The position numbers were made by a program, and so were the translations under genes. From assembly GCF_000243155.2 (NCBI RefSeq), contig NC_018017.1, positions 496,001 to 560,000 on the forward strand: a DNA stretch of 64,000 bases, written 5' to 3'. This document shows, one piece after another, positions 1-64,000 of the stretch; position 1 is the stretch's first letter, and each line of letters begins with the position of its first letter. Source of the DNA: Desulfitobacterium dehalogenans ATCC 51507 (GTDB lineage Bacteria; Bacillota; Desulfitobacteriia; Desulfitobacteriales; Desulfitobacteriaceae). The notes beneath the pieces are model-generated. The model ran no database searches. It saw only the letters and a program-made list of their open reading frames with translations, and was not told the origin of the DNA.

Positions 1-77
1 AATATCCCAGCCGGTGAAGGCCAGCGCTCGAATCGCCAGCAAAAGCAGCCTTTCCCCATTCAAGGCTCATCAGTTGC

Positions 78-236
78 ATGACTAAGGAGGAGTTTGCTGC
101 AGCGATTGGAGTTAACCATAGAACTATTGGAGATTGGGAAAGCGGGAAACGAAAAACCAGAAGAAACGAATTTAAGTTCTCTCTGTTATTAATCGCAGAA
201 GATAAAATAAAAGAACACTCAGCTACCTGCCCGTAG
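78..236 (+). pseudogene. Fragment of an XRE-type helix-turn-helix protein
   Basis: The frame translates to 52 residues beginning MTKEEFAAAIGVNHRTIGDW and going on to ESGKRK, which is the core helix-turn-helix of Cro/cI-type regulators (the 'MTQEEFA..LGVS..TIS.WE.G' pattern). The open frame runs upstream only to a TGA at 15-17 with no good start, no ribosome binding site precedes the ATG, and the last third of the frame lies inside a perfect terminator hairpin. I therefore read it as a truncated gene. It could still be a short functional HTH protein, since the motif itself is intact. Confidence 0.45.
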
Positions 237-248
237 CTGAGTGTTCTT
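211..248. terminator. Perfect 15-bp stem hairpin, likely bidirectional terminator
   Basis: Arms AAGAACACTCAGCTA (211-225) and its exact complement (234-248) enclose an 8-nt loop. A-rich sequence lies on the left and a short T run on the right arm. It sits between the HTH fragment and the convergent membrane-protein gene, so it can serve both strands. Confidence 0.7.
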
Positions 249-338
249 TGGTAGCCTGTTTGCTACAATTTTAGTGTAATTCATTTCTGTCTTGCTTAGA
301 AAGAAAGGTGAACGTTTAAAGATACCCCCGGGAAAGAG

Positions 339-743
339 TTAGATGGCTGCCTCCTCTAAAGTATTATGGAGCACTTCAAAGCCAAGCCCGGCTAGGAACC
401 ATTCCGGAGCCATTCTCAGCGTAATAAATCCGTTAATATTCAACGGATCCCTATAGTGCCAGGGACAAGTGCCGAGCAGAACCGTAGAGCTTAAACCGCT
501 GAGATATTCAATGCTCCAGATCAGGGTTAAATAAACGAGCCCACGCAGCCACCATGGCTGCTCGCGGATCCGGTCATGAACCGGTTCGAGAAAAACCCCC
601 AGCCCATAGATCGGCAGCATAACAAGGAAAGTAAACCCGTGCATACTCAGATCCCCTTGCAGTAAAGCGGCTAACCCTGTATAAAAGACCTCGATAACAA
701 GGCCTGCAATTCCGTAGATAAGAAGATGTCTTAATGTTTTCAT
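339..743 (-). CDS. Small integral membrane protein, PF06541-type (putative ABC-transporter type IV / CmpB-like)
   Basis: The 134-residue protein has about four hydrophobic segments: residues ~7-28, ~38-55, ~68-85 and a weak one near 110-125. The motifs 'LIYGIAGLVIEVFYTGL', 'WSIEYLSG' and 'CPWHYRD' are typical of the PF06541 family of small bacterial membrane proteins. Family members are annotated as putative ABC transporter permeases, but their function is not established. It is monocistronic, convergent with the hairpin at 211-248, and starts with ATG. Assignment is by motif recognition; the biochemical role is unknown. Confidence 0.7.
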   Translation of the reverse strand: MKTLRHLLIYGIAGLVIEVFYTGLAALLQGDLSMHGFTFLVMLPIYGLGVFLEPVHDRIREQPWWLRGLVYLTLIWSIEYLSGLSSTVLLGTCPWHYRDPLNINGFITLRMAPEWFLAGLGFEVLHNTLEEAAI

Positions 744-778
744 GCTTGGGGAATATTACTTTACCAGAGGTGCTATGA

Positions 779-925
779 GTGGAAGAATCTGTTCTTGTTA
801 ATTTAGACAGTGAAAGTTTTTGGAAATGGTGGTCAGGTGCAACCAAAAGAATTGACAAAAAAGGATTTAGGTCTATTCTTGTTGACGTACAAGGGTGGCA
901 AGAAAAGAAGAAACAATTACTCTAA
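779..925 (+). CDS. Short unassigned reading frame (48 aa)
   Basis: A GTG-started frame gives a charged 48-residue product with a central WKWWSG segment and a lysine-rich end (WQEKKKQLL). The ribosome binding site is weak (AGAGG some 10 nt upstream). Its composition looks protein-like rather than random, and it lies in a decayed region, so it may be the tail of a lost gene. No family is recognised. Confidence 0.2.
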   Translation: MEESVLVNLDSESFWKWWSGATKRIDKKGFRSILVDVQGWQEKKKQLL

Positions 926-1020
926 GGCTTATTTAAAATCCTGATTAGAAGACCTCAATAAATCAGAAAATCATCTTGCAAATTGTGCGAATGTCAACCT
1001 AAAGGAAAGGAAGGAGTACC

Positions 1021-1179
1021 GTGAAAAAGAATCCAAAGCAGACCCAAAAGAACAAATTGAAGGAGCCAACTTTTGCCCCTGGGAGCGATCTAGACCAGGA
1101 TGCCTCTATACAGGATGTTAACAAAGGCAATTACACTAAGGTTGTGAAAGCGGTCTATGATGAAGTAGACCCAAGTTAA
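1021..1179 (+). CDS. Small hypothetical protein (52 aa), strong ribosome binding site
   Basis: A GTG start is preceded by AAAGGAAAGGAAGGAG at good spacing. The product is very basic at the N-terminus (KKNPKQTQKNKLKEP) and acidic towards the C-terminus (VVKAVYDEVDPS), hydrophilic, with no membrane segment. The good translation signal argues for a real small gene. I do not recognise the family; it may be a small cytoplasmic protein of sporulating Firmicutes (speculation). Confidence 0.45.
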   Translation: MKKNPKQTQKNKLKEPTFAPGSDLDQDASIQDVNKGNYTKVVKAVYDEVDPS

Positions 1180-1223
1180 TCAAGCGAACGCTGGATTATT
1201 GCAGGCACATTTGGCATAAAAAA

Positions 1224-1743
1224 TCAATTAATAATAAACTGACTCTGATCCAAAGCATGGAATTGAAATGCCTCTGCCAGGTGACGAGACAGGATATTCG
1301 CTTCCCCCTCCAGATCGGCTATGGTTCTAGCCACCCTGAGAATCCGGTCATGGCTGGGTACTTAAATGCTGGCGGTTAAACACTCGTTTTAAGGGCTCTT
1401 CACTGCTTTTATCCAGGCTGCAGAATTCTATGGTCTCTGCAGCGTTCATTTCAGCATTGGTTTTAATGTCACCCAGACGGGACCACTGACGTTCCCGGGC
1501 TTTATGCACCCTGTCTTGAACAGCCTGTGACTCTTCTCCGGCGGGCGGCTGGTGGAGTTCGTCATAGTCCAGACGCGGGACTTCTACATGCATATCAAAA
1601 CGGTCCAGTAGGGGCCCGGAGATCCTGCCACGATAAGCATCGATTTGCTTAGGCGTACAGCTGCGGCTTCTCTGGGGATCACCATGCCAACCGCAGGGGC
1701 AACCTTTCAAAATGGTAAGGTTAAACGGGGAAATGTAAGCCAA
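1224..1743 (-). pseudogene. comM: Frameshifted remnant of comM/yifB (Mg-chelatase-like AAA ATPase)
   Basis: The upstream part reads CPCGWHGDP, then CTPKQI, then RISGPLLDRFDMHVEVPRL, which is the hallmark C-terminal half of the YifB/ComM AAA ATPase family (natural transformation helicase). After the segment VFNRQHLSTQP the frame hits a stop, but continues in another frame as RILRVARTIADLEGEANIL, SRHLAEAFQF and on to a stop at 1224-1226. This is exactly the expected ComM tail, so at least one frameshift is present. The N-terminal half, including Walker A, is absent. It is a decayed fragment. Confidence 0.85.
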
Positions 1744-1871
1744 AGCGATGGCGGATATTTCCCCGTTTTCTTAAACTAGTGTAGTGGTACGTTCACTTTC
1801 AGACAAGTCATTGGGCGAAATGTGGGCGTGTCGCTACACTATAGTTGAAGAAAACGGAGGAGGAAAAATTA

Positions 1872-2636
1872 ATGACTATTTTAGAAGTCAATAATTTAGA
1901 AAAAGTATATACCACCCGGTTTGGGGGCCAGAAAATTCAGGCCCTGGCCAATGTGTCCTTCAGCGTGGAAAAAGGAGAGTATGTGGCCATTATGGGTGAG
2001 TCCGGTTCCGGCAAAACAACCCTGCTCAATATTCTGGCGGCCCTGGACAAGCCTACCGGCGGTGCAGTTGTTCTTGAGGGGCACAATCTGAGCAAGATCA
2101 GGGAGTCTGAAATTGCCGCCTTCCGCCGGGACAATTTGGGCTTTGTGTTTCAGGATTTTAATCTGCTGGACACCTTTTCCCTTCAGGATAATATTTTCCT
2201 GCCCCTGGTGCTGGCTGGCAAGCCCTACCCGGAGATGAAAGCACGGCTCACACCGATTGCGGAGAAGCTGGGGATTAAGAATCTTCTTGCCAAGTATCCC
2301 TATGAGGTATCAGGGGGGCAGAAGCAGAGAGCGGCTGTAGCCCGGGCCCTGATTACCAATCCCCGGCTGATCCTGGCGGACGAACCCACCGGAGCCCTGG
2401 ATTCCAAGGCCACCGATGAACTTCTCCGCCTGTTTGGGGAGATCAACCGGGAGGGGCAGACTCTTTTGATGGTGACTCACTCCGTCAAGGCGGCCAGTCA
2501 TGCCGGCCGGGTGCTGTTCATTAAGGATGGGGAGGTATTTCACCAGATTTACCGGGGCAACAGCAGCAACGAGGAGTTATATCAGAAGATATCCGACACC
2601 CTTACCATGCTGGCGACGGGGGGCGACAGACCATGA
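1872..2636 (+). CDS. BceA/MacB-type ABC transporter ATP-binding protein (module 1)
   Basis: The 254-residue ATPase energises the permease encoded next, a BceAB-type transporter that removes or senses cell-wall-active peptides at the membrane. Visible motifs are Walker A GESGSGKTT (~residues 45-53), Q-loop FVFQDFNLL, signature VSGGQKQR, Walker B LILADEPTGALDS and the H-loop VTHS. I chose ATG 1872 because GGAGGAGGAAAAATTA precedes it; an upstream ATG at 1845 has no such signal. Its stop overlaps the permease start by 4 bp, indicating translational coupling. A BceRS pair 2.5 kb downstream is the likely partner regulator. Confidence 0.92.
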   Translation: MTILEVNNLEKVYTTRFGGQKIQALANVSFSVEKGEYVAIMGESGSGKTTLLNILAALDKPTGGAVVLEGHNLSKIRESEIAAFRRDNLGFVFQDFNLLDTFSLQDNIFLPLVLAGKPYPEMKARLTPIAEKLGIKNLLAKYPYEVSGGQKQRAAVARALITNPRLILADEPTGALDSKATDELLRLFGEINREGQTLLMVTHSVKAASHAGRVLFIKDGEVFHQIYRGNSSNEELYQKISDTLTMLATGGDRP

Positions 2637-4651
2637 CACAGGGACTTTATCCCAGACTGGCCCTGACCGGCATTGCCAAAAACCGCAAGATCTACCTTCC
2701 CTATATCCTGACCTGCATGGGTATGGTCATGATGTTTTACATTATCTCTTTTTTAACCGTAAATCCTTCCGTCAGCGCCATGCCCGGCGGGGGCTCCCTG
2801 CAGATGATTCTGTCCTTCGGCCGCGGGGTCGTGGGGGTATTTTCCCTGATTTTCCTGTTCTATACCAATTCTTTTTTGATCAGGAAACGGAAAAAAGAAT
2901 TTGGCCTTTATAATATTCTTGGCATGGGAAAATGGAACCTGGCCCGGATTCTTACCTGGGAGAGCCTCCTGATCGGGGTTGTTTCGGTGGCCGGTGGCCT
3001 GTTCTGCGGGATCCTTTTTGCCAAGGTTGCCGAACTTTCCCTGGCCCATGTGCTCAAAAGCACCATCCAATCCGGATTCTCGGTGGAGTGGGGTTCTGTT
3101 TTAGAGGCCGCGGCATTGTTCGCCGCTATTTTTCTGCTGATTTTGTTCAATGGGCTGCGGCAGATTCATGTCTCCAAACCGGTGGAATTGCTGCGCAGCG
3201 ACACGGTAGGTGAGAAGCCCCCCAAAGCCAATTGGGCGGTGGCCTTTTTGGGAGTCATTATTCTGGCCGGCGCTTATTATCTGGCCCTCGCCATCCAGCA
3301 GCCCCTGGAAGCCCTGCTCTGGTTCTTTGTGGCGGTGGTGATGGTGATCATAGCGACCTATCTGCTGTTTATCGCCGGCTCTGTGGTGTTCTGCAGACTT
3401 TTGCAGAAAAACAAGAGGTATTACTATAAGACCAGTCATTTTGTTTCCGTTTCTTCTATGGTATACCGTATGAAACGCAACGGCGCCGGGCTGGCCTCCA
3501 TCTGCATACTCTCCACCATGGTTCTGGTGATGCTGTCTTCAACAGTCTGCCTGTATATAGGGGCGGAAGACAGCCTGCGTTCCCGGTATCCGCGGAACGT
3601 GGCGGTTGATATCTATTCCGTCGATCCGGCCTATACGGTTGCCGTGACTGACGCACTAGGTGAGGCGCTGCAAAAGAAGGGCGTCCAGCCGGAAAATATT
3701 CTCAATTACCGCTATCTGGGTGTGGCCGGATACCTGGAAGGGGAGCAGGTGAGCTTCAATCGTGAAAAGGGGCAGATTCTTCCGCCTGACATTCGGCAGC
3801 TGTTTATCATTCCCCTGGAGGACTATAACCGGCTGACGGGGACCAGGGAAACTCTGGACAAAAACGAGGCTCTGCTGTACTGCACTAAATCGGATTATCC
3901 CTATGACAGGCTTACCTTGGAAGGGGCCGGTACTCTGAAGATCAAAAAGAGTGTACCGGAATTTGTGGATAACGGTGTGGACGCTATGCAGACTATTCCC
4001 TCCCTCTATATCGTTGTCCCGGATTTTGCCGCCATCGATGCTGTTTTTGAGAAACAAAAGGAGATCTACGGGGATAATGCTTCCAGTCTGCACTATTACT
4101 ATGGGTTTGATCTGAACCTTTCTGAGGAAGAGCAGTTTGCCCTGGGAGAAGATATTTCGGGGTCGGTCAGGGAGATGCAGCTGAAGGACTCTGAGTTTCC
4201 CGCGGTATCCACCCAGTGCGCTGCCCGGGACCGGGCCGACTTCTATGCTCTGTACGGGGGACTTCTTTTCCTCGGGGTTTTGCTGGGTATTGTCTTTATA
4301 CTGGGAGCGGTGCTCATTATGTACTATAAACAGATCAGTGAAGGATATGAGGATCAGGCCCGGTTCGACATCATGCAGAAAGTAGGCATGACAAAAAAAG
4401 AAATCAGGAAGAGTATTAATTCCCAGGTGCTGACCATCTTCTTTCTTCCCCTTGCAGCTGCGGGCGTTCATATAGCGTTTGCCTTTCCGATGATTTCGAA
4501 GCTGCTGGCTCTGTTCAGCCTGACCAATACGCGTCTGTTCGCTGCCGTAACGGTAGGCTGCTATCTGGTGTTCACCTTGTTTTATGTGATGGTATATCTC
4601 TTTACCTCCCGGGCTTATTACAGTATTGTCAGCGGCGGGGTGGAGCGGTAG
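2633..4651 (+). CDS. BceB-type ABC transporter permease with large extracellular domain (module 1)
   Basis: At 672 residues it has the normal BceB length and layout. There are hydrophobic segments near residues 20-40, 62-82, 110-140, 150-175, 205-225, 230-255 and 285-310. A ~220-residue hydrophilic extracellular domain follows (~315-535), then three C-terminal helices (540-565, 595-620, 630-655). The FtsX-like cytoplasmic signatures RKRKKEFGLYNILGMGK and GYEDQARFDIMQKVGMTKKE are present. In this family the extracellular domain binds the peptide antibiotic and talks to the BceS kinase. It overlaps the ATPase gene by 4 bp and is followed by a strong terminator. Confidence 0.92.
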   Translation: MTQGLYPRLALTGIAKNRKIYLPYILTCMGMVMMFYIISFLTVNPSVSAMPGGGSLQMILSFGRGVVGVFSLIFLFYTNSFLIRKRKKEFGLYNILGMGKWNLARILTWESLLIGVVSVAGGLFCGILFAKVAELSLAHVLKSTIQSGFSVEWGSVLEAAALFAAIFLLILFNGLRQIHVSKPVELLRSDTVGEKPPKANWAVAFLGVIILAGAYYLALAIQQPLEALLWFFVAVVMVIIATYLLFIAGSVVFCRLLQKNKRYYYKTSHFVSVSSMVYRMKRNGAGLASICILSTMVLVMLSSTVCLYIGAEDSLRSRYPRNVAVDIYSVDPAYTVAVTDALGEALQKKGVQPENILNYRYLGVAGYLEGEQVSFNREKGQILPPDIRQLFIIPLEDYNRLTGTRETLDKNEALLYCTKSDYPYDRLTLEGAGTLKIKKSVPEFVDNGVDAMQTIPSLYIVVPDFAAIDAVFEKQKEIYGDNASSLHYYYGFDLNLSEEEQFALGEDISGSVREMQLKDSEFPAVSTQCAARDRADFYALYGGLLFLGVLLGIVFILGAVLIMYYKQISEGYEDQARFDIMQKVGMTKKEIRKSINSQVLTIFFLPLAAAGVHIAFAFPMISKLLALFSLTNTRLFAAVTVGCYLVFTLFYVMVYLFTSRAYYSIVSGGVER

Positions 4652-4690
4652 ATCAATAAAAGTATCCCTAATACTATAAGAATAAATTAA

Positions 4691-4728
4691 GCCGAAACCG
4701 GTGGGATATCTGCCGGTTTCGGCCGTTT
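4691..4728 (+). terminator. Rho-independent terminator after bceAB module 1
   Basis: GCCGAAACCGG (4691-4701) pairs with CCGGTTTCGGC (4713-4723), with T-rich CGTTTTT following. It lies 40 nt after the permease stop. Confidence 0.9.
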
Positions 4729-4805
4729 TTGCAGCCGATGAAACAGCGGGGGGGGCCTCCGGTGCTTGGAAGGTGGGAGTTTTTAAATTTTTTAGGGTTT
4801 TATGA

Positions 4806-4997
4806 TATACTCAGTTCGGATTATTTATTTTTCCCGAAGGAGCCAACGGAGATATCATCACCTTAGAAAACAAACTTGTGGAAGTTGACTATATAAACCA
4901 ATACACCATTTCCCATGGACGATATGAAAAGTGGCGTGAAGGGTTACTTCTTAAACGTGTGGGCTTCAAAAATATTGTGATTTCTTCAGATTATTAA
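4806..4997 (+). pseudogene. Decayed coding remnant, unidentified
   Basis: The frame is open from just after a TGA at 4803-4805 to TAA at 4995-4997. It reads like genuine protein in its second half (segments VEVDYINQYTISHGRYEKW and LLKRVGFKNIVIS) but has no start codon or ribosome binding site. It is probably the C-terminal end of a lost gene; the family is not recognised. The rest of the 480-bp gap before the response regulator holds only the terminator. Confidence 0.3.
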
Positions 4998-5131
4998 TGG
5001 GCACACTACGGCGAAGGAGGAACAGATGATAACCTTTGAGGCCGTTGCGATCAAATAACATATCAAGAAAAATAGACTTAGGCAGATGATATTGAGCTGG
5101 AGAATGGAGAATAGGGAATGGAGCAGTTGCC

Positions 5132-5803
5132 ATGAGCAAGATTCTGATTATTGAAGATGACCCCATCATCCGGGTCGAACTTAAAAGCCTGCTGGAAAAG
5201 CACGGCTATGAAGTTGCCGCGCCGGATGCTTTTGAGGATATGGTCAACACGGCGCTGAATGCCGCACCTCATTTGATTCTCCTTGATTTGAACCTGCCCT
5301 TCTATGACGGGCATCATATCGGCCGGGAAATCCGCAAACAATCCTCTGTACCGCTGATCGTCGTCACCAGCCGGAGCACGGAAACGGACGAATTGCTGAG
5401 TATGCATCTCGGCGCGGACGACTTTATTACCAAACCTTACAATGTTCAGATCCTGTTGGCGAGGATTGAGAACGTTCTGCGCCGCGTATATGGCCATCAG
5501 AACGAGCTCATTCTCCAGGCCGCAGGGCTGACCCTCAACCTTGGGGAGAGCACAGTCAGCTTCCATGGACAGACCAGGGAACTCACGAAGAACGAGCTGA
5601 AGATTATGACCTTGCTGATGAAAAGTCAGGGTAAAATCCTCCCGCGGGAACAGATCATGACGGAGCTGTGGCAGACGGACGAATTTGTCGATGACAACAC
5701 CCTGACGGTAAACATCAACCGCCTGAGAAAAACTCTCGGGGAAATAGGGGCGGTGGATGTCATCCAAACGAAACGGGGACAGGGGTATAGGATATGCAAT
5801 TAA
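5132..5803 (+). CDS. OmpR-family response regulator, BceR-like
   Basis: The 223-residue protein has an N-terminal receiver domain with acidic pocket DD near residues 9-10, phosphoacceptor Asp52 in ILLDLNLP, Thr/Ser near TSR and Lys in FITKPY. A C-terminal winged helix follows (TKNELKIMTLL, then NTLTVNINRLRKTL, then VIQTKRGQGYRI). In Bce systems the regulator is phosphorylated by a BceS kinase and activates the bceAB genes. Its last 10 bp overlap the kinase gene. It sits between two bceAB-type modules and probably controls at least the downstream one, where TGTAAG repeats are found. Confidence 0.92.
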   Translation: MSKILIIEDDPIIRVELKSLLEKHGYEVAAPDAFEDMVNTALNAAPHLILLDLNLPFYDGHHIGREIRKQSSVPLIVVTSRSTETDELLSMHLGADDFITKPYNVQILLARIENVLRRVYGHQNELILQAAGLTLNLGESTVSFHGQTRELTKNELKIMTLLMKSQGKILPREQIMTELWQTDEFVDDNTLTVNINRLRKTLGEIGAVDVIQTKRGQGYRICN

Positions 5804-6768
5804 GGGATTTTTTAAGAGACAAGCTGCTCTTCATCATCATGGTCTTGTTAACCGCCGGGATCGGTGGTTTTGTTTTATACGCCTTGAATGATCCCCCTGC
5901 CGCCATAATCGTCGTCAATGTGGTGTATCTTTCCGGCAGCCTTGCCGCCTTGCTGGGGGAATACCTCCCCAAAAGAGCATTCTATAAAGAGCTGTTCTCC
6001 CAGCTTAACGATTTGGACAGAAAGCACTATATCTCTGAAATTATGGAAGCTCCCACATTTTATGAAGGAGCAGCCCTTGCGGAAGTGCTGCAGGCTGTCG
6101 GTAAATCGATGAACGACGAGATTGGGGCACACGGGAGAGCAATCCGCGACTATCGGGACTATGTAGAGCTGTGGGTCCACGAAATCAAGACCCCTATCAG
6201 CGCGGCAAAGCTGATCTGTGAGAACAATGGATACGCTAAGGTATCAGATGAAGTGGACAAGATCGAAAACTATGTGGAGCAAGCCCTGTTTTACGCCCGA
6301 AGCGGCTCCGTGGAAAAGGATTATGTCATTCGGAAAACCGAATTGAAAACCCTGATTGCCCAGCTGCTTAAGAAAAACGCCGGATACCTCATCGCCAATA
6401 AAGTCAAAATAAATCTGCAAGCAGAAGGAATGGTCTATACCGATTCCAAATGGCTGCTCTTTATTTTGCAGCAGCTGCTGGATAACGCGGTGAAATACGG
6501 CGCGCAAACCATTGCCTTTAGTTTCAGGGACGGAGTATTGACCCTTAAGGATGACGGTATCGGGATTCCCCCTCAGGATTTGCCCCGTGTGTTCGAGCGG
6601 GGCTTTACAGGGGAAAACGGACGCATAACCGGGAAATCCACAGGGATGGGACTCTATCTCTGCCAGGAACTGTGTGGCAAATTGGGACTCACTCTCTCGG
6701 CGGCAGCGGATGAGGGTACCGAGATAGCCATTACATTTCCAAGAAATTCTTATGTGACATTAGTGTAA
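5794..6768 (+). CDS. Intramembrane-sensing histidine kinase, BceS-like
   Basis: The 324-residue kinase has two closely spaced N-terminal membrane helices (~residues 11-30 and 36-56) and almost no extracytoplasmic loop, as in the BceS group, which gets its signal from the partner permease. The phosphoacceptor His129 lies in ELWVHEIKTPIS. ATP-binding boxes follow: N-box QQLLDNAVKYGA, G1 DDGIGIP and G2 STGMGLYL. The start overlaps the response-regulator stop by 10 bp. The linkage to two BceAB-type transporters supports a peptide-antibiotic sensing and detoxification role. Confidence 0.92.
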   Translation: MQLRDFLRDKLLFIIMVLLTAGIGGFVLYALNDPPAAIIVVNVVYLSGSLAALLGEYLPKRAFYKELFSQLNDLDRKHYISEIMEAPTFYEGAALAEVLQAVGKSMNDEIGAHGRAIRDYRDYVELWVHEIKTPISAAKLICENNGYAKVSDEVDKIENYVEQALFYARSGSVEKDYVIRKTELKTLIAQLLKKNAGYLIANKVKINLQAEGMVYTDSKWLLFILQQLLDNAVKYGAQTIAFSFRDGVLTLKDDGIGIPPQDLPRVFERGFTGENGRITGKSTGMGLYLCQELCGKLGLTLSAAADEGTEIAITFPRNSYVTLV

Positions 6769-6823
6769 GTTTGCTGTAAGGTCCATCCATGGCAGATGTG
6801 TTGGGCGGGATTTATACTGTAAG
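6764..6823 (+). promoter_or_regulatory. Promoter region of module 2 with TGTAAG direct repeats
   Basis: TGTAAG occurs at 6764-6769 and 6775-6780, exactly 11 bp apart (one helix turn, the usual geometry for OmpR-family regulators), and a third copy lies at 6818-6823. A possible -10 TATACT (6813-6818) sits 17 bp after a weak -35 TGGCAG. The regulator BceR-like protein is encoded just upstream, so this is a candidate binding site. Inference only. Confidence 0.4.
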
Positions 6824-6847
6824 CATATCAACCGAAAGGAGCTTCTT

Positions 6848-7606
6848 ATGCAACCGATTGTACAAGTTCAACATTTAGAAAAAATATACGGAAACCGCAG
6901 CAACATTACGAAAGCCCTGAACGGTGTGAGCTTTGAAGTGTTCCCGGGAGAATATATCGGAGTGATGGGCTCATCGGGGAGCGGCAAAACCACCCTGCTC
7001 AACTGTATTTCCACCATTGACCGGGCGACGGCGGGGCAGATATTGATTGAAGGAAAGGACATTACCAAGCTGAAGCCTTCGGAGGTGGCTGATTTCCGCT
7101 GCCGCAAGCTGGGATTCATTTTTCAGGATTATAACCTCCTTGATACCCTCACCGCTTATGAGAATATCGCTCTGGCCTTGACGATCGCCAAAACGAATCC
7201 CCGCCAGGTGGATGGAAAAATCCGCGCTGTCGCGGAAAAGCTCGGCATCACGGACGTGCTGGCCAAGTATCCTGTACAGATGTCGGGGGGACAGCGTCAG
7301 CGCGTCTCTTCAGCCCGGGCGATTGTAACCCATCCCGTTCTGGTGTTGGCCGACGAACCCACCGGCGCTCTGGACAGCAAATCCGCAAAAGCCTTGCTGG
7401 AAAGCTTCCGCGCCATGGTGCAGGAGCTGCAGAGCACGATTCTCATGGTGACCCACGACCCCTTCGCCGCAAGCTACTGCGACCGGATTCTCTTCATCCG
7501 GGACGGCAGGCTGTTCACCGAGCTGCGGCGCGGGGTGGATACACGGAAGGACTTCTTTGACAAAATCATTGAGGTGATGGCCGTTTTGGGAGGGGAAGCG
7601 GAATGA
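6848..7606 (+). CDS. BceA-type ABC transporter ATP-binding protein (module 2)
   Basis: The 252-residue ATPase is a clear paralogue of the module 1 ATPase. Motifs are Walker A GSSGSGKTT, Q-loop FIFQDYNLLDT, signature MSGGQRQR, Walker B LVLADEPTGALDSKS and H-loop VTHDP. ATG 6848 follows GAAAGGAGCTTCTT at good spacing. Its stop overlaps the permease start by 4 bp. It lies directly downstream of the BceRS pair, the standard place for the regulated target of such a pair. Confidence 0.92.
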   Translation: MQPIVQVQHLEKIYGNRSNITKALNGVSFEVFPGEYIGVMGSSGSGKTTLLNCISTIDRATAGQILIEGKDITKLKPSEVADFRCRKLGFIFQDYNLLDTLTAYENIALALTIAKTNPRQVDGKIRAVAEKLGITDVLAKYPVQMSGGQRQRVSSARAIVTHPVLVLADEPTGALDSKSAKALLESFRAMVQELQSTILMVTHDPFAASYCDRILFIRDGRLFTELRRGVDTRKDFFDKIIEVMAVLGGEAE

Positions 7607-8970
7607 GCGGGCTTAAGTTAGCGGTGCGCAATGTCCGCAAAAGCTATAAAGATTACGGGGTGTATTTTCTTACCATCATCGCCGGCGTGGCTATGTTCTA
7701 TATCTTCAATTCCCTGGACAGCGGGAGCGTCATGATGGATTTGAACGAGAACCAGGCGATGGCCCTTCTCGGCGTAAACAAGATCATGTCTTATCTGTCC
7801 CTGTTCATTTCCGCGATTTTGGGCTTTTTGATCCTTTATGCCAATGCCTTTCTGATTCGGCGGCGCAAGAAGGAATTGGGGATCTATCTGATTCTGGGCA
7901 TGGGGAAAGGTAAGATTTCACGCATCCTGATCTGGGAAACCACCCTGGTCGGCCTGGTGTCCCTCGTGGTGGGAGTTGTTCTCGGCATCGTGCTTTCCCA
8001 GGGGCTGGCCCTTCTCACGGCCAAGCTGTTCAGGGTAAGCGTAACCGGGTTTGCTTTGGCCTTTTCCCCTTCGGCAGTGTGGAAAAGCGCTTTATACTTT
8101 GGCATCGCCTTTCTGTTGGTTATGGTCTTCAACACGGCCAACATCAGCAGACAAAAGCTCATTGACCTTATTTATGCCGACAAAAAGATGTCAGGGTTCC
8201 GCGCTCCACGCTTTAACGTATCCGTCGCCCTGTTTATCATCAGCCTGGCGATCCTTGGGAGCGCCTATTCCATCATCATCAAAAACGGAATGCTCCACTC
8301 AGGCAAGCCCCTGATGATTTCTGTTCTTCTCGGCACTGCCGGAACCTTTCTGTTCTTCTACTCTTTCTCCGGCTTCTTCCTGAAGCTGGTCCGCAGAATG
8401 GAAGGGGTCTATTTCCAAGGGCTGAACCTGTTCACCCTCGGACAGCTTAACAGCAGAATGAACACAGCCTATGTGTCCATGTCCTTTGTCTGCCTTATGC
8501 TGTTTATTGCCATCTCCGCCATTTCGGTGGGCTCGGCGGTGGCCGAAAGCATCCGCAGCAATTATGGCGCCCAGGAAAGCTCTACCGTGGCGGGGATAAC
8601 CTATATTTCCCTCTATATCGGAATCGTGTTCATACTTGCCTGCGCCAGCGTTCTCGCCATCGCCCAGCTTTCCGAAGCCAGCGACAACCGTGCGCGGTAT
8701 GAGCTGCTGTCCAAGCTCGGGGCGAGCGGAAAGCTGCTGGCGGGCAGTTTATTCAAGCAGGTTTCCCTCTATTTCGCGCTGCCCCTTGTGTTGTCCGTGA
8801 TCCACTCCGTGGTCGCGATTATCGTAGCCAGCGAACTCGTTCTGCGGGTGGGGGAGGTTAATATTCTGGCCTCCTGCTTAGCTTCCGGCCTTCTGATTAT
8901 CGCGCTTTACGGCGGGTATTTCCTGCTTACCTACTTCAGCTCGAAACGGATACTTACCCAGGACCGGTGA
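7603..8970 (+). CDS. Short BceB-like permease lacking the extracellular domain (module 2)
   Basis: At 455 residues it is about 200 shorter than its module 1 counterpart. It keeps the FtsX-like signatures RRRKKELGIYLILGMGKGK and ASDNRARYELLSKLGASGK and about ten hydrophobic segments. Between the seventh and eighth segments, where BceB proteins carry ~200 extracellular residues, only about 20 residues remain (AVAESIRSNYGAQESSTV). The frame is intact, so this is a natural short form rather than a truncation. Without the sensing domain it may act as a pump or signal relay working with module 1 (inference). Confidence 0.88.
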   Translation: MSGLKLAVRNVRKSYKDYGVYFLTIIAGVAMFYIFNSLDSGSVMMDLNENQAMALLGVNKIMSYLSLFISAILGFLILYANAFLIRRRKKELGIYLILGMGKGKISRILIWETTLVGLVSLVVGVVLGIVLSQGLALLTAKLFRVSVTGFALAFSPSAVWKSALYFGIAFLLVMVFNTANISRQKLIDLIYADKKMSGFRAPRFNVSVALFIISLAILGSAYSIIIKNGMLHSGKPLMISVLLGTAGTFLFFYSFSGFFLKLVRRMEGVYFQGLNLFTLGQLNSRMNTAYVSMSFVCLMLFIAISAISVGSAVAESIRSNYGAQESSTVAGITYISLYIGIVFILACASVLAIAQLSEASDNRARYELLSKLGASGKLLAGSLFKQVSLYFALPLVLSVIHSVVAIIVASELVLRVGEVNILASCLASGLLIIALYGGYFLLTYFSSKRILTQDR

Positions 8971-9051
8971 AAGGAAAGAAGCAGGAATTATGGAACGAAA
9001 GGAGAAAGCTTAAGCGAATACGATTAAAATACCGGTAGGAAGGTGAGGGGC

Positions 9052-10650
9052 TTGGATCATAGTTTACCTGAGGGAGTGACCCTGGGGCGTTTTCTTGAAC
9101 AGCAGAAGCTGGAACCTCTTCGTGAAGATCCCCTTTTTCAGGAAGAGATGCTGACCCTGGCGATCCAAACGCTGTCCTTTGGGGATCAAGAGGGCGGGCC
9201 CTCAGGCAAGTCTTTGAGCCTGCCCTTAGCCGGTATGCATGTGAACCTGGAGTATCAGGGGAAATACCTTCGTCTTTGTATAACAGAAGGTAAGGAAAAG
9301 ACACAGTGTACTCAGGGCAGCTTTATCTGCGCACTCTCTGCCACCTGGGAAGATTTCTGCGCCCAGGCAACGGACTGGGTGGAGCGGGAAAAAGGAAGAA
9401 TTCTTGGTGCCTGCGAAGCCTTCACAAGGGATTTAACCGAGCAGATTACCCAGGGATACGGGCTGAGTATTCTTGCTGAACTAAACAAAACTCTGGGAAT
9501 CGACCTCTTTCTTTTGGATAAACGCTTTAAGGTATTGTCCTGGGAAGGAGGGGAATGCCTTCCCGTTCATCCCATTTCTTTTGTGACGCCGAAGCTGTCC
9601 CATTTCAAATCCATGGATTTAACGATGGAGACCCCATTGGGCATAGGAAAATGGAACGACTCACAATATAAGGACATCCCTTTAAGCTGGTATCCTTTGG
9701 CAGGCCATCAGGGGGTGTTGGGATACATCGGTTTGGGAATAGAGCATGGGGAACTGGACCCTGTGGGGAGGTTGTTCCTCTATAAGACAGCGGTTCTCCT
9801 TTACTTTGAGCTGGCTAAAGCCCAATCCGTGGAGGATACGGAGCGGCAGCACTATCGGGATTTTTTGTTTGACCTGCTCTACAATAATTTCGATTCCCTG
9901 GAAGTAGTGCAATCAAGGGGCAAGCTTTGGGGCATGGATCTGACCAAGCCTCATCTGGTGATCGTAGGGGAGATTCCCGGCTACGACCCGGACTCGGCGG
10001 ACCAGCTGGCTTTTCAGGAACTTTTGGATGCAGTGTCCATGGTACTGCGGAATCAGCCCCGGACCATCTTCCTGGAACGCAATGATCAGATCGTCCTTCT
10101 TTATCCCTTGGAAGGGATGATTCCCCTCAGTCAATGGGAGGCCACAGCCAAAAGACTTCTCAGCCCCCTCTTGATCTTACTGGAAGGCCTGAATGAGGAG
10201 CGGTCCATGATGTTTGGAGTGGGCAATCTTTATCCTTCCACCCGCTTTATCCACCGTAGTTTTCAAGAGGCTAAATCAGCATTGGAACTGGGGCAATTGT
10301 TTAATCTCCAGGAGCGAGTGATTCTGTTTCAGGATTTGGGGGTTATGCGGCTTTTGCTCAAGCTTGAGCAGCAGGAGCTGGAGGATTTTCGCAATGAGGT
10401 ATTAGGGCCTTTGCTTAAATTCGACCAAGAGAATAATCTGCACCTGGAGGAGACCTTGCTGGCTTATCTGGCTTCGGACGGCGATTTGAATCAAGCGGGA
10501 GACCGGCTCTTTCTCCACCCCAATACTCTGCGCTATCGTTTGAAGAAGGCCGCCGAGGTCCTGGATCGGGATCTGAGCAGCCTGGAAACCCGGATGAATT
10601 TGTTTATCGCCTTAAAAATAGGCCGGCTTAAGTCCTTGTGGCAGGAATAA
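9052..10650 (+). CDS. PucR/CdaR-family transcriptional regulator
   Basis: The product of ~532 residues has an N-terminal sensory region, a middle CdaR-like GGDEF-type domain (around FFVSQ-equivalent residues 260-400) and a C-terminal PucR HTH (ETLLAYLASDGDLNQAGDRL followed by HPNTLRYRLKKA). Family members respond to small metabolites and control adjacent catabolic or redox genes. I prefer TTG 9052, which has AAGGTGAGGGG at good spacing; GTG 9043 is in frame but overlaps that ribosome binding site. The next operon on the same strand encodes a Tat molybdoenzyme, the probable target. Confidence 0.85.
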   Translation: MDHSLPEGVTLGRFLEQQKLEPLREDPLFQEEMLTLAIQTLSFGDQEGGPSGKSLSLPLAGMHVNLEYQGKYLRLCITEGKEKTQCTQGSFICALSATWEDFCAQATDWVEREKGRILGACEAFTRDLTEQITQGYGLSILAELNKTLGIDLFLLDKRFKVLSWEGGECLPVHPISFVTPKLSHFKSMDLTMETPLGIGKWNDSQYKDIPLSWYPLAGHQGVLGYIGLGIEHGELDPVGRLFLYKTAVLLYFELAKAQSVEDTERQHYRDFLFDLLYNNFDSLEVVQSRGKLWGMDLTKPHLVIVGEIPGYDPDSADQLAFQELLDAVSMVLRNQPRTIFLERNDQIVLLYPLEGMIPLSQWEATAKRLLSPLLILLEGLNEERSMMFGVGNLYPSTRFIHRSFQEAKSALELGQLFNLQERVILFQDLGVMRLLLKLEQQELEDFRNEVLGPLLKFDQENNLHLEETLLAYLASDGDLNQAGDRLFLHPNTLRYRLKKAAEVLDRDLSSLETRMNLFIALKIGRLKSLWQE

Positions 10651-10707
10651 ACCGTTCTGTTAAAATCTCTCCCTTCAAAAGAGTCTAAAAAGTTCGACAA
10701 ATAATTA

Positions 10708-10745
10708 CCCTTGCACCTTATGGGAGGCAAGGGTTTTGTTTTTTG
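10708..10745 (+). terminator. Rho-independent terminator after the PucR-type gene
   Basis: CCCTTGC (10708-10714) and GCAAGGG (10727-10733) enclose a 12-nt loop and are followed by TTTTGTTTTTTG. Confidence 0.85.
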
Positions 10746-10853
10746 TTACGAAGGAAGTGTTAAATTTTCATGAAGTTCTATAAAGACAAACAAGTAAAGT
10801 GGAGTTAGGAAAAAGAAATAATTCACTAAATTAAGAATGAGGGAGGGATTTCA

Positions 10854-11510
10854 ATGGCAGAGCTGATGTGTCCCCTTGCAGGAACGGCACGCACCCGGAA
10901 TCTTGCTATCCGAGTCGAGACACTGATGGCTCTCAGCCGGGTTTTCTCCGCAGGGGGAGAGAAGCTCGAGCAGACCCTGGCAGGGTTAATTGAAGCCTAT
11001 AGGAAGTGGTTAAAGGAAAAGGCAGGGGATCAGAAGGAGGATCGGGAGCTGCTTGATCAGCTGCTTAAGGTCCAGGCAGAAGATGATAAAAAGAGATGGG
11101 TCTACGAATTTAATCGGCTGTTCATAGGGCCCCAGTCCCCTCCGGCACCCCCTTATGAGTCGGTGTACCGCCATGGAGAAAGGCAAGTGATGCAGGAATC
11201 CACCCTGGATGTCCGCCGCTGGTACCGCTCCCAGGGCCTGTCCTTGGCAGGTCAAAGCAACGAACCGGATGATTTCATCGCCACAGAACTGGAATTTGCC
11301 GCGTATCTTCTGACTCAGGCTTTAAAACGTGAACAGAGAAACCAACCCAAAAAAGCCGAAGCCTATATCGAGAATTACAATGCTTTTTGTCAGGAGCATC
11401 TTGCCGCTTGGCTTCCCGGTTTTGTCAAGGCCCTATCCGCCTCAGCCAGAGAGCCCTTCTACCTTGCTTTGGGAGAGATCATACAGCGGGTTGTGGTACC
11501 TGTTCGGTGA
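10854..11510 (+). CDS. TorD/DmsD-family molybdoenzyme chaperone
   Basis: The 218-residue all-helical protein carries the family pattern EFNRLFIGPQSPPAPPYESVY followed by ELEFAAYLL. In this family the first segment, with its Tyr-Glu-Phe-Asn start and Pro-rich Y-E-S-V stretch, helps bind the Tat signal of the partner oxidoreductase and guard cofactor insertion. It is the first gene of the operon and precedes the Tat-signal molybdoenzyme by 56 bp. ATG follows GAGGGAGGGATTTCA. It acts in the cytoplasm. Confidence 0.88.
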   Translation: MAELMCPLAGTARTRNLAIRVETLMALSRVFSAGGEKLEQTLAGLIEAYRKWLKEKAGDQKEDRELLDQLLKVQAEDDKKRWVYEFNRLFIGPQSPPAPPYESVYRHGERQVMQESTLDVRRWYRSQGLSLAGQSNEPDDFIATELEFAAYLLTQALKREQRNQPKKAEAYIENYNAFCQEHLAAWLPGFVKALSASAREPFYLALGEIIQRVVVPVR

Positions 11511-11566
11511 GATTTGTTCCAATATCCAATCCTACACATGGAGTTGCACAAAAAAGGAGGTAAATT

Positions 11567-13765
11567 ATGAAGATCACTCGACGTCAATTTATCGGGGGTA
11601 CTGCAGCAGTCACCGCCGGGGCCGGGTTGTTCGGTTTTAACATGCTGGCTAAATCGGATTTCGTGAATGCTGCCGGGGCTGAAGCAGGAGTTAAGACCTT
11701 CCGCAATGTCTGTCCCCGCAACTGTTATGACACCTGCGCCCAGATCTCCTTTGTAGAAGACGGGGTTCTAAAAAAAGTAGAGGGAGATCCCAAGAGTACC
11801 TATACCAATGGTAAGCTTTGTCTTAAAGGGTATAACTATACCCGCCGGGTGTATAGTCCGGATCGGATCAAGTATCCCATGAAGCAAGTGCCCCGGGGCT
11901 CAGGGAACTGGGAGAAGATCACTTGGGATGAAGCTATGAATACCATTGCCGGGAAGATCCTGGATTTGAAAAAGCGTTACGGTTCCACCCTCCCTATCTG
12001 TATGGATAAATACTCCGGAAACTTTGGCATTACCCACTATGGCATTGAAGGAACCATGTCCAGTATTGGTTACACTACGAGAGCAGTGGGAACTCCTTGT
12101 TGGCCGGCAGGTATCGATTCCCAAACCTACGACTTCGGTACCATTGTCAATAATGACCCCGAAGATATGGCCAATGCTAATTACATCATCCTTTGGGGAT
12201 CAAACTGTGCCTGGACTGGTATTCACACCCTGCCCTTCATTATGAAAGCCAAGGAGCGGGGAGCTAAATTAGTTGTCATTGACCCGATTCTGACCTCAAC
12301 TGCCTCCAAAGGGGATCTCTATATTCAGATCAAAAACAGTACCGATGGTGCCCTTGCCCTCGGCATGGCCCGCTACATCCTAGATAATAACCTGGTGGAT
12401 TGGGATTATGTCAAAGCGAACAGCATTGGTTTCGATGAGTGGGCAGATTATGTCAAGAAGAATATCACCCTGGACTGGGCTGCGGAAAAAACCGGTGTCC
12501 CCAAGGATGTGATCATTCAACTGGCCCATGAGTATGCTACTGCCAAACCGGCCTCCATCTGGGTGGGCTATGGTATGCAGCGGCACACCAATGGTGGGCA
12601 AAATGTCCGAATCATTGATGCTTTAGGTGTAATGACCGGTAATGTGGGCAAGTCCGGCGGCGGCGTCAACTACGCACATCTGGAGACCTGGGGCTTCAAC
12701 TATCATGCCATGGTCATGCCTGCGCCGGAAGGTTCAGTGGGGATGCCAGGGGCTAACGGAACCTATACGGATCGCGCCGTTAACATGAATAACTTTGCTG
12801 CCGACGTCCAAGCCTTAACTGATCCCCCGGTAAAGATGCTCTGGTTCGCCTGTCGGAACTCCGTTTCCCAAGACCCGGATACCAATGACATTATCAAGAT
12901 GTTTAACTCCATGGAACTGGTGGTCACTGTAGATTCCTTCTTTAATCAGAATGTGGAGTTATCCGATATCGTCCTGCCCGCCACCACTCACTTTGAGGAC
13001 TGGGATGTTATGGCCAGTTACTGGCACCACTGGGTAGGCATCAATCAACGGGCTATTGAACCTATGTATGAGAGCAAGAGCGATGTGGAAATCGCCATGG
13101 CCTTGTCCAAAGCCATGAATGCCTTAGAGCCTGGATCCTGTACCTACCCCACAGAGGGTGATCCCGAAGAATGGACAGCAAAAGAATTCAATGACGGAAT
13201 TCATGCCCTCTTGGGAATTTCCAGTTATAAAGAATTGCTGGATGGTCCACGCAAAGCGAATAGTCTCACGGTCGCTTGGGCAGATGGCAACTTCCGTACA
13301 CCCTCGAAGAAAATCGAGATTCATAGCGAATTAGCTGCCGGTAACGGCCTCCCTGCTATCCCCATTTGGGTGGAAGAAATGAAAGCCCCTGCCCAATACC
13401 CAATCCGCTTTATGACACCCCATCCTCAGCATGGAATCCACTCACAATTCCAAAACCTTGACTGGATGATGGCGGCCAACCCTGAACCCGTTGTCGAGAT
13501 TCATCCTGAGCTTGCTGCTAAGCATGGTATTGCCGAGGGAGATAAGGTGAGGATTTACAATGATATAGGAGAAGTGACGATTAAAGCACACCTGACCAGG
13601 ACCACCTCTCCCGATGTCATCGTCAGCTATGAGGCTTGGTACAAAGATTCCAAGTTCAATGTGAACTACACCGTGAAGGCTATTCCTGCTGATATGGGTA
13701 AACAAGCCACAGGTATGGATGGTATTGCCTTCCACGATAACTTTGTAGCTATTGAGAAGGCGTAA
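11567..13765 (+). CDS. Tat-exported molybdopterin oxidoreductase catalytic subunit (DMSO reductase superfamily)
   Basis: The 732-residue protein starts with a Tat signal (TRRQFIGG, hydrophobic core, cleavage near NAAGA). An N-terminal [4Fe-4S] motif follows (Cys49-x3-Cys53-x3-Cys57-x27-Cys85), then the molybdopterin domains and a C-terminal dinucleotide-binding domain. At the likely molybdenum position (~Cys178, in VGTPCWPAG) the residue appears to be Cys, as in polysulfide, tetrathionate or arsenate reductases, rather than the Ser of DMSO reductase. The substrate is therefore unknown. With the ferredoxin and anchor subunits that follow it should form an outward-facing quinol-linked reductase. 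Confidence 0.9.
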   Translation: MKITRRQFIGGTAAVTAGAGLFGFNMLAKSDFVNAAGAEAGVKTFRNVCPRNCYDTCAQISFVEDGVLKKVEGDPKSTYTNGKLCLKGYNYTRRVYSPDRIKYPMKQVPRGSGNWEKITWDEAMNTIAGKILDLKKRYGSTLPICMDKYSGNFGITHYGIEGTMSSIGYTTRAVGTPCWPAGIDSQTYDFGTIVNNDPEDMANANYIILWGSNCAWTGIHTLPFIMKAKERGAKLVVIDPILTSTASKGDLYIQIKNSTDGALALGMARYILDNNLVDWDYVKANSIGFDEWADYVKKNITLDWAAEKTGVPKDVIIQLAHEYATAKPASIWVGYGMQRHTNGGQNVRIIDALGVMTGNVGKSGGGVNYAHLETWGFNYHAMVMPAPEGSVGMPGANGTYTDRAVNMNNFAADVQALTDPPVKMLWFACRNSVSQDPDTNDIIKMFNSMELVVTVDSFFNQNVELSDIVLPATTHFEDWDVMASYWHHWVGINQRAIEPMYESKSDVEIAMALSKAMNALEPGSCTYPTEGDPEEWTAKEFNDGIHALLGISSYKELLDGPRKANSLTVAWADGNFRTPSKKIEIHSELAAGNGLPAIPIWVEEMKAPAQYPIRFMTPHPQHGIHSQFQNLDWMMAANPEPVVEIHPELAAKHGIAEGDKVRIYNDIGEVTIKAHLTRTTSPDVIVSYEAWYKDSKFNVNYTVKAIPADMGKQATGMDGIAFHDNFVAIEKA

Positions 13766-13779
13766 GGAGGGGATGAAGC

Positions 13780-14349
13780 ATGAGTAAGCAATTAGGTTTC
13801 TTGCATAATTCGGAAAAATGTGTCGGCTGCAGGGGCTGTGAAATGGCCTGCAAGAATGAATATCAAAGCGATGCCTCGGTCCGTTGGCGTCAGGTCTATC
13901 AGCTTCGGGAAAAGGATTTTTCCCTCCCCACCCGGATGTTTATCTCTGTAGGCTGCAACCATTGCGAAAGCCCGGAATGCTTGAGGGTCTGCCCAGTCAG
14001 GGCTTATACCAAACGGGAGGATGGCATTGTCATCCATGATCAGGAGCGCTGCATCGGCTGCAAGCTCTGTACCATGGCTTGCCCCTATGACCGTCCCCAA
14101 TTCAACACCACAGTGAAAAAAGTAGAAAAATGCAATCTCTGTTATCAGCGCCTGGATCAGGGGGAGCAGCCGGCCTGTGTAGCTGCCTGTATCCCGGAGG
14201 CTTTACAGATGGTGGAGATTACTGATGAACTGGATTTAAAGACCGGCGTTCTGACCACCTTGCCGGGAATGCCTGATCCGGCAGTCACCCATCCGTCCAT
14301 ACGGTTTATCGGCCCGAAACAAGGGAAGCAAATAAGGAGGGATGTATAA
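13780..14349 (+). CDS. DmsB-like four-[4Fe-4S] electron-transfer subunit
   Basis: The 189-residue ferredoxin-like subunit has four cysteine clusters: CVGCRGCEMAC, CNHCESPECLRVC, CIGCKLCTMAC and CNLCYQRLDQ with CVAAC closing the set. It passes electrons between the membrane anchor and the catalytic subunit. It has no signal peptide and is expected to be co-exported with its Tat partner. It begins 14 bp after the catalytic gene, with GGAGGGGATGAAGC as ribosome binding site, and its stop overlaps the anchor start in TAATG. Confidence 0.92.
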   Translation: MSKQLGFLHNSEKCVGCRGCEMACKNEYQSDASVRWRQVYQLREKDFSLPTRMFISVGCNHCESPECLRVCPVRAYTKREDGIVIHDQERCIGCKLCTMACPYDRPQFNTTVKKVEKCNLCYQRLDQGEQPACVAACIPEALQMVEITDELDLKTGVLTTLPGMPDPAVTHPSIRFIGPKQGKQIRRDV

Positions 14350-15203
14350 TGGGACATTGGGAATGGCCGTTAGTGCTCTTTACCGTTCTTGGTCAAACAT
14401 CCGTGGGAATCATCTTCTGTCTCTGGCTGCTGGAAAGAAAACGGGGTAAACAGGCTGTCCCGGCCAGCCCCGAGTATCAAAGTTTTATCCAAAGCTCCGT
14501 CCTGGTCTCTGGGGTGCTCCTGGCGGCAGCGATGATCGCCTCCCTCTTCCACTTAGGACATCCCTTGGCCGCTTATCGGGCTTTAACCCATCTGGGCACC
14601 TCCTGGTTAAGCCGGGAAATCCTTCTCTTCGTCTTTACCTTTGGAGCCTGGGCTTATCTGGCCCTCCTCTCCAGAAAGCCGGGGAGCAAGCTCACCGGAA
14701 TTTTAGCCCTTACTTCGGTCCTGGGCTTTCTGGGTATTATCAGCAGTGCCTTGATTTACACCCTGCCCCGGGTTCCTGCCTGGAATAACTTGGGACCGAC
14801 GATCTTCTTCCTGATGACCGGCATTATCCTGGGTACCCTGGTCACTGCCGTTTTAGGCCGCAAGGCATTGGCTGCAGGGGAGATGAAGCAGATTCTCAGC
14901 ATCGCTTTGGGCAGTGTCATCGTCAGCGCCATCCTCTATCTCCTCTACTTCTCACTCCTAGAGGCCACTCCCGAGGGAGCGACCACAGCCCAAGTTCTTC
15001 TCACCAGCCCTGTATTCTGGCTGAGAGCGGTAGCCGGCTGGATTCTCCCCATCCTCCTCATCCTCAATACCATCAGCAAAAAGAATAATCCCCAATCCCA
15101 GCTCATTCTCCTCGCCCTCACCTGCGGTGTGGTAGGAGAACTACTGGGCAGAGGACTCTTCTATGCCAGTGCTGTGGGAATACACATTACAGCGTTAATG
15201 TAA
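14349..15203 (+). CDS. DmsC-like membrane anchor subunit
   Basis: The 284-residue protein has eight predicted membrane helices. The pattern LFHLGHPLAAYRALTHLGTSWLSREI matches the DmsC family, in which these residues contact quinol. It anchors the catalytic/ferredoxin heterodimer and oxidises menaquinol. It overlaps the preceding stop codon by 1 nt and is followed by a strong terminator, so the four-gene operon (chaperone, A, B, C) ends here. Confidence 0.9.
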   Translation: MGHWEWPLVLFTVLGQTSVGIIFCLWLLERKRGKQAVPASPEYQSFIQSSVLVSGVLLAAAMIASLFHLGHPLAAYRALTHLGTSWLSREILLFVFTFGAWAYLALLSRKPGSKLTGILALTSVLGFLGIISSALIYTLPRVPAWNNLGPTIFFLMTGIILGTLVTAVLGRKALAAGEMKQILSIALGSVIVSAILYLLYFSLLEATPEGATTAQVLLTSPVFWLRAVAGWILPILLILNTISKKNNPQSQLILLALTCGVVGELLGRGLFYASAVGIHITALM

Positions 15204-15213
15204 CCCTTATAAA

Positions 15214-15258
15214 GCCCTGGACCCATACCGTTGATACGGAGGGTCCGGGGTGTTTTTT
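15214..15258 (+). terminator. Rho-independent terminator of the molybdoenzyme operon
   Basis: GCCCTGGACCC (15214-15224) pairs with GGGTCCGGGG (15241-15250) around a loop with its own small stem and is followed by TGTTTTTTGC. It could also weakly serve the convergent DUF3999 gene. Confidence 0.88.
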
Positions 15259-15275
15259 GCTTTAGCGGTATAGGA

Positions 15276-16547
15276 TCATTCCGAAGAGATCTTACGGATA
15301 CTGCGGACGATGATGATTAGGAGAGAGACTACGACGATGACCAAAATCCCCTGCAGCAGCCAAGAATTTCTTTCCGTCCAGGGGCGAATGTCTTTAAACT
15401 GGTAAGCATCGTTTTCTGTTGCAGCTCCCAGGGAAGCTAGAGGAATTTTTGAAAAGTCCATATTACCCTTGAATTTTTCTATATCATAAATAGGGGCTTG
15501 AATCTGATGATTTCCCCAGTAGAGTGAGGTTTCCTTTGTTGGATTGACTGGAAAAACCAGTAACGGATTTGTGCCACTCATGCGTATTCTCCGGATGTCT
15601 AATGGGGCATTATCCTGATTGATAATTTTCAGTTTAAGATAACGGACATTTGAGTTGAGCTTGAGCATACTTTGCTTAGCTGTTAATTTATCCAGCTGAT
15701 AGGAAAAGAGTTCACCCTGGGCAAGCTGATCCCAGTCCTTATTGTTGTCACTGGCATAGATCTCCGCTCTGCGATTAAAATTCACGGCATCGGTGATGAT
15801 TTCTAATTCTTCCACGGGAAGATGGCTTTGATGCAAATCAAACGTGTATTCCTGAACGCCATCATTATTGCTCTGAGCGAGCATGGAAAAGGATCGTTCA
15901 GTTGCGTTCAGTGCAACAGCTTGGTTTTGAAGAGAAAGACTAACACCGTCACAATGGAAGTCTCCTTTTCCATCATTATTAATGATTAGTCGAAGATAGG
16001 GGAAATTCGTTTGGGGGAGATTGACTTCGAAGTGTCGGGACTTCTGTTCATCAGTCAGGTCAAAAATCGTGCTATTTTCGGTAAGCGTGATCCAATCCTG
16101 CTGATTATGGCTACCCTCAACGTTTACGCTGCGGATAAAATTTTTAGCTGAGGTGATGATTGCCAATTGTTTGATCCATTGGCCTGAAGGAACAAGCACT
16201 TCAAGTTGCAGATTTCCTTGGGCGTCTTTTCCTTGATTGAGGATTTTTGCACGTTCAACTTGGGTAGCGATGTCAAAATCTCGTTCAGTAACGAGTGCAT
16301 AGGGAATCTCTTCATTGCCGTTATAGAGGCGTAAATCCGGAGATCCAATCTCAGTTTGGCCGAGAACTTCGTCGGTCAGTTCCAGAAGATTATAGGAAGC
16401 GGCAGTCGAATTAACAGTGACTGAAGCACGATAGTGAAAGTCACTGATCGCAGCATATGCCGGAATGGGGAAGATTACGGACAAGATCATCATACACAGC
16501 GAAAAGCTGGTCAGAATATGCGGGATGGATTTACTCAAAATCATCAT
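15276..16547 (-). CDS. DUF3999-type exported protein with C-terminal membrane anchor
   Basis: The 423-residue protein starts with a cleavable signal peptide (hydrophobic core ~12-28, likely cut after AYA). Two discoidin-like beta-rich repeats follow (VNVEGSHNQQDWITLTE and AEIYASDNNKDWDQLAQGE are equivalent segments). A single C-terminal helix (ILVIVVVSLLIIIV) ends in a basic cytoplasmic tail. This is the layout of the DUF3999 family. The gene overlaps the DUF2339 gene by 17 bp, and the two families are commonly paired. Function is not established; an envelope role is inferred. Confidence 0.8.
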   Translation of the reverse strand: MMILSKSIPHILTSFSLCMMILSVIFPIPAYAAISDFHYRASVTVNSTAASYNLLELTDEVLGQTEIGSPDLRLYNGNEEIPYALVTERDFDIATQVERAKILNQGKDAQGNLQLEVLVPSGQWIKQLAIITSAKNFIRSVNVEGSHNQQDWITLTENSTIFDLTDEQKSRHFEVNLPQTNFPYLRLIINNDGKGDFHCDGVSLSLQNQAVALNATERSFSMLAQSNNDGVQEYTFDLHQSHLPVEELEIITDAVNFNRRAEIYASDNNKDWDQLAQGELFSYQLDKLTAKQSMLKLNSNVRYLKLKIINQDNAPLDIRRIRMSGTNPLLVFPVNPTKETSLYWGNHQIQAPIYDIEKFKGNMDFSKIPLASLGAATENDAYQFKDIRPWTERNSWLLQGILVIVVVSLLIIIVRSIRKISSE

Positions 16548-18330
16548 CTCCCACGATCAGATTTTTATAACGGTGGTAGATCCAGGATATAGCCAGCAAG
16601 ATGATGCCCAATCCCATAAACGAAAGGATCCGATAGGGCGTGGAAAGGTTAGAAAGATCGTAAAGAAATACCTTCAAAATCACGATACCCAAGAAGCCCA
16701 ACCCGAACCAACGAATCCCTTTTAGGCGGCGCCAGAATCCCAAAACGATCAGTATCGCAGCATGCAAGCCCCAAACAAGCGACAGGATCAAGTTCTGAGA
16801 ACTGTCCAATCGGGAGTAATCCGCATCGCTATTCAAAGACCAGAGATAATCATAATAGGCATTGATCTCCAGAGTTAAGAAGATAATAATCAGCAGGTTA
16901 AGCGTAACTTGGAGACTGAGGAGGAAAATAGAATTCCCCTTGGCCTCGAATTTACGGGTGTGTCGGTAAAAAAGCCATACAATGGAGGCCGTAGCGATGA
17001 TAACAAAAAGAAACGCAACCGCAGCCTTATTTAAGAAGACCCATAACTCCTCACCCGTAATCGTAAAGGGATATGTGAACAAAGAAATAATTGCAAATGT
17101 CAGGATCAAAAAACCGGCCAGTGGGATCTTCTGAGGATTGATCTTAAGATTGAGATAGAAAATGATCACGGCTTCCAGTGCCCATGATATAGTGACCCAA
17201 TAGCCGTCTAATTGCAAGGGGATTGCCAGGGTAATGAAACCGGCAGCAAGTGCTAATAGTGTCAGGCTTAAGCTTCGGGTTCCGGGATACCGTCGGTAAA
17301 TGAACACGCCCATGATTAGGTAGATTAGCCCCAGGAAAACTGCCCAGAATCCGATCCAGCCTTCAATATGGTCTACCAACAGTTGATATGATAATGAGAA
17401 ATAGGCGATGGCATTAAGGAGAATTAGGCTGATGTCCGCCCAGAGAAAGGATTCCTTTAAGCGGATATTTCGAGTAAAGCTAATGGCTAAGTAGATCAGG
17501 AAAAACAAGGTAAGATAGCTGAAAGAGAGCGTATTGAAACGCAGGGGATTAAAGGCCTCAGGACTGCTGATATGTCCGGCAATAAAGGACATATAGGTGA
17601 ACAGAAAGGTAAGGTAATTAAAAATTGGCCATTTTTTAAAATAGGCAACCAATAAAACCCCGGCATCAAGGATGGCAACATAAGTGAAAAGAACAACCTG
17701 ACTGATTTGACCTGTACTTAATAAGAACGGTGTGGCAAAGCCTCCGACAATACCCATGATGCCGACGGCAGGGGAATCGTACCGGACAGAGAGCAAGGAA
17801 GCGGTTAGCGTGATTAAAATCATCAAGACAAAAGCAACAGGTTGGGAAATTAAATGATAAAAAACAAATGCTGAGAAGACAGAGAAGTAGAGGATGGCGA
17901 TGCCTCCACCAGTGAACCCTTGACCATAGATAACAAACTTTTTGCGTTGAAAATATTCGCCGGTTCCGAGGAAGCCTAAACCAATAACAAGACCGATGAC
18001 GATGCGGCCCAACTCGCCAATAAAGTGGTTATCAAAGGACCATTTAAGAAAGAATGCGACAGCCAACATGATCGCCAGGATTCCTAACCGGTTAAACCAG
18101 GTGCCAGCGAGTTTTTCCTCGCTCATTCCTTTTAGACTTGTTTTTTTGGGAGGGAGAGAGGGTCTCATGGGCGGTCGTTCGTTTTGACCTTCTATGGGCA
18201 GCTCTCTTTGTGGTAAAACGGGCTGTTTTAAAGCGGACGGTCCAGATACTCCTGCTTGTTTCTCAAGAAAGGCAACCCGGTCTTTTAATTCCTGAAGTTC
18301 TGCTTGCAATTCCCTTAATTGTTGGTTCAT
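16531..18330 (-). CDS. DUF2339 polytopic membrane protein
   Basis: The 599-residue protein begins with a short coiled coil (LRELQAELQELKDRVAFLEK), then a Pro-rich linker. After KLAGTWFNRLGILAIMLAVA come some 16 or more membrane helices filling the rest. This is the DUF2339 architecture. Its stop overlaps the start of the DUF3999 partner, and both are read on the minus strand as one operon. The family has no proven activity; an envelope assembly or transport role is only inferred. Confidence 0.85.
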   Translation of the reverse strand: MNQQLRELQAELQELKDRVAFLEKQAGVSGPSALKQPVLPQRELPIEGQNERPPMRPSLPPKKTSLKGMSEEKLAGTWFNRLGILAIMLAVAFFLKWSFDNHFIGELGRIVIGLVIGLGFLGTGEYFQRKKFVIYGQGFTGGGIAILYFSVFSAFVFYHLISQPVAFVLMILITLTASLLSVRYDSPAVGIMGIVGGFATPFLLSTGQISQVVLFTYVAILDAGVLLVAYFKKWPIFNYLTFLFTYMSFIAGHISSPEAFNPLRFNTLSFSYLTLFFLIYLAISFTRNIRLKESFLWADISLILLNAIAYFSLSYQLLVDHIEGWIGFWAVFLGLIYLIMGVFIYRRYPGTRSLSLTLLALAAGFITLAIPLQLDGYWVTISWALEAVIIFYLNLKINPQKIPLAGFLILTFAIISLFTYPFTITGEELWVFLNKAAVAFLFVIIATASIVWLFYRHTRKFEAKGNSIFLLSLQVTLNLLIIIFLTLEINAYYDYLWSLNSDADYSRLDSSQNLILSLVWGLHAAILIVLGFWRRLKGIRWFGLGFLGIVILKVFLYDLSNLSTPYRILSFMGLGIILLAISWIYHRYKNLIVGDDDFE

Positions 18331-18456
18331 AGCGCTCCCCCCTTTTTATCTATTAATTTTAATTGAGAAAGAAGTATATATATGGAAATTATACACCTAA
18401 AAAGTGAAAAATTATATTGAAAAATATTTATCGAGGATGAAAAAATGGACCCTATC

Positions 18457-19671
18457 CTATTTGCAACCCATATAGATCAACCGGTAAAGTAAAGCTAACC
18501 CGCACATAAGAGTGCCCGCGGATAAAAACACCCCTCCAAGAGTTATTAATGGAACTGCCATAGCACCTAATATCGGGGCAATCAACATAGAGACTGTCTG
18601 CAGGGCGTTAGCTAAAGCTGACACAGGTCCTACGGTATCATCGGTCGTTTCGGTTTGCAAAATATATCCAAAAGCCACAGCAGTCTGAGCGCTGCATAGT
18701 CCTATCAACACACATAAGACAACCCAAAACCACAGAGTGCCAGGGAGTGTCCCCCAAGCTTTAAGACCGACAAAAGCAAGAAGCAGGCCTGATGTCATTC
18801 CCGCCAAAGTCATACGAGATAAAGGATCTTTTTCCCAACCTCTCCACTGTCCGGCACATAGTGCGCCGACCACACTGCCCATGCCGACAGAACCAAGGAG
18901 TAATCCGAATTGACCTTCAGTTAGTCCGGCAGCTTTCGCCAAAATGATGAATAATCCATCATACAAAAAGATTAAGAAGAAACTTGCAGCAGTATAGAGG
19001 ATTCCGGACTTTAACAAAGGCCGACAAGAGATATGGTTCCACGCTTCACGCAGGTCTTTCTTTTGTCTTGGCTTTGTTTCCTCCGGCACTCCCCATTGAG
19101 GCAATCCGCACAACAATAAAGCCGAAAAAGCATAGAAGCTTGACCCAACGATGAAAGCTGACTCAGCCCCGAACCAACCAATCAGTGTTCCTCCCGCTAT
19201 GGGAGCAAGAACTTTCGAGGAATTTACGGAAAGCTGACTTAGGGAAATAGACTTTGCAAGTAGTCCCGGCTCCACTAAACCTTTAATGGCACCTTGACGA
19301 ACGGGGTCGAAGACTGCGCTTATACTCATTTTTAAGAACACAAGAGTTAATAGAACGTTAAGGGAGGGTGCCCATATCATTCCAAAGACAATCCCAGCCC
19401 GCAGCAAGTCGCATACGACTAAGACATGCCTTCCGGGTAAACGTGCTATCCTTACACTTGACAGAGGGCCGATAATAACCCACGGCAGCCCCATACAGAT
19501 CGATAAGGCGGCAATAGCCGCGGAACCATAGCCCCAGGTGTAAACAATAAGAGTACTCAAAGCAATAAAGTCCAGCCAATTGGCAAGGTCTGAGAGTACT
19601 TGTCCGCCTATTAATCGGCGAAAACCTCGAATGCACAGTGGACTGCTAAACGGCTGTTCAATGATACTCAC
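18457..19671 (-). CDS. MFS transporter (MFS_3/enterobactin-exporter type)
   Basis: The 404-residue protein has about 11-12 membrane helices. It contains LADWLDFIALSTLI-like first-helix residues (SDLANWLDFIALSTL) and the loop 'RIARLPGRHVLVVCDLLRAG', a variant of the motif A found in MFS_3 drug/siderophore exporters. I chose GTG 19671 because GGAGGTTTTTTC precedes it; the ATG 30 bp upstream is out of reach of that site. It follows the winged-helix regulator gene by 56 bp on the same strand, suggesting a regulated efflux unit. The substrate is unknown. Confidence 0.8.
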   Translation of the reverse strand: MSIIEQPFSSPLCIRGFRRLIGGQVLSDLANWLDFIALSTLIVYTWGYGSAAIAALSICMGLPWVIIGPLSSVRIARLPGRHVLVVCDLLRAGIVFGMIWAPSLNVLLTLVFLKMSISAVFDPVRQGAIKGLVEPGLLAKSISLSQLSVNSSKVLAPIAGGTLIGWFGAESAFIVGSSFYAFSALLLCGLPQWGVPEETKPRQKKDLREAWNHISCRPLLKSGILYTAASFFLIFLYDGLFIILAKAAGLTEGQFGLLLGSVGMGSVVGALCAGQWRGWEKDPLSRMTLAGMTSGLLLAFVGLKAWGTLPGTLWFWVVLCVLIGLCSAQTAVAFGYILQTETTDDTVGPVSALANALQTVSMLIAPILGAMAVPLITLGGVFLSAGTLMCGLALLYRLIYMGCK

Positions 19672-19727
19672 GAAAAAACCTCCAATAGTTCTTTCTTTCA
19701 AAGTAACAAAACTTTGTCAGAAGAATA

Positions 19728-20870
19728 TCAGAGGTGTATTAAATGCTTTTGTAGCAGCTCATTTATTTTTTCTTTGCTTTGAGCAAGCCCAATGCGGCGA
19801 GACAGCTGGTTCCACTGGTTGTCATAACGCCCCGATAGAGTCTCCCACTCGAACTTTTTTGCAAAATACCTCACGGTACTTATGCCTCTGATCAAATGAG
19901 GCAAAAAGTGCGATTCGGTTAAAAGTGAATGACCCAGTTCAATAAAGGACAGTGCATCATGGGGAAGTACCCTGTAGAGGGCGATACCTTTTAGTATGGT
20001 GAATTGACCTTGCTCCCGCTGGTAAGGATATTGCTGAAGCAGGTTTTCCGCATCCTTTATATCAATTGTGAGGTTTTCCCAGTCCCCAATATGTAGATCA
20101 TGTTCAATTTTTAGGTTGGCAACGTAGGGTATCAGGCCATCCCAACCTTGGCGTGATACTTCGGCGGATAAGAAGTCTAATTTAGCTTTGGCCTTATCGT
20201 AATCACCCCAATCCATCAGCATCGAAATGATAATTATATTCTCCAGCTCGTACTGCCATACCCTCGGAAGAAGTTCTTTCTGCAAAACAGCCTCCACATA
20301 GTGGCGATTCTCGTGGGGATCGAGGAGTTGATTCAAATAAAGTAAGTGAAAAGCTCGATCAGAAAAGGGGATGCTTTCATCTTCCACAAGGAAACGAACA
20401 TCTCCCTCCAGTATGCGAATTAATATCTCAAAGGAAGTATCCCATGCTACACCGAAAGTTTCCTTGTGACGGCGGAGCGCAAGAAGAGCATCGCCGCGGC
20501 CGAATTTTAAGTAGAGCTTACTGATTTTTTGCATCTCCTGCGTAAAAGTAGGGGCATGAAGTAAGAGATTATGCTCAGACTTTGGCTGCTCCGTGATTAA
20601 ACGATAACCAACCCCTCGTACCGTTTCGATCCTAACCAAGGGGTGCCAAGGCGTTAATTTTTTTCGAATACGATAGATATGATCATCAACAGTTCGATCA
20701 ATGGGTGATTCTAAAGGCCATACAGCATCTAAGAGTTGATTTCGAGAAAATGTCTGCTGCAAGTGCTCGTACAGGTACTCCAAAAGAGCATATTCTTTGG
20801 GTAGTAAGGAAATTGAACGTCCGGCCCAAGTTACGGTCAATGATCCTTGATCAAAATCAATTTGGTCCAT
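19728..20870 (-). CDS. Winged-helix (OmpR-type DNA-binding) regulator with helical C-terminal domain
   Basis: The 380-residue protein lacks a receiver domain. The DNA-binding domain comes first (residues ~5-92: ISLLPKEYALLEYLYEHLQQ, RTVDDHIYRIRKKL, RIETVRGVGYRLI). A ~280-residue mostly helical region follows that resembles tetratricopeptide-like sensor domains of SARP/BTAD-type regulators. It is likely activated by ligand or protein binding, not phosphorylation. It precedes the MFS gene in the same transcription unit and probably controls it. The exact family is uncertain. Confidence 0.75.
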   Translation of the reverse strand: MDQIDFDQGSLTVTWAGRSISLLPKEYALLEYLYEHLQQTFSRNQLLDAVWPLESPIDRTVDDHIYRIRKKLTPWHPLVRIETVRGVGYRLITEQPKSEHNLLLHAPTFTQEMQKISKLYLKFGRGDALLALRRHKETFGVAWDTSFEILIRILEGDVRFLVEDESIPFSDRAFHLLYLNQLLDPHENRHYVEAVLQKELLPRVWQYELENIIIISMLMDWGDYDKAKAKLDFLSAEVSRQGWDGLIPYVANLKIEHDLHIGDWENLTIDIKDAENLLQQYPYQREQGQFTILKGIALYRVLPHDALSFIELGHSLLTESHFLPHLIRGISTVRYFAKKFEWETLSGRYDNQWNQLSRRIGLAQSKEKINELLQKHLIHL

Positions 20871-20955
20871 CTTAAGCGTCCTCTATCTACGTATTAACAC
20901 TCCTATCCGTGATGAAAAGCTATAAAATATTATATCATAAGTAAGGAGTAAATAA

Positions 20956-21120
20956 GAGATTGGGGAGGCAAAATATGTAAACTATCGTGATTTGACATTT
21001 TATCATTCGAACGCTGCTTGCTTCGAGGAAACCATTCACATCAGCGAAACAGCGGTTAAGCTAATGGTGACAGGATTAACACTTCCCATAAATAATAAGC
21101 AGGAAATCCCTCACCCTTAG
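20956..21120 (+). pseudogene. Start-less coding remnant upstream of molybdoenzyme 2
   Basis: The frame is open from a TAA at 20953 to a TAG at 21118-21120 and reads as plausible protein (NYRDLTFYHSNAACFEETI, then SETAVKLMVTGL) without any start codon. The layout ('..EETI.I...AVKLMVTG') faintly recalls the N-terminus of FdhD, the formate dehydrogenase sulfurtransferase. That would fit the location but is weak. Confidence 0.25.
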
Positions 21121-21162
21121 CGAAATTATGGTTGACGAGATACTTCGCAAGGGGGGATCAGC

Positions 21163-23235
21163 ATGGACACCTTACATCACCATATTTGTCCCCGGAATTG
21201 TTACGATACCTGCAGTATCATCAGCACGACCCGCAATGGCAGACTGGTATCCATTGAGGGTAATCCTTCCCAGGGTTATACCCGTGGCAAGCTCTGCCCA
21301 AAGGTTATGGATGAGACCCATAAAGTTTACAGCCCTCACCGGGTCAAATATCCCATGCGTCAACGCAAAAGGTTCTCGGGCCAATGGGAACGGATCAGCT
21401 GGAATGAAGCTTTGGATATCATCAGTCGGCAAATAGTTTCCATCAAAGAAAAATACAGGACCACTCTTCCCATAGCCCATAACAAATACTCCGGCAATTT
21501 CGGAATCATGCACAATGCCTTAGAGGCCTTTATGACAGGTCTTGGGCCTACGACCCGAGCCGTAGGATCTCCTTGTTGGTCGGCAGGGGTAGAGGCTCAA
21601 GTTTTTGATTTCGGGGCTTTTTTTTGCTCCGACCCTCTGGATATGGAGAAGGCTAAACTCATCTGGATCTGGGGAGCCAATCCCGCCTGGAATGCCGCTC
21701 ATCAAATGCCGATCATTTTTCGGGCTATGGATCACGGGGCCAAGGTCATTTGTCTGGATACTCATTTTTCAGCTACGGCTGCCCGGGTTCATCAATTTGT
21801 GCGGGTAAATCCAGGTACGGATGGGCTCTTAGCCTTAGGCTTGGCAAAAATCATCGTGGACCATCAGCTCACAGACCCGGAGCTGCCGAACTATTCTTTG
21901 GGGCATGAAGAATTCATGGATTACCTGAAGCTGAAGGTTGATCTCCAGGAATGCTCGGAAGTGACGGGGGTTTCCATAGATACGATGAAAGAACTGGCCT
22001 TGGAGTATGGGGCCACGAAGCCGGCCTGTATCTGGGCAGGCTTTGGCCTTCAGCGTTATACCAACGGGGGGCAGAATCTGAGAGCCATCGATGCCTTAGG
22101 TGCCCTGACCGGGAATATCGGCCGCCCCGGCGGAGGAGTTCAGTATGGGCATTTTGAAACCTGGCGTTTTTCCGGGCCCTTAGCTCATTCCCAATGCGGC
22201 CATGCTCAGGACCGGGAGCTGGATATTAATCAGTTTCCTCAGCTGGCCTTAGAGGCCGATCCCCCTGTGAAAATGCTCTGGATAGCCAGCCGCAACCCTT
22301 TTCAGCAGGATGCCAATCATGCCGAGTGGCAAAGACTCAGCGAGACCCTGGAGCTCATCGTGGTTAGTGACCTCTTTCACACTCGGTCCTCCGCTGCCGC
22401 AGACCTCTTTCTCCCTGTGACCACCCATTATGAGCATTGGGATCTCCATGCCAGCTATTGGCATTATTATATCGGGATCAATGAACCGGCCATTGAACCG
22501 GTGGGAGAAGCCCGCTCCGATCTACAGATTACCTGGGACCTGTCCAAACGCCTTAATCAGAGCTCGCCGGGAAGCTCGGCCTTTCCTACGGAAGGATCGG
22601 AAAAGGAGTGGGTCCTTGGTGCCATCGGGCCGGAGATGCTGGAGATACTGGGAATCCACTCGGCAGAGGACCTCCTTAAGGGCCCCAGACGAGTAAACTA
22701 TTCCGGGACCGCCTGGCAGGAGCGGAAATTTCAAACTCCCTCGGGCAAATACGAGTTTTACTCGGAAAAAGCTCAGGAATGGGGCCTCCCTCCTTTGCCC
22801 ATTTACCGCCCTTCACGCAAACCACCTGCGGAGACTCCTCTACGTCTGCTTACACCTCATCATTTATCCGGGCTGAACTCCCAGGTGTATCTGTATTCCG
22901 AAGAGAGCAGCGGCGGCGCTGAAAGTCTTCGTGAGAACAACACCTTTCCGAAAGCCCGTCTCAACCCCAAAACCGCAGAAACCTATGGGTTGCACAGAGG
23001 GGACAAAGCCATCCTATGGAATCGGGGAGGGAGCCTCCCGGTCACTATAGAACCGGACCCAAGCATCGGAACGGAAGTGATCGTGATCTATCAGGAGAAC
23101 CGAGCCAATTTAAAGTCCCCCCATCTGAACCTGCTTAACCTTGGCGAGTTAACCGATATGGGGAAATATGCCACAGGGGCTTATGGATTGGCCTTGAACG
23201 AGACCTTTGTGGGAATCAGGAAAACCACCTCTTGA
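21163..23235 (+). CDS. Cytoplasmic-type molybdopterin oxidoreductase catalytic subunit (paralogue 2)
   Basis: The 690-residue enzyme is strongly similar along its length to the Tat-exported enzyme at 11.6 kb, but its start (MDTLHHHICPRNCYDTC) goes straight into the [4Fe-4S] motif (Cys9, Cys13, Cys17, Cys45) with no Tat signal. The putative molybdenum ligand is Cys138 in VGSPCWSAG. ATG 21163 follows AAGGGGGGATCAGC. Only a ferredoxin-like subunit gene follows, with no anchor or TorD-like gene. It is likely a cytoplasmic redox enzyme, or one borrowing another anchor. The substrate is unknown. Confidence 0.88.
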   Translation: MDTLHHHICPRNCYDTCSIISTTRNGRLVSIEGNPSQGYTRGKLCPKVMDETHKVYSPHRVKYPMRQRKRFSGQWERISWNEALDIISRQIVSIKEKYRTTLPIAHNKYSGNFGIMHNALEAFMTGLGPTTRAVGSPCWSAGVEAQVFDFGAFFCSDPLDMEKAKLIWIWGANPAWNAAHQMPIIFRAMDHGAKVICLDTHFSATAARVHQFVRVNPGTDGLLALGLAKIIVDHQLTDPELPNYSLGHEEFMDYLKLKVDLQECSEVTGVSIDTMKELALEYGATKPACIWAGFGLQRYTNGGQNLRAIDALGALTGNIGRPGGGVQYGHFETWRFSGPLAHSQCGHAQDRELDINQFPQLALEADPPVKMLWIASRNPFQQDANHAEWQRLSETLELIVVSDLFHTRSSAAADLFLPVTTHYEHWDLHASYWHYYIGINEPAIEPVGEARSDLQITWDLSKRLNQSSPGSSAFPTEGSEKEWVLGAIGPEMLEILGIHSAEDLLKGPRRVNYSGTAWQERKFQTPSGKYEFYSEKAQEWGLPPLPIYRPSRKPPAETPLRLLTPHHLSGLNSQVYLYSEESSGGAESLRENNTFPKARLNPKTAETYGLHRGDKAILWNRGGSLPVTIEPDPSIGTEVIVIYQENRANLKSPHLNLLNLGELTDMGKYATGAYGLALNETFVGIRKTTS

Positions 23236-23246
23236 GGAGGGAAGAT

Positions 23247-23804
23247 ATGGCTAAGCAATTGGGTTTCTTTTTGGATGTGAACCGGTGTCTGGGGTGTGGG
23301 GCGTGCATCAAAGCCTGCGCTAATCATAACCGCTTACCCCCTTCCCTGACCTGGCGGAAATTGCGGCAGGTGGAGAATGCGGATTATGACCGGGGTCAGG
23401 TTTCCCGTTTCTTCCTCTCTACAGCCTGCAATCACTGTGCTAATCCTGAATGCATGCGGGTCTGCCCCTCCGGAGCTTATGCCAAGCGACGGGACGGCAT
23501 CGTCCTTCATTTTCCGGATAAATGCGGTTCCTGCAAATCCTGTGTGGCCTCTTGTCCCTTTGGCGCTCCTCAGTTCAATCCTCAGACCGGTAAAGCCGGC
23601 AAGTGCCAGCTTTGTCATGAGCGGCTGGATAAAGGGAATAGTCCTTACTGTGTACAGGCTTGCGTCACGGGAGCCTTGCAGTTAAGGGAAATCCAGGGGA
23701 ATCCGACGGACAAGATTCTGCGCCTGACAGCTCCTTTGCCGACGTTGCGCTTAACCAAGCCCTCCACTTTTTATTACCCGCCAAGAGGGACAAGAATTCT
23801 TTAG
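23247..23804 (+). CDS. DmsB-like four-[4Fe-4S] subunit (paralogue 2)
   Basis: The 185-residue protein has the four clusters CLGCGACIKAC, CNHCANPECMRVC, CGSCKSCVASC and CQLCHERLDK with CVQAC. It is the electron-transfer partner of the preceding molybdoenzyme. I chose ATG 23247, preceded by GAGGAGGGAAGAT; a TTG at 23232 overlapping the upstream stop is less likely. No membrane anchor follows, and the operon ends at a terminator 40 nt downstream. Confidence 0.9.
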   Translation: MAKQLGFFLDVNRCLGCGACIKACANHNRLPPSLTWRKLRQVENADYDRGQVSRFFLSTACNHCANPECMRVCPSGAYAKRRDGIVLHFPDKCGSCKSCVASCPFGAPQFNPQTGKAGKCQLCHERLDKGNSPYCVQACVTGALQLREIQGNPTDKILRLTAPLPTLRLTKPSTFYYPPRGTRIL

Positions 23805-23845
23805 CATGATCGGCTAGTTAAGATCCCATTATGGTCAAAGCAAAA

Positions 23846-23887
23846 GCCCAGTCTTTGTGAAAAATTACAAAGAACTGGGCTATTTTT
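23846..23887 (+). terminator. Rho-independent terminator after molybdoenzyme operon 2
   Basis: GCCCAGTCTTTGT pairs with ACAAAGAACTGGGC (one mismatch) around GAAAAATT, followed by TATTTTTG. A-rich sequence on the left side may let it serve the convergent minus-strand gene as well. Confidence 0.85.
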
Positions 23888-23989
23888 GTAGAAAATTACA
23901 AAAGTCTTTCTTTTGGGTTTGTGGGCGCAAGCTTTCCTAAGTATCTCCTTGATATTGTAACAAAGTGTACAAGGTGTTGTCAAGGGATA

Positions 23990-25267
23990 TTACTTCCCAA
24001 TCCCCTGCAGAATCCCAAATACAACCTCCGGCGAAGCGCCTTTAACCCCGATCTCCACCAGGACATCCCCATACAACACGCTGAAGCCCATCCGCTGACC
24101 CGGCTCATCCCCGGCATCGGCAACCTCATAGGCCCTTGCCCGTACTGTATCCAGAGTCAGTTCATTCCTAAGGAAGATAGGATTATCCACGATTTCTCTC
24201 AGCTCCTTAGGGACAGAATCAGCCCGGGGAATGGGATAGAGGGATAGGTCATAATTCTGTCTATGAGCAATTAATGTGATCCGCCCTTTGTCCTTATCCT
24301 CCAGCAGGGAAACCCGCCAATCGATATAGCCCATGCCTTTTGTCCAATTAACAAACAGAGCATCCTCTATCTGATTGATATGGCGCAGAGCATCCTCAAA
24401 AGCAAACCCTTCCGGCAGGGCCGCCGGCAGATAGACACCGAAATCTGCATCGGCCCGGGCTTCCTCCAGTGTGAGCCTCTCTTCCCGCAGTTCGGGCAGG
24501 ACAGGATGCAGCACCGTAAGATCGGCCTTGCCTCCCTCGATCAGGAGGCCAATCAGCTCTGAGATTTCGCGCTTAAGAGACTCCTTTTCAGTTTCCGGGC
24601 CGCCAAGCTCGACATAGTAAGCCAGGTCGGAAAGCTTGAAGGAAGCAAAGTAGATGATGTTCCGCTGCCCCCGACTGTTGGGCCGGGTCTCAAAATATCC
24701 TGCCGTAACCTCTGTGCCGAGAATATCCGAGGTTTTGGCTTCCACATCAAACACATAGTCAAGCTGCACATTGCCGGGGGCAAGCTGGATAGTGGTCTCA
24801 AGACCGGATGGGGACGTCACACGGGCGTCGATATTGAATAAAGTGGCCTCATGTCCATCACTTGAAAAGTTTGCGGTTGCCGAGATAGTCCGGGTGTTTG
24901 TAAGGCCAGGGAAAACAGCATCAAGTTCGCCCGCAGTCAGCTCCTGCCAAAAATGACCGGGAATTGCGATATTGGATGCTGCAAGGTGGTCGCGGGATTG
25001 ATTAAACATTAATGGGTATTTGCTTAAGATATCACCGGACTGGGAAACCCCTGGATTATTCGGTCCCGGCGCTATAGGGTGCTCCATTAAGCGGGGGAGG
25101 GTAAACACACTGACCATGGCCAAGGCAAGACAAGCCAAAGCTGTGGCATAGCGCCTGATCCGAGGAGGCCGGTGTTGGGGCTGGGCCTTGCCGGCACAGG
25201 ATATAAGTCTTTGATGTAAGGTCTCAGAAACTTCAATGTTATTCATGTATTCCTTATAAGCTTTCAT
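23990..25267 (-). CDS. Anti-sigma-like membrane protein paired with the ECF sigma factor
   Basis: The 425-residue protein has a ~35-residue cytoplasmic N-terminus (NNIEVSETLHQRLISCA), one membrane helix (~41-59, YATALACLALAMVSVFTL) and a long extracytoplasmic region. The end of that region (LPAALPEGFAFEDALRHI and after) resembles DUF4367 sensor domains. This is the usual topology of an anti-sigma factor. It overlaps the sigma gene by 14 bp and has AAAGGAGGACGATT before its ATG. It probably holds the sigma factor at the membrane until an envelope signal arrives (inference). Confidence 0.75.
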   Translation of the reverse strand: MKAYKEYMNNIEVSETLHQRLISCAGKAQPQHRPPRIRRYATALACLALAMVSVFTLPRLMEHPIAPGPNNPGVSQSGDILSKYPLMFNQSRDHLAASNIAIPGHFWQELTAGELDAVFPGLTNTRTISATANFSSDGHEATLFNIDARVTSPSGLETTIQLAPGNVQLDYVFDVEAKTSDILGTEVTAGYFETRPNSRGQRNIIYFASFKLSDLAYYVELGGPETEKESLKREISELIGLLIEGGKADLTVLHPVLPELREERLTLEEARADADFGVYLPAALPEGFAFEDALRHINQIEDALFVNWTKGMGYIDWRVSLLEDKDKGRITLIAHRQNYDLSLYPIPRADSVPKELREIVDNPIFLRNELTLDTVRARAYEVADAGDEPGQRMGFSVLYGDVLVEIGVKGASPEVVFGILQGIGK

Positions 25268-25745
25268 AATCGTCCTCCTTTAAAGAAAGCTTGAGCTTCT
25301 GACGGGCACGAGTCAGATGGCTTCTTACGGTAGCTTCCTTTTGTCCGGTCAGATCAGAAATATCTTTAATGGAGTAATCCTCATAATAGAACAAATGGAT
25401 GACCGTGCGGTATTTGGAAGGTAAGGCCATGATCTGCTCCAGCAATTCATGCTGCTTTGGTTCTGAAGCAGGATAAGAGTTGAGAAAAGGCTCCCTTCGC
25501 CTGTGCCAAGGTGAGCGCAGACGGCTTTTGCACAAGTTTACGGTCACCCGCAGAAGCCACGCCTTTTCATGCTCCGCCGATTCAAATGGGGGAGCCTTCT
25601 CATAGGCGCGCAGGAACACCTCTTGCACGATATCCTCGGTATCGGAGATGTTTCCTGTAATCGCCAGTGCCGTGCGGTAAAGTCTGTTTTCATGGGTGGT
25701 TACCAACACCTCAAAGTCCTCCGGCCGGGCAGACTTATAGGCCAT
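25254..25745 (-). CDS. ECF-type RNA polymerase sigma factor
   Basis: The 163-residue protein has region 2 (YRTALAITGNISDTEDIVQE with VFLRAYE) and region 4 (LPSKYRTVIHLFYYEDYSIK, then EATVRSHLTRARQKL). It has no region 1 or 3, as expected for ECF/SigY-like factors. I chose ATG 25745 because AAGGAGGTGAAGGAA lies immediately before it; an ATG 18 bp upstream is part of that signal. The overlap with the anti-sigma gene supports co-regulation. Its target promoters were not identified. Confidence 0.9.
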   Translation of the reverse strand: MAYKSARPEDFEVLVTTHENRLYRTALAITGNISDTEDIVQEVFLRAYEKAPPFESAEHEKAWLLRVTVNLCKSRLRSPWHRRREPFLNSYPASEPKQHELLEQIMALPSKYRTVIHLFYYEDYSIKDISDLTGQKEATVRSHLTRARQKLKLSLKEDDYESL

Positions 25746-25898
25746 TTCCTTCACCTCCTTCACCCTATATACGCTTTAGACGGGAAAAAGGCTGCAAATC
25801 ATTCTTCAAAAATGGGAAAACCTTATTCAAAGGAGCTCATGTGGCCTTTCCCAAAATCGATAAAAGTAAAGAGGGAACTGCTGGGCTGTCTCGAATGT

Positions 25899-25918
25899 AT
25901 AGTATCATGAAATACTAT
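25899..25918. promoter_or_regulatory. Small dyad upstream of the 25.9-kb gene
   Basis: ATAGTAT and ATACTAT flank a 6-nt centre 22 bp before the ATG at 25941. It may be an operator or a leader hairpin; no family match is claimed. Confidence 0.25.
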
Positions 25919-25940
25919 TGAATAGAGAAAGGATAGAAGG

Positions 25941-26303
25941 ATGCCGAAGAAATATATGATGTTAAGACCTGAAGAAGAGGCTGCAGCGGAAAGGGAATCA
26001 ACCCTCAAGGAGATGATTTGCTTCGGGGAGAACTCTAAGAATTATCGCTTTCCGGATATCGAGGTCAATGATGAGAACCAAGTCAGACTGCAGAAGCTGG
26101 TCGATGAATACAAGGTCCTGATAGAGCAGGAAGAGAACAAGGACCTGGATCTTAAGACATTCTTTGCCGGGAAACACATCAATATCGAGCATGTGGATGA
26201 GTTTGAAGAGCCGCGGGATATGTTTGTTCTGTTGATCTACTTCAAAGAGGTCTGCAAGCTTACGGATTTTGAGCCTGTAGCCGTCATTGAGAAATTTGCC
26301 TGA
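25941..26303 (+). CDS. Small acidic protein of unknown function (120 aa)
   Basis: ATG follows GAAAGGATAGAAGG. The protein is hydrophilic and acidic with no membrane segment. Two parts are visible: a charged N-terminus (RPEEEAAAERESTLKEMI), and a C-terminus that looks folded (AGKHINIEHVDEFEEPRDMF, then LLIYFKEVCKLTDFEP). I do not recognise the family. It stands alone between the divergent sigma operon and the convergent HesB-like gene. Confidence 0.7.
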   Translation: MPKKYMMLRPEEEAAAERESTLKEMICFGENSKNYRFPDIEVNDENQVRLQKLVDEYKVLIEQEENKDLDLKTFFAGKHINIEHVDEFEEPRDMFVLLIYFKEVCKLTDFEPVAVIEKFA

Positions 26304-26320
26304 TCCTGGTTAGCAATGGA

Positions 26321-26362
26321 TAAAAAAATAGAGGTTTAAGTATTTGAATATACCTAAACCTC
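26321..26362 (-). terminator. Rho-independent terminator of the HesB-like gene
   Basis: Read on the minus strand, GGAGGTTTAGGTAT pairs with ATACTTAAACCTC around a short loop and is followed by TATTTTTTTAT. It lies 50 nt after the HesB-like stop codon. Confidence 0.85.
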
Positions 26363-26414
26363 CAGCGTACTGATCCTGAGCTCGCCTGTTTCGTGTTCTT
26401 TTAGCGGACTTTGG

Positions 26415-26711
26415 CTAACAGGAAGAAAGTCCTGCCGATCTAATCGAAAAGCCTCTGTTAGAGTAATTATCCGAATAGTCGATTACTGAATCTGAGATAT
26501 AGTCTTCTAAACTGGAATTAAAGACAACGGTAATTCCCTGGGATTCGACGGAGATATCGTCTTGGTGAGTTAACTCATCCAGAGTTAAACTTAATTGCGG
26601 ACCCCCTCAGCCAAAGCCGCCGAAAGCAATTCTCAGCTGAGTGTCCTGGGGATTATCCTGGGCAGCAATGATTTCTTTTAACTTTTCAGCTGCTTTTTCA
26701 GAAATATGCAT
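26415..26711 (-). CDS. HesB-like selenoprotein with in-frame UGA (Sec35)
   Basis: ATG 26711 follows AAGGAGGGTGATCAC and opens a 98-residue HesB/IscA-like protein (MHISEKAAEKLKEIIAAQ...). Codon 35 is TGA (26607-26609), in the context AFGGFG-U-GGPQLSLTLDE, at the place where HesB/IscA proteins keep a conserved Cys or Gly-rich metal-binding loop. The sequence after the UGA stays family-like to a TAG preceded by Cys98. A 7-bp hairpin begins 18 nt after the UGA. HesB-like selenoproteins are a described family in anaerobic Firmicutes. A standard gene caller would split or drop this gene. Role inferred: Fe-S or persulfide/metal handling. Confidence 0.85.
26570..26588 (-). promoter_or_regulatory. Candidate bacterial SECIS hairpin
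   Basis: On the minus strand TTAACTC-TGGAT-GAGTTAA forms a 7-bp stem with a G-containing 5-nt loop. The loop begins 25 nt after the UGA, inside the 16-37 nt window usual for SelB-binding SECIS elements. It lies within the coding sequence, as bacterial SECIS elements do. Confidence 0.65.
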
Positions 26712-26790
26712 GTGATCACCCTCCTTATCAGTATTTTGTTTAGCTGATCGGTATTTTACTCTTAGATTTGTTTTCCACCCTTATAAGAGT

Positions 26791-26841
26791 ATTATAAAGG
26801 GTTGATTGAATAATTTCAATATACCCCCAAGGGGTATATTG
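26791..26841 (-). promoter_or_regulatory. Sigma-A promoter overlapped by a CsoR/CstR-like palindrome
   Basis: Read on the minus strand, TTGAAA (26814-26819) is spaced 17 bp from TATAAT (26791-26796), 80 bp before the HesB-like ATG. A palindrome with perfect 11-bp arms (CAATATACCCC / GGGGTATATTG, 26817-26841) overlaps the -35 box. Its ATACCCC...GGGGTAT core is the operator pattern of CsoR-family repressors (copper CsoR or persulfide CstR). The T run on the other side also makes it resemble a terminator, but no plus-strand gene needs one there. Confidence 0.65.
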
Positions 26842-26941
26842 ATTTTTTTTAAGCTTTCGCCATGGGAATGCATAAGTTATCGGATACTTATTCTTCAATG
26901 GGAAACACTAGCTAAAAAAGAGAAGGAACCGGCGTGATGCT

Positions 26942-29380
26942 ATGACTGCAGAACTCAATCCGTACAATCAAAAAAGGAATTTTGCCAAAACCTTGGAGCC
27001 GGAGGGGATAAGAGTAATCTCCCAGGAGGATCTGAAATTTGTGGTGCAGCACCATCTGGCCCGCAGAGATCACTACGATCTCCGTCTGGAATGGGAGGGA
27101 GCTCTTTTGAGCTGGGCGGTGCCTAAGGGACCTTCCTACGATACCCGGGACAAAAGGCTGGCTGTACAGGTGGAGGATCATCCTCTGGAATACAGGAATT
27201 TTGAAGGGACCATTCCCAAAGGGGAATATGGGGGCGGTGTGGTCATGCTCTGGGACGAAGGCTCCTGGGAACCTTATGGAGATGTGGATGAGGGACTCCG
27301 TGAAGGGGTGCTGAAGTTTGTACTAAAAGGAAGACGGCTTAAAGGAAAATGGGCCCTGGTGCGGATGAAAGAAAAGGCCGGAGAGAAAAAAGACAACTGG
27401 CTTTTACTTAAAGAAAAAGACGAATATGCCCAAACTGCTGACGGGATTGCCGAATTAACCACCAGCATCAGGACCGGACGCACTATGGCGGAAATTGAAG
27501 AAGGGGAGGACGAAAAGTTCACCCAGAACCCCTTCAGCAGCATCGAGGTGCAGCTGGCCAAATTAGTCCATTCCATTCCTGAGGGAAAAGATTGGCTTTA
27601 TGAGTTGAAATACGACGGCTACAGAATAGTGGCCTATATTGAAGGAAACAGCGTCCGGCTGATAACCAGGAACGGCCATGATTATACGGAACGATTCCGG
27701 GATGTAGCCTCTTCCCTCCTTGATTGGGCGGAGGGGAGGGCCATGATCCTGGACGGGGAAATGGTCGTCACAGATCCGGAGGGCAAAACGGATTTTCAGG
27801 CCCTGCAAAACTATCTGAAAAACCCCCGGGCCAAAAATCTGACCTATATCCTCTTTGACCTTCTCGCCTTGGATGGGGCGGACCTCCGGGGACATAGCCT
27901 GATCGACAGGAAGGAAACTCTGGCGGGGTTGATGGAGGATGCTCCCCCAAACCTTCACTACAGCAGGCATGTAAGAGGAAAGGGAAAAGAAAGTTACCTG
28001 GCGGCCTGCGAGGGCGGGATGGAAGGGATCATCGGAAAAAAAGCCGATTCCCTCTACAGCGGAGCAAGAAACGGCGACTGGATCAAACTTAAATGCGCTA
28101 AAAGGCAGGAATTTGTCATCGGCGGCTATACCCTTTCTCATAAAAAAACCAGCGGGATAAGCTCCCTTCTCCTGGGGGTCTATGAAGGGGAGGAACTGGT
28201 TTATGCCGGGCGTGCCGGTACTGGCCTGAGCGAAGCCGACATGAAAGAGCTTGAGGAAAAGTTTAAGAGCATCAAGAGCAGGGTGGCACCCTTCAAGGCG
28301 GCGCCCAAGCCCAGGTCTAATGAAAAGATCACCTGGCTTGAGCCGGAGCTGGTGGCGGAAATCCAATTTGCGGAATGGACCAAAGAGGATCGGCTAAGGC
28401 AGGCAAGCTTCAAAGGCCTGCGGGGGGATAAGAATCCCCGGGAAATACAAAGGGAAAAAGCAGATGAGGAAATACAGCCTCAGCCTGTTCAAAAAGGGAG
28501 AAGCCCCATGAAAACCAACAGCAACAGCATTATCATCGAAGGAATCAAGATCAGCAGCCCGGACAAGGTGATCTTCGCCCAGCCCGAAATCACCAAAGTG
28601 GATGTGATCCGCTATTACGAAAAGGTGGCGGAGCGGATGCTGCCCTATGTAAGCCACAGGGTTCTCAGCATTGTCCGCTGTCCCAAAGGGGTAGCCCAGA
28701 CCTGCTTCTATAAGAAGCATCCTGGTCCCGGCAGCCAGGGAATCGTGACCATCCCGATTCTGACCAGTGACGGGGGAACAGAAGATTACTTCTATATTGA
28801 GAACATTTCCGGGCTGATCGCCGAAGCCCAGATGGGCACCCTGGAATTTCACATCTGGGGGAGCCGTGTTGATGAGCTGGAAAAACCCGATCTACTGGTC
28901 TTTGATCTGGATCCTGATGAGGGAATGGATCTGGGTACAGTGCGCCAGGGTGTGCGGGATATAAAAGATATTCTTGCCGAACTTTCCCTGAACTCCTATC
29001 TCAAGACCAGCGGGGGCAAAGGGTACCATGTGGTGGTCCCTTTAAAACCCGCCGTCTCCTGGGAGGTCTTTCACGATTTTGCCAGGGGCGTCGCCCAGGT
29101 TATGGAGCAGAAGTGGCCTGATCGCTATACAAGCAACGTGAGAAAGGCCAAGCGCACCAACAAGATCTTTATCGACTGGATTCGCAACGGCAGAGGGGCC
29201 ACCAGCATTGCCCCCTATTCCCTGAGAGCTAGAAAAGGAGCGGGGGTGTCCATGCCTATCCTCTGGGAGGAGCTGGATATGGTGGCTCCAGATGGGGTCG
29301 ATATGGCGGAGGCCCTGCGGAGGATCGAGGGCAGTGATCCTTGGCAGGATTTTTTCCAGAATCAGCAGCGGCTTAAATGA
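26942..29380 (+). CDS. ligD: LigD: non-homologous end-joining DNA ligase/polymerase/phosphoesterase
   Basis: The 812-residue protein has three domains in the order phosphoesterase, ligase, polymerase. Phosphoesterase: ~30-180 (HHLARRDHYDLRLEWEG). Ligase: ~200-520, nucleotidyl-acceptor Lys223 in YELKYDGYRI and GMEGIIGKKADSLY further on. Polymerase/primase: ~525-810 (RCPKGV, catalytic Asp655/Asp657 in FDLDPDEG, KTSGGKGYHVVVPL). It repairs double-strand breaks, normally with Ku. No ku gene lies in the window. ATG 26942 follows AGAAGGAACCGGCGTGATGCT. It is monocistronic. Confidence 0.95.
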   Translation: MTAELNPYNQKRNFAKTLEPEGIRVISQEDLKFVVQHHLARRDHYDLRLEWEGALLSWAVPKGPSYDTRDKRLAVQVEDHPLEYRNFEGTIPKGEYGGGVVMLWDEGSWEPYGDVDEGLREGVLKFVLKGRRLKGKWALVRMKEKAGEKKDNWLLLKEKDEYAQTADGIAELTTSIRTGRTMAEIEEGEDEKFTQNPFSSIEVQLAKLVHSIPEGKDWLYELKYDGYRIVAYIEGNSVRLITRNGHDYTERFRDVASSLLDWAEGRAMILDGEMVVTDPEGKTDFQALQNYLKNPRAKNLTYILFDLLALDGADLRGHSLIDRKETLAGLMEDAPPNLHYSRHVRGKGKESYLAACEGGMEGIIGKKADSLYSGARNGDWIKLKCAKRQEFVIGGYTLSHKKTSGISSLLLGVYEGEELVYAGRAGTGLSEADMKELEEKFKSIKSRVAPFKAAPKPRSNEKITWLEPELVAEIQFAEWTKEDRLRQASFKGLRGDKNPREIQREKADEEIQPQPVQKGRSPMKTNSNSIIIEGIKISSPDKVIFAQPEITKVDVIRYYEKVAERMLPYVSHRVLSIVRCPKGVAQTCFYKKHPGPGSQGIVTIPILTSDGGTEDYFYIENISGLIAEAQMGTLEFHIWGSRVDELEKPDLLVFDLDPDEGMDLGTVRQGVRDIKDILAELSLNSYLKTSGGKGYHVVVPLKPAVSWEVFHDFARGVAQVMEQKWPDRYTSNVRKAKRTNKIFIDWIRNGRGATSIAPYSLRARKGAGVSMPILWEELDMVAPDGVDMAEALRRIEGSDPWQDFFQNQQRLK

Positions 29381-29445
29381 GGGAATGTAGTCAGTTTTTT
29401 ATAGGCTAGTACCGTGTATTAAGGAACCGGCATTTACTACGAAAA

Positions 29446-29523
29446 AAGAAATAGTGGTTTTGAATTCTTTTATTCTAGCTAGTGTAGAGGTATATCCTCT
29501 TGCACTATTTCTTTATATGGAGC
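29446..29523. repeat. Inverted repeat in the gap after ligD
   Basis: AAGAAATAGTG (29446-29456) is exactly complementary to CACTATTTCTT (29513-29523), with a smaller AGAGGTATATCCTCT hairpin between the arms. The ~410-bp gap between ligD and the next gene holds no convincing coding region besides this structure. Confidence 0.4.
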
Positions 29524-29792
29524 TTTTAACTTACACACAATTCAGTTCTATTTTGACGGAGAATGTAATTTTACAAATAATTAGAGACGAGGAGCCAGTT
29601 TGGTATTATACGAGGAGGGATGTATAATTATTAAACACACATTAAGAGTGCCGAAATGATATTGGTGAAAAACATACCATATTATTGAAGAAAGGCGGTA
29701 GAACAACTTGATTATAGAGAGAAAAGTAAAAATCGATATTGATGAATTTAAGTTTGGCAAAGCATTTATGTTCGATTGAATTCTAAATTGGA

Positions 29793-30500
29793 GTGAAAAT
29801 CAAATTTATGTTAAAGAAACTATTTAATCAAAAAACCTTGTTCGGTTTTATCTTTTTTACTATGGTGCTTTCCACCCTATTTGTGACAGTAAAGATTTTT
29901 CAAGCGCCGACCGTTGCCGATCAGGGGGAACTTAGCGCAAGAGTTAAGGGCGATTATACTCTAATGTTGCTGCAATGTATTTTTGGAACGCTTGCATTGC
30001 TACTGCCTAGCTTTATCGCAAAACGGTTCAAAATTGTCATACCATCGGGTATGATTGTCGCTTATGCGGTATTCCTTTATTGTGCCATTTATTTGGGAGA
30101 GGTGCGCTCCTTTTACTATAAAGTACCGCATTGGGATACGATTTTACATACATTCAGCGGAGCCATGCTTGGTGCATTGGGTCTGACGCTTATCAGTTTC
30201 TTAAATAATACTGACAGAATCCCGGTATATCTTTCACCTTTGTTCGTGGCTATTTTTACTTTTTGTTTTGCAGTGGCATTAGGTGTTGTTTGGGAAATAT
30301 ACGAATTTACAATAGATAGCTTATTTTTAACCAACATGCAAAAATACGCACTTGAAAACGGAACGCCGCTCATAGGACAGGCCGCTCTTGCAGACACAAT
30401 GAAAGACTTGATTGTAGACTGCATAGGAGCACTTGCGTTTTCAGTTTTCGGGTACATATCTCTTAAAAGTAAAAAAGGATGGCTGGAGCGGCTCCAATAA
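29793..30500 (+). CDS. YjdF/DUF2238-type membrane protein
   Basis: The 235-residue protein has about six membrane helices. The signatures VPHWDTILHTFSGAMLGALG and ALGVVWEIYEFTID are typical of the DUF2238/YjdF family of unknown function. GTG 29793 is the longest start; ATG 29808, preceded at some distance by GGAGTGA, is an alternative. It lies alone at the edge of the AT-rich accessory region. Confidence 0.75.
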   Translation: MKIKFMLKKLFNQKTLFGFIFFTMVLSTLFVTVKIFQAPTVADQGELSARVKGDYTLMLLQCIFGTLALLLPSFIAKRFKIVIPSGMIVAYAVFLYCAIYLGEVRSFYYKVPHWDTILHTFSGAMLGALGLTLISFLNNTDRIPVYLSPLFVAIFTFCFAVALGVVWEIYEFTIDSLFLTNMQKYALENGTPLIGQAALADTMKDLIVDCIGALAFSVFGYISLKSKKGWLERLQ

Positions 30501-30565
30501 ATACTTGTAAATAAAGTCAATGGGGGAATGTATAAGAAATCTTTGAATTGGCGGACCATATTTAG

Positions 30566-30690
30566 TACTATATTTGTAGTGGTGGTAAGCCTTGAACGGT
30601 AAAGAAGATATTATGGCATTACCCTTTAACTGAATAGAATATAACCTAATGACTCATTAGAACAACGTCGGCAGATATGCCGGCATTTTT
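30566..30690 (+). repeat. Internally deleted copy of the Phd/YefM antitoxin locus
   Basis: The left part (to GAACGGTAAAGAAGATATTA, ending 30612) matches 36238-36288. The right part (from AATAGAATATAA through a GTCGGCAGATATGCCGGC hairpin) matches 36567-36620. About 280 bp of the antitoxin body found in the other copy is missing. The two copies are in direct orientation and bracket the Hachiman island. Confidence 0.75.
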
Positions 30691-30764
30691 TAAAATAAAA
30701 TGTTACCGCTACAATGAATTGGCTCATAAGGAGAAAAAACAAGTTAAACCGTCTATGCAAAAAT

Positions 30765-30810
30765 AAAGCAGAAGGAATAAAGCCCGTGGCTTAGTTCTTC
30801 TGCTTTTATA
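30765..30810. terminator. Hairpin with AAGCAGAAG/CTTCTGCTT stem
   Basis: The arms flank a loop with its own AAGCCCGTGGCTT stem and are followed by TTTTAT, with an A-rich left flank, so it could terminate on either strand. It directly abuts the end of the decayed LysR fragment. Confidence 0.55.
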
Positions 30811-31070
30811 AATAAATTAATCTCACGTCATACAGCGGCCTCATAATCAGTTCCGGGGAACCCCAGACGACACATTTTTCGCCGGCTAGATCCTCGATGC
30901 CGATCTGTTTTTGGGGGGAAAAACGGTGCGTTCCGGCAAAGGTCACGCAAAGGTCACGCAAAGGGGGAACCTGCAGATGGTATCGGCTGTGATTCCGGGA
31001 ATGTCGCAGTCCATCATTGTCAGACTCAATGCCGAACGGTAAGCCAAGAACTTTTCAGTCAGTGTTTTGG
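30806..31070 (-). pseudogene. Decayed LysR-type regulator fragment
   Basis: Minus-strand translation gives FAGTHRFSPQKQIGIEDLAG followed by EKCVVWGSPELI, which fits the effector-binding domain of LysR-type regulators. A second frame upstream supplies CDIPGITADTICRFPLCVTF. The frames are thrown out of register by an 11-nt tandem duplication (AAAGGTCACGC twice, near 30940-30962). No N-terminal HTH remains. The family call is moderate; the non-functional state is clear. Confidence 0.45.
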
Positions 31071-31297
31071 GCTTCTGGTTGCCGATTCCAGCTTGCTTAA
31101 AAGTCGACTTTCCTCGTCATAGAACTTATCCTCCCTGCAAGTATAAGCTGTAATGGCTGGGAAGGATTTACTGGATTATTGTCGAAATTGGAATTTACTA
31201 AAGTCATACCCTATACATTAACTTTTAGCTGTATGGTGTACGTTTATTCCTTGTTATCGGAGATGCGCATAGTTTAATAAGTATTGTGGAGGATGCC

Positions 31298-32188
31298 GTG
31301 AAGGAATTTCCAGATATTAAACAATGGTTTGATGTTAGTGAATATACTGTTTTTAATGAATGCCACAAATTAGAAATTAATATGAAGCCTGAAGATAAGG
31401 TTGATATGTCTTCATTCTGCAAGGAGTTCGCAAAGTATCTATGTAGACTGCGATGTGGAAACGAGCAAGATAGAGATGCTATGTACCGTGCAGTTGACGG
31501 ATATTCAATTAACGATGACGAGCAAAAAGAAAGAATTGCAAATTGTTTTTTCAAAGGTTTTATTAGTGACAGCAAATACAGCCAAACAGGAACCTATTCT
31601 TCCTCTTTTGATGATGATGCAATAACTGGATATATTGGAGAATGTTTTTATTACATAATTCGAGAACAGCTACTAGAGGATGAGAAAATCCATATAGAGC
31701 CATGTAAACCTAAATTCTCATCTAAAGAGCCGGGTATTGACTTTGTCGAGATAAGAAAAGACGCCAATGGTTATTACATGATTGTTGGAGAAATAAAAAC
31801 TACGCAAAACAGTATTGGAACCAGACCAACAGACATATTGACTATGTTCAAGTTACGTGCCAATAAAATTTTTTCCGAAATGTATATGGGCATAAAAGAA
31901 AACTATTCGCAATGTGAAGATAAAGAATTAAAGACATTTATCGATGAAATGTTAACTTTATTTTACGGAATTAAAAAGACGTTTACACCTCGAAAAAGAT
32001 TTTCCGGTGTTATTAATTACAATTACCATCATAGAAATATTCATAAGAGCGTGTTTTCAGGTTTTAAGACAGAGCTAGCCGATGCTGTTTTTGATTCACC
32101 TCATTGTAGAAGGATAAAGCTAATTGGTATTTATAATATTGAAAATATCATAAGGCAGGTGAGAGATGAGATATGGAGCAAATTATAA
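31298..32188 (+). CDS. hamA: HamA: Hachiman defence system nuclease (DUF1837)
   Basis: The ~296-residue protein carries a PD-(D/E)xK-type nuclease core: an upstream Glu in GYIGECFYYII, Asp148 in PGIDFVEI, and Glu165/Lys167 in VGEIKTT. These are the features of the DUF1837/HamA family. It forms the Hachiman anti-phage system with the helicase gene that overlaps its end by 16 bp; HamA is released to cut DNA when HamB senses aberrant DNA. I prefer GTG 31298, with TGGAGG 5 nt upstream; GTG 31286 is in frame, and the frame stays open to 31229. GC content is much lower than in flanking housekeeping-like genes, suggesting transfer. Confidence 0.85.
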   Translation: MKEFPDIKQWFDVSEYTVFNECHKLEINMKPEDKVDMSSFCKEFAKYLCRLRCGNEQDRDAMYRAVDGYSINDDEQKERIANCFFKGFISDSKYSQTGTYSSSFDDDAITGYIGECFYYIIREQLLEDEKIHIEPCKPKFSSKEPGIDFVEIRKDANGYYMIVGEIKTTQNSIGTRPTDILTMFKLRANKIFSEMYMGIKENYSQCEDKELKTFIDEMLTLFYGIKKTFTPRKRFSGVINYNYHHRNIHKSVFSGFKTELADAVFDSPHCRRIKLIGIYNIENIIRQVRDEIWSKL

Positions 32189-35100
32189 ATTTAGATGGCT
32201 TATTTTCAAATTTAAAAAGTCTTATTGAAAATAAATCTGATATCAAAGATATTTGCGCTTCCCTAGAAAAAATCCACTTTGAAGTAATTAAACGTAATTT
32301 ACTCGGGCAAAAAAGTCAGGAACAGGAAATGTACAATGACATAGAGATAATAAGTAAAATTGGTTTCTATTTACTTTCTGCCTTGATAGATATTAATCTT
32401 GAACCAGAAAGCCCTGAGAATAATATGCGTTTATATGGCATGACCGTAGCGGCGTTTTGTTTTGAATTATTATCAAAATTGTCAATTATTCAACCTGAAG
32501 AACAATGGGAATATAATCTTTTCTCTTCGATATGTTATTCTTTATCTGAAAATCAAGCGAATGGTATTGTACTTGCAAAAGAAGGGTTTGGTAAACTAAG
32601 TAAAATTCAGGGCAAAGATTTCATATATCTTCTTTTTCTGAAGTTTTTGTCGAGAGAATATAAATATATCGTTAAATATCGAAGGCCAAAGTCTGAGCTG
32701 GAATCCGCACAAATAATTACTATTCTCAAAGAATTTTCAAGACATATGATTTTCGGAGGAGATGTTGAAAAAGTTATAGTCAAGTTTTCAGACTATAAAA
32801 GCCAACTTTTTAACAGTAATTCCCAATATTTCTTTGCTTTTTCACTCATTTATAAAGTTGCTTTAGAAATGTATAGATGTTCAATACGCAATCTCCTGAA
32901 GTTAGAGCCTGATTTAGAAAGTTACTTAAAAGTAGTTACTCAAATTGATACTAAAAACCTCTACGAGTTATGGCCTTCTCAGAAATTTCTTATAAAAGTA
33001 GAGAGTGAAGATGAAAGTTTCCTTTCAGATAACCCCAAAAATAATATTTCTATAATTTCAATGCCAACAAGTGCCGGTAAGACAATGATTGCAGAGCTTT
33101 CCATATTTAAATCGTTAATAAAAAATGCCGGAATAGCAATATACGTAGTTCCAAGCTTAGCTTTGACGCATGAAATAGAAAATAACTTCTTTAGGAGATT
33201 TAGAAAAGTTGGAATAGATATAAAAAGAGAAATTGATATTGACACGATTGAAGAATTAAATCTTACTTCTCCCCAAGTTTACGTTTTGACACCAGAGAAA
33301 TTAGATTTAATTATAAGAAAAAAGAGTGAAATACTGTCTTGGGTCAGATTAATAATATTTGATGAGTTTCACAAAGCTGGTGATGGAGAGCGGGGTTGGT
33401 TACTTGAAACGCTAATTGGGTGGTTTATGTTTTTCCAGAGAACTTATCAATACAAAATTATAATGATGTCAGCAATAATTAGTAATCTCGAACAAAGTGT
33501 TATAAATGATAATATCTCTTTTCATTTGAGCAAGTGGTCGCCTACCAGAAAATTATATGGGGTATATTTCCTTCCCTCAAGTAAAAAACTCGTATATTCT
33601 AAAAAGAATATTTTGGCCAAACAAGTAATTCAAGAACCATATTCTTTGTTTCTCCGGTATAAGCACCATCGTGCAGTTATGGATTCAGTTTTCTACAAGG
33701 AAGTTCACGGAAAAAAGACAAAAAACGGTTATGATTCTAATAACTCTGATACAAAGTTTGATCTTTGTTGGAAAGCCATTACAAATCTTAATGAACGACC
33801 GATATTAATTTATTTTTTTAAGAAAGATGATATCAATAGTTTTATTGATAGAAGTAGCAAGTATCTTGGAAAGATGACCAATGAACCGTTATTAAACGAC
33901 TTGAAAAGGACAGTCATTAAGAAATTAGGAGCGCATCATAGATTGTGCAAAGCTCTTGATTATGGCGTCGCATTCCATAACGGAGATTTGCCGGAAGATG
34001 TGAGAACATCAATCGAAAATGCTTATCGAAGAGGTGTTATTAAGATTCTGGCTTGTACAACAACATTGGCCGATGGCGTAAATTTGCCAGTCAGTACTTT
34101 GATTATTGGAAGCTGTTTTAATTATGATTGTAGTAGAGGAATTAATAACAGTGATTATAAAAATATCGTTGGAAGAATCGGGAGGGCATTAACTGATACT
34201 GAAGGTAAAATTCTTATTTTCAAGCATGATGAATATTACAAAGATAATGTTAAGGAAAAGATTTTATTGTTTACAAATCCAAGCTTGCTGGAAACCCCAT
34301 TAAGAAGCGCATTAGAGGACGCAACAAACAATATGGACGATACTGTAGACTTGATAGAATCAATAGTTGAAGGAAAAAGAATCTCTCAGGAAATACATGT
34401 ACAAAAAATGATTGAGAGATTACAAGTATTTGTATTTTCGCTTTATGAACAATTAGAAACGTATGATTTTGAATCATTTTATCAAGAATATGTTAATTGC
34501 TTTTTTATTAATACATCAGAAATTACCAAGCAGATAATTAAACCCGTAACACAAGCAATTTATCAAGTCGCTTCAAATATTCCAAGTGACTTCCTAAAAA
34601 AATGTAATTGTACTGGTCTATCTTACAGTACAAACATAAAATTAAACAGAATTGTCCAAAAGATATCCCAAGAATTTAATGTGGCTATTTTTTCATCCTT
34701 AGATATAATATCCGAAGAGATATATTCTGAGATTTTAGCGTGCCCAGAATTCACGTCGCCTTTTGAGAAAATTGATAATTATGGGGTATTAAAACAATGG
34801 TTAAGCGGGGATACATATATAAATATTAGAGACAATTATTTTAGCCATACAAATGGGAGCATTGAAGAAAAAACACAAAATTGTACCCAGTATATAAGAG
34901 AAATGTTTCAATATAAACTTCCTTGGGCGTTTAGCGCTTTGTTGGTATTCTGTGAAAATACGTTCCTTAAAACTACATTAAGTGTTATGCCCCAATATAT
35001 TAAATACGGTACAAAGGATGGGAACGCTATTGAATTATGCGTTGGGGGGATTGATTCAAGAGAACTCGCTATAACCTTATCAAAGTTTTATGCCGAAGAT

Positions 35101-35565
35101 AAGGAAAGAAAGAGTGAAGATGACATCACTAAATGGCTGGTAAAAATTTATCCTGACAAACTGGCAAAGTTGCTGGACCAAAATTTTGATTACTATACCT
35201 TAAACCAAGTATCTAAATTCAGGTCTGTACGTAGGGAAATGTCTCATGAGTTTGAAAAAAATCAATATTTATCTTGTAACGTGGTCGGGATATTTTTCTA
35301 TGACTATAGCAAAGCTTATGAAAATAACGCCATTAATCCGGAATCTTTTGTTCTTCTAGAGCAGGATAGAGATAATGCCTACGATATGTATGCGGTCAGT
35401 GTGTTTTCAGTTGATCATAGATTTAAGCTTGGGCACATTCCAGCTGTATATTCAGAAGAGGTATTTGATTTAATAGAGAGCGGAGATGAGCTATATGGAA
35501 TTGTGCAAAGTTATAATGCAAGAACACTTTCAATTAAAATAATGAAAACGCTGGATAGACAATAA
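32173..35565 (+). CDS. hamB: HamB: Hachiman defence system superfamily 2 helicase
   Basis: The 1130-residue protein has an all-helical N-terminus (~1-270). A DExH helicase core follows: Walker A MPTSAGKT at 297-304, DEFH at 397-400, motif III-like MMSAIISN, and motif VI GRIGRA at ~667-672. A long C-terminal region closes with residues that resemble a HIRAN-type fold (QDRDNAYDMYAVSVF, RFKLGHIPAVYSE). HamB loads HamA and activates it on damaged or phage DNA. ATG follows GCAGGTGAGAGATGAGAT and overlaps hamA. It is AT-rich like hamA. Confidence 0.88.
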   Translation: MEQIINLDGLFSNLKSLIENKSDIKDICASLEKIHFEVIKRNLLGQKSQEQEMYNDIEIISKIGFYLLSALIDINLEPESPENNMRLYGMTVAAFCFELLSKLSIIQPEEQWEYNLFSSICYSLSENQANGIVLAKEGFGKLSKIQGKDFIYLLFLKFLSREYKYIVKYRRPKSELESAQIITILKEFSRHMIFGGDVEKVIVKFSDYKSQLFNSNSQYFFAFSLIYKVALEMYRCSIRNLLKLEPDLESYLKVVTQIDTKNLYELWPSQKFLIKVESEDESFLSDNPKNNISIISMPTSAGKTMIAELSIFKSLIKNAGIAIYVVPSLALTHEIENNFFRRFRKVGIDIKREIDIDTIEELNLTSPQVYVLTPEKLDLIIRKKSEILSWVRLIIFDEFHKAGDGERGWLLETLIGWFMFFQRTYQYKIIMMSAIISNLEQSVINDNISFHLSKWSPTRKLYGVYFLPSSKKLVYSKKNILAKQVIQEPYSLFLRYKHHRAVMDSVFYKEVHGKKTKNGYDSNNSDTKFDLCWKAITNLNERPILIYFFKKDDINSFIDRSSKYLGKMTNEPLLNDLKRTVIKKLGAHHRLCKALDYGVAFHNGDLPEDVRTSIENAYRRGVIKILACTTTLADGVNLPVSTLIIGSCFNYDCSRGINNSDYKNIVGRIGRALTDTEGKILIFKHDEYYKDNVKEKILLFTNPSLLETPLRSALEDATNNMDDTVDLIESIVEGKRISQEIHVQKMIERLQVFVFSLYEQLETYDFESFYQEYVNCFFINTSEITKQIIKPVTQAIYQVASNIPSDFLKKCNCTGLSYSTNIKLNRIVQKISQEFNVAIFSSLDIISEEIYSEILACPEFTSPFEKIDNYGVLKQWLSGDTYINIRDNYFSHTNGSIEEKTQNCTQYIREMFQYKLPWAFSALLVFCENTFLKTTLSVMPQYIKYGTKDGNAIELCVGGIDSRELAITLSKFYAEDKERKSEDDITKWLVKIYPDKLAKLLDQNFDYYTLNQVSKFRSVRREMSHEFEKNQYLSCNVVGIFFYDYSKAYENNAINPESFVLLEQDRDNAYDMYAVSVFSVDHRFKLGHIPAVYSEEVFDLIESGDELYGIVQSYNARTLSIKIMKTLDRQ

Positions 35566-35707
35566 ATACTTACTTGAACGGTAACCAAGCAAATAAGAGG
35601 AAATGTAAAGAATAGGAGTAATCAAGTGTTTTTCGCAAAAATATTTTTCTGCTTGGAAGGAGTATAAGTCTAAAAAGCTTGTCCCCTGAAATTTGCAACC
35701 GGTTACG

Positions 35708-35827
35708 AATTTTGGTTACCCACAGGGCTATGCGGGCGAGCCGGCTGATTCATTGAGCTTGAATCTCTATGGGTACTGCATGAACGAACCGATCATGAAT
35801 ATAGACCCGACAGGACACTGGACATAG
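35708..35827 (+). pseudogene. Rhs-repeat core remnant
   Basis: The frame reads GYAGEPADSLSLNLYGYCMN and then EPIMNIDPTGH before a stop. This is the diagnostic 'YGYVxNNPxxxxDPxGH' end of the Rhs-associated core domain. Everything upstream (the YD repeats) and downstream (the toxin tip) is missing, so it is a fossil of an Rhs/polymorphic-toxin gene. Confidence 0.75.
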
Positions 35828-35918
35828 GGCTTAGTGGACGTTCAGTCGTTATTACCCTGGTTTTATAAAACACTGCCTAAAAGGTTGATGTTGAGAAATC
35901 CTACACGAATGAAATATA

Positions 35919-36071
35919 TTATGTGGCCTTAACCCGGGCGAAAGGCTTGGTTTTATAGCCCCGCCGGTGATAAGGGAGAATTTCTTGCAGAATAGTGACA
36001 ATGCTATGACTGACCATTTTGTCAAAGTTGGCAAAATGGTCAACATCGGTTTCAGTTGCCGAAAGATCCAT
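35919..36071 (-). other. Short unassigned minus-strand frame (50 aa), probably a remnant
   Basis: The frame starts at an ATG without a ribosome binding site. It reads MDLSATETDVDHFANFDKM, then QEILPYHRRGYKTKPFARVK, which is protein-like, possibly the tail of a mobile-element gene. It lies between the Rhs fossil and the antitoxin copy in an otherwise non-coding stretch (35.6-36.2 kb). Confidence 0.2.
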
Positions 36072-36265
36072 TGAGGATATGATGCTTTCACGCTAAGCCT
36101 ATTATCTGATTCAAAAAAGGGATACCTGAAAAAATATCATTGCTCTTGATCAAACCTATTTTGCCGTTAAAACCAGGTAACCTGATTGATGTGCAATCTT
36201 CAATGGAGAATCTTTGATTTATCGGACTGAATTTGGCACTATATTTGCATAGGTGGTGGTAAGCC

Positions 36266-36562
36266 TTGAACGGTAAAGAAGATATTAGACCTATTTCTTA
36301 TATAAAGGCCAATGCAGCCGAGGTACTGGACTAGGTCAACAAATCACGCCGGCCAGTCTATGTCACTCAAAACGGGGAGGCCAGAGCTGTCTTGCTGGAC
36401 ACGGAATCCTACGAGAAGCTTAAAAATGCCGTTGGGCTGTTAAAGCTGCTGACTCAAGGAGAAGAGGAAATTGCTCAAGGCAAAGTCCTTTCCCAAGAGG
36501 AGTTTTTCTTAAGCATGGACCGGGAATTAGGTATACCAGTGTTCAACCGATTTATACCATAA
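36266..36562 (+). pseudogene. Phd/YefM-family antitoxin with an in-frame TAG
   Basis: From TTG 36266 the frame reads PISYIKANAAEVLD, then TAG at codon 23 (36332-36334), then VNKSRRPVYVTQNGEARAVL and LDTESYEKLKNAVGLLKLL to a TAA at 36560. This is the type II antitoxin fold of the Phd/YefM family, complete apart from the nonsense codon. No toxin gene follows. The upstream leader and downstream hairpin are shared with a deleted copy at 30.57-30.69 kb. Confidence 0.85.
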
Positions 36563-36594
36563 TCCAAATAGAATATAATCTAATGACTCATTAA

Positions 36595-36632
36595 AACAAC
36601 GTCGGCAGATAGGCCGGCGTTGTTTTTTAAAG
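36595..36632 (+). terminator. Rho-independent terminator of the antitoxin locus
   Basis: AACAACGTCGGC (36595-36606) pairs with GCCGGCGTTGTT (with one G-T) and is followed by TTTTT. The same hairpin in degraded form ends the deleted copy near 30690. Confidence 0.8.
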
Positions 36633-36794
36633 CATAAATCGTTTCTGTTCTTGTTCCAGAAAATAAATAGAGACAAGCAAGACTATTAAAAAATACAAAG
36701 GATGTAGAATTCTTGGCATAAATGGTTAGAATGTCCATAAAGGAGCGGCAAAGCTCCTGATCAATAAAGCGGACATGAAAGAAGTGACATACTA

Positions 36795-37736
36795 TTGAAA
36801 GATAAAATCACCATAGGAATACCCAGGGCCTTTTTATACTTTAAATATCAATACCTATGGCAAAATTTCTTTGCGGAATTAAACTGCCAGGTCATTTTAA
36901 GCCCGGAAACCAATAAGAAAATCCTGAAAGACGGCATCGATTCCTCCATCGACGAAAGCTGCCTTTCCGCCAAAATTTACATGGGCCATCTTGCTTACCT
37001 CAGAGGAAAAGCAGATTACATTTTAGTACCAAGGATCGTAGGTTTTGGCAAAAATGAAGAAGTGTGCACCAAGTTCAACGCCCTCTACGATATCGTCAAA
37101 AATACCTTTAAAGAGGTTAACCTGCTCAGCTACAACGTCGATATGGCACATCAAGAAAGTGAATTCAAAGGGTTTATGAAGATGGGGAAGGAACTGGGCA
37201 AGAACCCTCTCCAGGTATTAAGAGCCTATCTTAAGGCAAAAGCAATCCAAAAAAATAAGGAACACCAGTTGGCTGCGGAGCAGGAGAGCCTGATCCGGAC
37301 TGGAGACAAGCTGAAGATCCTGATTATTTCCCATGATTATAACACCTACGATAAGGCGGTGGGGTATCCCATCATCAAGTACCTGGAAAGCTTAGATATT
37401 GTGCCGATTTATGCCGATGTTGCCGACAAAAAGAAAACCTCCGAAAAATCAAGGCTCATCTCGGACACCCTGTATTGGACCTTCAACAAAGAACTCATCG
37501 GCGCGATTCATCATTATCAGAAGGAAATCGATGGGATCATCTTTATTTCCACCTTCCCCTGTGGTCCCGATTCCCTGGTCAATGAATTATGCCTGAGGAA
37601 AATAAAAGGTGTTCCCATGGCCAATCTCATCGTGGATGAACTTCAGGGTGAAGCGGGCTTGCAGACCAGAATTGAAAGCTTTGTCGATATCATTATGGAA
37701 AGAAAAAAAGCCGGGAGGAAAGCGCAAATTGGCTAG
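36795..37736 (+). CDS. Acyl-CoA dehydratase activase-related protein, DUF2229-like part
   Basis: The 313-residue protein matches the DUF2229-type portion (KITIGIPRAFLYFKYQYLWQ, conserved CLSAKIYMGH, ILVPR, then STFPCGPDSLVNELC). These conserved Cys residues are typical of Fe-S-binding relatives of 2-hydroxyacyl-CoA dehydratases. In many Firmicutes this part is fused with the next two proteins in one ~1400-residue polypeptide; here it is a separate gene. TTG 36795 with GAAAGAAGTG upstream is the only usable start. It is first in a three-gene overlapping operon. Confidence 0.8.
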   Translation: MKDKITIGIPRAFLYFKYQYLWQNFFAELNCQVILSPETNKKILKDGIDSSIDESCLSAKIYMGHLAYLRGKADYILVPRIVGFGKNEEVCTKFNALYDIVKNTFKEVNLLSYNVDMAHQESEFKGFMKMGKELGKNPLQVLRAYLKAKAIQKNKEHQLAAEQESLIRTGDKLKILIISHDYNTYDKAVGYPIIKYLESLDIVPIYADVADKKKTSEKSRLISDTLYWTFNKELIGAIHHYQKEIDGIIFISTFPCGPDSLVNELCLRKIKGVPMANLIVDELQGEAGLQTRIESFVDIIMERKKAGRKAQIG

Positions 37737-38823
37737 CCAGGAAAAGATCATGAGTTTTCCCCATATGGGAAATTATCATATCCCCATCGAATTTCTGATC
37801 AGGCATGTCTTAGAAAATATTCAGGTTTTGACCCCACCCCAAATCACCAAAAAGACCTTGGAACTGGGCGCAAAGTACAGTCCGGATTTTGTATGTGTGC
37901 CCTTTAAATATAACCTGGGCAACTATCTTGAAGCCCTGGAACAAGGAGCGAATATCCTGGTCCAGTCCGGGGGCGGCTGCCGGTTCGGGTATTATGGTGA
38001 AATTCAGGAACAGATCTTAAGAGACCTGGGTTATGAGTTTGAGTTTATCAGCATTATAGACAACCAAAATGTCAATCCCCTGGCCTTTTTTAACCGCTTT
38101 AAACGTCTGAATCCCCAACTATCCTTTGTCCGCTTCGCCTACTACTTTCAATTGACCTTTAAAATGATCGAGGCCATGGACTCCATCGACCACTACATAC
38201 GGGACCATATTGGTTTTGCCCTCCAGGAGGGCAGCTTTGAGCTGCTGCACGAGGAATTCCTCAAGGAGCTTCCAGCGGTGGATGGCTTCCGGAGTCTGGA
38301 TAAGATCTATCGAAAATACGATGCTCTGTTCCGCCGGCAGGAGGTCAATAAACCGGAAAATCCCCTCAGAGTAGGGATCGTGGGAGAGCTCTACACCCTC
38401 ATGGAGCCTTTCAGCAGCTGTTATATCGAAAAGGAACTAGCGAAAAAAGGCATCCAGGTCACCCGCTTCATCACCATATCCTATTTACTGCGCCATCATC
38501 CCAAATCCAGTGACTTGCTGGAGTGGGCTGGGAACTATCTGAAATATGAAATCGGCGCCGACGGTACAGACAGTGTGGCCCGGGCGAGAATGCTGGCCGA
38601 AGCCGGATATGACGGGGTCATTCATATTAAGCCCTTTGGCTGTACCCCTGAAGTCAATTCCATGCCAATGATCCAGAATATCAGCAGTGATTATAAGATG
38701 CCGGTCCTGTATTTCAGTTTCGATGCTCAGACCTCGGAGACCGGTGTGCTCACAAGATTAGAAGCATTCCATGACATGCTTATGATGAGAAGGGAAAAAG
38801 AACAATGGCAAAATGTTATTTAG
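37729..38823 (+). CDS. 2-hydroxyacyl-CoA dehydratase-like (HgdB-type) protein
   Basis: The ~364-residue protein has conserved features of the HgdB/HgdA-like fold: VQSGGGCRFGYYGEIQEQIL near the N-terminal third (Fe-S Cys), GIVGELYTLMEPFSSCYIEK, and IKPFGCTPEVNSMP. It likely carries a [4Fe-4S] cluster reduced by the activase encoded next. I chose TTG 37729, which has GGGAGG upstream and overlaps the previous stop; ATG 37750 is also possible. Its end overlaps the activase gene by 19 bp. The true substrate is unknown. Confidence 0.8.
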   Translation: MASQEKIMSFPHMGNYHIPIEFLIRHVLENIQVLTPPQITKKTLELGAKYSPDFVCVPFKYNLGNYLEALEQGANILVQSGGGCRFGYYGEIQEQILRDLGYEFEFISIIDNQNVNPLAFFNRFKRLNPQLSFVRFAYYFQLTFKMIEAMDSIDHYIRDHIGFALQEGSFELLHEEFLKELPAVDGFRSLDKIYRKYDALFRRQEVNKPENPLRVGIVGELYTLMEPFSSCYIEKELAKKGIQVTRFITISYLLRHHPKSSDLLEWAGNYLKYEIGADGTDSVARARMLAEAGYDGVIHIKPFGCTPEVNSMPMIQNISSDYKMPVLYFSFDAQTSETGVLTRLEAFHDMLMMRREKEQWQNVI

Positions 38824-39803
38824 GAGTGGACAGCGGCTCCATTTCCACTAAAGGTGTCATCATTGACCAAAACAACAAGATATTGGCCGAGAAATACTTA
38901 TGGACGGAAGGGAACCCGGTGGACGCTGTTAAAGAAGTCATCGGGGACCTCCAGGCTCAGATTGAAGGCCAGGATATCCAGGTTAAGGCCGTGGGCACCA
39001 CCGGTTCGGCCAGGCGCTTGATCGGGGCCCTCCTCAATGCCCAGGTGGTCAAAAATGAAATCACGGCCCATGCCGTGGGAACCCTGTCGGTGTACCCCGA
39101 TGTCCGGACCATTTTTGAGATAGGCGGTCAGGACTCCAAGATTATTCTCGTCGAAGATGGTATTGTGGTCGATTATGCCATGAATACCTTATGTGCCGCC
39201 GGAACAGGTTCTTTCCTGTCTTCCCAGGCCAAGCGGCTGGGGCTGGAGGTTGAGGAGTTTGGGGAAATGGCTTTGCGCTCCCAGAATCCCACCAAAATAG
39301 CGGCCCGCTGTACGGTTTTCGCTGAGTCGGATATGGTGCATAAGGCTCAGATCGGGCATAAAAAAGAGGATATTGTGGCCGGACTGTGCAAAGCGGTGGT
39401 GGCCAATTACCTGAATAACGTCGGCAAGGGCAAACACACCAAAGCCCCCATCGTCTTCCAGGGGGGAGTCAGCAAAAATGTCGGGGTGATTAAAGCCTTT
39501 GAAGAAGCAACCGGGGAAACCATCCATGTAGACCGGCATGCTCACTTAATGGGAGCCTTAGGCGCGGCTTTGCTGGCCAAAAGCTCCGGCCAAGAGCAGG
39601 ATTTTGACTTCAGTATGACGGAGATGCATTTTGATACCCGGGGTGTAGAATGTCAGGGCTGCCCCAATAACTGTGAAGTCATTTGTATCTACAGGAATGA
39701 AGCGTTGATCGATGCCTGGGGCAACAAATGCGATAAAGGAGCAGTGGGAACCCATGAACCGAATAAACCGCCCGCTGTAAAGGATGATGAAATGGTCTCT
39801 TAA
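38805..39803 (+). CDS. CoA-substrate-specific enzyme activase (BadF/BadG/BcrA/BcrD ATPase family)
   Basis: The 332-residue ASKHA-fold ATPase has YLGVDSGSISTKGVI (phosphate 1), FEIGGQDSKII (phosphate 2), the Fe-S ligand region NTLCAAGTGSFLSSQAKRLG with a second Cys in AARCTVF, and FQGGVSKNVGV (adenosine). In the HgdC family it uses ATP to inject a high-energy electron into the dehydratase. A Cys-rich tail (CQGCPNNCEVIC) is extra and suggests a second cluster. It overlaps the HgdB-like gene by 19 bp, so partners are stoichiometrically coupled. Confidence 0.88.
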   Translation: MAKCYLGVDSGSISTKGVIIDQNNKILAEKYLWTEGNPVDAVKEVIGDLQAQIEGQDIQVKAVGTTGSARRLIGALLNAQVVKNEITAHAVGTLSVYPDVRTIFEIGGQDSKIILVEDGIVVDYAMNTLCAAGTGSFLSSQAKRLGLEVEEFGEMALRSQNPTKIAARCTVFAESDMVHKAQIGHKKEDIVAGLCKAVVANYLNNVGKGKHTKAPIVFQGGVSKNVGVIKAFEEATGETIHVDRHAHLMGALGAALLAKSSGQEQDFDFSMTEMHFDTRGVECQGCPNNCEVICIYRNEALIDAWGNKCDKGAVGTHEPNKPPAVKDDEMVS

Positions 39804-39951
39804 GAGGACCGCCAGGATTAAAGAAGATTGGCTTTGTCTCAGATGATAATGATATAATATTGAAGTTCGGCCTAAAACAGAGAATCCATGGGTGGCCGGC
39901 TTTAAAACGGGTGGCTCTGGAGCCATCCGGTAGATTGAGGGGAGATATATT

Positions 39952-41058
39952 ATGGAATTCAGATACTTTATGCCTGCTGAACTATATTTCGGTGAAGATG
40001 CAGTATTGAAAAATAAGGATATATTTAAAGCAATAGGCAGTAAGGCATTAATTGTCACAGGGAGAAGTTCGGCAAAAAAGAATGGTTCTTACGATGATGT
40101 AACGCAAGCCCTTTCAGAAACAGGAGTAGAATACCTTCTCTTTGATGAAGTAGAGGAGAATCCATCCTTAGAAACCATTGAAAAAGCCGCCGGCATAGGC
40201 AAAGCAAACCAGGTGGATTTTGTGATAGGTATCGGCGGCGGCTCCCCTATGGACGCTGCCAAAGCTATCGCAGTATTTATAAAAAATCCTGAAATTGATG
40301 CGGATAATATCTTCAGCGGCAAGGAACTTGAAAGCATACCTGTGGTCGCTGTGGCAACCACTTCGGGGACAGGCTCGGAAGTCACTCAATACAGCATAGT
40401 CACTTCAAACAAAGAAAAGACAAAGAAAAATTTAGGGCAGATTATCTTCCCCAAGGCCGCCTTTTTGGACTATAAATACACTTATGATTTACCCTATGAT
40501 ATAACGGTCAACACCGCCTTGGATGCTTTTACCCATTTAGTGGAGGGATTTTTAAGCTCCAAAAGTACGACTATGTCCGATATCTATGCTGAAAAAGGGT
40601 TTGAGTTATTTAAAGACTGCTTTAAAAGATTACTCGACAAGGAACTGGATCGGGAATTCCGCTCGAATATCATGCTGGCATCCACCTTGGCCGGTATGCT
40701 CATATCCCAAAGTGGGACATCCCTGCCCCATGGGATGGGTTATCCCCTTACTTATTACAAGGGACTGCCTCATGGACTGGCGAATAGTGTTTTAACCATG
40801 GAGTATTTGAAATCTTTCAAGGATAAAACAAAGATTGAAAAAATGCTGAACCTTTTGCAGCTGGATGACTTGGCAGACCTGGAAGGAATCTTTAAAAAGC
40901 TGATCAATGTAAGGGTCGAGATAACTGAGGAAGAAATAATGGAGTATGCACAGAACTTCCTTTCCAATAAGGATAAACTGAAGAATCATCCTGAAGAAGT
41001 GCAGTTTGAAGATATAGTACAGATTTATAGCAGAAGCCTCTGTGGTGAAGTTCTTTAG
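39952..41058 (+). CDS. Iron-containing alcohol dehydrogenase
   Basis: The 368-residue group III dehydrogenase has the NAD(P)-binding GIGGGSPMDAAKAIA and the metal site formed by Asp/His in TALDAFTHLVEG and His residues in SLPHGMGYPL and GLPHGLANS. It interconverts an alcohol or hydroxyacid with its aldehyde. ATG follows GAGGGGAGATATATT. It stands alone between the dehydratase-like operon and a terminator; the substrate (butanol, 4-hydroxybutyrate or other) cannot be read from sequence. Confidence 0.9.
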   Translation: MEFRYFMPAELYFGEDAVLKNKDIFKAIGSKALIVTGRSSAKKNGSYDDVTQALSETGVEYLLFDEVEENPSLETIEKAAGIGKANQVDFVIGIGGGSPMDAAKAIAVFIKNPEIDADNIFSGKELESIPVVAVATTSGTGSEVTQYSIVTSNKEKTKKNLGQIIFPKAAFLDYKYTYDLPYDITVNTALDAFTHLVEGFLSSKSTTMSDIYAEKGFELFKDCFKRLLDKELDREFRSNIMLASTLAGMLISQSGTSLPHGMGYPLTYYKGLPHGLANSVLTMEYLKSFKDKTKIEKMLNLLQLDDLADLEGIFKKLINVRVEITEEEIMEYAQNFLSNKDKLKNHPEEVQFEDIVQIYSRSLCGEVL

Positions 41059-41100
41059 CGGAGAGGCTGAGAAGCCTCAAAGGACGGAGTAATGATCATA

Positions 41101-41148
41101 AGAAGCCCATCCGGTATCATCAGCTCATGATATCGGATGGGCTTCTTT
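41101..41148. terminator. Bidirectional terminator hairpin, copy 1 of a repeated element
   Basis: AGAAGCCCATCCG.TATCAT pairs with ATGATATCGGATGGGCTTCT around CAGCTC, followed by TTG on one side and preceded by A-rich sequence. It separates the convergent dehydrogenase and thiolase genes. A near-identical 48-nt copy lies at 56713-56760. Confidence 0.85.
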
Positions 41149-41176
41149 GTTGGTCAGCAGCAGGCGCAGAAATTGC

Positions 41177-42484
41177 TTACTCCACCCAAATGATCGCTCC
41201 GGCACCCTGGGTTAAACCGCCACAAATTGCACAGGCTGCATAGCCTCCGCCCGTTTCCCGGAGATGATAGGCAGCTGTCATCATAAGGCGTGCACCGCTT
41301 GCAGTGTTAGGATGACCTACAGCGATGGCGCTTCCGTTCGGGTTGAGCTTTTCCTTCAGCTTCAGATAGTGCGCAGAATCATGATCCAAGATGGCTTGAG
41401 CTGAAGCTTCTTTGACCATCGCCTTATAGTCGCTTTTTAAGAAGCGTTCATTGGCTAAGAGTTTCAGGGAGACCAAGGGGACACAGGCAAAAGCTTCATT
41501 GATTTCGATGACTTTCATGTCGTCGATGGTCAATTTGGCGTCATCCAGGCATTTCTTAATAGCGAAAGCAGGGGATACCGGCATAATTCTTGGCTGCAGG
41601 GCTATCGCAGAAATCCCGACTAGGGTATACAGAATCGGCAGGCCCAATTTCTCGGCATGTTCTCTGGTCGTAATAATTTGAGCCGCAGCGCCATCATTCA
41701 TTCCCGGAGCATTGCCTGCGGTACAGGTGGGGTTGTCGAAAATGGGTTTTAATCTGGCGAGATTCTCCATACTGATATCAGGGCGGAATTGCTCATCCTT
41801 ATCTAAAACTTTGGCAGAGAGGACTTTCCCTTTTTTATCTTTTTGCGTAATCTCCAGGGGCTCCATTTCACTCTTGAAAAATCCCCGTTCCCAGGCTTGG
41901 CCGTATTTAACATGGCTGGCCAGCGCCAGCTCGTCCTGTTCTTGCCGTGATACTCCATACTCCATAGCAACGTTGCCGGAGTCTACTGCTACAGGTGCAT
42001 AATCCTTATAGCCTAAGGGAATAATCGGGTCTTCGACCAGAAAGGAAGAATGCTTTTTGCCTTCCCAGCGAATATTGCGGAGCAAAAAGGGAACCATGCT
42101 GAAACTCGTGGAACCCCCGGTCATGACAATTTGGGCTTCCCCCAGTTTGATGCTGAGCGCGCCGTATTTAACGGTGCTCAGGGCTGAGGTGCAGGCCTGG
42201 TCGTAGGTAATGGACGGGGTCTCGGGTGAGATTCCGGCTTTAAGCATGGTTTGGCGCGCCACCACGGGTGTGAAGGGATCTTTGGTGCTGCTGGTATCGC
42301 CGTTGCCCCACCATACTTCATCAATGAGCGCCGGATCCAGGCTGATTTTTGCCATGGCATTTCTCATGGCAATGGCCCCCAGTTCGTACACATCGATATC
42401 TTTCATTGAGCCGCCGAATTTACCGAAAGGAGTCCGAACCGCACTGACACAAACGATATCCTCTTTACTTTTTATAAAGCTCAT
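41177..42484 (-). CDS. Thiolase-family acetyl-CoA acetyltransferase
   Basis: The 435-residue thiolase has the nucleophile Cys in YDQACTSALS, NEAFA, the His of GHPNTASGARL and the second Cys in CAICGGLTQG. The usual GHPIGASG is changed to GHPNTASG, and the protein is ~40 residues longer than AtoB types because of an insertion after GNGDTSSTKDPFTP, as in the trifunctional-protein beta/FadI-like branch. It is cotranscribed with the CoA-transferase (18-bp gap) from a sigma-54 promoter. It cleaves or forms 3-oxoacyl-CoA. Confidence 0.88.
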   Translation of the reverse strand: MSFIKSKEDIVCVSAVRTPFGKFGGSMKDIDVYELGAIAMRNAMAKISLDPALIDEVWWGNGDTSSTKDPFTPVVARQTMLKAGISPETPSITYDQACTSALSTVKYGALSIKLGEAQIVMTGGSTSFSMVPFLLRNIRWEGKKHSSFLVEDPIIPLGYKDYAPVAVDSGNVAMEYGVSRQEQDELALASHVKYGQAWERGFFKSEMEPLEITQKDKKGKVLSAKVLDKDEQFRPDISMENLARLKPIFDNPTCTAGNAPGMNDGAAAQIITTREHAEKLGLPILYTLVGISAIALQPRIMPVSPAFAIKKCLDDAKLTIDDMKVIEINEAFACVPLVSLKLLANERFLKSDYKAMVKEASAQAILDHDSAHYLKLKEKLNPNGSAIAVGHPNTASGARLMMTAAYHLRETGGGYAACAICGGLTQGAGAIIWVE

Positions 42485-42502
42485 GATAGTTACCTCCTGA
42501 TT

Positions 42503-43807
42503 TTATAGAGTCCGGCCATATATTGCCCGGTACTCCCGTTTCAGCTGTTCTCTGAAGTTGGGATGGGCAATGCCGATCAGCGCCGCAGCTCTTTCGCTAT
42601 CCGATTTGCAGTATAAATTGACAGCCCCGTATTCGGTAACAACCCAACGAACATCATTGCGGGTGGTCGTTACAGGGGTTCCCGGCTTCAATTGGCAGGA
42701 AATTCTGGATACCGTTCCGTTTTTGGCTGAGGATTGAAGAACAATAATAGGCCGGCCATTCTTGGAAGCCCCGGCGCCGCGGATAAAATCCAATTGACCG
42801 CCGATACCGCTGTATTGTTGGGGACCAATGGCTTCAGCACAAACCTGACCGCTTAAGTCAACTTCCAGGGCGGAATTGATCGCCACCATATTGTCATGTT
42901 GCGCGATGATGCAGGGGTTATTGACATAATCCACGGCCCGAAACTCAAACACCGGATTGTTATGGATATATTCGTAAACCTTCTTCGTCCCCTGGGCAAA
43001 AGTTACCACGATTTTCCCCGGATTCAAGGTTTTCCTGGAGCCATTGACGATTCCGGCCTCAATCAGTTCGATGAGACCGTCGGAAAACATCTCTGTGTGA
43101 ATACCCAGATCTTTTTTATCCTTGAGGTAATAAAGGATGGCATCCGGAATAGTCCCGGCGCCCATTTGGAGGGTATCGCCATCTTGAATCAGCGCCGCCA
43201 CATTGCGGCCGATGGCTTGCGTGACTTCGTTCATGGCCGCAAAACGGGTAAGCTCCAGAATCGGACTGTCGTTTTCCACAATGTAATCCAGATCATTAAC
43301 ATGGACGAGGGTATCGCCATAGGTCCGCGGAACATTGGGATTGACTTCGGCGATAACGGTTTTGGCGCATTTCACCAGCTCTTTGGAGTGATCGACCGAC
43401 ATGCCCAGACTGCAGTAGCCATGCTCATCGGGCGGGCTGACCATGGTCAAAAAGACGTCGGATTTCAAATGACCTTCGCGGAAAGCCCGGGGAAATTCAT
43501 GAAACATCAGCGTGAAGAAGGTGCCGCGGTTATCCCAGACCGATTTTCGGGTATTGGCGCCGAGGAATATGGATCTTAAGATAAAATGATCTTCCATTTC
43601 AGGTTGGCAGTAAGGCGAGCTGCCCAGGGACACCCCTTGGATAATGGTCACATTCTCCAACTCCTGGTAACGTTTGACGAGAGCATTGACCAGCAGCTCC
43701 GATTCGCTTGCCGCATGGCCGGGTATAACAAAATCGCCCGATTGAACGACTTTCACGGCTTCATCAGCAGTTCTTAAACGCTTCTTATACGTTTCTCTCC
43801 AATCCAT
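42503..43807 (-). CDS. Acetyl-CoA hydrolase/4-hydroxybutyrate CoA-transferase family protein
   Basis: The 434-residue protein has the family patterns QMGAGTIPDAILYYLKDKKD, the catalytic-Glu region near SALEVDLSGQVCAEAIG, and YSGIGGQLDFIRGA with a C-terminal VVTEYGAVNL. Members move CoA between acetyl-CoA and another short acid (butyrate, 4-hydroxybutyrate). It is the first gene after the sigma-54 promoter at 43859-43874, has AAGGAGCG before the ATG, and is followed by the thiolase gene. Likely role: activation of a short-chain acid for thiolysis or synthesis. Confidence 0.88.
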   Translation of the reverse strand: MDWRETYKKRLRTADEAVKVVQSGDFVIPGHAASESELLVNALVKRYQELENVTIIQGVSLGSSPYCQPEMEDHFILRSIFLGANTRKSVWDNRGTFFTLMFHEFPRAFREGHLKSDVFLTMVSPPDEHGYCSLGMSVDHSKELVKCAKTVIAEVNPNVPRTYGDTLVHVNDLDYIVENDSPILELTRFAAMNEVTQAIGRNVAALIQDGDTLQMGAGTIPDAILYYLKDKKDLGIHTEMFSDGLIELIEAGIVNGSRKTLNPGKIVVTFAQGTKKVYEYIHNNPVFEFRAVDYVNNPCIIAQHDNMVAINSALEVDLSGQVCAEAIGPQQYSGIGGQLDFIRGAGASKNGRPIIVLQSSAKNGTVSRISCQLKPGTPVTTTRNDVRWVVTEYGAVNLYCKSDSERAAALIGIAHPNFREQLKREYRAIYGRTL

Positions 43808-43858
43808 GGGTTAGACGCTCCTTTCCAGCTATAGAATTATTGTCTGAACTCAATCTAT

Positions 43859-43874
43859 AGCAATAACCGTGCCA
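43859..43874 (-). promoter_or_regulatory. Sigma-54 promoter of the CoA-transferase/thiolase operon
   Basis: On the minus strand TGGCACGGTTATTGCT has the invariant GG and GC separated by 10 nt and matches TGGCAC-N5-TTGC closely. It lies ~52 nt before the ATG at 43807. A sigma-54 activator gene lies divergently 240 bp away. Confidence 0.88.
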
Positions 43875-44028
43875 GCCATCGAGCCGGCCAAGGAAAAACG
43901 CAGCAGAGAGGAATTTCTGACAGTTGAGGTGATTGACCATGGTAACGGGATATATGGTAATACTACAACGTGGGATGTGGTTATTTTACGACATGTGTAA
44001 TATGTACGACGGATTAAACCTGAAAGGA

Positions 44029-44057
44029 TTGTTCAAAAAATCATAATCACTTATAAT
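44029..44057 (+). promoter_or_regulatory. Sigma-A promoter of the sigma-54 activator gene
   Basis: TTGTTC (44029-44034), 17-nt spacer, TATAAT (44052-44057); 60 nt before the ATG. A dyad with ACAT/ATGT arms around 43988-44010 lies just upstream and could serve both this promoter and the divergent sigma-54 promoter. Confidence 0.6.
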
Positions 44058-44117
44058 GATTTATACCGATTGTTTTTATAAGCGAATTATGAGAATTAAT
44101 AAAAGGGTGAACGATCA

Positions 44118-45554
44118 ATGATTGAGCCGAGTTCTATGCATAGCAACGCCTATTCCCTTGAGGAAGTCATGGATAATTCTTATGATTCCATTTTTGTTAC
44201 CGATGCTGAAGGGAATATCTTAATGGCCAATCCGACGGCCGAACGGCTGCTGAACCTGTCTATTAACCAGATGGTCGGTAAAAATATCCAGGAGCTTGTT
44301 GAAGAAGGGTATTGGGATAAATCCATAGCCTTGGAAGCTATTGAAAAGAGAACCACCGTGACCGGGACGATCAAAACCAGGGATGGAGTCAATCTGATGT
44401 GCACCAGCCGGCCCTTATTCGATAGGCTAGGCAATATCACCATGGTCATCAGCAACAGCCGGGACCAGGATACCCTCGTGAAACTGGCCCAGACTTTGGA
44501 TAAAGAGCGGGAACTTGTTCAGCGCTATAAAGAGGAGGTCCGGTACTTAAGAGAGCAAGGCGTTAGAAATAAGCATTTGGTTGCTGAGAGTACGGCCATG
44601 AAGAATATAGTGCTGGAAGCGAACTGGGTAGGACCCACAGAGTCTTCTGTCCTGTTGTACGGCGAATCCGGTACGGGCAAAGAAATATTGGCCAAGTATA
44701 TCTACAGTATCAGCCGCCGGGCCAAGGAAGCCTTTATCACCGTGAATTGTTCAGCCATTCCCGAAAATTTGATTGAAGCTGAACTGTTTGGCTATGAAAA
44801 AGGATCCTTTACCGGCGCGGATGCCAAAGGAAAACCCGGATTATTTGAACTGGCCGATCGGGGAACGATCTTCCTGGATGAGATCGGTGAGATGCCCCTT
44901 GTCCTGCAGGCCAAATTATTGCGTGTCCTGGAGAACGGCGACGTGAGAAGAATAGGGGGCATCACTTCGCGCAAAATTGACTTTCGCTTGATTTGTGCCA
45001 CAAACCGTGATTTAGAGAAGATGGTTGAGAATAAAACATTCCGAGAAGATCTCTTTTACCGTATTAATGTTGTGCCTCTTCATCTGGCTCCGCTGCGCGA
45101 CCGCCCGGAGGATATTATGACCATAAGTCATATGTTTCTGAAGGAATTAAATAAAAAATATGGGTATGACAAGGTGTTTTCAACCGAAACCCTCAATGGG
45201 TTTCTGAACTATAGCTGGCCCGGAAATGTCCGCGAACTGCGCAATTTGATTGAACGCCTGGTGATCACGACCAGGGGCCGTGTGATCGATTATCAGGTTG
45301 AGGACATGTCAAATCGGCCGGGAAATCGTGCAGCGGGCCAAGATCATGAGGAAAACGGGACCTTTCGCATTCAGGTAAATTCCAAAGCCCCGCTCAGGAA
45401 GATCATGAGTCAAGTAGAGCAGGAATATATAAAGAATATCTTGCGGGAATGCCATGGGTGCGTAAGTGAAGCCGCACGGATATTAGGTATCGACCGCTCA
45501 GCGATCTACCGAAAGGTTCAGGTCGCCCATCTGAGGGAGCGGGAAAAAAGTTGA
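44118..45554 (+). CDS. Sigma-54-dependent transcriptional activator (PAS-AAA-Fis)
   Basis: The 478-residue protein has an N-terminal PAS domain (~10-120: FVTDAEGNILMANPTAERLL) and a coiled linker (~122-155). The AAA+ domain follows, with Walker A GESGTGKE at 182-189, the sigma-54 contact loop GSFTGA at 229-234 and Walker B FLDE with Asp254/Glu255. A Fis-type HTH closes it (SEAARILGIDRSAIYRKVQ). It senses a small ligand or redox state through PAS and activates sigma-54 promoters. One such promoter lies on each side of the gene, so both CoA operons are the probable targets. Confidence 0.93.
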   Translation: MIEPSSMHSNAYSLEEVMDNSYDSIFVTDAEGNILMANPTAERLLNLSINQMVGKNIQELVEEGYWDKSIALEAIEKRTTVTGTIKTRDGVNLMCTSRPLFDRLGNITMVISNSRDQDTLVKLAQTLDKERELVQRYKEEVRYLREQGVRNKHLVAESTAMKNIVLEANWVGPTESSVLLYGESGTGKEILAKYIYSISRRAKEAFITVNCSAIPENLIEAELFGYEKGSFTGADAKGKPGLFELADRGTIFLDEIGEMPLVLQAKLLRVLENGDVRRIGGITSRKIDFRLICATNRDLEKMVENKTFREDLFYRINVVPLHLAPLRDRPEDIMTISHMFLKELNKKYGYDKVFSTETLNGFLNYSWPGNVRELRNLIERLVITTRGRVIDYQVEDMSNRPGNRAAGQDHEENGTFRIQVNSKAPLRKIMSQVEQEYIKNILRECHGCVSEAARILGIDRSAIYRKVQVAHLREREKS

Positions 45555-45567
45555 ACATAAATTAAGA

Positions 45568-45608
45568 AAGCAAGCCTCTCCAGCCGGTTCCGGAGGGGCT
45601 TGCTTTTT
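45568..45608 (+). terminator. Rho-independent terminator after the sigma-54 activator
   Basis: AAGCAAGCCTCTCC pairs with GGAGGGGCTTGCTT around AGCCGGTTCC and is followed by TTTAC. Confidence 0.88.
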
Positions 45609-45646
45609 ACCTTCAGTCCATTTAAGCGACTTCATTTAGTCGTGGT

Positions 45647-45682
45647 AATAAGACATGTTGTAGCTATGCTACATATCTTATT
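45647..45682. promoter_or_regulatory. Candidate upstream activating dyad for the sigma-54 promoter
   Basis: AATAAGACATG at one end and ATATCTTATT at the other flank an inner GTAGC-TAT-GCTAC dyad. It lies about 96 bp before the -24 box, the usual distance for binding of a sigma-54 activator. It shares GACATGT with a dyad upstream of the divergent promoter. Inference. Confidence 0.45.
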
Positions 45683-45777
45683 GCAAATTTACCATAGGCA
45701 AAGAGGTGTATCCTTAAGTGCGGTTGGAAAAATCCTAAAAACTTGATAAATCTAAGCAAAGAACTTCATTGGTAACC

Positions 45778-45793
45778 TGGCATGCTTTTTGCT
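45778..45793 (+). promoter_or_regulatory. Sigma-54 promoter of the SDR/thiolase operon
   Basis: TGGCATGCTTTTTGCT with GG and GC 10 nt apart, 76 nt before the ATG at 45869. It follows the activator gene and its terminator. Confidence 0.88.
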
Positions 45794-45868
45794 TGTACTA
45801 AAGATTGACTCAAAAGTTATTTGAGAGGGATCTCAAAGACAAAAAGCATAAAGAGGAAGGTGTTGTTT

Positions 45869-46612
45869 ATGGCAAGATTTGAGGGCAGAGTTGCCGTAAT
45901 TACCGGTGGAGCCAAAGGTATCGGGGAAGCGATTGTCAAAAAGTTTTACGCGGAGGGAGCAAAGCTTGCGGTTCTTGATGTGGATGCTGCCGGCGCCCAG
46001 CAACTGGCGCTGAAACTTGATCCCAGCGGCGAAAAGGTTATCGGTCTAGGCTGCAATGTTGTCAGGGGTGACGAAGTAAAGGCTGCTTTTGCAGCGATTA
46101 TGGCGAAGTTTGGTACGGTGGATATCCTTGTCAATAATGCCGGAATTACGCGGGACGCCATCTTTCATAAAATGACGGAGCAGCAATGGGATGATGTGAT
46201 GGCCGTGAATGGCAAAGGTTTGTTTAACTGCACCCAGGAAGCCTGGCTGATTATGAAAGAGAAAAAGTACGGCAAGATCTGCAACTTGTCTTCCACCAAT
46301 TCCAGCGGCGAAGCCGGGCAGGCCAACTATTCTTTCACCAAAGCGGGCACGATTGCTTTTACCAAGAGTCTGGCCAGAGAAGGCGGAAGATATAACATCA
46401 ACGTGAACTGTGTGCGCCCTGGGGTGATTGATACGGAGATGATGCGCGCCGTGCCGGAAAGTGCGCTTGAGGAATATATCAATAAAACCGCATTTAAGCG
46501 AATGGGCCAACCATCGGAAGTGGCTGACGTTATCGCTTATTTGTGCAGTGAAGAAGCCTCCTTTGTTACCGGCGAGGAACTTTTGGTAGCCGGAGGCTAT
46601 ATGTACAGATAA
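45869..46612 (+). CDS. SDR oxidoreductase, acetoacetyl-CoA/3-oxoacyl reductase type
   Basis: The 247-residue protein has the NAD(P) motif [14 protein letters not shown], and the catalytic Ser/Tyr/Lys in NLSSTNSSG...NYSFTKAG, then RPGVIDTEM. It resembles FabG/PhaB-type reductases. I chose ATG 45869 with GAGGAAGGTGTTGTTT; an in-frame ATG at 45821 lacks a good site. It is the first gene after the sigma-54 promoter and pairs with a thiolase, which suggests 3-hydroxyacyl-CoA/acetoacetyl-CoA interconversion. It cannot be told from a FabG by sequence alone. Confidence 0.88.
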
Positions 46613-46665
46613 TACGAAAATTTGGAAGGCAAGCTTTAATACGTGAACAGCGGGGAGGGATAGAT

Positions 46666-47844
46666 TTGCAGGACGTCGTCATCGTCAGTGCGGTTCGTAC
46701 GCCCATCGCTTCATTCGGAGGCACTTTGAAAGGATATGGTGCCATCAATTTAGGAGCGCTGGTTATTCAGGAAGCGGTGCACAGAGCAGGTATTAAGGGA
46801 GAACAAGTGGATGAAGTCATCATGGGCAATGTTCTGCAAGCCGGACTTGGGCAGAATCCTGCCCGCCAGGTGGCTTTGAAAGCGGGGTTGCCTGTGGAAA
46901 CGACAGCCCAAACCATTAATGTGGTTTGCGGTTCCGGACTTAAATCGGTCGTTTTAGCTGCCCAGGCTATTATGGCCGGAGATGCCGATAGTGTTGTAGC
47001 GGGCGGGATGGAAAGCATGTCGGATGCGACCTTTCTCTTGGAGCAGGCGAGATGGGGCCAACGCATGGGCAATGGAACCATTGTGGACAGCATGCTTAAG
47101 GATGGCCTGTGGTGTGCTTTCAATGATTATCATATGGGCATTACCGCAGAAAATGTGGCTGAAAGATACGGCATCAGCCGCGCGGAGCAGGATGAGTTTG
47201 CGGCCTGGAGTCAGGCCAAGGCTGTGGCGGCGATGGAAAGAGGCCGCTTTACAGAGGAGATCGTCCCGGTGGCGATCCCGCAAAGAAAAGGAGAACCGGT
47301 TATTTTCGATACCGATGAGCATCCCCGGGTGGGAACAACGGTGGAAACTTTAGCGAAGTTAAAACCGGCCTTTAAAAAAGACGGCACGGTAACCGCCGGG
47401 AATGCTTCCGGCATTAATGATGCTGCCGCGGCTTGTGTGCTGATGAGTAAAGAGAGAGCTGATTCTCTGGGACTCCCTTATCTAGCGACCATTAAAGGCT
47501 ACGGAATGGCAGGGGTGGACCCGGCGATTATGGGAGTGGGGCCGGTCACTGCCGTAAAAAAGGCCTTGAAGAAGGCAGATGTTACGCTGGATGAGCTCGA
47601 TCTGATCGAAGCCAATGAAGCCTTTGCTTCACAAACCCTGGCCGTGGCCAAAGAGTTGGGCTTTCCCGCGGAGAAGGTGAATGTCAATGGAGGCGCCATT
47701 GCTCTAGGGCATCCCATCGGCGCCAGTGGCACCCGTATTCTCGTTACTTTATTGCACGAAATGAAAAAACGCAAGGATAAGCTTGGCCTGGCGACCCTTT
47801 GTATCGGCGGCGGGCAGGGTATCGCCGTTGTCGTTGAGCGCTGA
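46666..47844 (+). CDS. Acetyl-CoA C-acetyltransferase (thiolase)
   Basis: The 392-residue biosynthetic-type thiolase has Cys89-region [23 protein letters not shown] and CIGGGQG, all canonical, and the family's usual length. It condenses two acetyl-CoA or cleaves acetoacetyl-CoA. TTG 46666 is chosen because CGGGGAGGGATAGAT precedes it. It is the second gene of the sigma-54 operon, 53 bp after the SDR gene. It differs clearly from the longer thiolase at 41.2 kb, so the two operons probably handle different chain lengths. Confidence 0.92.
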
Positions 47845-47851
47845 TGAAAAA

Positions 47852-47885
47852 CAGTAAGCCCCCGGATTTTCCGGTGGGCTTACTG
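47852..47885. terminator. Bidirectional terminator between thiolase and lysR
   Basis: CAGTAAGCCC-CCGG and CCGG-T-GGGCTTACTG form a long stem around ATTTT. It lies between convergent genes. Confidence 0.8.
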
Positions 47886-47889
47886 CACA

Positions 47890-48792
47890 TTAATCATGAG
47901 TATCTGTAAATATCCGCATGAAATTGGTAAGATACAATGGGTAATAATTTCTCTTTTTATAAATAAAGCATATATCCAAGGATACTTGGAAGTCATCCAG
48001 GAAAAGTATTTTTATTTTAGAGCCTTCATTTAATCCATAGGCGCTAATAAAGGTTTCAGGCATTATGGCAATTCCGAGATTTGAATCGACTAGTTTGATA
48101 GAAGTTTCATAGGTGTCTGTGGAATAAATGCCATCATGTTTTACGGAGTCTCCCAAAAAATTATCAATCTCTTCGCGATAAATCCCTTGACGACGCAAAA
48201 TGATTCGCTCATCCAAGAGCTGGCTGAATGAAATCTTCTCATACTTTGCTAAAGGATGAGAACATGAGACAACCGCCACCGAATTGGCATTGGATATTAC
48301 TTTATATTTAATACCTGACAATTCCATGAGTGATTTTATTCTACTGTTTGCAGCAATTAAAGCAACATCCATGGTATCGTTAAGCAGCCGCTCAATAATC
48401 TCCAATGTCCCGCTTTCAATTAGTTCAACACAAATATCAGGATAAATTTTAACGAATTCTGTGAGCTTTTTAGGAACTAAATCCAGCCTTGTAATAGGAA
48501 TGACACCGAGCCTTATCAGTCCGGATCCGGGATTTAGTATTTCAGAAATACCGGTTTCAAGCTCTGTAACCGCTTCAAGGATGGCTTGTACTAAGGGTAA
48601 AAGTTGTTTGCCTTCCGAAGTTAAGACGACGTTTCTTCCTTGCTTCTCAAATAACGGTAAGCCAATTTCTTTTTGCAATTCACTGATTTGCTGGCTTATG
48701 GAAGGTTCACTTATAAAAAGCTTGGCTGCTGCCTCTCTCATTGTTCCATATTTAACTATAGAATCGAAATAGCGAAGCTGCCGCATTTCCAT
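47890..48792 (-). CDS. LysR-type transcriptional regulator
   Basis: The 300-residue protein has an N-terminal winged HTH (REAAAKLFISEPSISQQISE, LFEKQGRNVVLT) and a substrate-binding domain. I chose ATG 48792, preceded by AATGGAGGTGATCAG; 13 upstream in-frame residues lie in the promoter. It is divergent from the tricarboxylate-transporter operon, and the region between contains a 74-bp element repeated at 54 kb upstream of the phosphatase gene. It probably senses the transported acid and controls both units. Confidence 0.9.
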   Translation of the reverse strand: MEMRQLRYFDSIVKYGTMREAAAKLFISEPSISQQISELQKEIGLPLFEKQGRNVVLTSEGKQLLPLVQAILEAVTELETGISEILNPGSGLIRLGVIPITRLDLVPKKLTEFVKIYPDICVELIESGTLEIIERLLNDTMDVALIAANSRIKSLMELSGIKYKVISNANSVAVVSCSHPLAKYEKISFSQLLDERIILRRQGIYREEIDNFLGDSVKHDGIYSTDTYETSIKLVDSNLGIAIMPETFISAYGLNEGSKIKILFLDDFQVSLDICFIYKKRNYYPLYLTNFMRIFTDTHD

Positions 48793-48804
48793 CTGATCAC
48801 CTCC

Positions 48805-48878
48805 ATTTAATTGATAGCTATAGCTTATCAATCATTCCTAATCGTTAATTATCACCTCAGATTAACTATAGTATAATT
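48805..48878. promoter_or_regulatory. 74-bp regulatory element, copy 1 (LysR-type operator plus promoter)
   Basis: It contains the dyad TTGATA-GCTATAGCT-TATCAA (48811-48831), a typical T-N11-A LysR-type site, and ends in AACTATAGTATAAT, a -10 for plus-strand transcription. 70 of 74 positions are identical to 54015-54088. It lies between lysR and the tctBAC genes. Confidence 0.75.
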
Positions 48879-49035
48879 CATATAAAAGATAATTGGAAAT
48901 AAATAAACACTATGTTGTGAATGTAATCCCTTGGACTAATCAACAGTTCAATCAATCAAACCATGGGGAAGGTGATATGACTGCAGCTTTAGAGCCCATG
49001 ATCAGACTCAGTGCAAAATGTAGGGGAGGAAGTTT

Positions 49036-49110
49036 ATGAACATACAACGTTATGGTAAAACCGCAGTTGAAATTTCCCCAGCACCTTGCGGAGGAGGTGT
49101 GGAGCCGTGA
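49036..49110 (+). pseudogene. N-terminal aldo/keto reductase fragment
   Basis: ATG with TAGGGGAGGAAGTTT upstream begins a 24-residue frame MNIQRYGKTAVEISPAPCGG, the conserved start of aldo/keto reductases ('YGKTGxEVSxxGFGG'), which then ends at a TGA overlapping the tctB start. It is either a leftover of a deleted reductase gene or now acts as a translated leader for tctB. Confidence 0.55.
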
Positions 49111-49571
49111 AAACTTTGCTGGCGGACCGGATCGCCGGTGGAATGCTCCTTGTTATCGGCGGGTTGGCTGTTTATGAAGCGATCCGGCTGTATCCTATGC
49201 ATATTGGCCGCTCCATAGTCGGTGACGAAACATTTATCGGCTTTCTGGGTGTGGCACTGCTTATTCTCGGAGGGCTGTTCCTCTTTGTGCTTAAGCCCCA
49301 GGGAGATGAACAGGCGGAGTTCCCCACCGGACAGCTGCGCAAAAAGATGCTGTTCGTGATGGGTTTAGTGTTCGCTTATTGGGGGTTATTGCAGGTCATC
49401 GGCTACCCGGCCAGTACCTTTATGATCGGCCTGGGTTTATTCCGAACCATCGGTGATTATGGGTGGCTGCGATGTACAGTATTTTCGGCGCTGCTTATTA
49501 TTGTCTTTTACGGAATCTTTGTAATGTGGCTGAAGACCCCATTTCCACAGCCGCTCATCACTATTTTTTAA
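49107..49571 (+). CDS. tctB: Tripartite tricarboxylate transporter small membrane subunit TctB
   Basis: The 154-residue protein has four membrane helices (ADRIAGGMLLVIGGLAVYEA, FLGVALLILGGLFLFVL and two more). It is the small permease subunit of a solute-binding-protein-dependent secondary carrier. GTG 49107 is chosen with GGAGGAGGTG upstream. tctA follows after 13 bp. Confidence 0.88.
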   Translation: MKTLLADRIAGGMLLVIGGLAVYEAIRLYPMHIGRSIVGDETFIGFLGVALLILGGLFLFVLKPQGDEQAEFPTGQLRKKMLFVMGLVFAYWGLLQVIGYPASTFMIGLGLFRTIGDYGWLRCTVFSALLIIVFYGIFVMWLKTPFPQPLITIF

Positions 49572-49584
49572 CGGGGGTATTTAG

Positions 49585-51093
49585 ATGGAAGCATTACAAA
49601 TGTTGTTCTCCGGATTTGCCTTGGCTCTGGAACCCTCTAATATATTGATGGCTGCCCTGGGCGCTTTTGTCGGCACCATGGTCGGCGTCCTGCCCGGTTT
49701 AGGGCCGACCTCGGCCATTGCCATTTTGCTGCCCCTTACCGCCGTCCTGCCGCCGACACAGGCGATCATTATGCTGGCAGGAATCTACTATGGAGCCATG
49801 TATGGCGGCTCCTCCACGGCGATCCTGTTAAACATTCCCGGGGAAGTGGCTTCTGTGCCCACCTGTCTCGACGGTTATCCCATGGCCCAGCAGGGACGGG
49901 GAGGACCGGCTCTGGGGATCGCGGCGATTGGTTCCTTTATCGCCGGGATCATGGGGATCGTTGCCCTGACCTTTTTTGCACCCCTTTTTGCCGAGCAGGC
50001 GCTTAAGTTCGGTCCGCCGGAGTATTTTGCCCTGATGTTGCTGGCCCTGACCATCGTCGTAAGCTTAGGGGGAGCATCCATAAGCAAAGCCTTGGCCATG
50101 GGCTTTTTCGGCTACCTTCTCTCCTTGATCGGCTTGGGAACCATGACCAATATGCCGCGGCTGACCTTTGGCTCTACCTCCTTATGGGGCGGCCTTGATG
50201 TGATCAGCGTCGTCATCGGCTTGTTTGCCATCAGTGAAGTGCTGAACGGGATCGAGGAGAAGAAAATCGCCATCTCCATGGGCAATATCGGCTCGGTTTT
50301 TCCAGGTCTTAAAGATTTGAAGCAAAGTATCAAATCCATCTTCCGCGGCGGTGCCCTGGGGTTCTTTATGGGATTATTGCCCGGGTGTTCCCCGGCGGTA
50401 ACCACCTTTCTGGCCTATGATTTAGAGAAAAAATGTTCAAAAACACCGGAACGGTTCGGCAAGGGGGCCATTGAAGGTGTAGCCGCCCCTGAGTCCGCCA
50501 ATAATGCCACAAGCTCAGCCGGTTTCATTCCCTTATTCGCCCTTGGCATTCCGGCCTCCCCGCCTCTGGCTGTTCTTTTAGGTGGGCTGATGATTTACGG
50601 CCTTACCCCCGGACCATTGCTGTTTGAACAGAATGGAGACTTTGTCTGGGCAGTCATCGCCAGCATGTTTATCGGGAATGTGATGTGTCTGGTTCTCAAT
50701 CTTCCTCTGGTTGGACTTTGGGCTAAGTTAACGCAAATACCTTATGGTATCTTGGCTCCGATTATTTTACTGATATCTATCGTGGGAGCGTATACTGTCC
50801 GCAACGATATGTTTGATGTTCTGGTCGCTCTGATCTTCGGCGTTTTAGGATACTTTATGAACAAATTTAATTGGCCGGTCGTCCCTTTCATCATCTGTTT
50901 TATCCTTGGCCCCATGTTGGAGAGGTCCCTTTTACAGTCCTTTGGGATGGCGTTTGAAAACCCCTTCATTTTCTTTCAACGCCCGATTTCCTTAACTCTC
51001 CTTGTTGCCACCGGTATCTTTCTGGTTATTTCCATTAAGCTCAGGCGGCGGACTCAAAGCAGAATAGACAACTCTGGTTTTGAAGTAAAATAA
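49585..51093 (+). CDS. tctA: Tripartite tricarboxylate transporter large membrane subunit TctA
   Basis: The 502-residue protein has about 11-12 membrane helices and the family signature GTMVGVLPGLGPTSAIAILL near residue 30, repeated in weaker form (FFMGLLPGCSPAVTTFLAYD) near 260, then APESANNATSSAGFIPLF. It moves an organic acid with H+ or Na+. ATG follows GGGGGTATTTAG. The operon order B-A-C is unusual compared with the classical tctCBA order. Confidence 0.92.
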   Translation: MEALQMLFSGFALALEPSNILMAALGAFVGTMVGVLPGLGPTSAIAILLPLTAVLPPTQAIIMLAGIYYGAMYGGSSTAILLNIPGEVASVPTCLDGYPMAQQGRGGPALGIAAIGSFIAGIMGIVALTFFAPLFAEQALKFGPPEYFALMLLALTIVVSLGGASISKALAMGFFGYLLSLIGLGTMTNMPRLTFGSTSLWGGLDVISVVIGLFAISEVLNGIEEKKIAISMGNIGSVFPGLKDLKQSIKSIFRGGALGFFMGLLPGCSPAVTTFLAYDLEKKCSKTPERFGKGAIEGVAAPESANNATSSAGFIPLFALGIPASPPLAVLLGGLMIYGLTPGPLLFEQNGDFVWAVIASMFIGNVMCLVLNLPLVGLWAKLTQIPYGILAPIILLISIVGAYTVRNDMFDVLVALIFGVLGYFMNKFNWPVVPFIICFILGPMLERSLLQSFGMAFENPFIFFQRPISLTLLVATGIFLVISIKLRRRTQSRIDNSGFEVK

Positions 51094-51114
51094 ATAATAA
51101 TGGGGGATTTATTA

Positions 51115-52128
51115 ATGAAAAAGAAAATGATTTGGGTCATCGGTATCTTGCTTTTGACAGTTATCCTTGCCGGGTGCTCATCACAATCCGCCCAGGGGCC
51201 ATCACAAACTGCCAAGGAGGAACCGCCTTATCCGACACGGCAAATAGAACTGGTGGTTCCGGCCGGTCCCGGAGGTCTCACGGATCTGACAGCCCGTGCT
51301 GTTGCCGATTATGTAAGCAAAAAATGGAATCAGCCTATTCTGGTAGTTAACAAACCCGGTGCGGGTAATGTTACCGGATTGCAGTATGGTTTAATGCAGG
51401 GTAAACCGGACGGATATACTGTCGTGGCAGATAATATTGCCTCTTCCGTGTTGATGGTTGCCGGAATGAAAAACCCACCGATAAAGCTTGAGGATAGAAT
51501 TTTTGTATCTAAATTTGTGGAAAACCCCATGTGTTTTTCTGTTGCGGCCGATTCTTCTTTTAAGGATATGAAGGAGCTTGTCGAATGGACTAAGCAGAAT
51601 CCGGAAAAATTAACCCATACCAGTTTAAGCGCGACAAGTATGAATGCACTTACTGCCGCCGAATTGTGTAAAGCCATTGGCGTGGATTACAAAGAAACCC
51701 AACCGATTCTTGTAACGAGCGGCAGTGAGGGAATTACAATGATCGCCGGAGGCCATGCCATTTTGGGTGATCAGTCCGTGCAGGAAACCTATCCTCTTGC
51801 TGCAGGCGGTAAATTAAAAGTTCTTGCTATCGCAGCCAAAGAGAGGAGCCCTTTATTCCCGGATGTACCTACTTGTCAGGAACTTGGCATAGATATTAAC
51901 GTGACTTGGTATGGGGGTATAAGTGCTCCGAAAGGCACCCCTGATTATATCGTGAAGAAATGGGATGAAACCATCGCCGAAATGGTAAAAGATCCGGAGT
52001 TTATGGACAAGATGAAAGAACTTCACGCCAATATCAGCTATATGAATACTGCAGATTATAATAATTCAATTAAAGAACAGGTTGAACGCTATACCCAATT
52101 GTTTGATTCCATAGGCGTTCGTCAGTAA
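51115..52128 (+). CDS. tctC: Tripartite tricarboxylate transporter substrate-binding lipoprotein (TctC/Bug)
   Basis: The ~337-residue protein has a lipoprotein signal (KKKMIWVIGILLLTVILAGC, lipobox LAGC). The TctC/Bug patterns follow: YPTRQIELVVPAGPGGLTDL, VVNKPGAGNVTGLQY, and late GISAPKGTPDYIVKKWDE. ATG 51115 is chosen with GGGGGATTTATTA. It captures the substrate outside the membrane for TctAB. A terminator follows. Bug proteins bind many carboxylates, so the ligand cannot be given. Confidence 0.92.
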   Translation: MKKKMIWVIGILLLTVILAGCSSQSAQGPSQTAKEEPPYPTRQIELVVPAGPGGLTDLTARAVADYVSKKWNQPILVVNKPGAGNVTGLQYGLMQGKPDGYTVVADNIASSVLMVAGMKNPPIKLEDRIFVSKFVENPMCFSVAADSSFKDMKELVEWTKQNPEKLTHTSLSATSMNALTAAELCKAIGVDYKETQPILVTSGSEGITMIAGGHAILGDQSVQETYPLAAGGKLKVLAIAAKERSPLFPDVPTCQELGIDINVTWYGGISAPKGTPDYIVKKWDETIAEMVKDPEFMDKMKELHANISYMNTADYNNSIKEQVERYTQLFDSIGVRQ

Positions 52129-52158
52129 CTCTTTGGAGATCCAATAGTGTAATTGTTT

Positions 52159-52200
52159 AATGAGAATGGGTTTTTATGTAAAAATCCATTCTCATTCTTT
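52159..52200 (+). terminator. Rho-independent terminator after tctC
   Basis: AATGAGAATGG (52159-52169) pairs with CCATTCTCATT (52186-52196), with an inner TTTTT/AAAAA extension and CTTTTG following. Confidence 0.88.
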
Positions 52201-52247
52201 TGAACGTTTACCTGAAGTACTTCAAAAAGAAAGTGGGATCAGTAGAA

Positions 52248-53981
52248 ATGGGATGGTTTATTAATTTAAAAACAAGTAGAAAACTTTTTATATGCTTTTT
52301 GCTGATGGCCCTATTAATCCTGACTGTTGGCATAACCGGGCTGATTAACCTGGGTAAAGTCAACGATAACCTCAAAAGAATTACCCAGGATGGCATCCAG
52401 CCTATTCTCATTTTGGAAGACTTGAATAAGAGCTTTGATAAAGGGGCTGCGGAGATGGTCAGCGTAGTCTGGAAGAGCCAGGTTTCGGAAGATCCTGCAG
52501 TGATCGGCGATTCCCGAAGGGTTATTGCCCAGTCCATCGAGGATAACGACCTGTTGATCCAGCAGTATCAAATGCTTAACTTAACCGAAGAAGAAAAAGA
52601 ACTGTTAGCGGAATTCAAAAGTGAGGTAACTGTTTACCGGGACTTGAGAGAAAAGGCGATGACAGCAGTTGAACTGAAAAACTATGCCTTAGCCGGCGAC
52701 TTTAATCAGCAAGCCGGTCTGCAGCAGGCTAAGGTAGAAGGAATCATCGAAAGCATGATTCGTTGTTCCTTGGCATACAACGAAGATCTTCAGCGTGCTT
52801 CGGAACAGGATTTTGCTGAAGCCAGAATGATTATTATGATACTGACGGCTTGCGGTTTTGCTTTGGCCTTGTTGCTCAGCCTGATCCTAGGCAGGATGAT
52901 CAGCCGTCCGATTCTAGCTGCAGTTGAGCAAGCCAAATTATTTGCCCAAGGTGATTTTTCTACGGATCAACAAAAAAGTTTAATCAGGAGGAAGGATGAA
53001 ATTGGCCAATTAGCCCGAGCCTATGATGATATCGACAGTAACATGAGCCGCCTCCTGGAACATGTTAAGGAAGCTGCCGAAGACCTTAAGACAGTGGGAG
53101 CGGAATTATCGGTGTCGGCTGAGGAACTGAACGCTCAGGGACAAAACATCAATGCCGGGGCGGAACAGATTGCGGCAGGAATGGAGGAGACTGCTGCCTC
53201 TGGGGAAGAAATGCTAGCCTCGGGGACGGAGATCAGCAAAGGCGCCGGTATGCTTGCCGGGAAAGCCTCTGAGGGCAGCAGAATTGTCCAGGAAATCGAG
53301 AAGAAGGCCCAGATGATGCGTGAAAATGCTGAAGCTTCAAGAGGAGCGACCCTGAGCATTTATCAGCAAAAACAAGCAGAAATCATCGCAGCGATTAAAA
53401 ACGGTGAAGTGGTTCAGGAAATCAGGATCATGGCTGAAACCATCGACGGTATTGCTGAGCAGACCAATCTCCTGGCTTTGAACGCCGCTATTGAAGCAGC
53501 CCGGGCCGGAGAGCAGGGAAGGGGCTTTGCGGTTGTCGCAGAGGAGGTACGGAAGCTGGCCGAACAATCGGCACAGACTGTGGCTGGAATTCATGCAGTG
53601 ATCAGTAAAGTAACAGAAGCATTTGGCCATCTTTCCCGAAATTCCTCGGAAGTTTTAAAGTTTATTGAGGAAAAGGTCATTCCTGATTATGAGATGCTTG
53701 TGGAGGCGGAAGGACAGCACGCCAAAGATGCCCATAAGGTAGGAACGCTGGTGGAAGACTTTGCTGCGACTTCAGAACAAATGCTTACCGCCATCGAACA
53801 AATGAGTAACGCCATTCAAACTGTTTCGGCTTCAGTTCAGGAAACCACCGGCAGTTCCCAGGAAATCGCCCAAAATATGGGCCAGATGGCCAAGGTTATG
53901 GAGCACGTGGCTAAGGCCGCCCAGATCCAGGCCGAACACGCTATAAACTTGAATACCATGGTGGAGAAGTTCAAAATTTAA
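52248..53981 (+). CDS. Methyl-accepting chemotaxis protein
   Basis: The ~577-residue receptor has a first membrane helix (~12-32), a four-helix-bundle type extracellular sensor (~33-190), a second helix (~200-222), a HAMP domain (~225-278) and a signalling domain whose tip reads [20 protein letters not shown] followed by [18 protein letters not shown] chose ATG 52248 ([13 protein letters not shown]), the usual MCP start; an upstream GTG adds an unlikely extension. Its place between the tricarboxylate transporter and the phosphatase suggests taxis to the same compound. Confidence 0.92.
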
Positions 53982-54014
53982 TGGTTTTGTCCATCATGGC
54001 CAATAAAGCTCTTG

Positions 54015-54088
54015 ATTTAATTGATAGCTATAGCTTATCAATCCTCCTTAATCGTTAATTATCACCCCAGATTAACTATAGTATAATT
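54015..54088 (+). promoter_or_regulatory. 74-bp regulatory element, copy 2
   Basis: It is identical in 70 of 74 positions to 48805-48878, including the TTGATA...TATCAA dyad and TATAAT. It lies 88 bp before the phosphatase-superfamily gene, in the same orientation. The duplicated operator implies common control with the transporter by the LysR-type regulator. Confidence 0.75.
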
Positions 54089-54175
54089 TTTTTAGAGATG
54101 ATTTCCGGGGGCATTGGGCAATGAACTCAGGATAAGCTGAAAAATTTGCATAGTATAGATGACGAAAGGATGATT

Positions 54176-56227
54176 ATGAAAATGAAGAGGAAAGCTCTAA
54201 CAGAAAAAATCGCAGTGATCGGAGTCGATGGATTTGAGCCAAGGCTGGCCAAAAAGTTCCTGGACCAAGGCAAAATGCCCAATTTGCAAAAGTTCATCGA
54301 CAGAGGCTCCTGCCGGGACGATCTGGTCTTATTAGGGGCCGTGCCCACCGTTACACCGACTCTCTGGACAACCTTGTCTACCGGCGCCTATCCGGGAACC
54401 CACGGCATTACCTGCTTCTTTGGGCATAATCATGGTCAGTTGGATAGTCTGGTCTATAATCTGGACTCCAGACGCTGCAAAGCTGAACCGCTGTGGAATA
54501 TTTATGCTGAAGAAGCCGACAAGAAAACCTTGGTATGGCATTGGCCGGGCAGCTCATGGCCTGCCACTTCGGATAGTCCCAACCTTCATGTTGTTGACGG
54601 TACTCAGCCCCAGACCATTAATACTGGCATTGCCGGTATAGATATTTCCAAGATAGTCGTTGCTTCAGATAAATTTACAGAGGTACAATTCCTGCCGAAT
54701 ACTTCCACTATTACCCCTGGCGCCGGTTGTATCATTGAGAATGTGGAAGAATTACTTGAAGATGATGGGGAAGTCAGTTATTTAAGAGCAGCCATATCAA
54801 GCGGTGCCAAAGTTATTAAAAATATCATTACTTGTGAAGAGGAAAATGAGGTCAATGTCCTGGCCAAAATGATTGCCGATTCAGTCAAGTCACCGATCAA
54901 AGAAGCTGCAGGTTGGGCTAATGCACCCGCCGGCGCCAAGGAGTTTACTATTATCCTGGGCAAAGGCCTGGACCGCCGTCCGGTCCTGCTTTTACAAAAC
55001 GAACAGGGTGTTTACGATACGGTTCAGGTTTATAAATCCAAGAAGGATGCCGAGCCTCTTGTGACTCTTAAAGCCGAACAATCAGCTTATGATGTGGTGG
55101 ATACCATCACGAATGATGACGGAGAACCTGTTTTAGGCAACAGAAACTACCACGCCTTAACCATCAGTCCTGACGGTTCTCAGGTCACCATGCTGATCGG
55201 TATGGCCTTGGATGTGAGCCGGGATGACTTATTCCACCCCAAGAGTTTGTACAAGGAAGTTATCGATAATATCGGGTATGTTCCTAACAGACCGGTAGTG
55301 AACGGCGCTAACGAAATCCTGGTTGACAAAGTATTTATTCCCACCTGGGACCACTATTCACAATGGCAGGCCGATTGCCTGACCTATTTTATGAAACATA
55401 ATAAGTATGATATCATCTATTCCCATCTGCATAATGTGGATAATGGCGGTCATCTGTTCTGGCATTTTGCCAAGCATCAGGAGATGTGGAAGAATAATGA
55501 AGAAGCTTACAAGGTATTTATCGAGAGAATGTACATTCAGACCGATAATTATATAGGAAGATTCCTGCCTTATCTGGATGAAGGCTGGACTATCATTGTC
55601 ACTGCGGATCATGGCTTGAGCTGCCAGGAAAATCACGGCGTGGAATTGGGTGAAGCCGGCGGCATCACCACACCGGTCATGGAAGAACTGGGTTATACCA
55701 AAATGCTTCTGGATGAAAACGGCAACCGGACTCACGAATTTGATTGGGCCAATACCAAAGCAGTGGCCAGCCGCGGCAATCATATTTATATCAACTTGAT
55801 CGGCCGAGATGAGCACGGAATCGTTGACCCTAAAGACCAATACGATTTGGAAACCCAGATCATCTCCGATTTGTACCAATACCGGGATCACAAAACCGGC
55901 AAACGGGTTGTGGCCCTGGCTATGCGCAATAAGGATGCTGTGATTCTCGGTCTGAGCGGACCGGAGTGCGGGGATATCGTCTACTTCAAAGAAGAGACCT
56001 TCAATGTTATCCACGCGGACTCCTTATCCACCCAAAACGGCTATGCCGATACATCCCTTTCCCCGATTTTTGTGGCAGCCGGACCGGGAATCAAAGAAGG
56101 CTTTAAAACGGAACGGGTCATTCGTCAGGTAGATATCGCGCCGACCATGGCTTTCCTGAGCGGCGTTCGTTTACCGGCTCAGTCCGAGGGCTCACCTGTC
56201 CATCAAATTCTTACGGAAGAAATTTAA
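54176..56227 (+). CDS. Alkaline phosphatase superfamily protein (type I phosphodiesterase/pyrophosphatase-like)
   Basis: The ~683-residue protein has a metal/nucleophile site formed by GVDGFEP (Asp18), TVTPTLWTTLSTGAYPGTHG (Thr nucleophile region), HLHNVDNGGHLFW and VTADHGLSCQENHG, typical of nucleotide pyrophosphatase, phosphodiesterase and phosphonate hydrolases. No signal peptide is visible, so it is cytoplasmic. I chose ATG 54176, with GAAAGG at good spacing. It carries the second LysR-regulated element and is followed 23 bp later by a thioredoxin gene. The substrate is unknown. Confidence 0.88.
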   Translation: MKMKRKALTEKIAVIGVDGFEPRLAKKFLDQGKMPNLQKFIDRGSCRDDLVLLGAVPTVTPTLWTTLSTGAYPGTHGITCFFGHNHGQLDSLVYNLDSRRCKAEPLWNIYAEEADKKTLVWHWPGSSWPATSDSPNLHVVDGTQPQTINTGIAGIDISKIVVASDKFTEVQFLPNTSTITPGAGCIIENVEELLEDDGEVSYLRAAISSGAKVIKNIITCEEENEVNVLAKMIADSVKSPIKEAAGWANAPAGAKEFTIILGKGLDRRPVLLLQNEQGVYDTVQVYKSKKDAEPLVTLKAEQSAYDVVDTITNDDGEPVLGNRNYHALTISPDGSQVTMLIGMALDVSRDDLFHPKSLYKEVIDNIGYVPNRPVVNGANEILVDKVFIPTWDHYSQWQADCLTYFMKHNKYDIIYSHLHNVDNGGHLFWHFAKHQEMWKNNEEAYKVFIERMYIQTDNYIGRFLPYLDEGWTIIVTADHGLSCQENHGVELGEAGGITTPVMEELGYTKMLLDENGNRTHEFDWANTKAVASRGNHIYINLIGRDEHGIVDPKDQYDLETQIISDLYQYRDHKTGKRVVALAMRNKDAVILGLSGPECGDIVYFKEETFNVIHADSLSTQNGYADTSLSPIFVAAGPGIKEGFKTERVIRQVDIAPTMAFLSGVRLPAQSEGSPVHQILTEEI

Positions 56228-56250
56228 AGCCAACAGGAGGTTGGAAAGAT

Positions 56251-56577
56251 ATGTCCTTACAACGATTAAATGCCAAGAGCTTTGAAGAGATTATTTATGA
56301 TCAAGGGAGCCCCTGCCTGGTGATCTTTTCGAGAAAAACCTGTCATGTCTGCAAAGGAGTAGTTCCGATTCTGGAAGAAATGCAGCCTGACTACGAGGGC
56401 AAATTCGGGTTTTATTATGTCGATGTGGAAGATGAACAGGCTTTATACCAAAGATTTTCCCTCAAAGGGGTTCCCCAGATTCTTTTCTTCAAAGACGGGG
56501 AGTTTCAGGGAAAACTGGTGGGCGCCGTGGATGATGAGAAGGTGAGTGATAAGATTATGGAGGTTGGTGAGGGGTGA
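56251..56577 (+). CDS. Thioredoxin-fold protein with CxxC site
   Basis: The 108-residue protein has the thioredoxin fold (VIFSRKTCHVCKGVVPIL with Cys-His-Val-Cys, cis-Pro in LKGVPQILFFKDG). CHVC differs from the canonical CGPC and implies a more oxidising potential or another thiol substrate. It shares the operon of the phosphatase gene and has AACAGGAGGTTGGAAAGAT as ribosome binding site. It acts in the cytoplasm. Confidence 0.9.
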   Translation: MSLQRLNAKSFEEIIYDQGSPCLVIFSRKTCHVCKGVVPILEEMQPDYEGKFGFYYVDVEDEQALYQRFSLKGVPQILFFKDGEFQGKLVGAVDDEKVSDKIMEVGEG

Positions 56578-56712
56578 TAGGGTTCTCTTGTCCCTACTTT
56601 ATACCGATTGAAGCAGTAGTCGAAAAGTTGGAGCCGAATTACGGGTAATTAGGGGAACGGTAGACTCTCATCACATCACATGTCCCAAGCACCTTATATT
56701 CATATGAATTTA

Positions 56713-56760
56713 AGAAGCCCATTCGATATCATCAGCTTATGATATCGGATGGGTTTCTTT
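56713..56760 (+). terminator. Terminator hairpin, copy 2 of a repeated element
   Basis: AGAAGCCCATTCGATATCAT pairs with ATGATATCGGATGGGTTTCT around CAGCTT, followed by TTAC. It is near identical to 41101-41148 and lies 135 nt after the thioredoxin stop. Confidence 0.75.
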
Positions 56761-56790
56761 ACCTTAATATTGGATTAAAAGCTCTGGTCA

Positions 56791-57064
56791 TCAGCGACTT
56801 TTCCAGCTGTCTGTTCCGCGAAATTCCGGGGGAAAATTAATATAGAAACCACGCGGATACCAGATGTCCAGCCGTTCAATGCGGTGACAACATTGACGTA
56901 AAATACATGGGATCCGCCTGATTGTCGATTTTCTGCACCATACAGTTTTGCTTATTGACTGCTTGCTTCGATTCCGCATCGAAATAGATTTTCTCCCGAG
57001 AAAAACGCTGGGCTGAGGTTACCATCATTTTCCGCAGCAGCAAATTATGGTGATACTGTCCCAA
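56791..57064 (-). pseudogene. Frameshifted minus-strand remnant, unidentified
   Basis: One frame reads QYHHNLLLRKMMVTSAQRFS and EKIYFDAESKQAVNKQNCMV up to YFTSMLSPH and stops. The next frame carries on as RIERLDIWYPRGFYINFPPE to a stop near 56791. The two segments together look like one decayed protein. I cannot name the family. Between 57065 and 57580 lies AT-rich DNA with no convincing gene. Confidence 0.35.
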
Positions 57065-57581
57065 AAAGTTCTCTACATTAGTATGAGAAAATAGTAAATA
57101 GTAAGTCCAAGCTGGTGATAATTAAGCTTTAATACCGGATTGGATTAGGGATTAGTATATAAGGAGAAATTGGTTAAAGATTTACAGGAGTTATTAGGCG
57201 GGAGAGGAGCTTAGGTGAGAAGGTAATTAATAATCAACAACTTTGATCTATAAGTGCTATATCAATTCTTAAGATTAAATTTGAATAGCCACTGAGTTAT
57301 AAGTTGTTTTTAAGGTGAATCAGATATATTTTTTGAAAATTAAACAGGATTTAAGAAGATTAAAGAGGAATATAGAAATATTTGGTGAATTGTGAAGGAT
57401 ATAGAAATTAAGAAATAATTCTATATCAAAGGTTGACCCGTATGTCTAATTTACTTTTTAAGCAAAAACTCTAAATAGGGTCCCTTGAAAATTTAGTTAG
57501 TATGGTTGATTTATCTAAAGGTAATAAGGTTTGTTCCCGGTATGAATTTTAAAAATAGGGCAGCAGCGACACCTACCGGAA

Positions 57582-57597
57582 ATCGTATTAATACGAT
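57582..57597. promoter_or_regulatory. Perfect 16-bp palindrome upstream of drmE
   Basis: ATCGTATTAATACGAT is identical to its reverse complement and lies 23 bp before the drmE start, between the AT-rich leader and the ribosome binding site. It is a good candidate for a repressor operator controlling the defence operon. No regulator gene is in view. Confidence 0.55.
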
Positions 57598-57620
57598 GAA
57601 AAACTAGAGAGAGGATGAAG

Positions 57621-60263
57621 ATGATGGAGGACGCCATTAATGAAACGTATTCTATAATGCGCGCCGTCCCCTTAACGCTTAACTCGTACCCGCTTATTTG
57701 CAATAAATATATGCAAACGAATCGAGATTTTTTCATAAGGGTTTTCAATGATAAGTCTCAAGCCAAAGAATTGTTAGTTGTTCACCCGGGAACAGATAGG
57801 CTGTTGCCGAGTGCCATTGCTTGCGCCGCGTTCGCAAGCGTGTTTTATGGCGAAGTAAATGTGAAGGAGTATTATCGACGATTTAATCCCGATCAAATGG
57901 TAAGCCTCGGAATCGAAAGATATAGATTCGTCGGCGTAGACGGCGATGTATGTATATTAAAGTCCGATGATAACAAAAAAGCCGTGAATAGCACGACAAG
58001 GGTTCCGTTAGATTTCGGACTTAATATACGCCCGAATAACGGCTCTTCGTTAAAAACCGGTACGCAAGGAAGCAGAGGTTCTTTAGCAAAAGTAGCAAAA
58101 GCCTCCGAATATCTTCAAGGCCTTGTTGGCGGTACATATCGGAACCAGGCGATAGTTCAACCGCTCTGTACCCTGGTCGTTTGTTCTAGGGACAAAGCCC
58201 AATATATCATGGATAGAATGACGTTCATCGACGATGAAGGGGTTTTTCGATTTGCCGACGTATTTCCGGCCGCATGGGCTCGTTCGGTAGACGAGAAAAG
58301 GTTTTATTTTGGTGAAGTTGGAAAAAGTGTTCCGACGGTCTTATTCACGAATCGAATATCGCTTGCCCGTGAAATCTTGCATGACGATCAAGATTATGAG
58401 AAGCGTATATTTGCGGTTATTCTTGACGATATCGAGTCTACTGAATCCGCCTCGGAGATTAACGATATCAAGGAGTTAATCGGTCGTAGACAAAACGGTC
58501 GAATTATCATTATTCAGTCTGCCGATAAAATATCCGACTCGATCAATGCCGTTATATCCGACAATACTCGGACCGTCGTGTGGTCGCCGGAAATATTACT
58601 ATCGACAATAGACGACCTATACCATCAGCCTGAAAACCCCGATGATCGCGCAATTATGGACATAATCAATAGAACGATTGATAGTAGCATCCGGCGTGAT
58701 GTGGTTAAATCTCTGGACGCCTTTTTGGAGTTCAAGTATTGCAAGACGTTTTTAAAAAAACTTGTTCATATACGTGAAAAAGCCCCGGACGTGGATGAGT
58801 ATATATTATGTGCGTATGGTTTGATTAATTTATTTGAGCAAGCGGCTTTCACTATGGATGAATATGAACGGTACATTGAGAGTAACGGAGTGCGTATACG
58901 TTCTCCCCAAAAACAAGTCGGCAGATTATACGAATTGGCCGACTCGTTATCAGATAAAGGCTATAGAGAAGACGCGCAATTAGTCGCCATCGCTTTGAAA
59001 AATGCGTATAAATCCATATCGGCTCATAACTTTAAAAAGGACGAATTACTTCGTTGCTTACAAATCGCGAGTGACGAAGGAAAATTATGCGGCGTGGTTG
59101 TGCCGAAGAAAAGTTTTATGAACGTAATCGAAGAAATTTGTTCCGATTTTCCGCAAGTGCGAGTGATACTTTCCTCCCGCCTTTCGCAAGATGTCGTCCT
59201 CGATCGTTTAATAATCACGGCAACCCCAAATATAAAAAGAGACGGATTTAATCCTCTTGCCGGCAAAGCGGCGTCGGAAACAATGCTTCTGGAATACGGC
59301 GACGAGGTCGCTAAGAACGACTGTTATCAAAGGATGCACGAGCGAGCGCTTGCGGCGATCAATAGCGCGGCAAAAAGAAGCGCTCCGGAAATGTTTGGGG
59401 AAACGGTGGATACCAAGTCGTTTGACACGGAGGATCAAGTTGACGAGCATGGGTTGGACGAAATCGAATTCCTTGAAAGGGAACTTACAAATATTGAAAC
59501 GGACGCAGTGATCGGCGAGGCGTTAAGCCACCTCCATTCCTCAACCACAACACTGCGGGCGATACGTTTCGTACAATTTGACACCGGCGAGTGGGCGTTG
59601 TTCTCTAAGTATTATACGGCGTACGTTTTTGATGAGAAAGAAAAAAAGCTTGTTGAAAAATCCCCTATTGATCTCCTGCCGGGTGACATTGTTATTTTTT
59701 CAGCGGACAGTGAAAAAATAACGGATTTCGTAGACGACATTCTCAAACGCCTTATTTTACGTGGGAATAGCACGTTAGCCGAACACTACGAAAGATCGAA
59801 ATATTGGAAGAAAATATTAAACGATTATATGCGTAGTAAAAATCTTACATATGGGGACATAGCGGGGACCATGAAAGATCTCGGCCACCCAAGGCATGCC
59901 GTTACCATCGGCACATGGTTGCGCGAAGACAGCATTATCGTCGGCCCTCGGGACGAGGATGCATTTATCGCGATCGGCTTAGCTGCGGACAACAACGAGA
60001 TCGCCGATCACGCACAACTTTATAAAGAGTCCTGTGATCATATTAGAAGTCAACGGATAAAAATTCTTAACTATGTTCAAGCGAGTATCATTCAATCCGT
60101 GACTGGAATTAGGAGGAGTAAAGGGCAAGATTCCCTTTCAAGAGATGAGACGTCTTATCTTGGAGACGTTCAAAAGTACGCAAAAAAGCTTACGATAGAA
60201 CGCATTGTTCCATGCGAACGCTTTGCGCCGAGCCATCTAGTAAATCGACCTTTTGGGAGGTAA
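57621..60263 (+). CDS. drmE: DrmE: DISARM anti-phage system protein (class 2)
   Basis: The ~880-residue protein is assigned mainly by context: it is immediately upstream of drmA-drmB, where class 2 DISARM loci carry drmE, a large protein of unknown function. Visible features are a mixed alpha/beta first half containing LLPSAIACAAFASVFYG and a possible P-loop-like segment PTVLFTNRISLAREIL with VILDDIES after it, as in degenerate NTPase folds, and a helical C-terminus with 'RKSKNLTYGDIAGTM'-like HTH residues (RSKNLTYGDIAGTMKDLGHP). ATG 57621 follows GAGAGAGG. drmA starts 4 bp after its stop. Confidence 0.75.
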   Translation: MMEDAINETYSIMRAVPLTLNSYPLICNKYMQTNRDFFIRVFNDKSQAKELLVVHPGTDRLLPSAIACAAFASVFYGEVNVKEYYRRFNPDQMVSLGIERYRFVGVDGDVCILKSDDNKKAVNSTTRVPLDFGLNIRPNNGSSLKTGTQGSRGSLAKVAKASEYLQGLVGGTYRNQAIVQPLCTLVVCSRDKAQYIMDRMTFIDDEGVFRFADVFPAAWARSVDEKRFYFGEVGKSVPTVLFTNRISLAREILHDDQDYEKRIFAVILDDIESTESASEINDIKELIGRRQNGRIIIIQSADKISDSINAVISDNTRTVVWSPEILLSTIDDLYHQPENPDDRAIMDIINRTIDSSIRRDVVKSLDAFLEFKYCKTFLKKLVHIREKAPDVDEYILCAYGLINLFEQAAFTMDEYERYIESNGVRIRSPQKQVGRLYELADSLSDKGYREDAQLVAIALKNAYKSISAHNFKKDELLRCLQIASDEGKLCGVVVPKKSFMNVIEEICSDFPQVRVILSSRLSQDVVLDRLIITATPNIKRDGFNPLAGKAASETMLLEYGDEVAKNDCYQRMHERALAAINSAAKRSAPEMFGETVDTKSFDTEDQVDEHGLDEIEFLERELTNIETDAVIGEALSHLHSSTTTLRAIRFVQFDTGEWALFSKYYTAYVFDEKEKKLVEKSPIDLLPGDIVIFSADSEKITDFVDDILKRLILRGNSTLAEHYERSKYWKKILNDYMRSKNLTYGDIAGTMKDLGHPRHAVTIGTWLREDSIIVGPRDEDAFIAIGLAADNNEIADHAQLYKESCDHIRSQRIKILNYVQASIIQSVTGIRRSKGQDSLSRDETSYLGDVQKYAKKLTIERIVPCERFAPSHLVNRPFGR

Positions 60264-60267
60264 TATG

Positions 60268-63200
60268 ATGCGGGAAAAATGCATTGAAGCACGAGCTATG
60301 TTGTTTGAAAAATTATACGAGGAGATTGTCGGTCCCGGTTCGGGTGAAACAATCGAGAACGGCTCATCCTGTAGTTTACCCGATAAAGAGACGGAAGTTA
60401 TTACCGACATGCCGGAAAGGCGTTATTACGTAGGCGTCTTATTTCCGATGGGAGATCAAATGAGAGTTGATAACGACGCCACTCGTCTCGATGCCGACGA
60501 AGCGCAAGACGATGAACCCGAAGAAGGTCAGGTACCGGACGAAGACGATCGGCGAGGCTCACTGGCATCCATGCCGGGTCAAACCGACGACACTATGGAT
60601 GAAGTAATGGCATTGTCCACACAAGATAGACCCTCTTCAATCGGCATGACGTTTATAGTGGATCAAAACGTCGATTCGGTATGTGTGGATGTTTCGTTTG
60701 CCACATATAGACATACCACTTTTGAGGATTGTTTAGTTCCTTACACGGGAAATTTATCGGCGGAGGACATTGAAAATAGCGTATTCGGATCAATAGTACG
60801 TCTTGATGGGAATAGACTTAGCCTGAAACGGTCGGTTAATAAACACGAAATAATTAACATATGGAATTTACACCAATTTAACGATTCGATACTCTTTGAT
60901 TCGCTTTGTAAACTCGCTGCACAATGCCATAAAGAATATGGGTTTAAACGGATTTCTCATTCGGATTCGATTACGTTACCTCTTGACGGAACTCCGGTCA
61001 AAAATATTTGCGGCGTAGAATTCGCATATTTACGCGCCGTAAAAAACGATTTGGGGTTAGCGTTGAGAACCGTTACAATCATGCTGTACAATGGAGGGAG
61101 TGGACGGTATGACGGTACTAATACGATATTCCAGCCGAAGCTTGAAGTATCGTCTTTAAAAAATCCGACGTTTCGTATTATGCCTTACGACGATAATATG
61201 AGATTTTCCGCCGATGAGGAAGAGCGTTCTCTTGCGCTTCTTTATCATAGGAGAACGCGCTACGCTTCCGGACACGGAATATCGGCATATTGGAATATCG
61301 ATCGTGGGGAGTGGCATGTATATACGGACCTCATGCCGAGGACGGAAGTTCCTCAGATGGACCCCGACTATGCGTTTAAGAGAGGGGTAGAGAAAAGATA
61401 TCTTTCTCTGAAATACTTTTCCGATTTATCGATGAACTCCGCGGAAGATAAATATGTCGCTCTGGAATCCTTAATATTGGCCTATGAAGTCTGGATTGAG
61501 GATTTGAAAGAGGGTGCGAAAAGGGAGCTCCTTTCCGAAGAATTAGACGCGATTGCCGCCAAGCATATTCTCTTATGTGAAAAAGCGGCCGCTCGAATGA
61601 GAGACGGCATTACCTGCCTACGTAATGACGATGATGCGATGAGAGCCTTTGAGTTGACCAACCGAGCCATGTTAATGCAGATGAAACATCGAAAAATCGT
61701 TCAAGACGTGCCGGACGATGAAGAACCGACGGATTCGCCGTATAAAAGCGTGGATTATGCTCGATTGGATAATGAATATAAAGATTTTATCTGGCGTCCG
61801 TTTCAAGCCGCATTCTTCTTAATGAATATACGCGGTTTAACGGATACCGAACCTTTAATGCAAGTCGAGCAAATGGAGCGTGATAGAGATATCGTAGACA
61901 TTATCTGGTTTCCCACGGGCGGAGGAAAAACGGAAGCCTATTTAGCGTTGACGGCGTTTACTATTTTCTACCGGCGCTTAAAGTATCCCGATTCTTCCGA
62001 GGGAACGGCGGTTCTAATGCGATATACGTTAAGATTGCTTACTTCTCAGCAATTTGCACGGGCGAGCACCCTAATATGTGCCTGTGACTTAATTAGAAAA
62101 GAGTTTTGGAATAATAGTAGGCGGCGTGATAAACGATGGAAAGAGCCGATTTCCATCGGCTTGTGGATTGGAGGAGATCACACGCCGAATAAAAATACGT
62201 CTCACGATTATCCTCTAGGAGCCAAAGAACACCTCAGAGATTTACAAAACAAAAGCAAAGGGTCCATAGAGTATAGAAATGACTATTTTAATAAGTTCCA
62301 AGTACTTACATGCCCTTGGTGCGGTGCAAGTTTAGTTCCCTCCGAAAAAGCAAGCGATCATGGCAAAGAAAAATGGGGATATGAAATGTACGATAAAAGA
62401 CATTTTTATTTGCACTGCATTCGTCCACAATGTCCATTTGAAAACAATTTACCAGTACAGGTGGTGGATCAAGAACTATATCGTAATCCTCCGACATTAT
62501 TATTTGCAACGGTCGATAAGTTTGCTATGTTGGCGTGGAATGGAGAGGTAGGTAAATTTTTTAGCATTTATTCAAATAATCGAGCCCCGGAGTTAATAAT
62601 TCAGGACGAATTGCATTTAATATCGGGTCCATTGGGATCAATCGTAGGTCTATATGAAGCCGCAATTGACTCATTGTGTTCGTCAAAAGGGATTCGTCCT
62701 AAAATCGTCGCTTCGACCGCCACAATACGACGTGCCGGCGATCAATGCAGACAGCTTTATAATCGTCCAGTCCTTCAATTTCCCCCGTCCGGTATCGATG
62801 CGGCCGATTCTTTCTTTGCCAAAGAAGCTGACGTTGCCGAGCAGCCGGGACGTATGTATGTGGGGATTTTCCCATCTGGGAAAACAAAAGCAATGTTGCA
62901 AACCAAGGTTATGTCGACTTTACTGCAATATGTGTCCATGCTTGATGCCGACGATATGGTTAAGGATCAGTATTGGACCCTTACGGGTTATTTCAACAGT
63001 TTACGAGACTTAGGTAAATGTTCGGGACTTGTCGACGATGACATCAAAGATTTCATGAAAAGACTCTGCCGTAGAATAGCGACGGATCGACTCATTCGCA
63101 AAATATCGATGGCGGAGGAACTAACGAGTCGCGTACCGACGACAGCTCTCGTAAAACGCCTAAAAAAACTGGAAAAGACAACCTATTTAAAAGAAAAGCA

Positions 63201-63918
63201 AGCCTCAAATAATTTTGCGATCAACGTATTGTTGGCAACTAATATGATCTCCGTCGGAGTGGATGTGGATCGTTTGAATCTAATGACGGTCGTCGGCCAA
63301 CCGAAGTTGACAAGCGAGTATATTCAGGCAACGAGTCGAGTCGGTCGCAAAAATCCCGGCCTGGTTTGTGTTTTGTATGACGGGACCAAAAGTCGCGATC
63401 GTTCTCACTATGAGCAATTCCACGCCTACCATGAATCCTTTTATAGATATGTGGAGCCTACCAGCGTAACGCCGTTTTCAAAGCCTTCTCTCGATAGAGC
63501 GCTACATGCGGTATTGGTTGGAATCATAAGAAACTGTGATCGTAGATTGCTTGGGGATGGAGATGCCAAAAATTTCACAGGTGATTATCCATTCTTGGAA
63601 ACGGTTAAGCAAGAACTACTTAGACGTATAGAGTCTGTATATGCTCACATAAGTCCCGAGGAACGAGCGGATATAAGCGTGGTTTCCGCTCGGGTAGAAA
63701 GTTTTTTTGAGGAATGGACTCAGTTAGCCAAAGACATTCCGGTTACGGATAAGTTCTATTACGGACTTAGTTTCATGCGAAAATTACCCGGGTCAGACGA
63801 GCATAGATTGTTGCGCCCGTTCGGCATGTGGGAAGAGGAACAGTCGTATGCAACGTTGACTTCCATGAGAAACGTCGATCAAAGTTTATCCGCTCGAATG
63901 CTGATATGGGAGGAATAA
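60268..63918 (+). CDS. drmA: DrmA: DISARM system helicase
   Basis: The ~1216-residue protein has an acidic N-terminal region, a helicase core with Walker A PTGGGKT near 549-555 and DELH at ~780-783, and motif VI SRVGRKNPG around 1023-1031. Between them is an inserted Cys cluster Cys682-x2-Cys685 ... Cys717-x4-Cys722 (zinc-binding type). This is the DrmA architecture. With DrmB it forms the core complex that binds single-stranded phage DNA. ATG 60268 is chosen for spacing to GGGAGG; 60265 is also possible. GC content and CG-rich codons differ from the Hachiman island. Confidence 0.88.
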   Translation: MREKCIEARAMLFEKLYEEIVGPGSGETIENGSSCSLPDKETEVITDMPERRYYVGVLFPMGDQMRVDNDATRLDADEAQDDEPEEGQVPDEDDRRGSLASMPGQTDDTMDEVMALSTQDRPSSIGMTFIVDQNVDSVCVDVSFATYRHTTFEDCLVPYTGNLSAEDIENSVFGSIVRLDGNRLSLKRSVNKHEIINIWNLHQFNDSILFDSLCKLAAQCHKEYGFKRISHSDSITLPLDGTPVKNICGVEFAYLRAVKNDLGLALRTVTIMLYNGGSGRYDGTNTIFQPKLEVSSLKNPTFRIMPYDDNMRFSADEEERSLALLYHRRTRYASGHGISAYWNIDRGEWHVYTDLMPRTEVPQMDPDYAFKRGVEKRYLSLKYFSDLSMNSAEDKYVALESLILAYEVWIEDLKEGAKRELLSEELDAIAAKHILLCEKAAARMRDGITCLRNDDDAMRAFELTNRAMLMQMKHRKIVQDVPDDEEPTDSPYKSVDYARLDNEYKDFIWRPFQAAFFLMNIRGLTDTEPLMQVEQMERDRDIVDIIWFPTGGGKTEAYLALTAFTIFYRRLKYPDSSEGTAVLMRYTLRLLTSQQFARASTLICACDLIRKEFWNNSRRRDKRWKEPISIGLWIGGDHTPNKNTSHDYPLGAKEHLRDLQNKSKGSIEYRNDYFNKFQVLTCPWCGASLVPSEKASDHGKEKWGYEMYDKRHFYLHCIRPQCPFENNLPVQVVDQELYRNPPTLLFATVDKFAMLAWNGEVGKFFSIYSNNRAPELIIQDELHLISGPLGSIVGLYEAAIDSLCSSKGIRPKIVASTATIRRAGDQCRQLYNRPVLQFPPSGIDAADSFFAKEADVAEQPGRMYVGIFPSGKTKAMLQTKVMSTLLQYVSMLDADDMVKDQYWTLTGYFNSLRDLGKCSGLVDDDIKDFMKRLCRRIATDRLIRKISMAEELTSRVPTTALVKRLKKLEKTTYLKEKQASNNFAINVLLATNMISVGVDVDRLNLMTVVGQPKLTSEYIQATSRVGRKNPGLVCVLYDGTKSRDRSHYEQFHAYHESFYRYVEPTSVTPFSKPSLDRALHAVLVGIIRNCDRRLLGDGDAKNFTGDYPFLETVKQELLRRIESVYAHISPEERADISVVSARVESFFEEWTQLAKDIPVTDKFYYGLSFMRKLPGSDEHRLLRPFGMWEEEQSYATLTSMRNVDQSLSARMLIWEE

Positions 63919-63920
63919 TA

Positions 63921-64000
63921 GTGGTAAACGAACCGAAAAAAGTGAAATTGGGGAAAGGAAAGGTGACTCACAACGTCCGGGCCGCTCAAGCCATACTTCA
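63921..64000 (+). CDS. drmB: DrmB: DISARM DUF1998 protein, N-terminal part (cut by window end)
   Basis: GTG 63921 follows GGGAGGAATAATA, 2 bp after the drmA stop. The 26 visible codons read VNEPKKVKLGKGKVTHNVRA and on, open to the end of the window. Position directly after drmA and the basic start fit DrmB, which carries the DUF1998 domain; the diagnostic region lies beyond the window. Confidence 0.7.
   Translation, partial: MVNEPKKVKLGKGKVTHNVRAAQAIL

What the first reader, a model, noticed from the sequence alone, without database searches (positions are those of the whole stretch)
26415..26711. HesB-like gene with an in-frame UGA decoding as selenocysteine
A 98-codon frame with good ribosome binding site is interrupted only by TGA at codon 35 (FGGFG-U-GGPQLSL), the metal/thiol loop of HesB/IscA proteins, and remains family-like to its end. 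A 7-bp hairpin with a G-containing loop starts 18 nt downstream. HesB-like selenoproteins are known in anaerobes, but routine gene callers miss them, and no role in the cell is settled.
Basis: partly seen in the sequence, partly recalled or inferred. Interest (0 to 1): 0.75.

Follow-up and report, generated by a model that had tools for sequence, protein, structure and literature searches.

The report
Selenium-containing IscA-like protein gene
This small gene of an anaerobic bacterium almost certainly reads an internal stop codon as the selenium amino acid selenocysteine, as its relatives do; the protein family is known but its job is not, and a repressor-type control site found here in front of the gene, shared with sulfur and thiol-redox genes, gives a testable lead to that job.

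Summary
Confirmed, with one addition: the frame lies on the minus strand (26711..26415). It encodes a 98-aa HesB/IscA-fold protein with UGA at codon 35, the position of the first cluster-binding Cys of IscA. The genome has selA, selB, two tRNA-Sec genes and two selD. Of 88 homologues collected, 57 have TGA and 31 Cys at this codon. A bSECIS hairpin with compensatory changes follows the UGA. This is a HesB-like selenoprotein, a family known since about 2005. It belongs to an all-Sec subclade, distinct from the Cys paralogue in the same genome; most subclade members carry just one selenol (U35) and one C-terminal Cys. New here: a near-perfect CsoR-type operator (ATATACCCCTTGGGGGTATAT) abuts the promoter. 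Its core precedes 13 of 57 Sec genes, 0 of 31 Cys genes and 2 of 8,800 shuffles. The same kind of site precedes csoR-trxA, rhodanese-ferredoxin and (in relatives) TrxB-like genes; in one relative the selenoprotein gene follows a ferredoxin gene behind such a site. I infer that the selenoprotein belongs to a CsoR-controlled sulfane-sulfur/thiol-redox regulon with thioredoxin. Effector and chemistry (persulfide handling, Fe-S carriage or metal binding) are unproven.

The parts
26415..26711 (-). HesB-like selenoprotein CDS, 98 aa, start ATG 26711, stop TAG 26417-26415
   Evidence: translation with TGA=U; PF01521 E=1e-8; predicted model matches E. coli IscA, TM 0.81
26607..26609 (-). in-frame TGA, codon 35, selenocysteine in place of the first conserved Cys; U-G-G-P fits the family's UxGP motif
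   Evidence: TGA in 57 and Cys codon in 31 of 88 homologues at this column; UxGP listed for HesB-like selenoproteins in PMC13188914
26570..26588 (-). bSECIS hairpin: 5' arm 26588-26582, loop UGGAU 26581-26577, 3' arm 26576-26570; loop starts 25 nt after the UGA
   Evidence: 46 distinct sequences: 93.8% of cells paired, 4 of 7 pairs with changes on both sides, covariation score 0.289 (shuffled 0.177; slid versions at most 0.084)
26719..26726 (-). Shine-Dalgarno AAGGAGGG
   Evidence: sequence, 7 nt before the ATG
26791..26819 (-). sigma-70 type promoter TTGAAA-17-TATAAT (11 of 12)
26820..26838 (-). CsoR-type operator TATACCCCTTGGGGGTATA abutting the -35 box; with one flanking base on each side it differs at one specified position from the published type-2 consensus ATATACCCCTNAGGGGTATAT
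   Evidence: only perfect TATACCCCNNNGGGGTATA in the 4.32-Mb genome; consensus in PMC3902906; core upstream of 13 of 57 Sec homologues
26329..26364 (-). intrinsic terminator; the gene is probably monocistronic
   Evidence: 15-pair stem with T tract

Best explanation
The gene encodes a HesB-like (IscA-fold) selenoprotein. Shown by sequence: UGA35 stands in place of the first conserved Cys, a covarying bSECIS hairpin lies behind it (loop 25 nt after the UGA), and the genome carries SelA, SelB, tRNA-Sec and SelD; from this follows that UGA35 is decoded as Sec. Shown by sequence: the promoter is abutted by a CsoR-family operator, of the kind that also precedes a csoR-trxA operon in this genome. 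Inferred: a CsoR-family repressor (best candidate: the PF02583 protein at genome 3001686-3001928, in operon with thioredoxin) holds the gene off until a sulfane-sulfur/thiol-redox signal, or a metal, releases it. Inferred, weaker: the protein works as a selenol-thiol protein of that regulon. Sec35 attacks or carries a sulfane sulfur (or binds a metal or cluster), the C-terminal Cys98 is the resolving or second ligand residue, and thioredoxin resets it. My estimates: selenoprotein 0.96; CsoR-family control 0.8; control by the CsoR-TrxA repressor in particular 0.65; persulfide/sulfane-sulfur chemistry 0.4. The confidence below is for the first two steps together with their reading as Sec insertion and repressor control.
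For: Recoding: frame and homology across the TGA; TGA kept in orthologues; selB and selA adjacent, tRNA-Sec next to them and a second copy, selD twice, one itself with TGA; hairpin covariation; post-TGA purifying selection; IscA fold, pLDDT 89.5. A HesB-like protein was identified as a selenoprotein by mutagenesis and 75Se labelling in Methanococcus maripaludis (PMC11097638). Control: operator unique in the genome in its perfect form; TACCC-N5-GGGTA within 250 nt upstream of 13 of 57 Sec genes from several branches of the tree, 0 of 31 Cys genes, 2 of 8,800 shuffles, 0 for the reversed pattern. In the relative G004 the site (L135 6024) stands before a ferredoxin gene followed by hesB(Sec); in the own genome a like site stands before a rhodanese-ferredoxin operon. 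The same site precedes csoR-trxA in G000, G003, G004, G006, G310, G209, G092, G176, G356 and G058. In G359, G356 and G310 csoR-trxA holds the only PF02583 repressor found. Other genes behind such sites in relatives: TrxB-like reductases, ferredoxins, a C_GCAxxG_C_C redox protein, SBF-family transporters. A CsoR-like repressor with ATACC-N6-GGTAT sites that senses sulfane sulfur and controls a rhodanese gene is known (PMC7533328).
Against: No protein, labelling or expression data. CsoR-family operators do not tell the effector: copper-sensing CsoR uses the same kind of site (PMC3902906), and the candidate repressor of this genome keeps the Cys-His-Cys pattern of copper sensors (my reading), although the f14 repressors have Tyr in place of His. 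Three quarters of the Sec genes, and the f3 and f26 members of the window's subclade, show no such site in 250 nt. In G359 and G395 the csoR-trxA operon itself shows no site by this pattern. The palindrome also scores as a plus-strand terminator-like site in this genome. Copper control was not excluded.
Confidence: 0.8

Rival explanations
1. A-type Fe-S carrier: the selenoprotein does the ordinary IscA/ErpA job, with Sec35 and Cys98 of two subunits holding a cluster, and is induced to rebuild clusters under stress.
For: Fold and sequence profile are IscA/ErpA-like; several regulon genes are ferredoxins or Fe-S proteins.
Against: IscA and ErpA use three Cys (established knowledge); the window protein and 10 of the other 12 members of its subclade have only U plus one tail Cys, and the tail is poorly ordered in the model (residues 96-98 under 50 pLDDT). 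Scores stay below all curated A-type carrier cut-offs.
Confidence: 0.35
2. Metal-stress protein: the CsoR-type repressor senses Cu(I) or another soft metal and the selenol-thiol pair binds it.
For: The operator fits the copper-CsoR type-2 consensus; the candidate repressor keeps Cys-His-Cys (my reading); SBF-family transporters stand behind such sites in relatives.
Against: The copA-linked CsoR of this genome (3129893) has no matching operator in the stretch fetched, so copper seems to have its own circuit; the f14 repressors lack the His; rhodanese, thioredoxin and ferredoxins are not usual copper genes.
Confidence: 0.2
3. Dead or truncated gene: the TGA is a real stop or a sequencing error and the rest is a relic.
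For: None beyond the stop codon itself.
Against: TGA at the same codon in 57 homologues, hairpin covariation, selection after the TGA, complete Sec machinery.
Confidence: 0.02
4. The palindrome upstream is only an intrinsic terminator of plus-strand (antisense) transcription, not an operator.
For: Scored as terminator-like on plus: 12 pairs plus T8.
Against: No plus-strand gene ends there (ligD starts downstream, the hesB gene is antisense). Homologues in other families keep the TACCC-N5-GGGTA core at the promoter without such a tail.
Confidence: 0.1

Closest known systems
HesB-like selenoprotein family (TIGR01911 in PMC13188914; survey of 2006, PMC1794560)
   Same: IscA fold, Sec at the first Cys, UxGP motif, bSECIS behind the UGA, anaerobes with the Sec trait
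   Different: Scores 40.5 bits for TIGR01911 (cut-off 66.35) and 57.6 for NF038090 (cut-off 85), but the other Sec homologues tested also stay below both. It is in a separate, all-Sec subclade from the genome's Cys paralogue.
Cys HesB paralogue of the same genome (2699280-2699552, L055)
   Same: same family and G[UC]GGP loop, 41% identity
   Different: Cys instead of Sec, Cys/Gly-rich tail, no CsoR-type site upstream; groups with Cys forms of the family
IscA / ErpA / SufA A-type carriers
   Same: fold (TM about 0.8 to 1r94 and 1s98)
   Different: Sec for Cys35 and only one C-terminal Cys instead of the Cys-x-Cys pair
CstR / CsoR-like sulfane-sulfur regulons (Streptomyces coelicolor ScCsoR, PMC7533328)
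   Same: CsoR-family repressor, ATACC..GGTAT palindromes, rhodanese among the targets
   Different: Here the candidate repressor is in operon with thioredoxin and a selenoprotein gene is a target; effector unknown

Membership tests
HesB-like selenoprotein | HesB/IscA domain (PF01521) spanning the UGA | tested here: met
   E=1e-8, 35.8 bits against cut-off 26.3
HesB-like selenoprotein | UGA aligned with the first conserved Cys, UxGP motif | tested here: met
   motif from PMC13188914
HesB-like selenoprotein | bSECIS: upper stem 4-16 bp, G in the first two loop positions, loop 16-37 nt after the UGA | tested here: met
   7 bp, loop UGGAU, 25 nt; covariation; rules from PMC13188914
HesB-like selenoprotein | Sec machinery in the genome | tested here: met
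   selB over cut-off 242 (371.3 bits with its neighbours), adjacent selA, two tRNA-Sec, two selD
HesB-like selenoprotein | selenium shown in the protein | not testable with these tools
   needs 75Se labelling or mass spectrometry
NCBIfam TIGR01911 / NF038090 as curated models | score above the curated cut-off | tested here: not met
   40.5 against 66.35 and 57.6 against 85; so it is filed under the broad family, not under these models
A-type Fe-S carrier (IscA/ErpA/SufA) | three cluster-binding Cys (first Cys and C-terminal Cys-x-Cys) | tested here: not met
   U35 plus a single Cys98
A-type Fe-S carrier (IscA/ErpA/SufA) | fold | tested here: met
target of a CsoR-family repressor | type-2 operator at the promoter | tested here: met
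   one mismatch to the consensus, abutting the -35 box; enriched upstream of Sec homologues
target of a CsoR-family repressor | binding and derepression by an effector | not testable with these tools
   needs gel shift and transcript measurement

The most novel reading that the evidence does not exclude
HesB-like selenoproteins of Firmicutes are effectors of a so far undescribed CsoR-TrxA regulon: selenol-thiol proteins induced by sulfane sulfur or thiol stress that handle persulfides on an IscA scaffold (or repair clusters), reset by the co-regulated thioredoxin system. This would give the orphan family its first physiological role.
Probability: 0.35. Interest if true: 0.7.

Novelty: new member of a known kind. 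Interest (0 to 1): 0.42.

Why it matters
The family has been listed among selenoproteins for some twenty years without a settled function. A M. maripaludis disruption mutant showed no nitrogen-fixation defect (PMC11097638), so there is little to test. A shared operator with csoR-trxA, rhodanese-ferredoxin and TrxB-like genes points to sulfane-sulfur, thiol or metal stress as the condition under which to look. It also shows that this genus has a Sec form besides the Cys form: the 2006 survey discussed a D. hafniense Cys form with a remnant SECIS and listed the Sec form as lost, whereas a relative of the same genus here (G003, unnamed) carries the Sec form too.

Tried and rejected
Plus-strand reading of the given coordinates: several stops, rejected. 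Direct scan of genome contigs with the protein: only two distant relatives, so named relatives could not be obtained. Rfam on the locus: nothing. Single-sequence folding energy of the hairpin: not significant, so it was not used as evidence. The second operator-like site in the window (11837) lies inside the coding sequence of a molybdopterin oxidoreductase and was discarded as chance. The CstR-like repressor next to SQR-like and DsrC-like genes (754149) was considered as the regulator: no matching operator in front of it. The copA-linked CsoR was considered likewise: no matching operator. Searches for papers linking HesB-like selenoproteins to CsoR-type control found none in the held library; the library is not complete. 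The two CstR papers most wanted for operator sequences were not held.

Full report
WHAT IS THERE. The frame is on the minus strand, window 26711..26415. It has a Shine-Dalgarno (AAGGAGGG, 7 nt before the ATG), 98 codons, TGA at codon 35 and stop TAG. A promoter TTGAAA-17-TATAAT (26819-26791) precedes it and an intrinsic terminator (26364-26329) follows it, so it is probably transcribed alone; the neighbours (ligD, plus strand from 26942, and a plus-strand gene 25941-26303) run the other way. In the whole genome (one contig, 4,321,753 bp) the frame was found by the PF01521 profile with '1 TGA' inside.

UGA IS READ AS SEC. Machinery: selB above its curated cut-off with selA directly beside it; tRNA-Sec at 3638295 next to them and a second at 483826, both called by the Rfam model and by ARAGORN with anticodon TCA; selD twice, one with its own internal TGA. 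Comparative: orthologues in the same family at 81, 56 and 52% identity have TGA at the same codon; searches of class and phylum gave many more. Of 88 distinct homologues collected, 57 have TGA and 31 a Cys codon at this column. The alignment of 49 UGA regions shows a hairpin 22-28/34-40 with loop UGGAU: 93.8% of cells paired, 4 of 7 pairs with changes on both sides, covariation score 0.289 against 0.177 in shuffles and at most 0.084 when slid. In the window's subclade the G-C pair of the rest of the family becomes A-U, and in two members the neighbouring A-U becomes G-C. It fits the published bSECIS rules. Caveat: the structure was drawn from these sequences, and energy alone is not significant. 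Selection: dN/dS 0.33 before and 0.47 after the TGA in frame, above 1.2 in the wrong frames (few substitutions).

WHAT THE PROTEIN IS. Pfam Fe-S_biosyn. The model predicted from 42 homologues (pLDDT 89.5) matches IscA 1r94 and 1s98 with TM about 0.8, then HI1723, SufA and DsrR; the profile finds the same solved relatives. NCBIfam places it between HesB_Se, ErpA and the accessory family, below every cut-off; other Sec relatives are likewise below the two selenoprotein models. U35 (Sec or Cys) is invariant and a C-terminal Cys is nearly so. In the window's 13-member subclade 11 members have no other Cys, so the canonical A-type Cys-x-Cys is absent. On the tree (88 rows, 111 columns, many forks weak) the window protein sits in an all-Sec subclade of 13 (support 96/85). 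The genome's other HesB-like protein (L055, Cys) sits in another well-supported group of 54 that mixes Sec and Cys forms. The 2006 survey described a D. hafniense Cys form with a remnant SECIS, presumably the counterpart of that paralogue.

NEW: A CsoR-TYPE OPERATOR. Immediately upstream of the -35 box lies TATACCCCTTGGGGGTATA (26838-26820). It is the only perfect TATACCCC-N3-GGGGTATA of the genome; with one flanking base on each side it differs at a single specified position from the published type-2 CsoR consensus ATATACCCCTNAGGGGTATAT (PMC3902906). The core TACCC-N5-GGGTA occurs within 250 nt upstream of 13 of 57 Sec homologues, on several branches of the tree, mostly close behind a -10-like box, in none of 31 Cys homologues, in 2 of 8,800 dinucleotide shuffles, and never for the reversed pattern. 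The Fisher value for Sec against Cys (0.003) ignores relatedness. In G004 the site precedes a ferredoxin gene with hesB(Sec) behind it in the same direction, so all four Desulfitobacteriaceae members of the subclade lie behind such a site.

THE REGULON. In ten genomes ATACCC-N5-GGGTAT occurs 29 times, against 5 for the reversed control. Genes behind the sites: rhodanese-ferredoxin (own genome and G003), rhodanese (G004), ferredoxins, a Fe-S flavoprotein, TrxB-like reductases, a C_GCAxxG_C_C redox protein, SBF transporters, hesB(Sec); a few sites look like chance. Four PF02583 repressors occur in the own genome. One, at 3001686, is in operon with thioredoxin and has TACCCCCTATGGGTA directly behind its own TTGACA/TATAAT promoter. 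The same csoR-trxA arrangement with the site occurs in G003, G004, G006, G092, G176, G209, G310 and G356 and G058; in G359, G310 and G356 csoR-trxA carries the only PF02583 match (two of these genomes are incomplete). In G359 and G395 the csoR-trxA operon itself shows no such site by this pattern. That makes the CsoR-TrxA protein the best candidate repressor (inference).

MECHANISM. Shown by sequence: the recoding signals, fold family, U/Cys pair, operator. Inferred: repression by a CsoR-family protein and induction by a thiol-reactive or metal signal. A CsoR-like protein that senses sulfane sulfur binds ATACC-N6-GGTAT and represses persulfide dioxygenase and rhodanese genes (PMC7533328); CstR homologues often repress rhodaneses and SQR (PMC10318464). 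Copper-CsoR uses nearly the same site, and the candidate of this genome keeps a Cys-His-Cys pattern, while the f14 repressors have Tyr for the His. I hold sulfane-sulfur/thiol redox as somewhat more likely than Fe-S carriage or metal binding, because of thioredoxin, TrxB and rhodanese in the regulon and because the canonical three-Cys cluster site is missing.

KNOWN OR NEW. The selenoprotein family is known, and a HesB-like protein was identified by mutagenesis and 75Se labelling as a selenoprotein in M. maripaludis, function unclear (PMC11097638). The two tRNA-Sec genes are already reported. The subclade's U-plus-one-Cys anatomy and the CsoR-TrxA link were not found in the papers held, which is not proof of novelty.

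Noticed in passing
genome 483826-483918 (L041 1501-1597), about 12 kb before the window: Second tRNA-Sec gene, non-identical to the one beside selA/selB, behind an NrfD-like membrane subunit gene. Two tRNA-Sec are already listed for D. dehalogenans in PMC5330540; purpose unknown.
   Followed up: partly
genome 3001686-3001928 (L146/L130): CsoR-family repressor in operon with thioredoxin, own promoter followed by the same operator; conserved in many relatives.
   Followed up: yes
genome 754149-754379 (L148): Another PF02583 repressor without the copper-type His, beside SQR-like, DsrC-like and DsrE-like genes: a probable CstR circuit with a different operator.
   Followed up: partly
genome 1035831 and 4000739: Two selD genes, one with an internal TGA (probable Sec form) and one without.
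   Followed up: no
genome 1994202-1994218 (L149, L187): CsoR-type operator before a rhodanese-ferredoxin operon.
   Followed up: partly
L136 (G006) 6520-7402: In this relative the selenoprotein gene is followed at once by a SAM-dependent methyltransferase gene.
   Followed up: no
window 26816-26842, plus strand: The operator palindrome also scores as a terminator-like site on plus, before ligD.
   Followed up: partly
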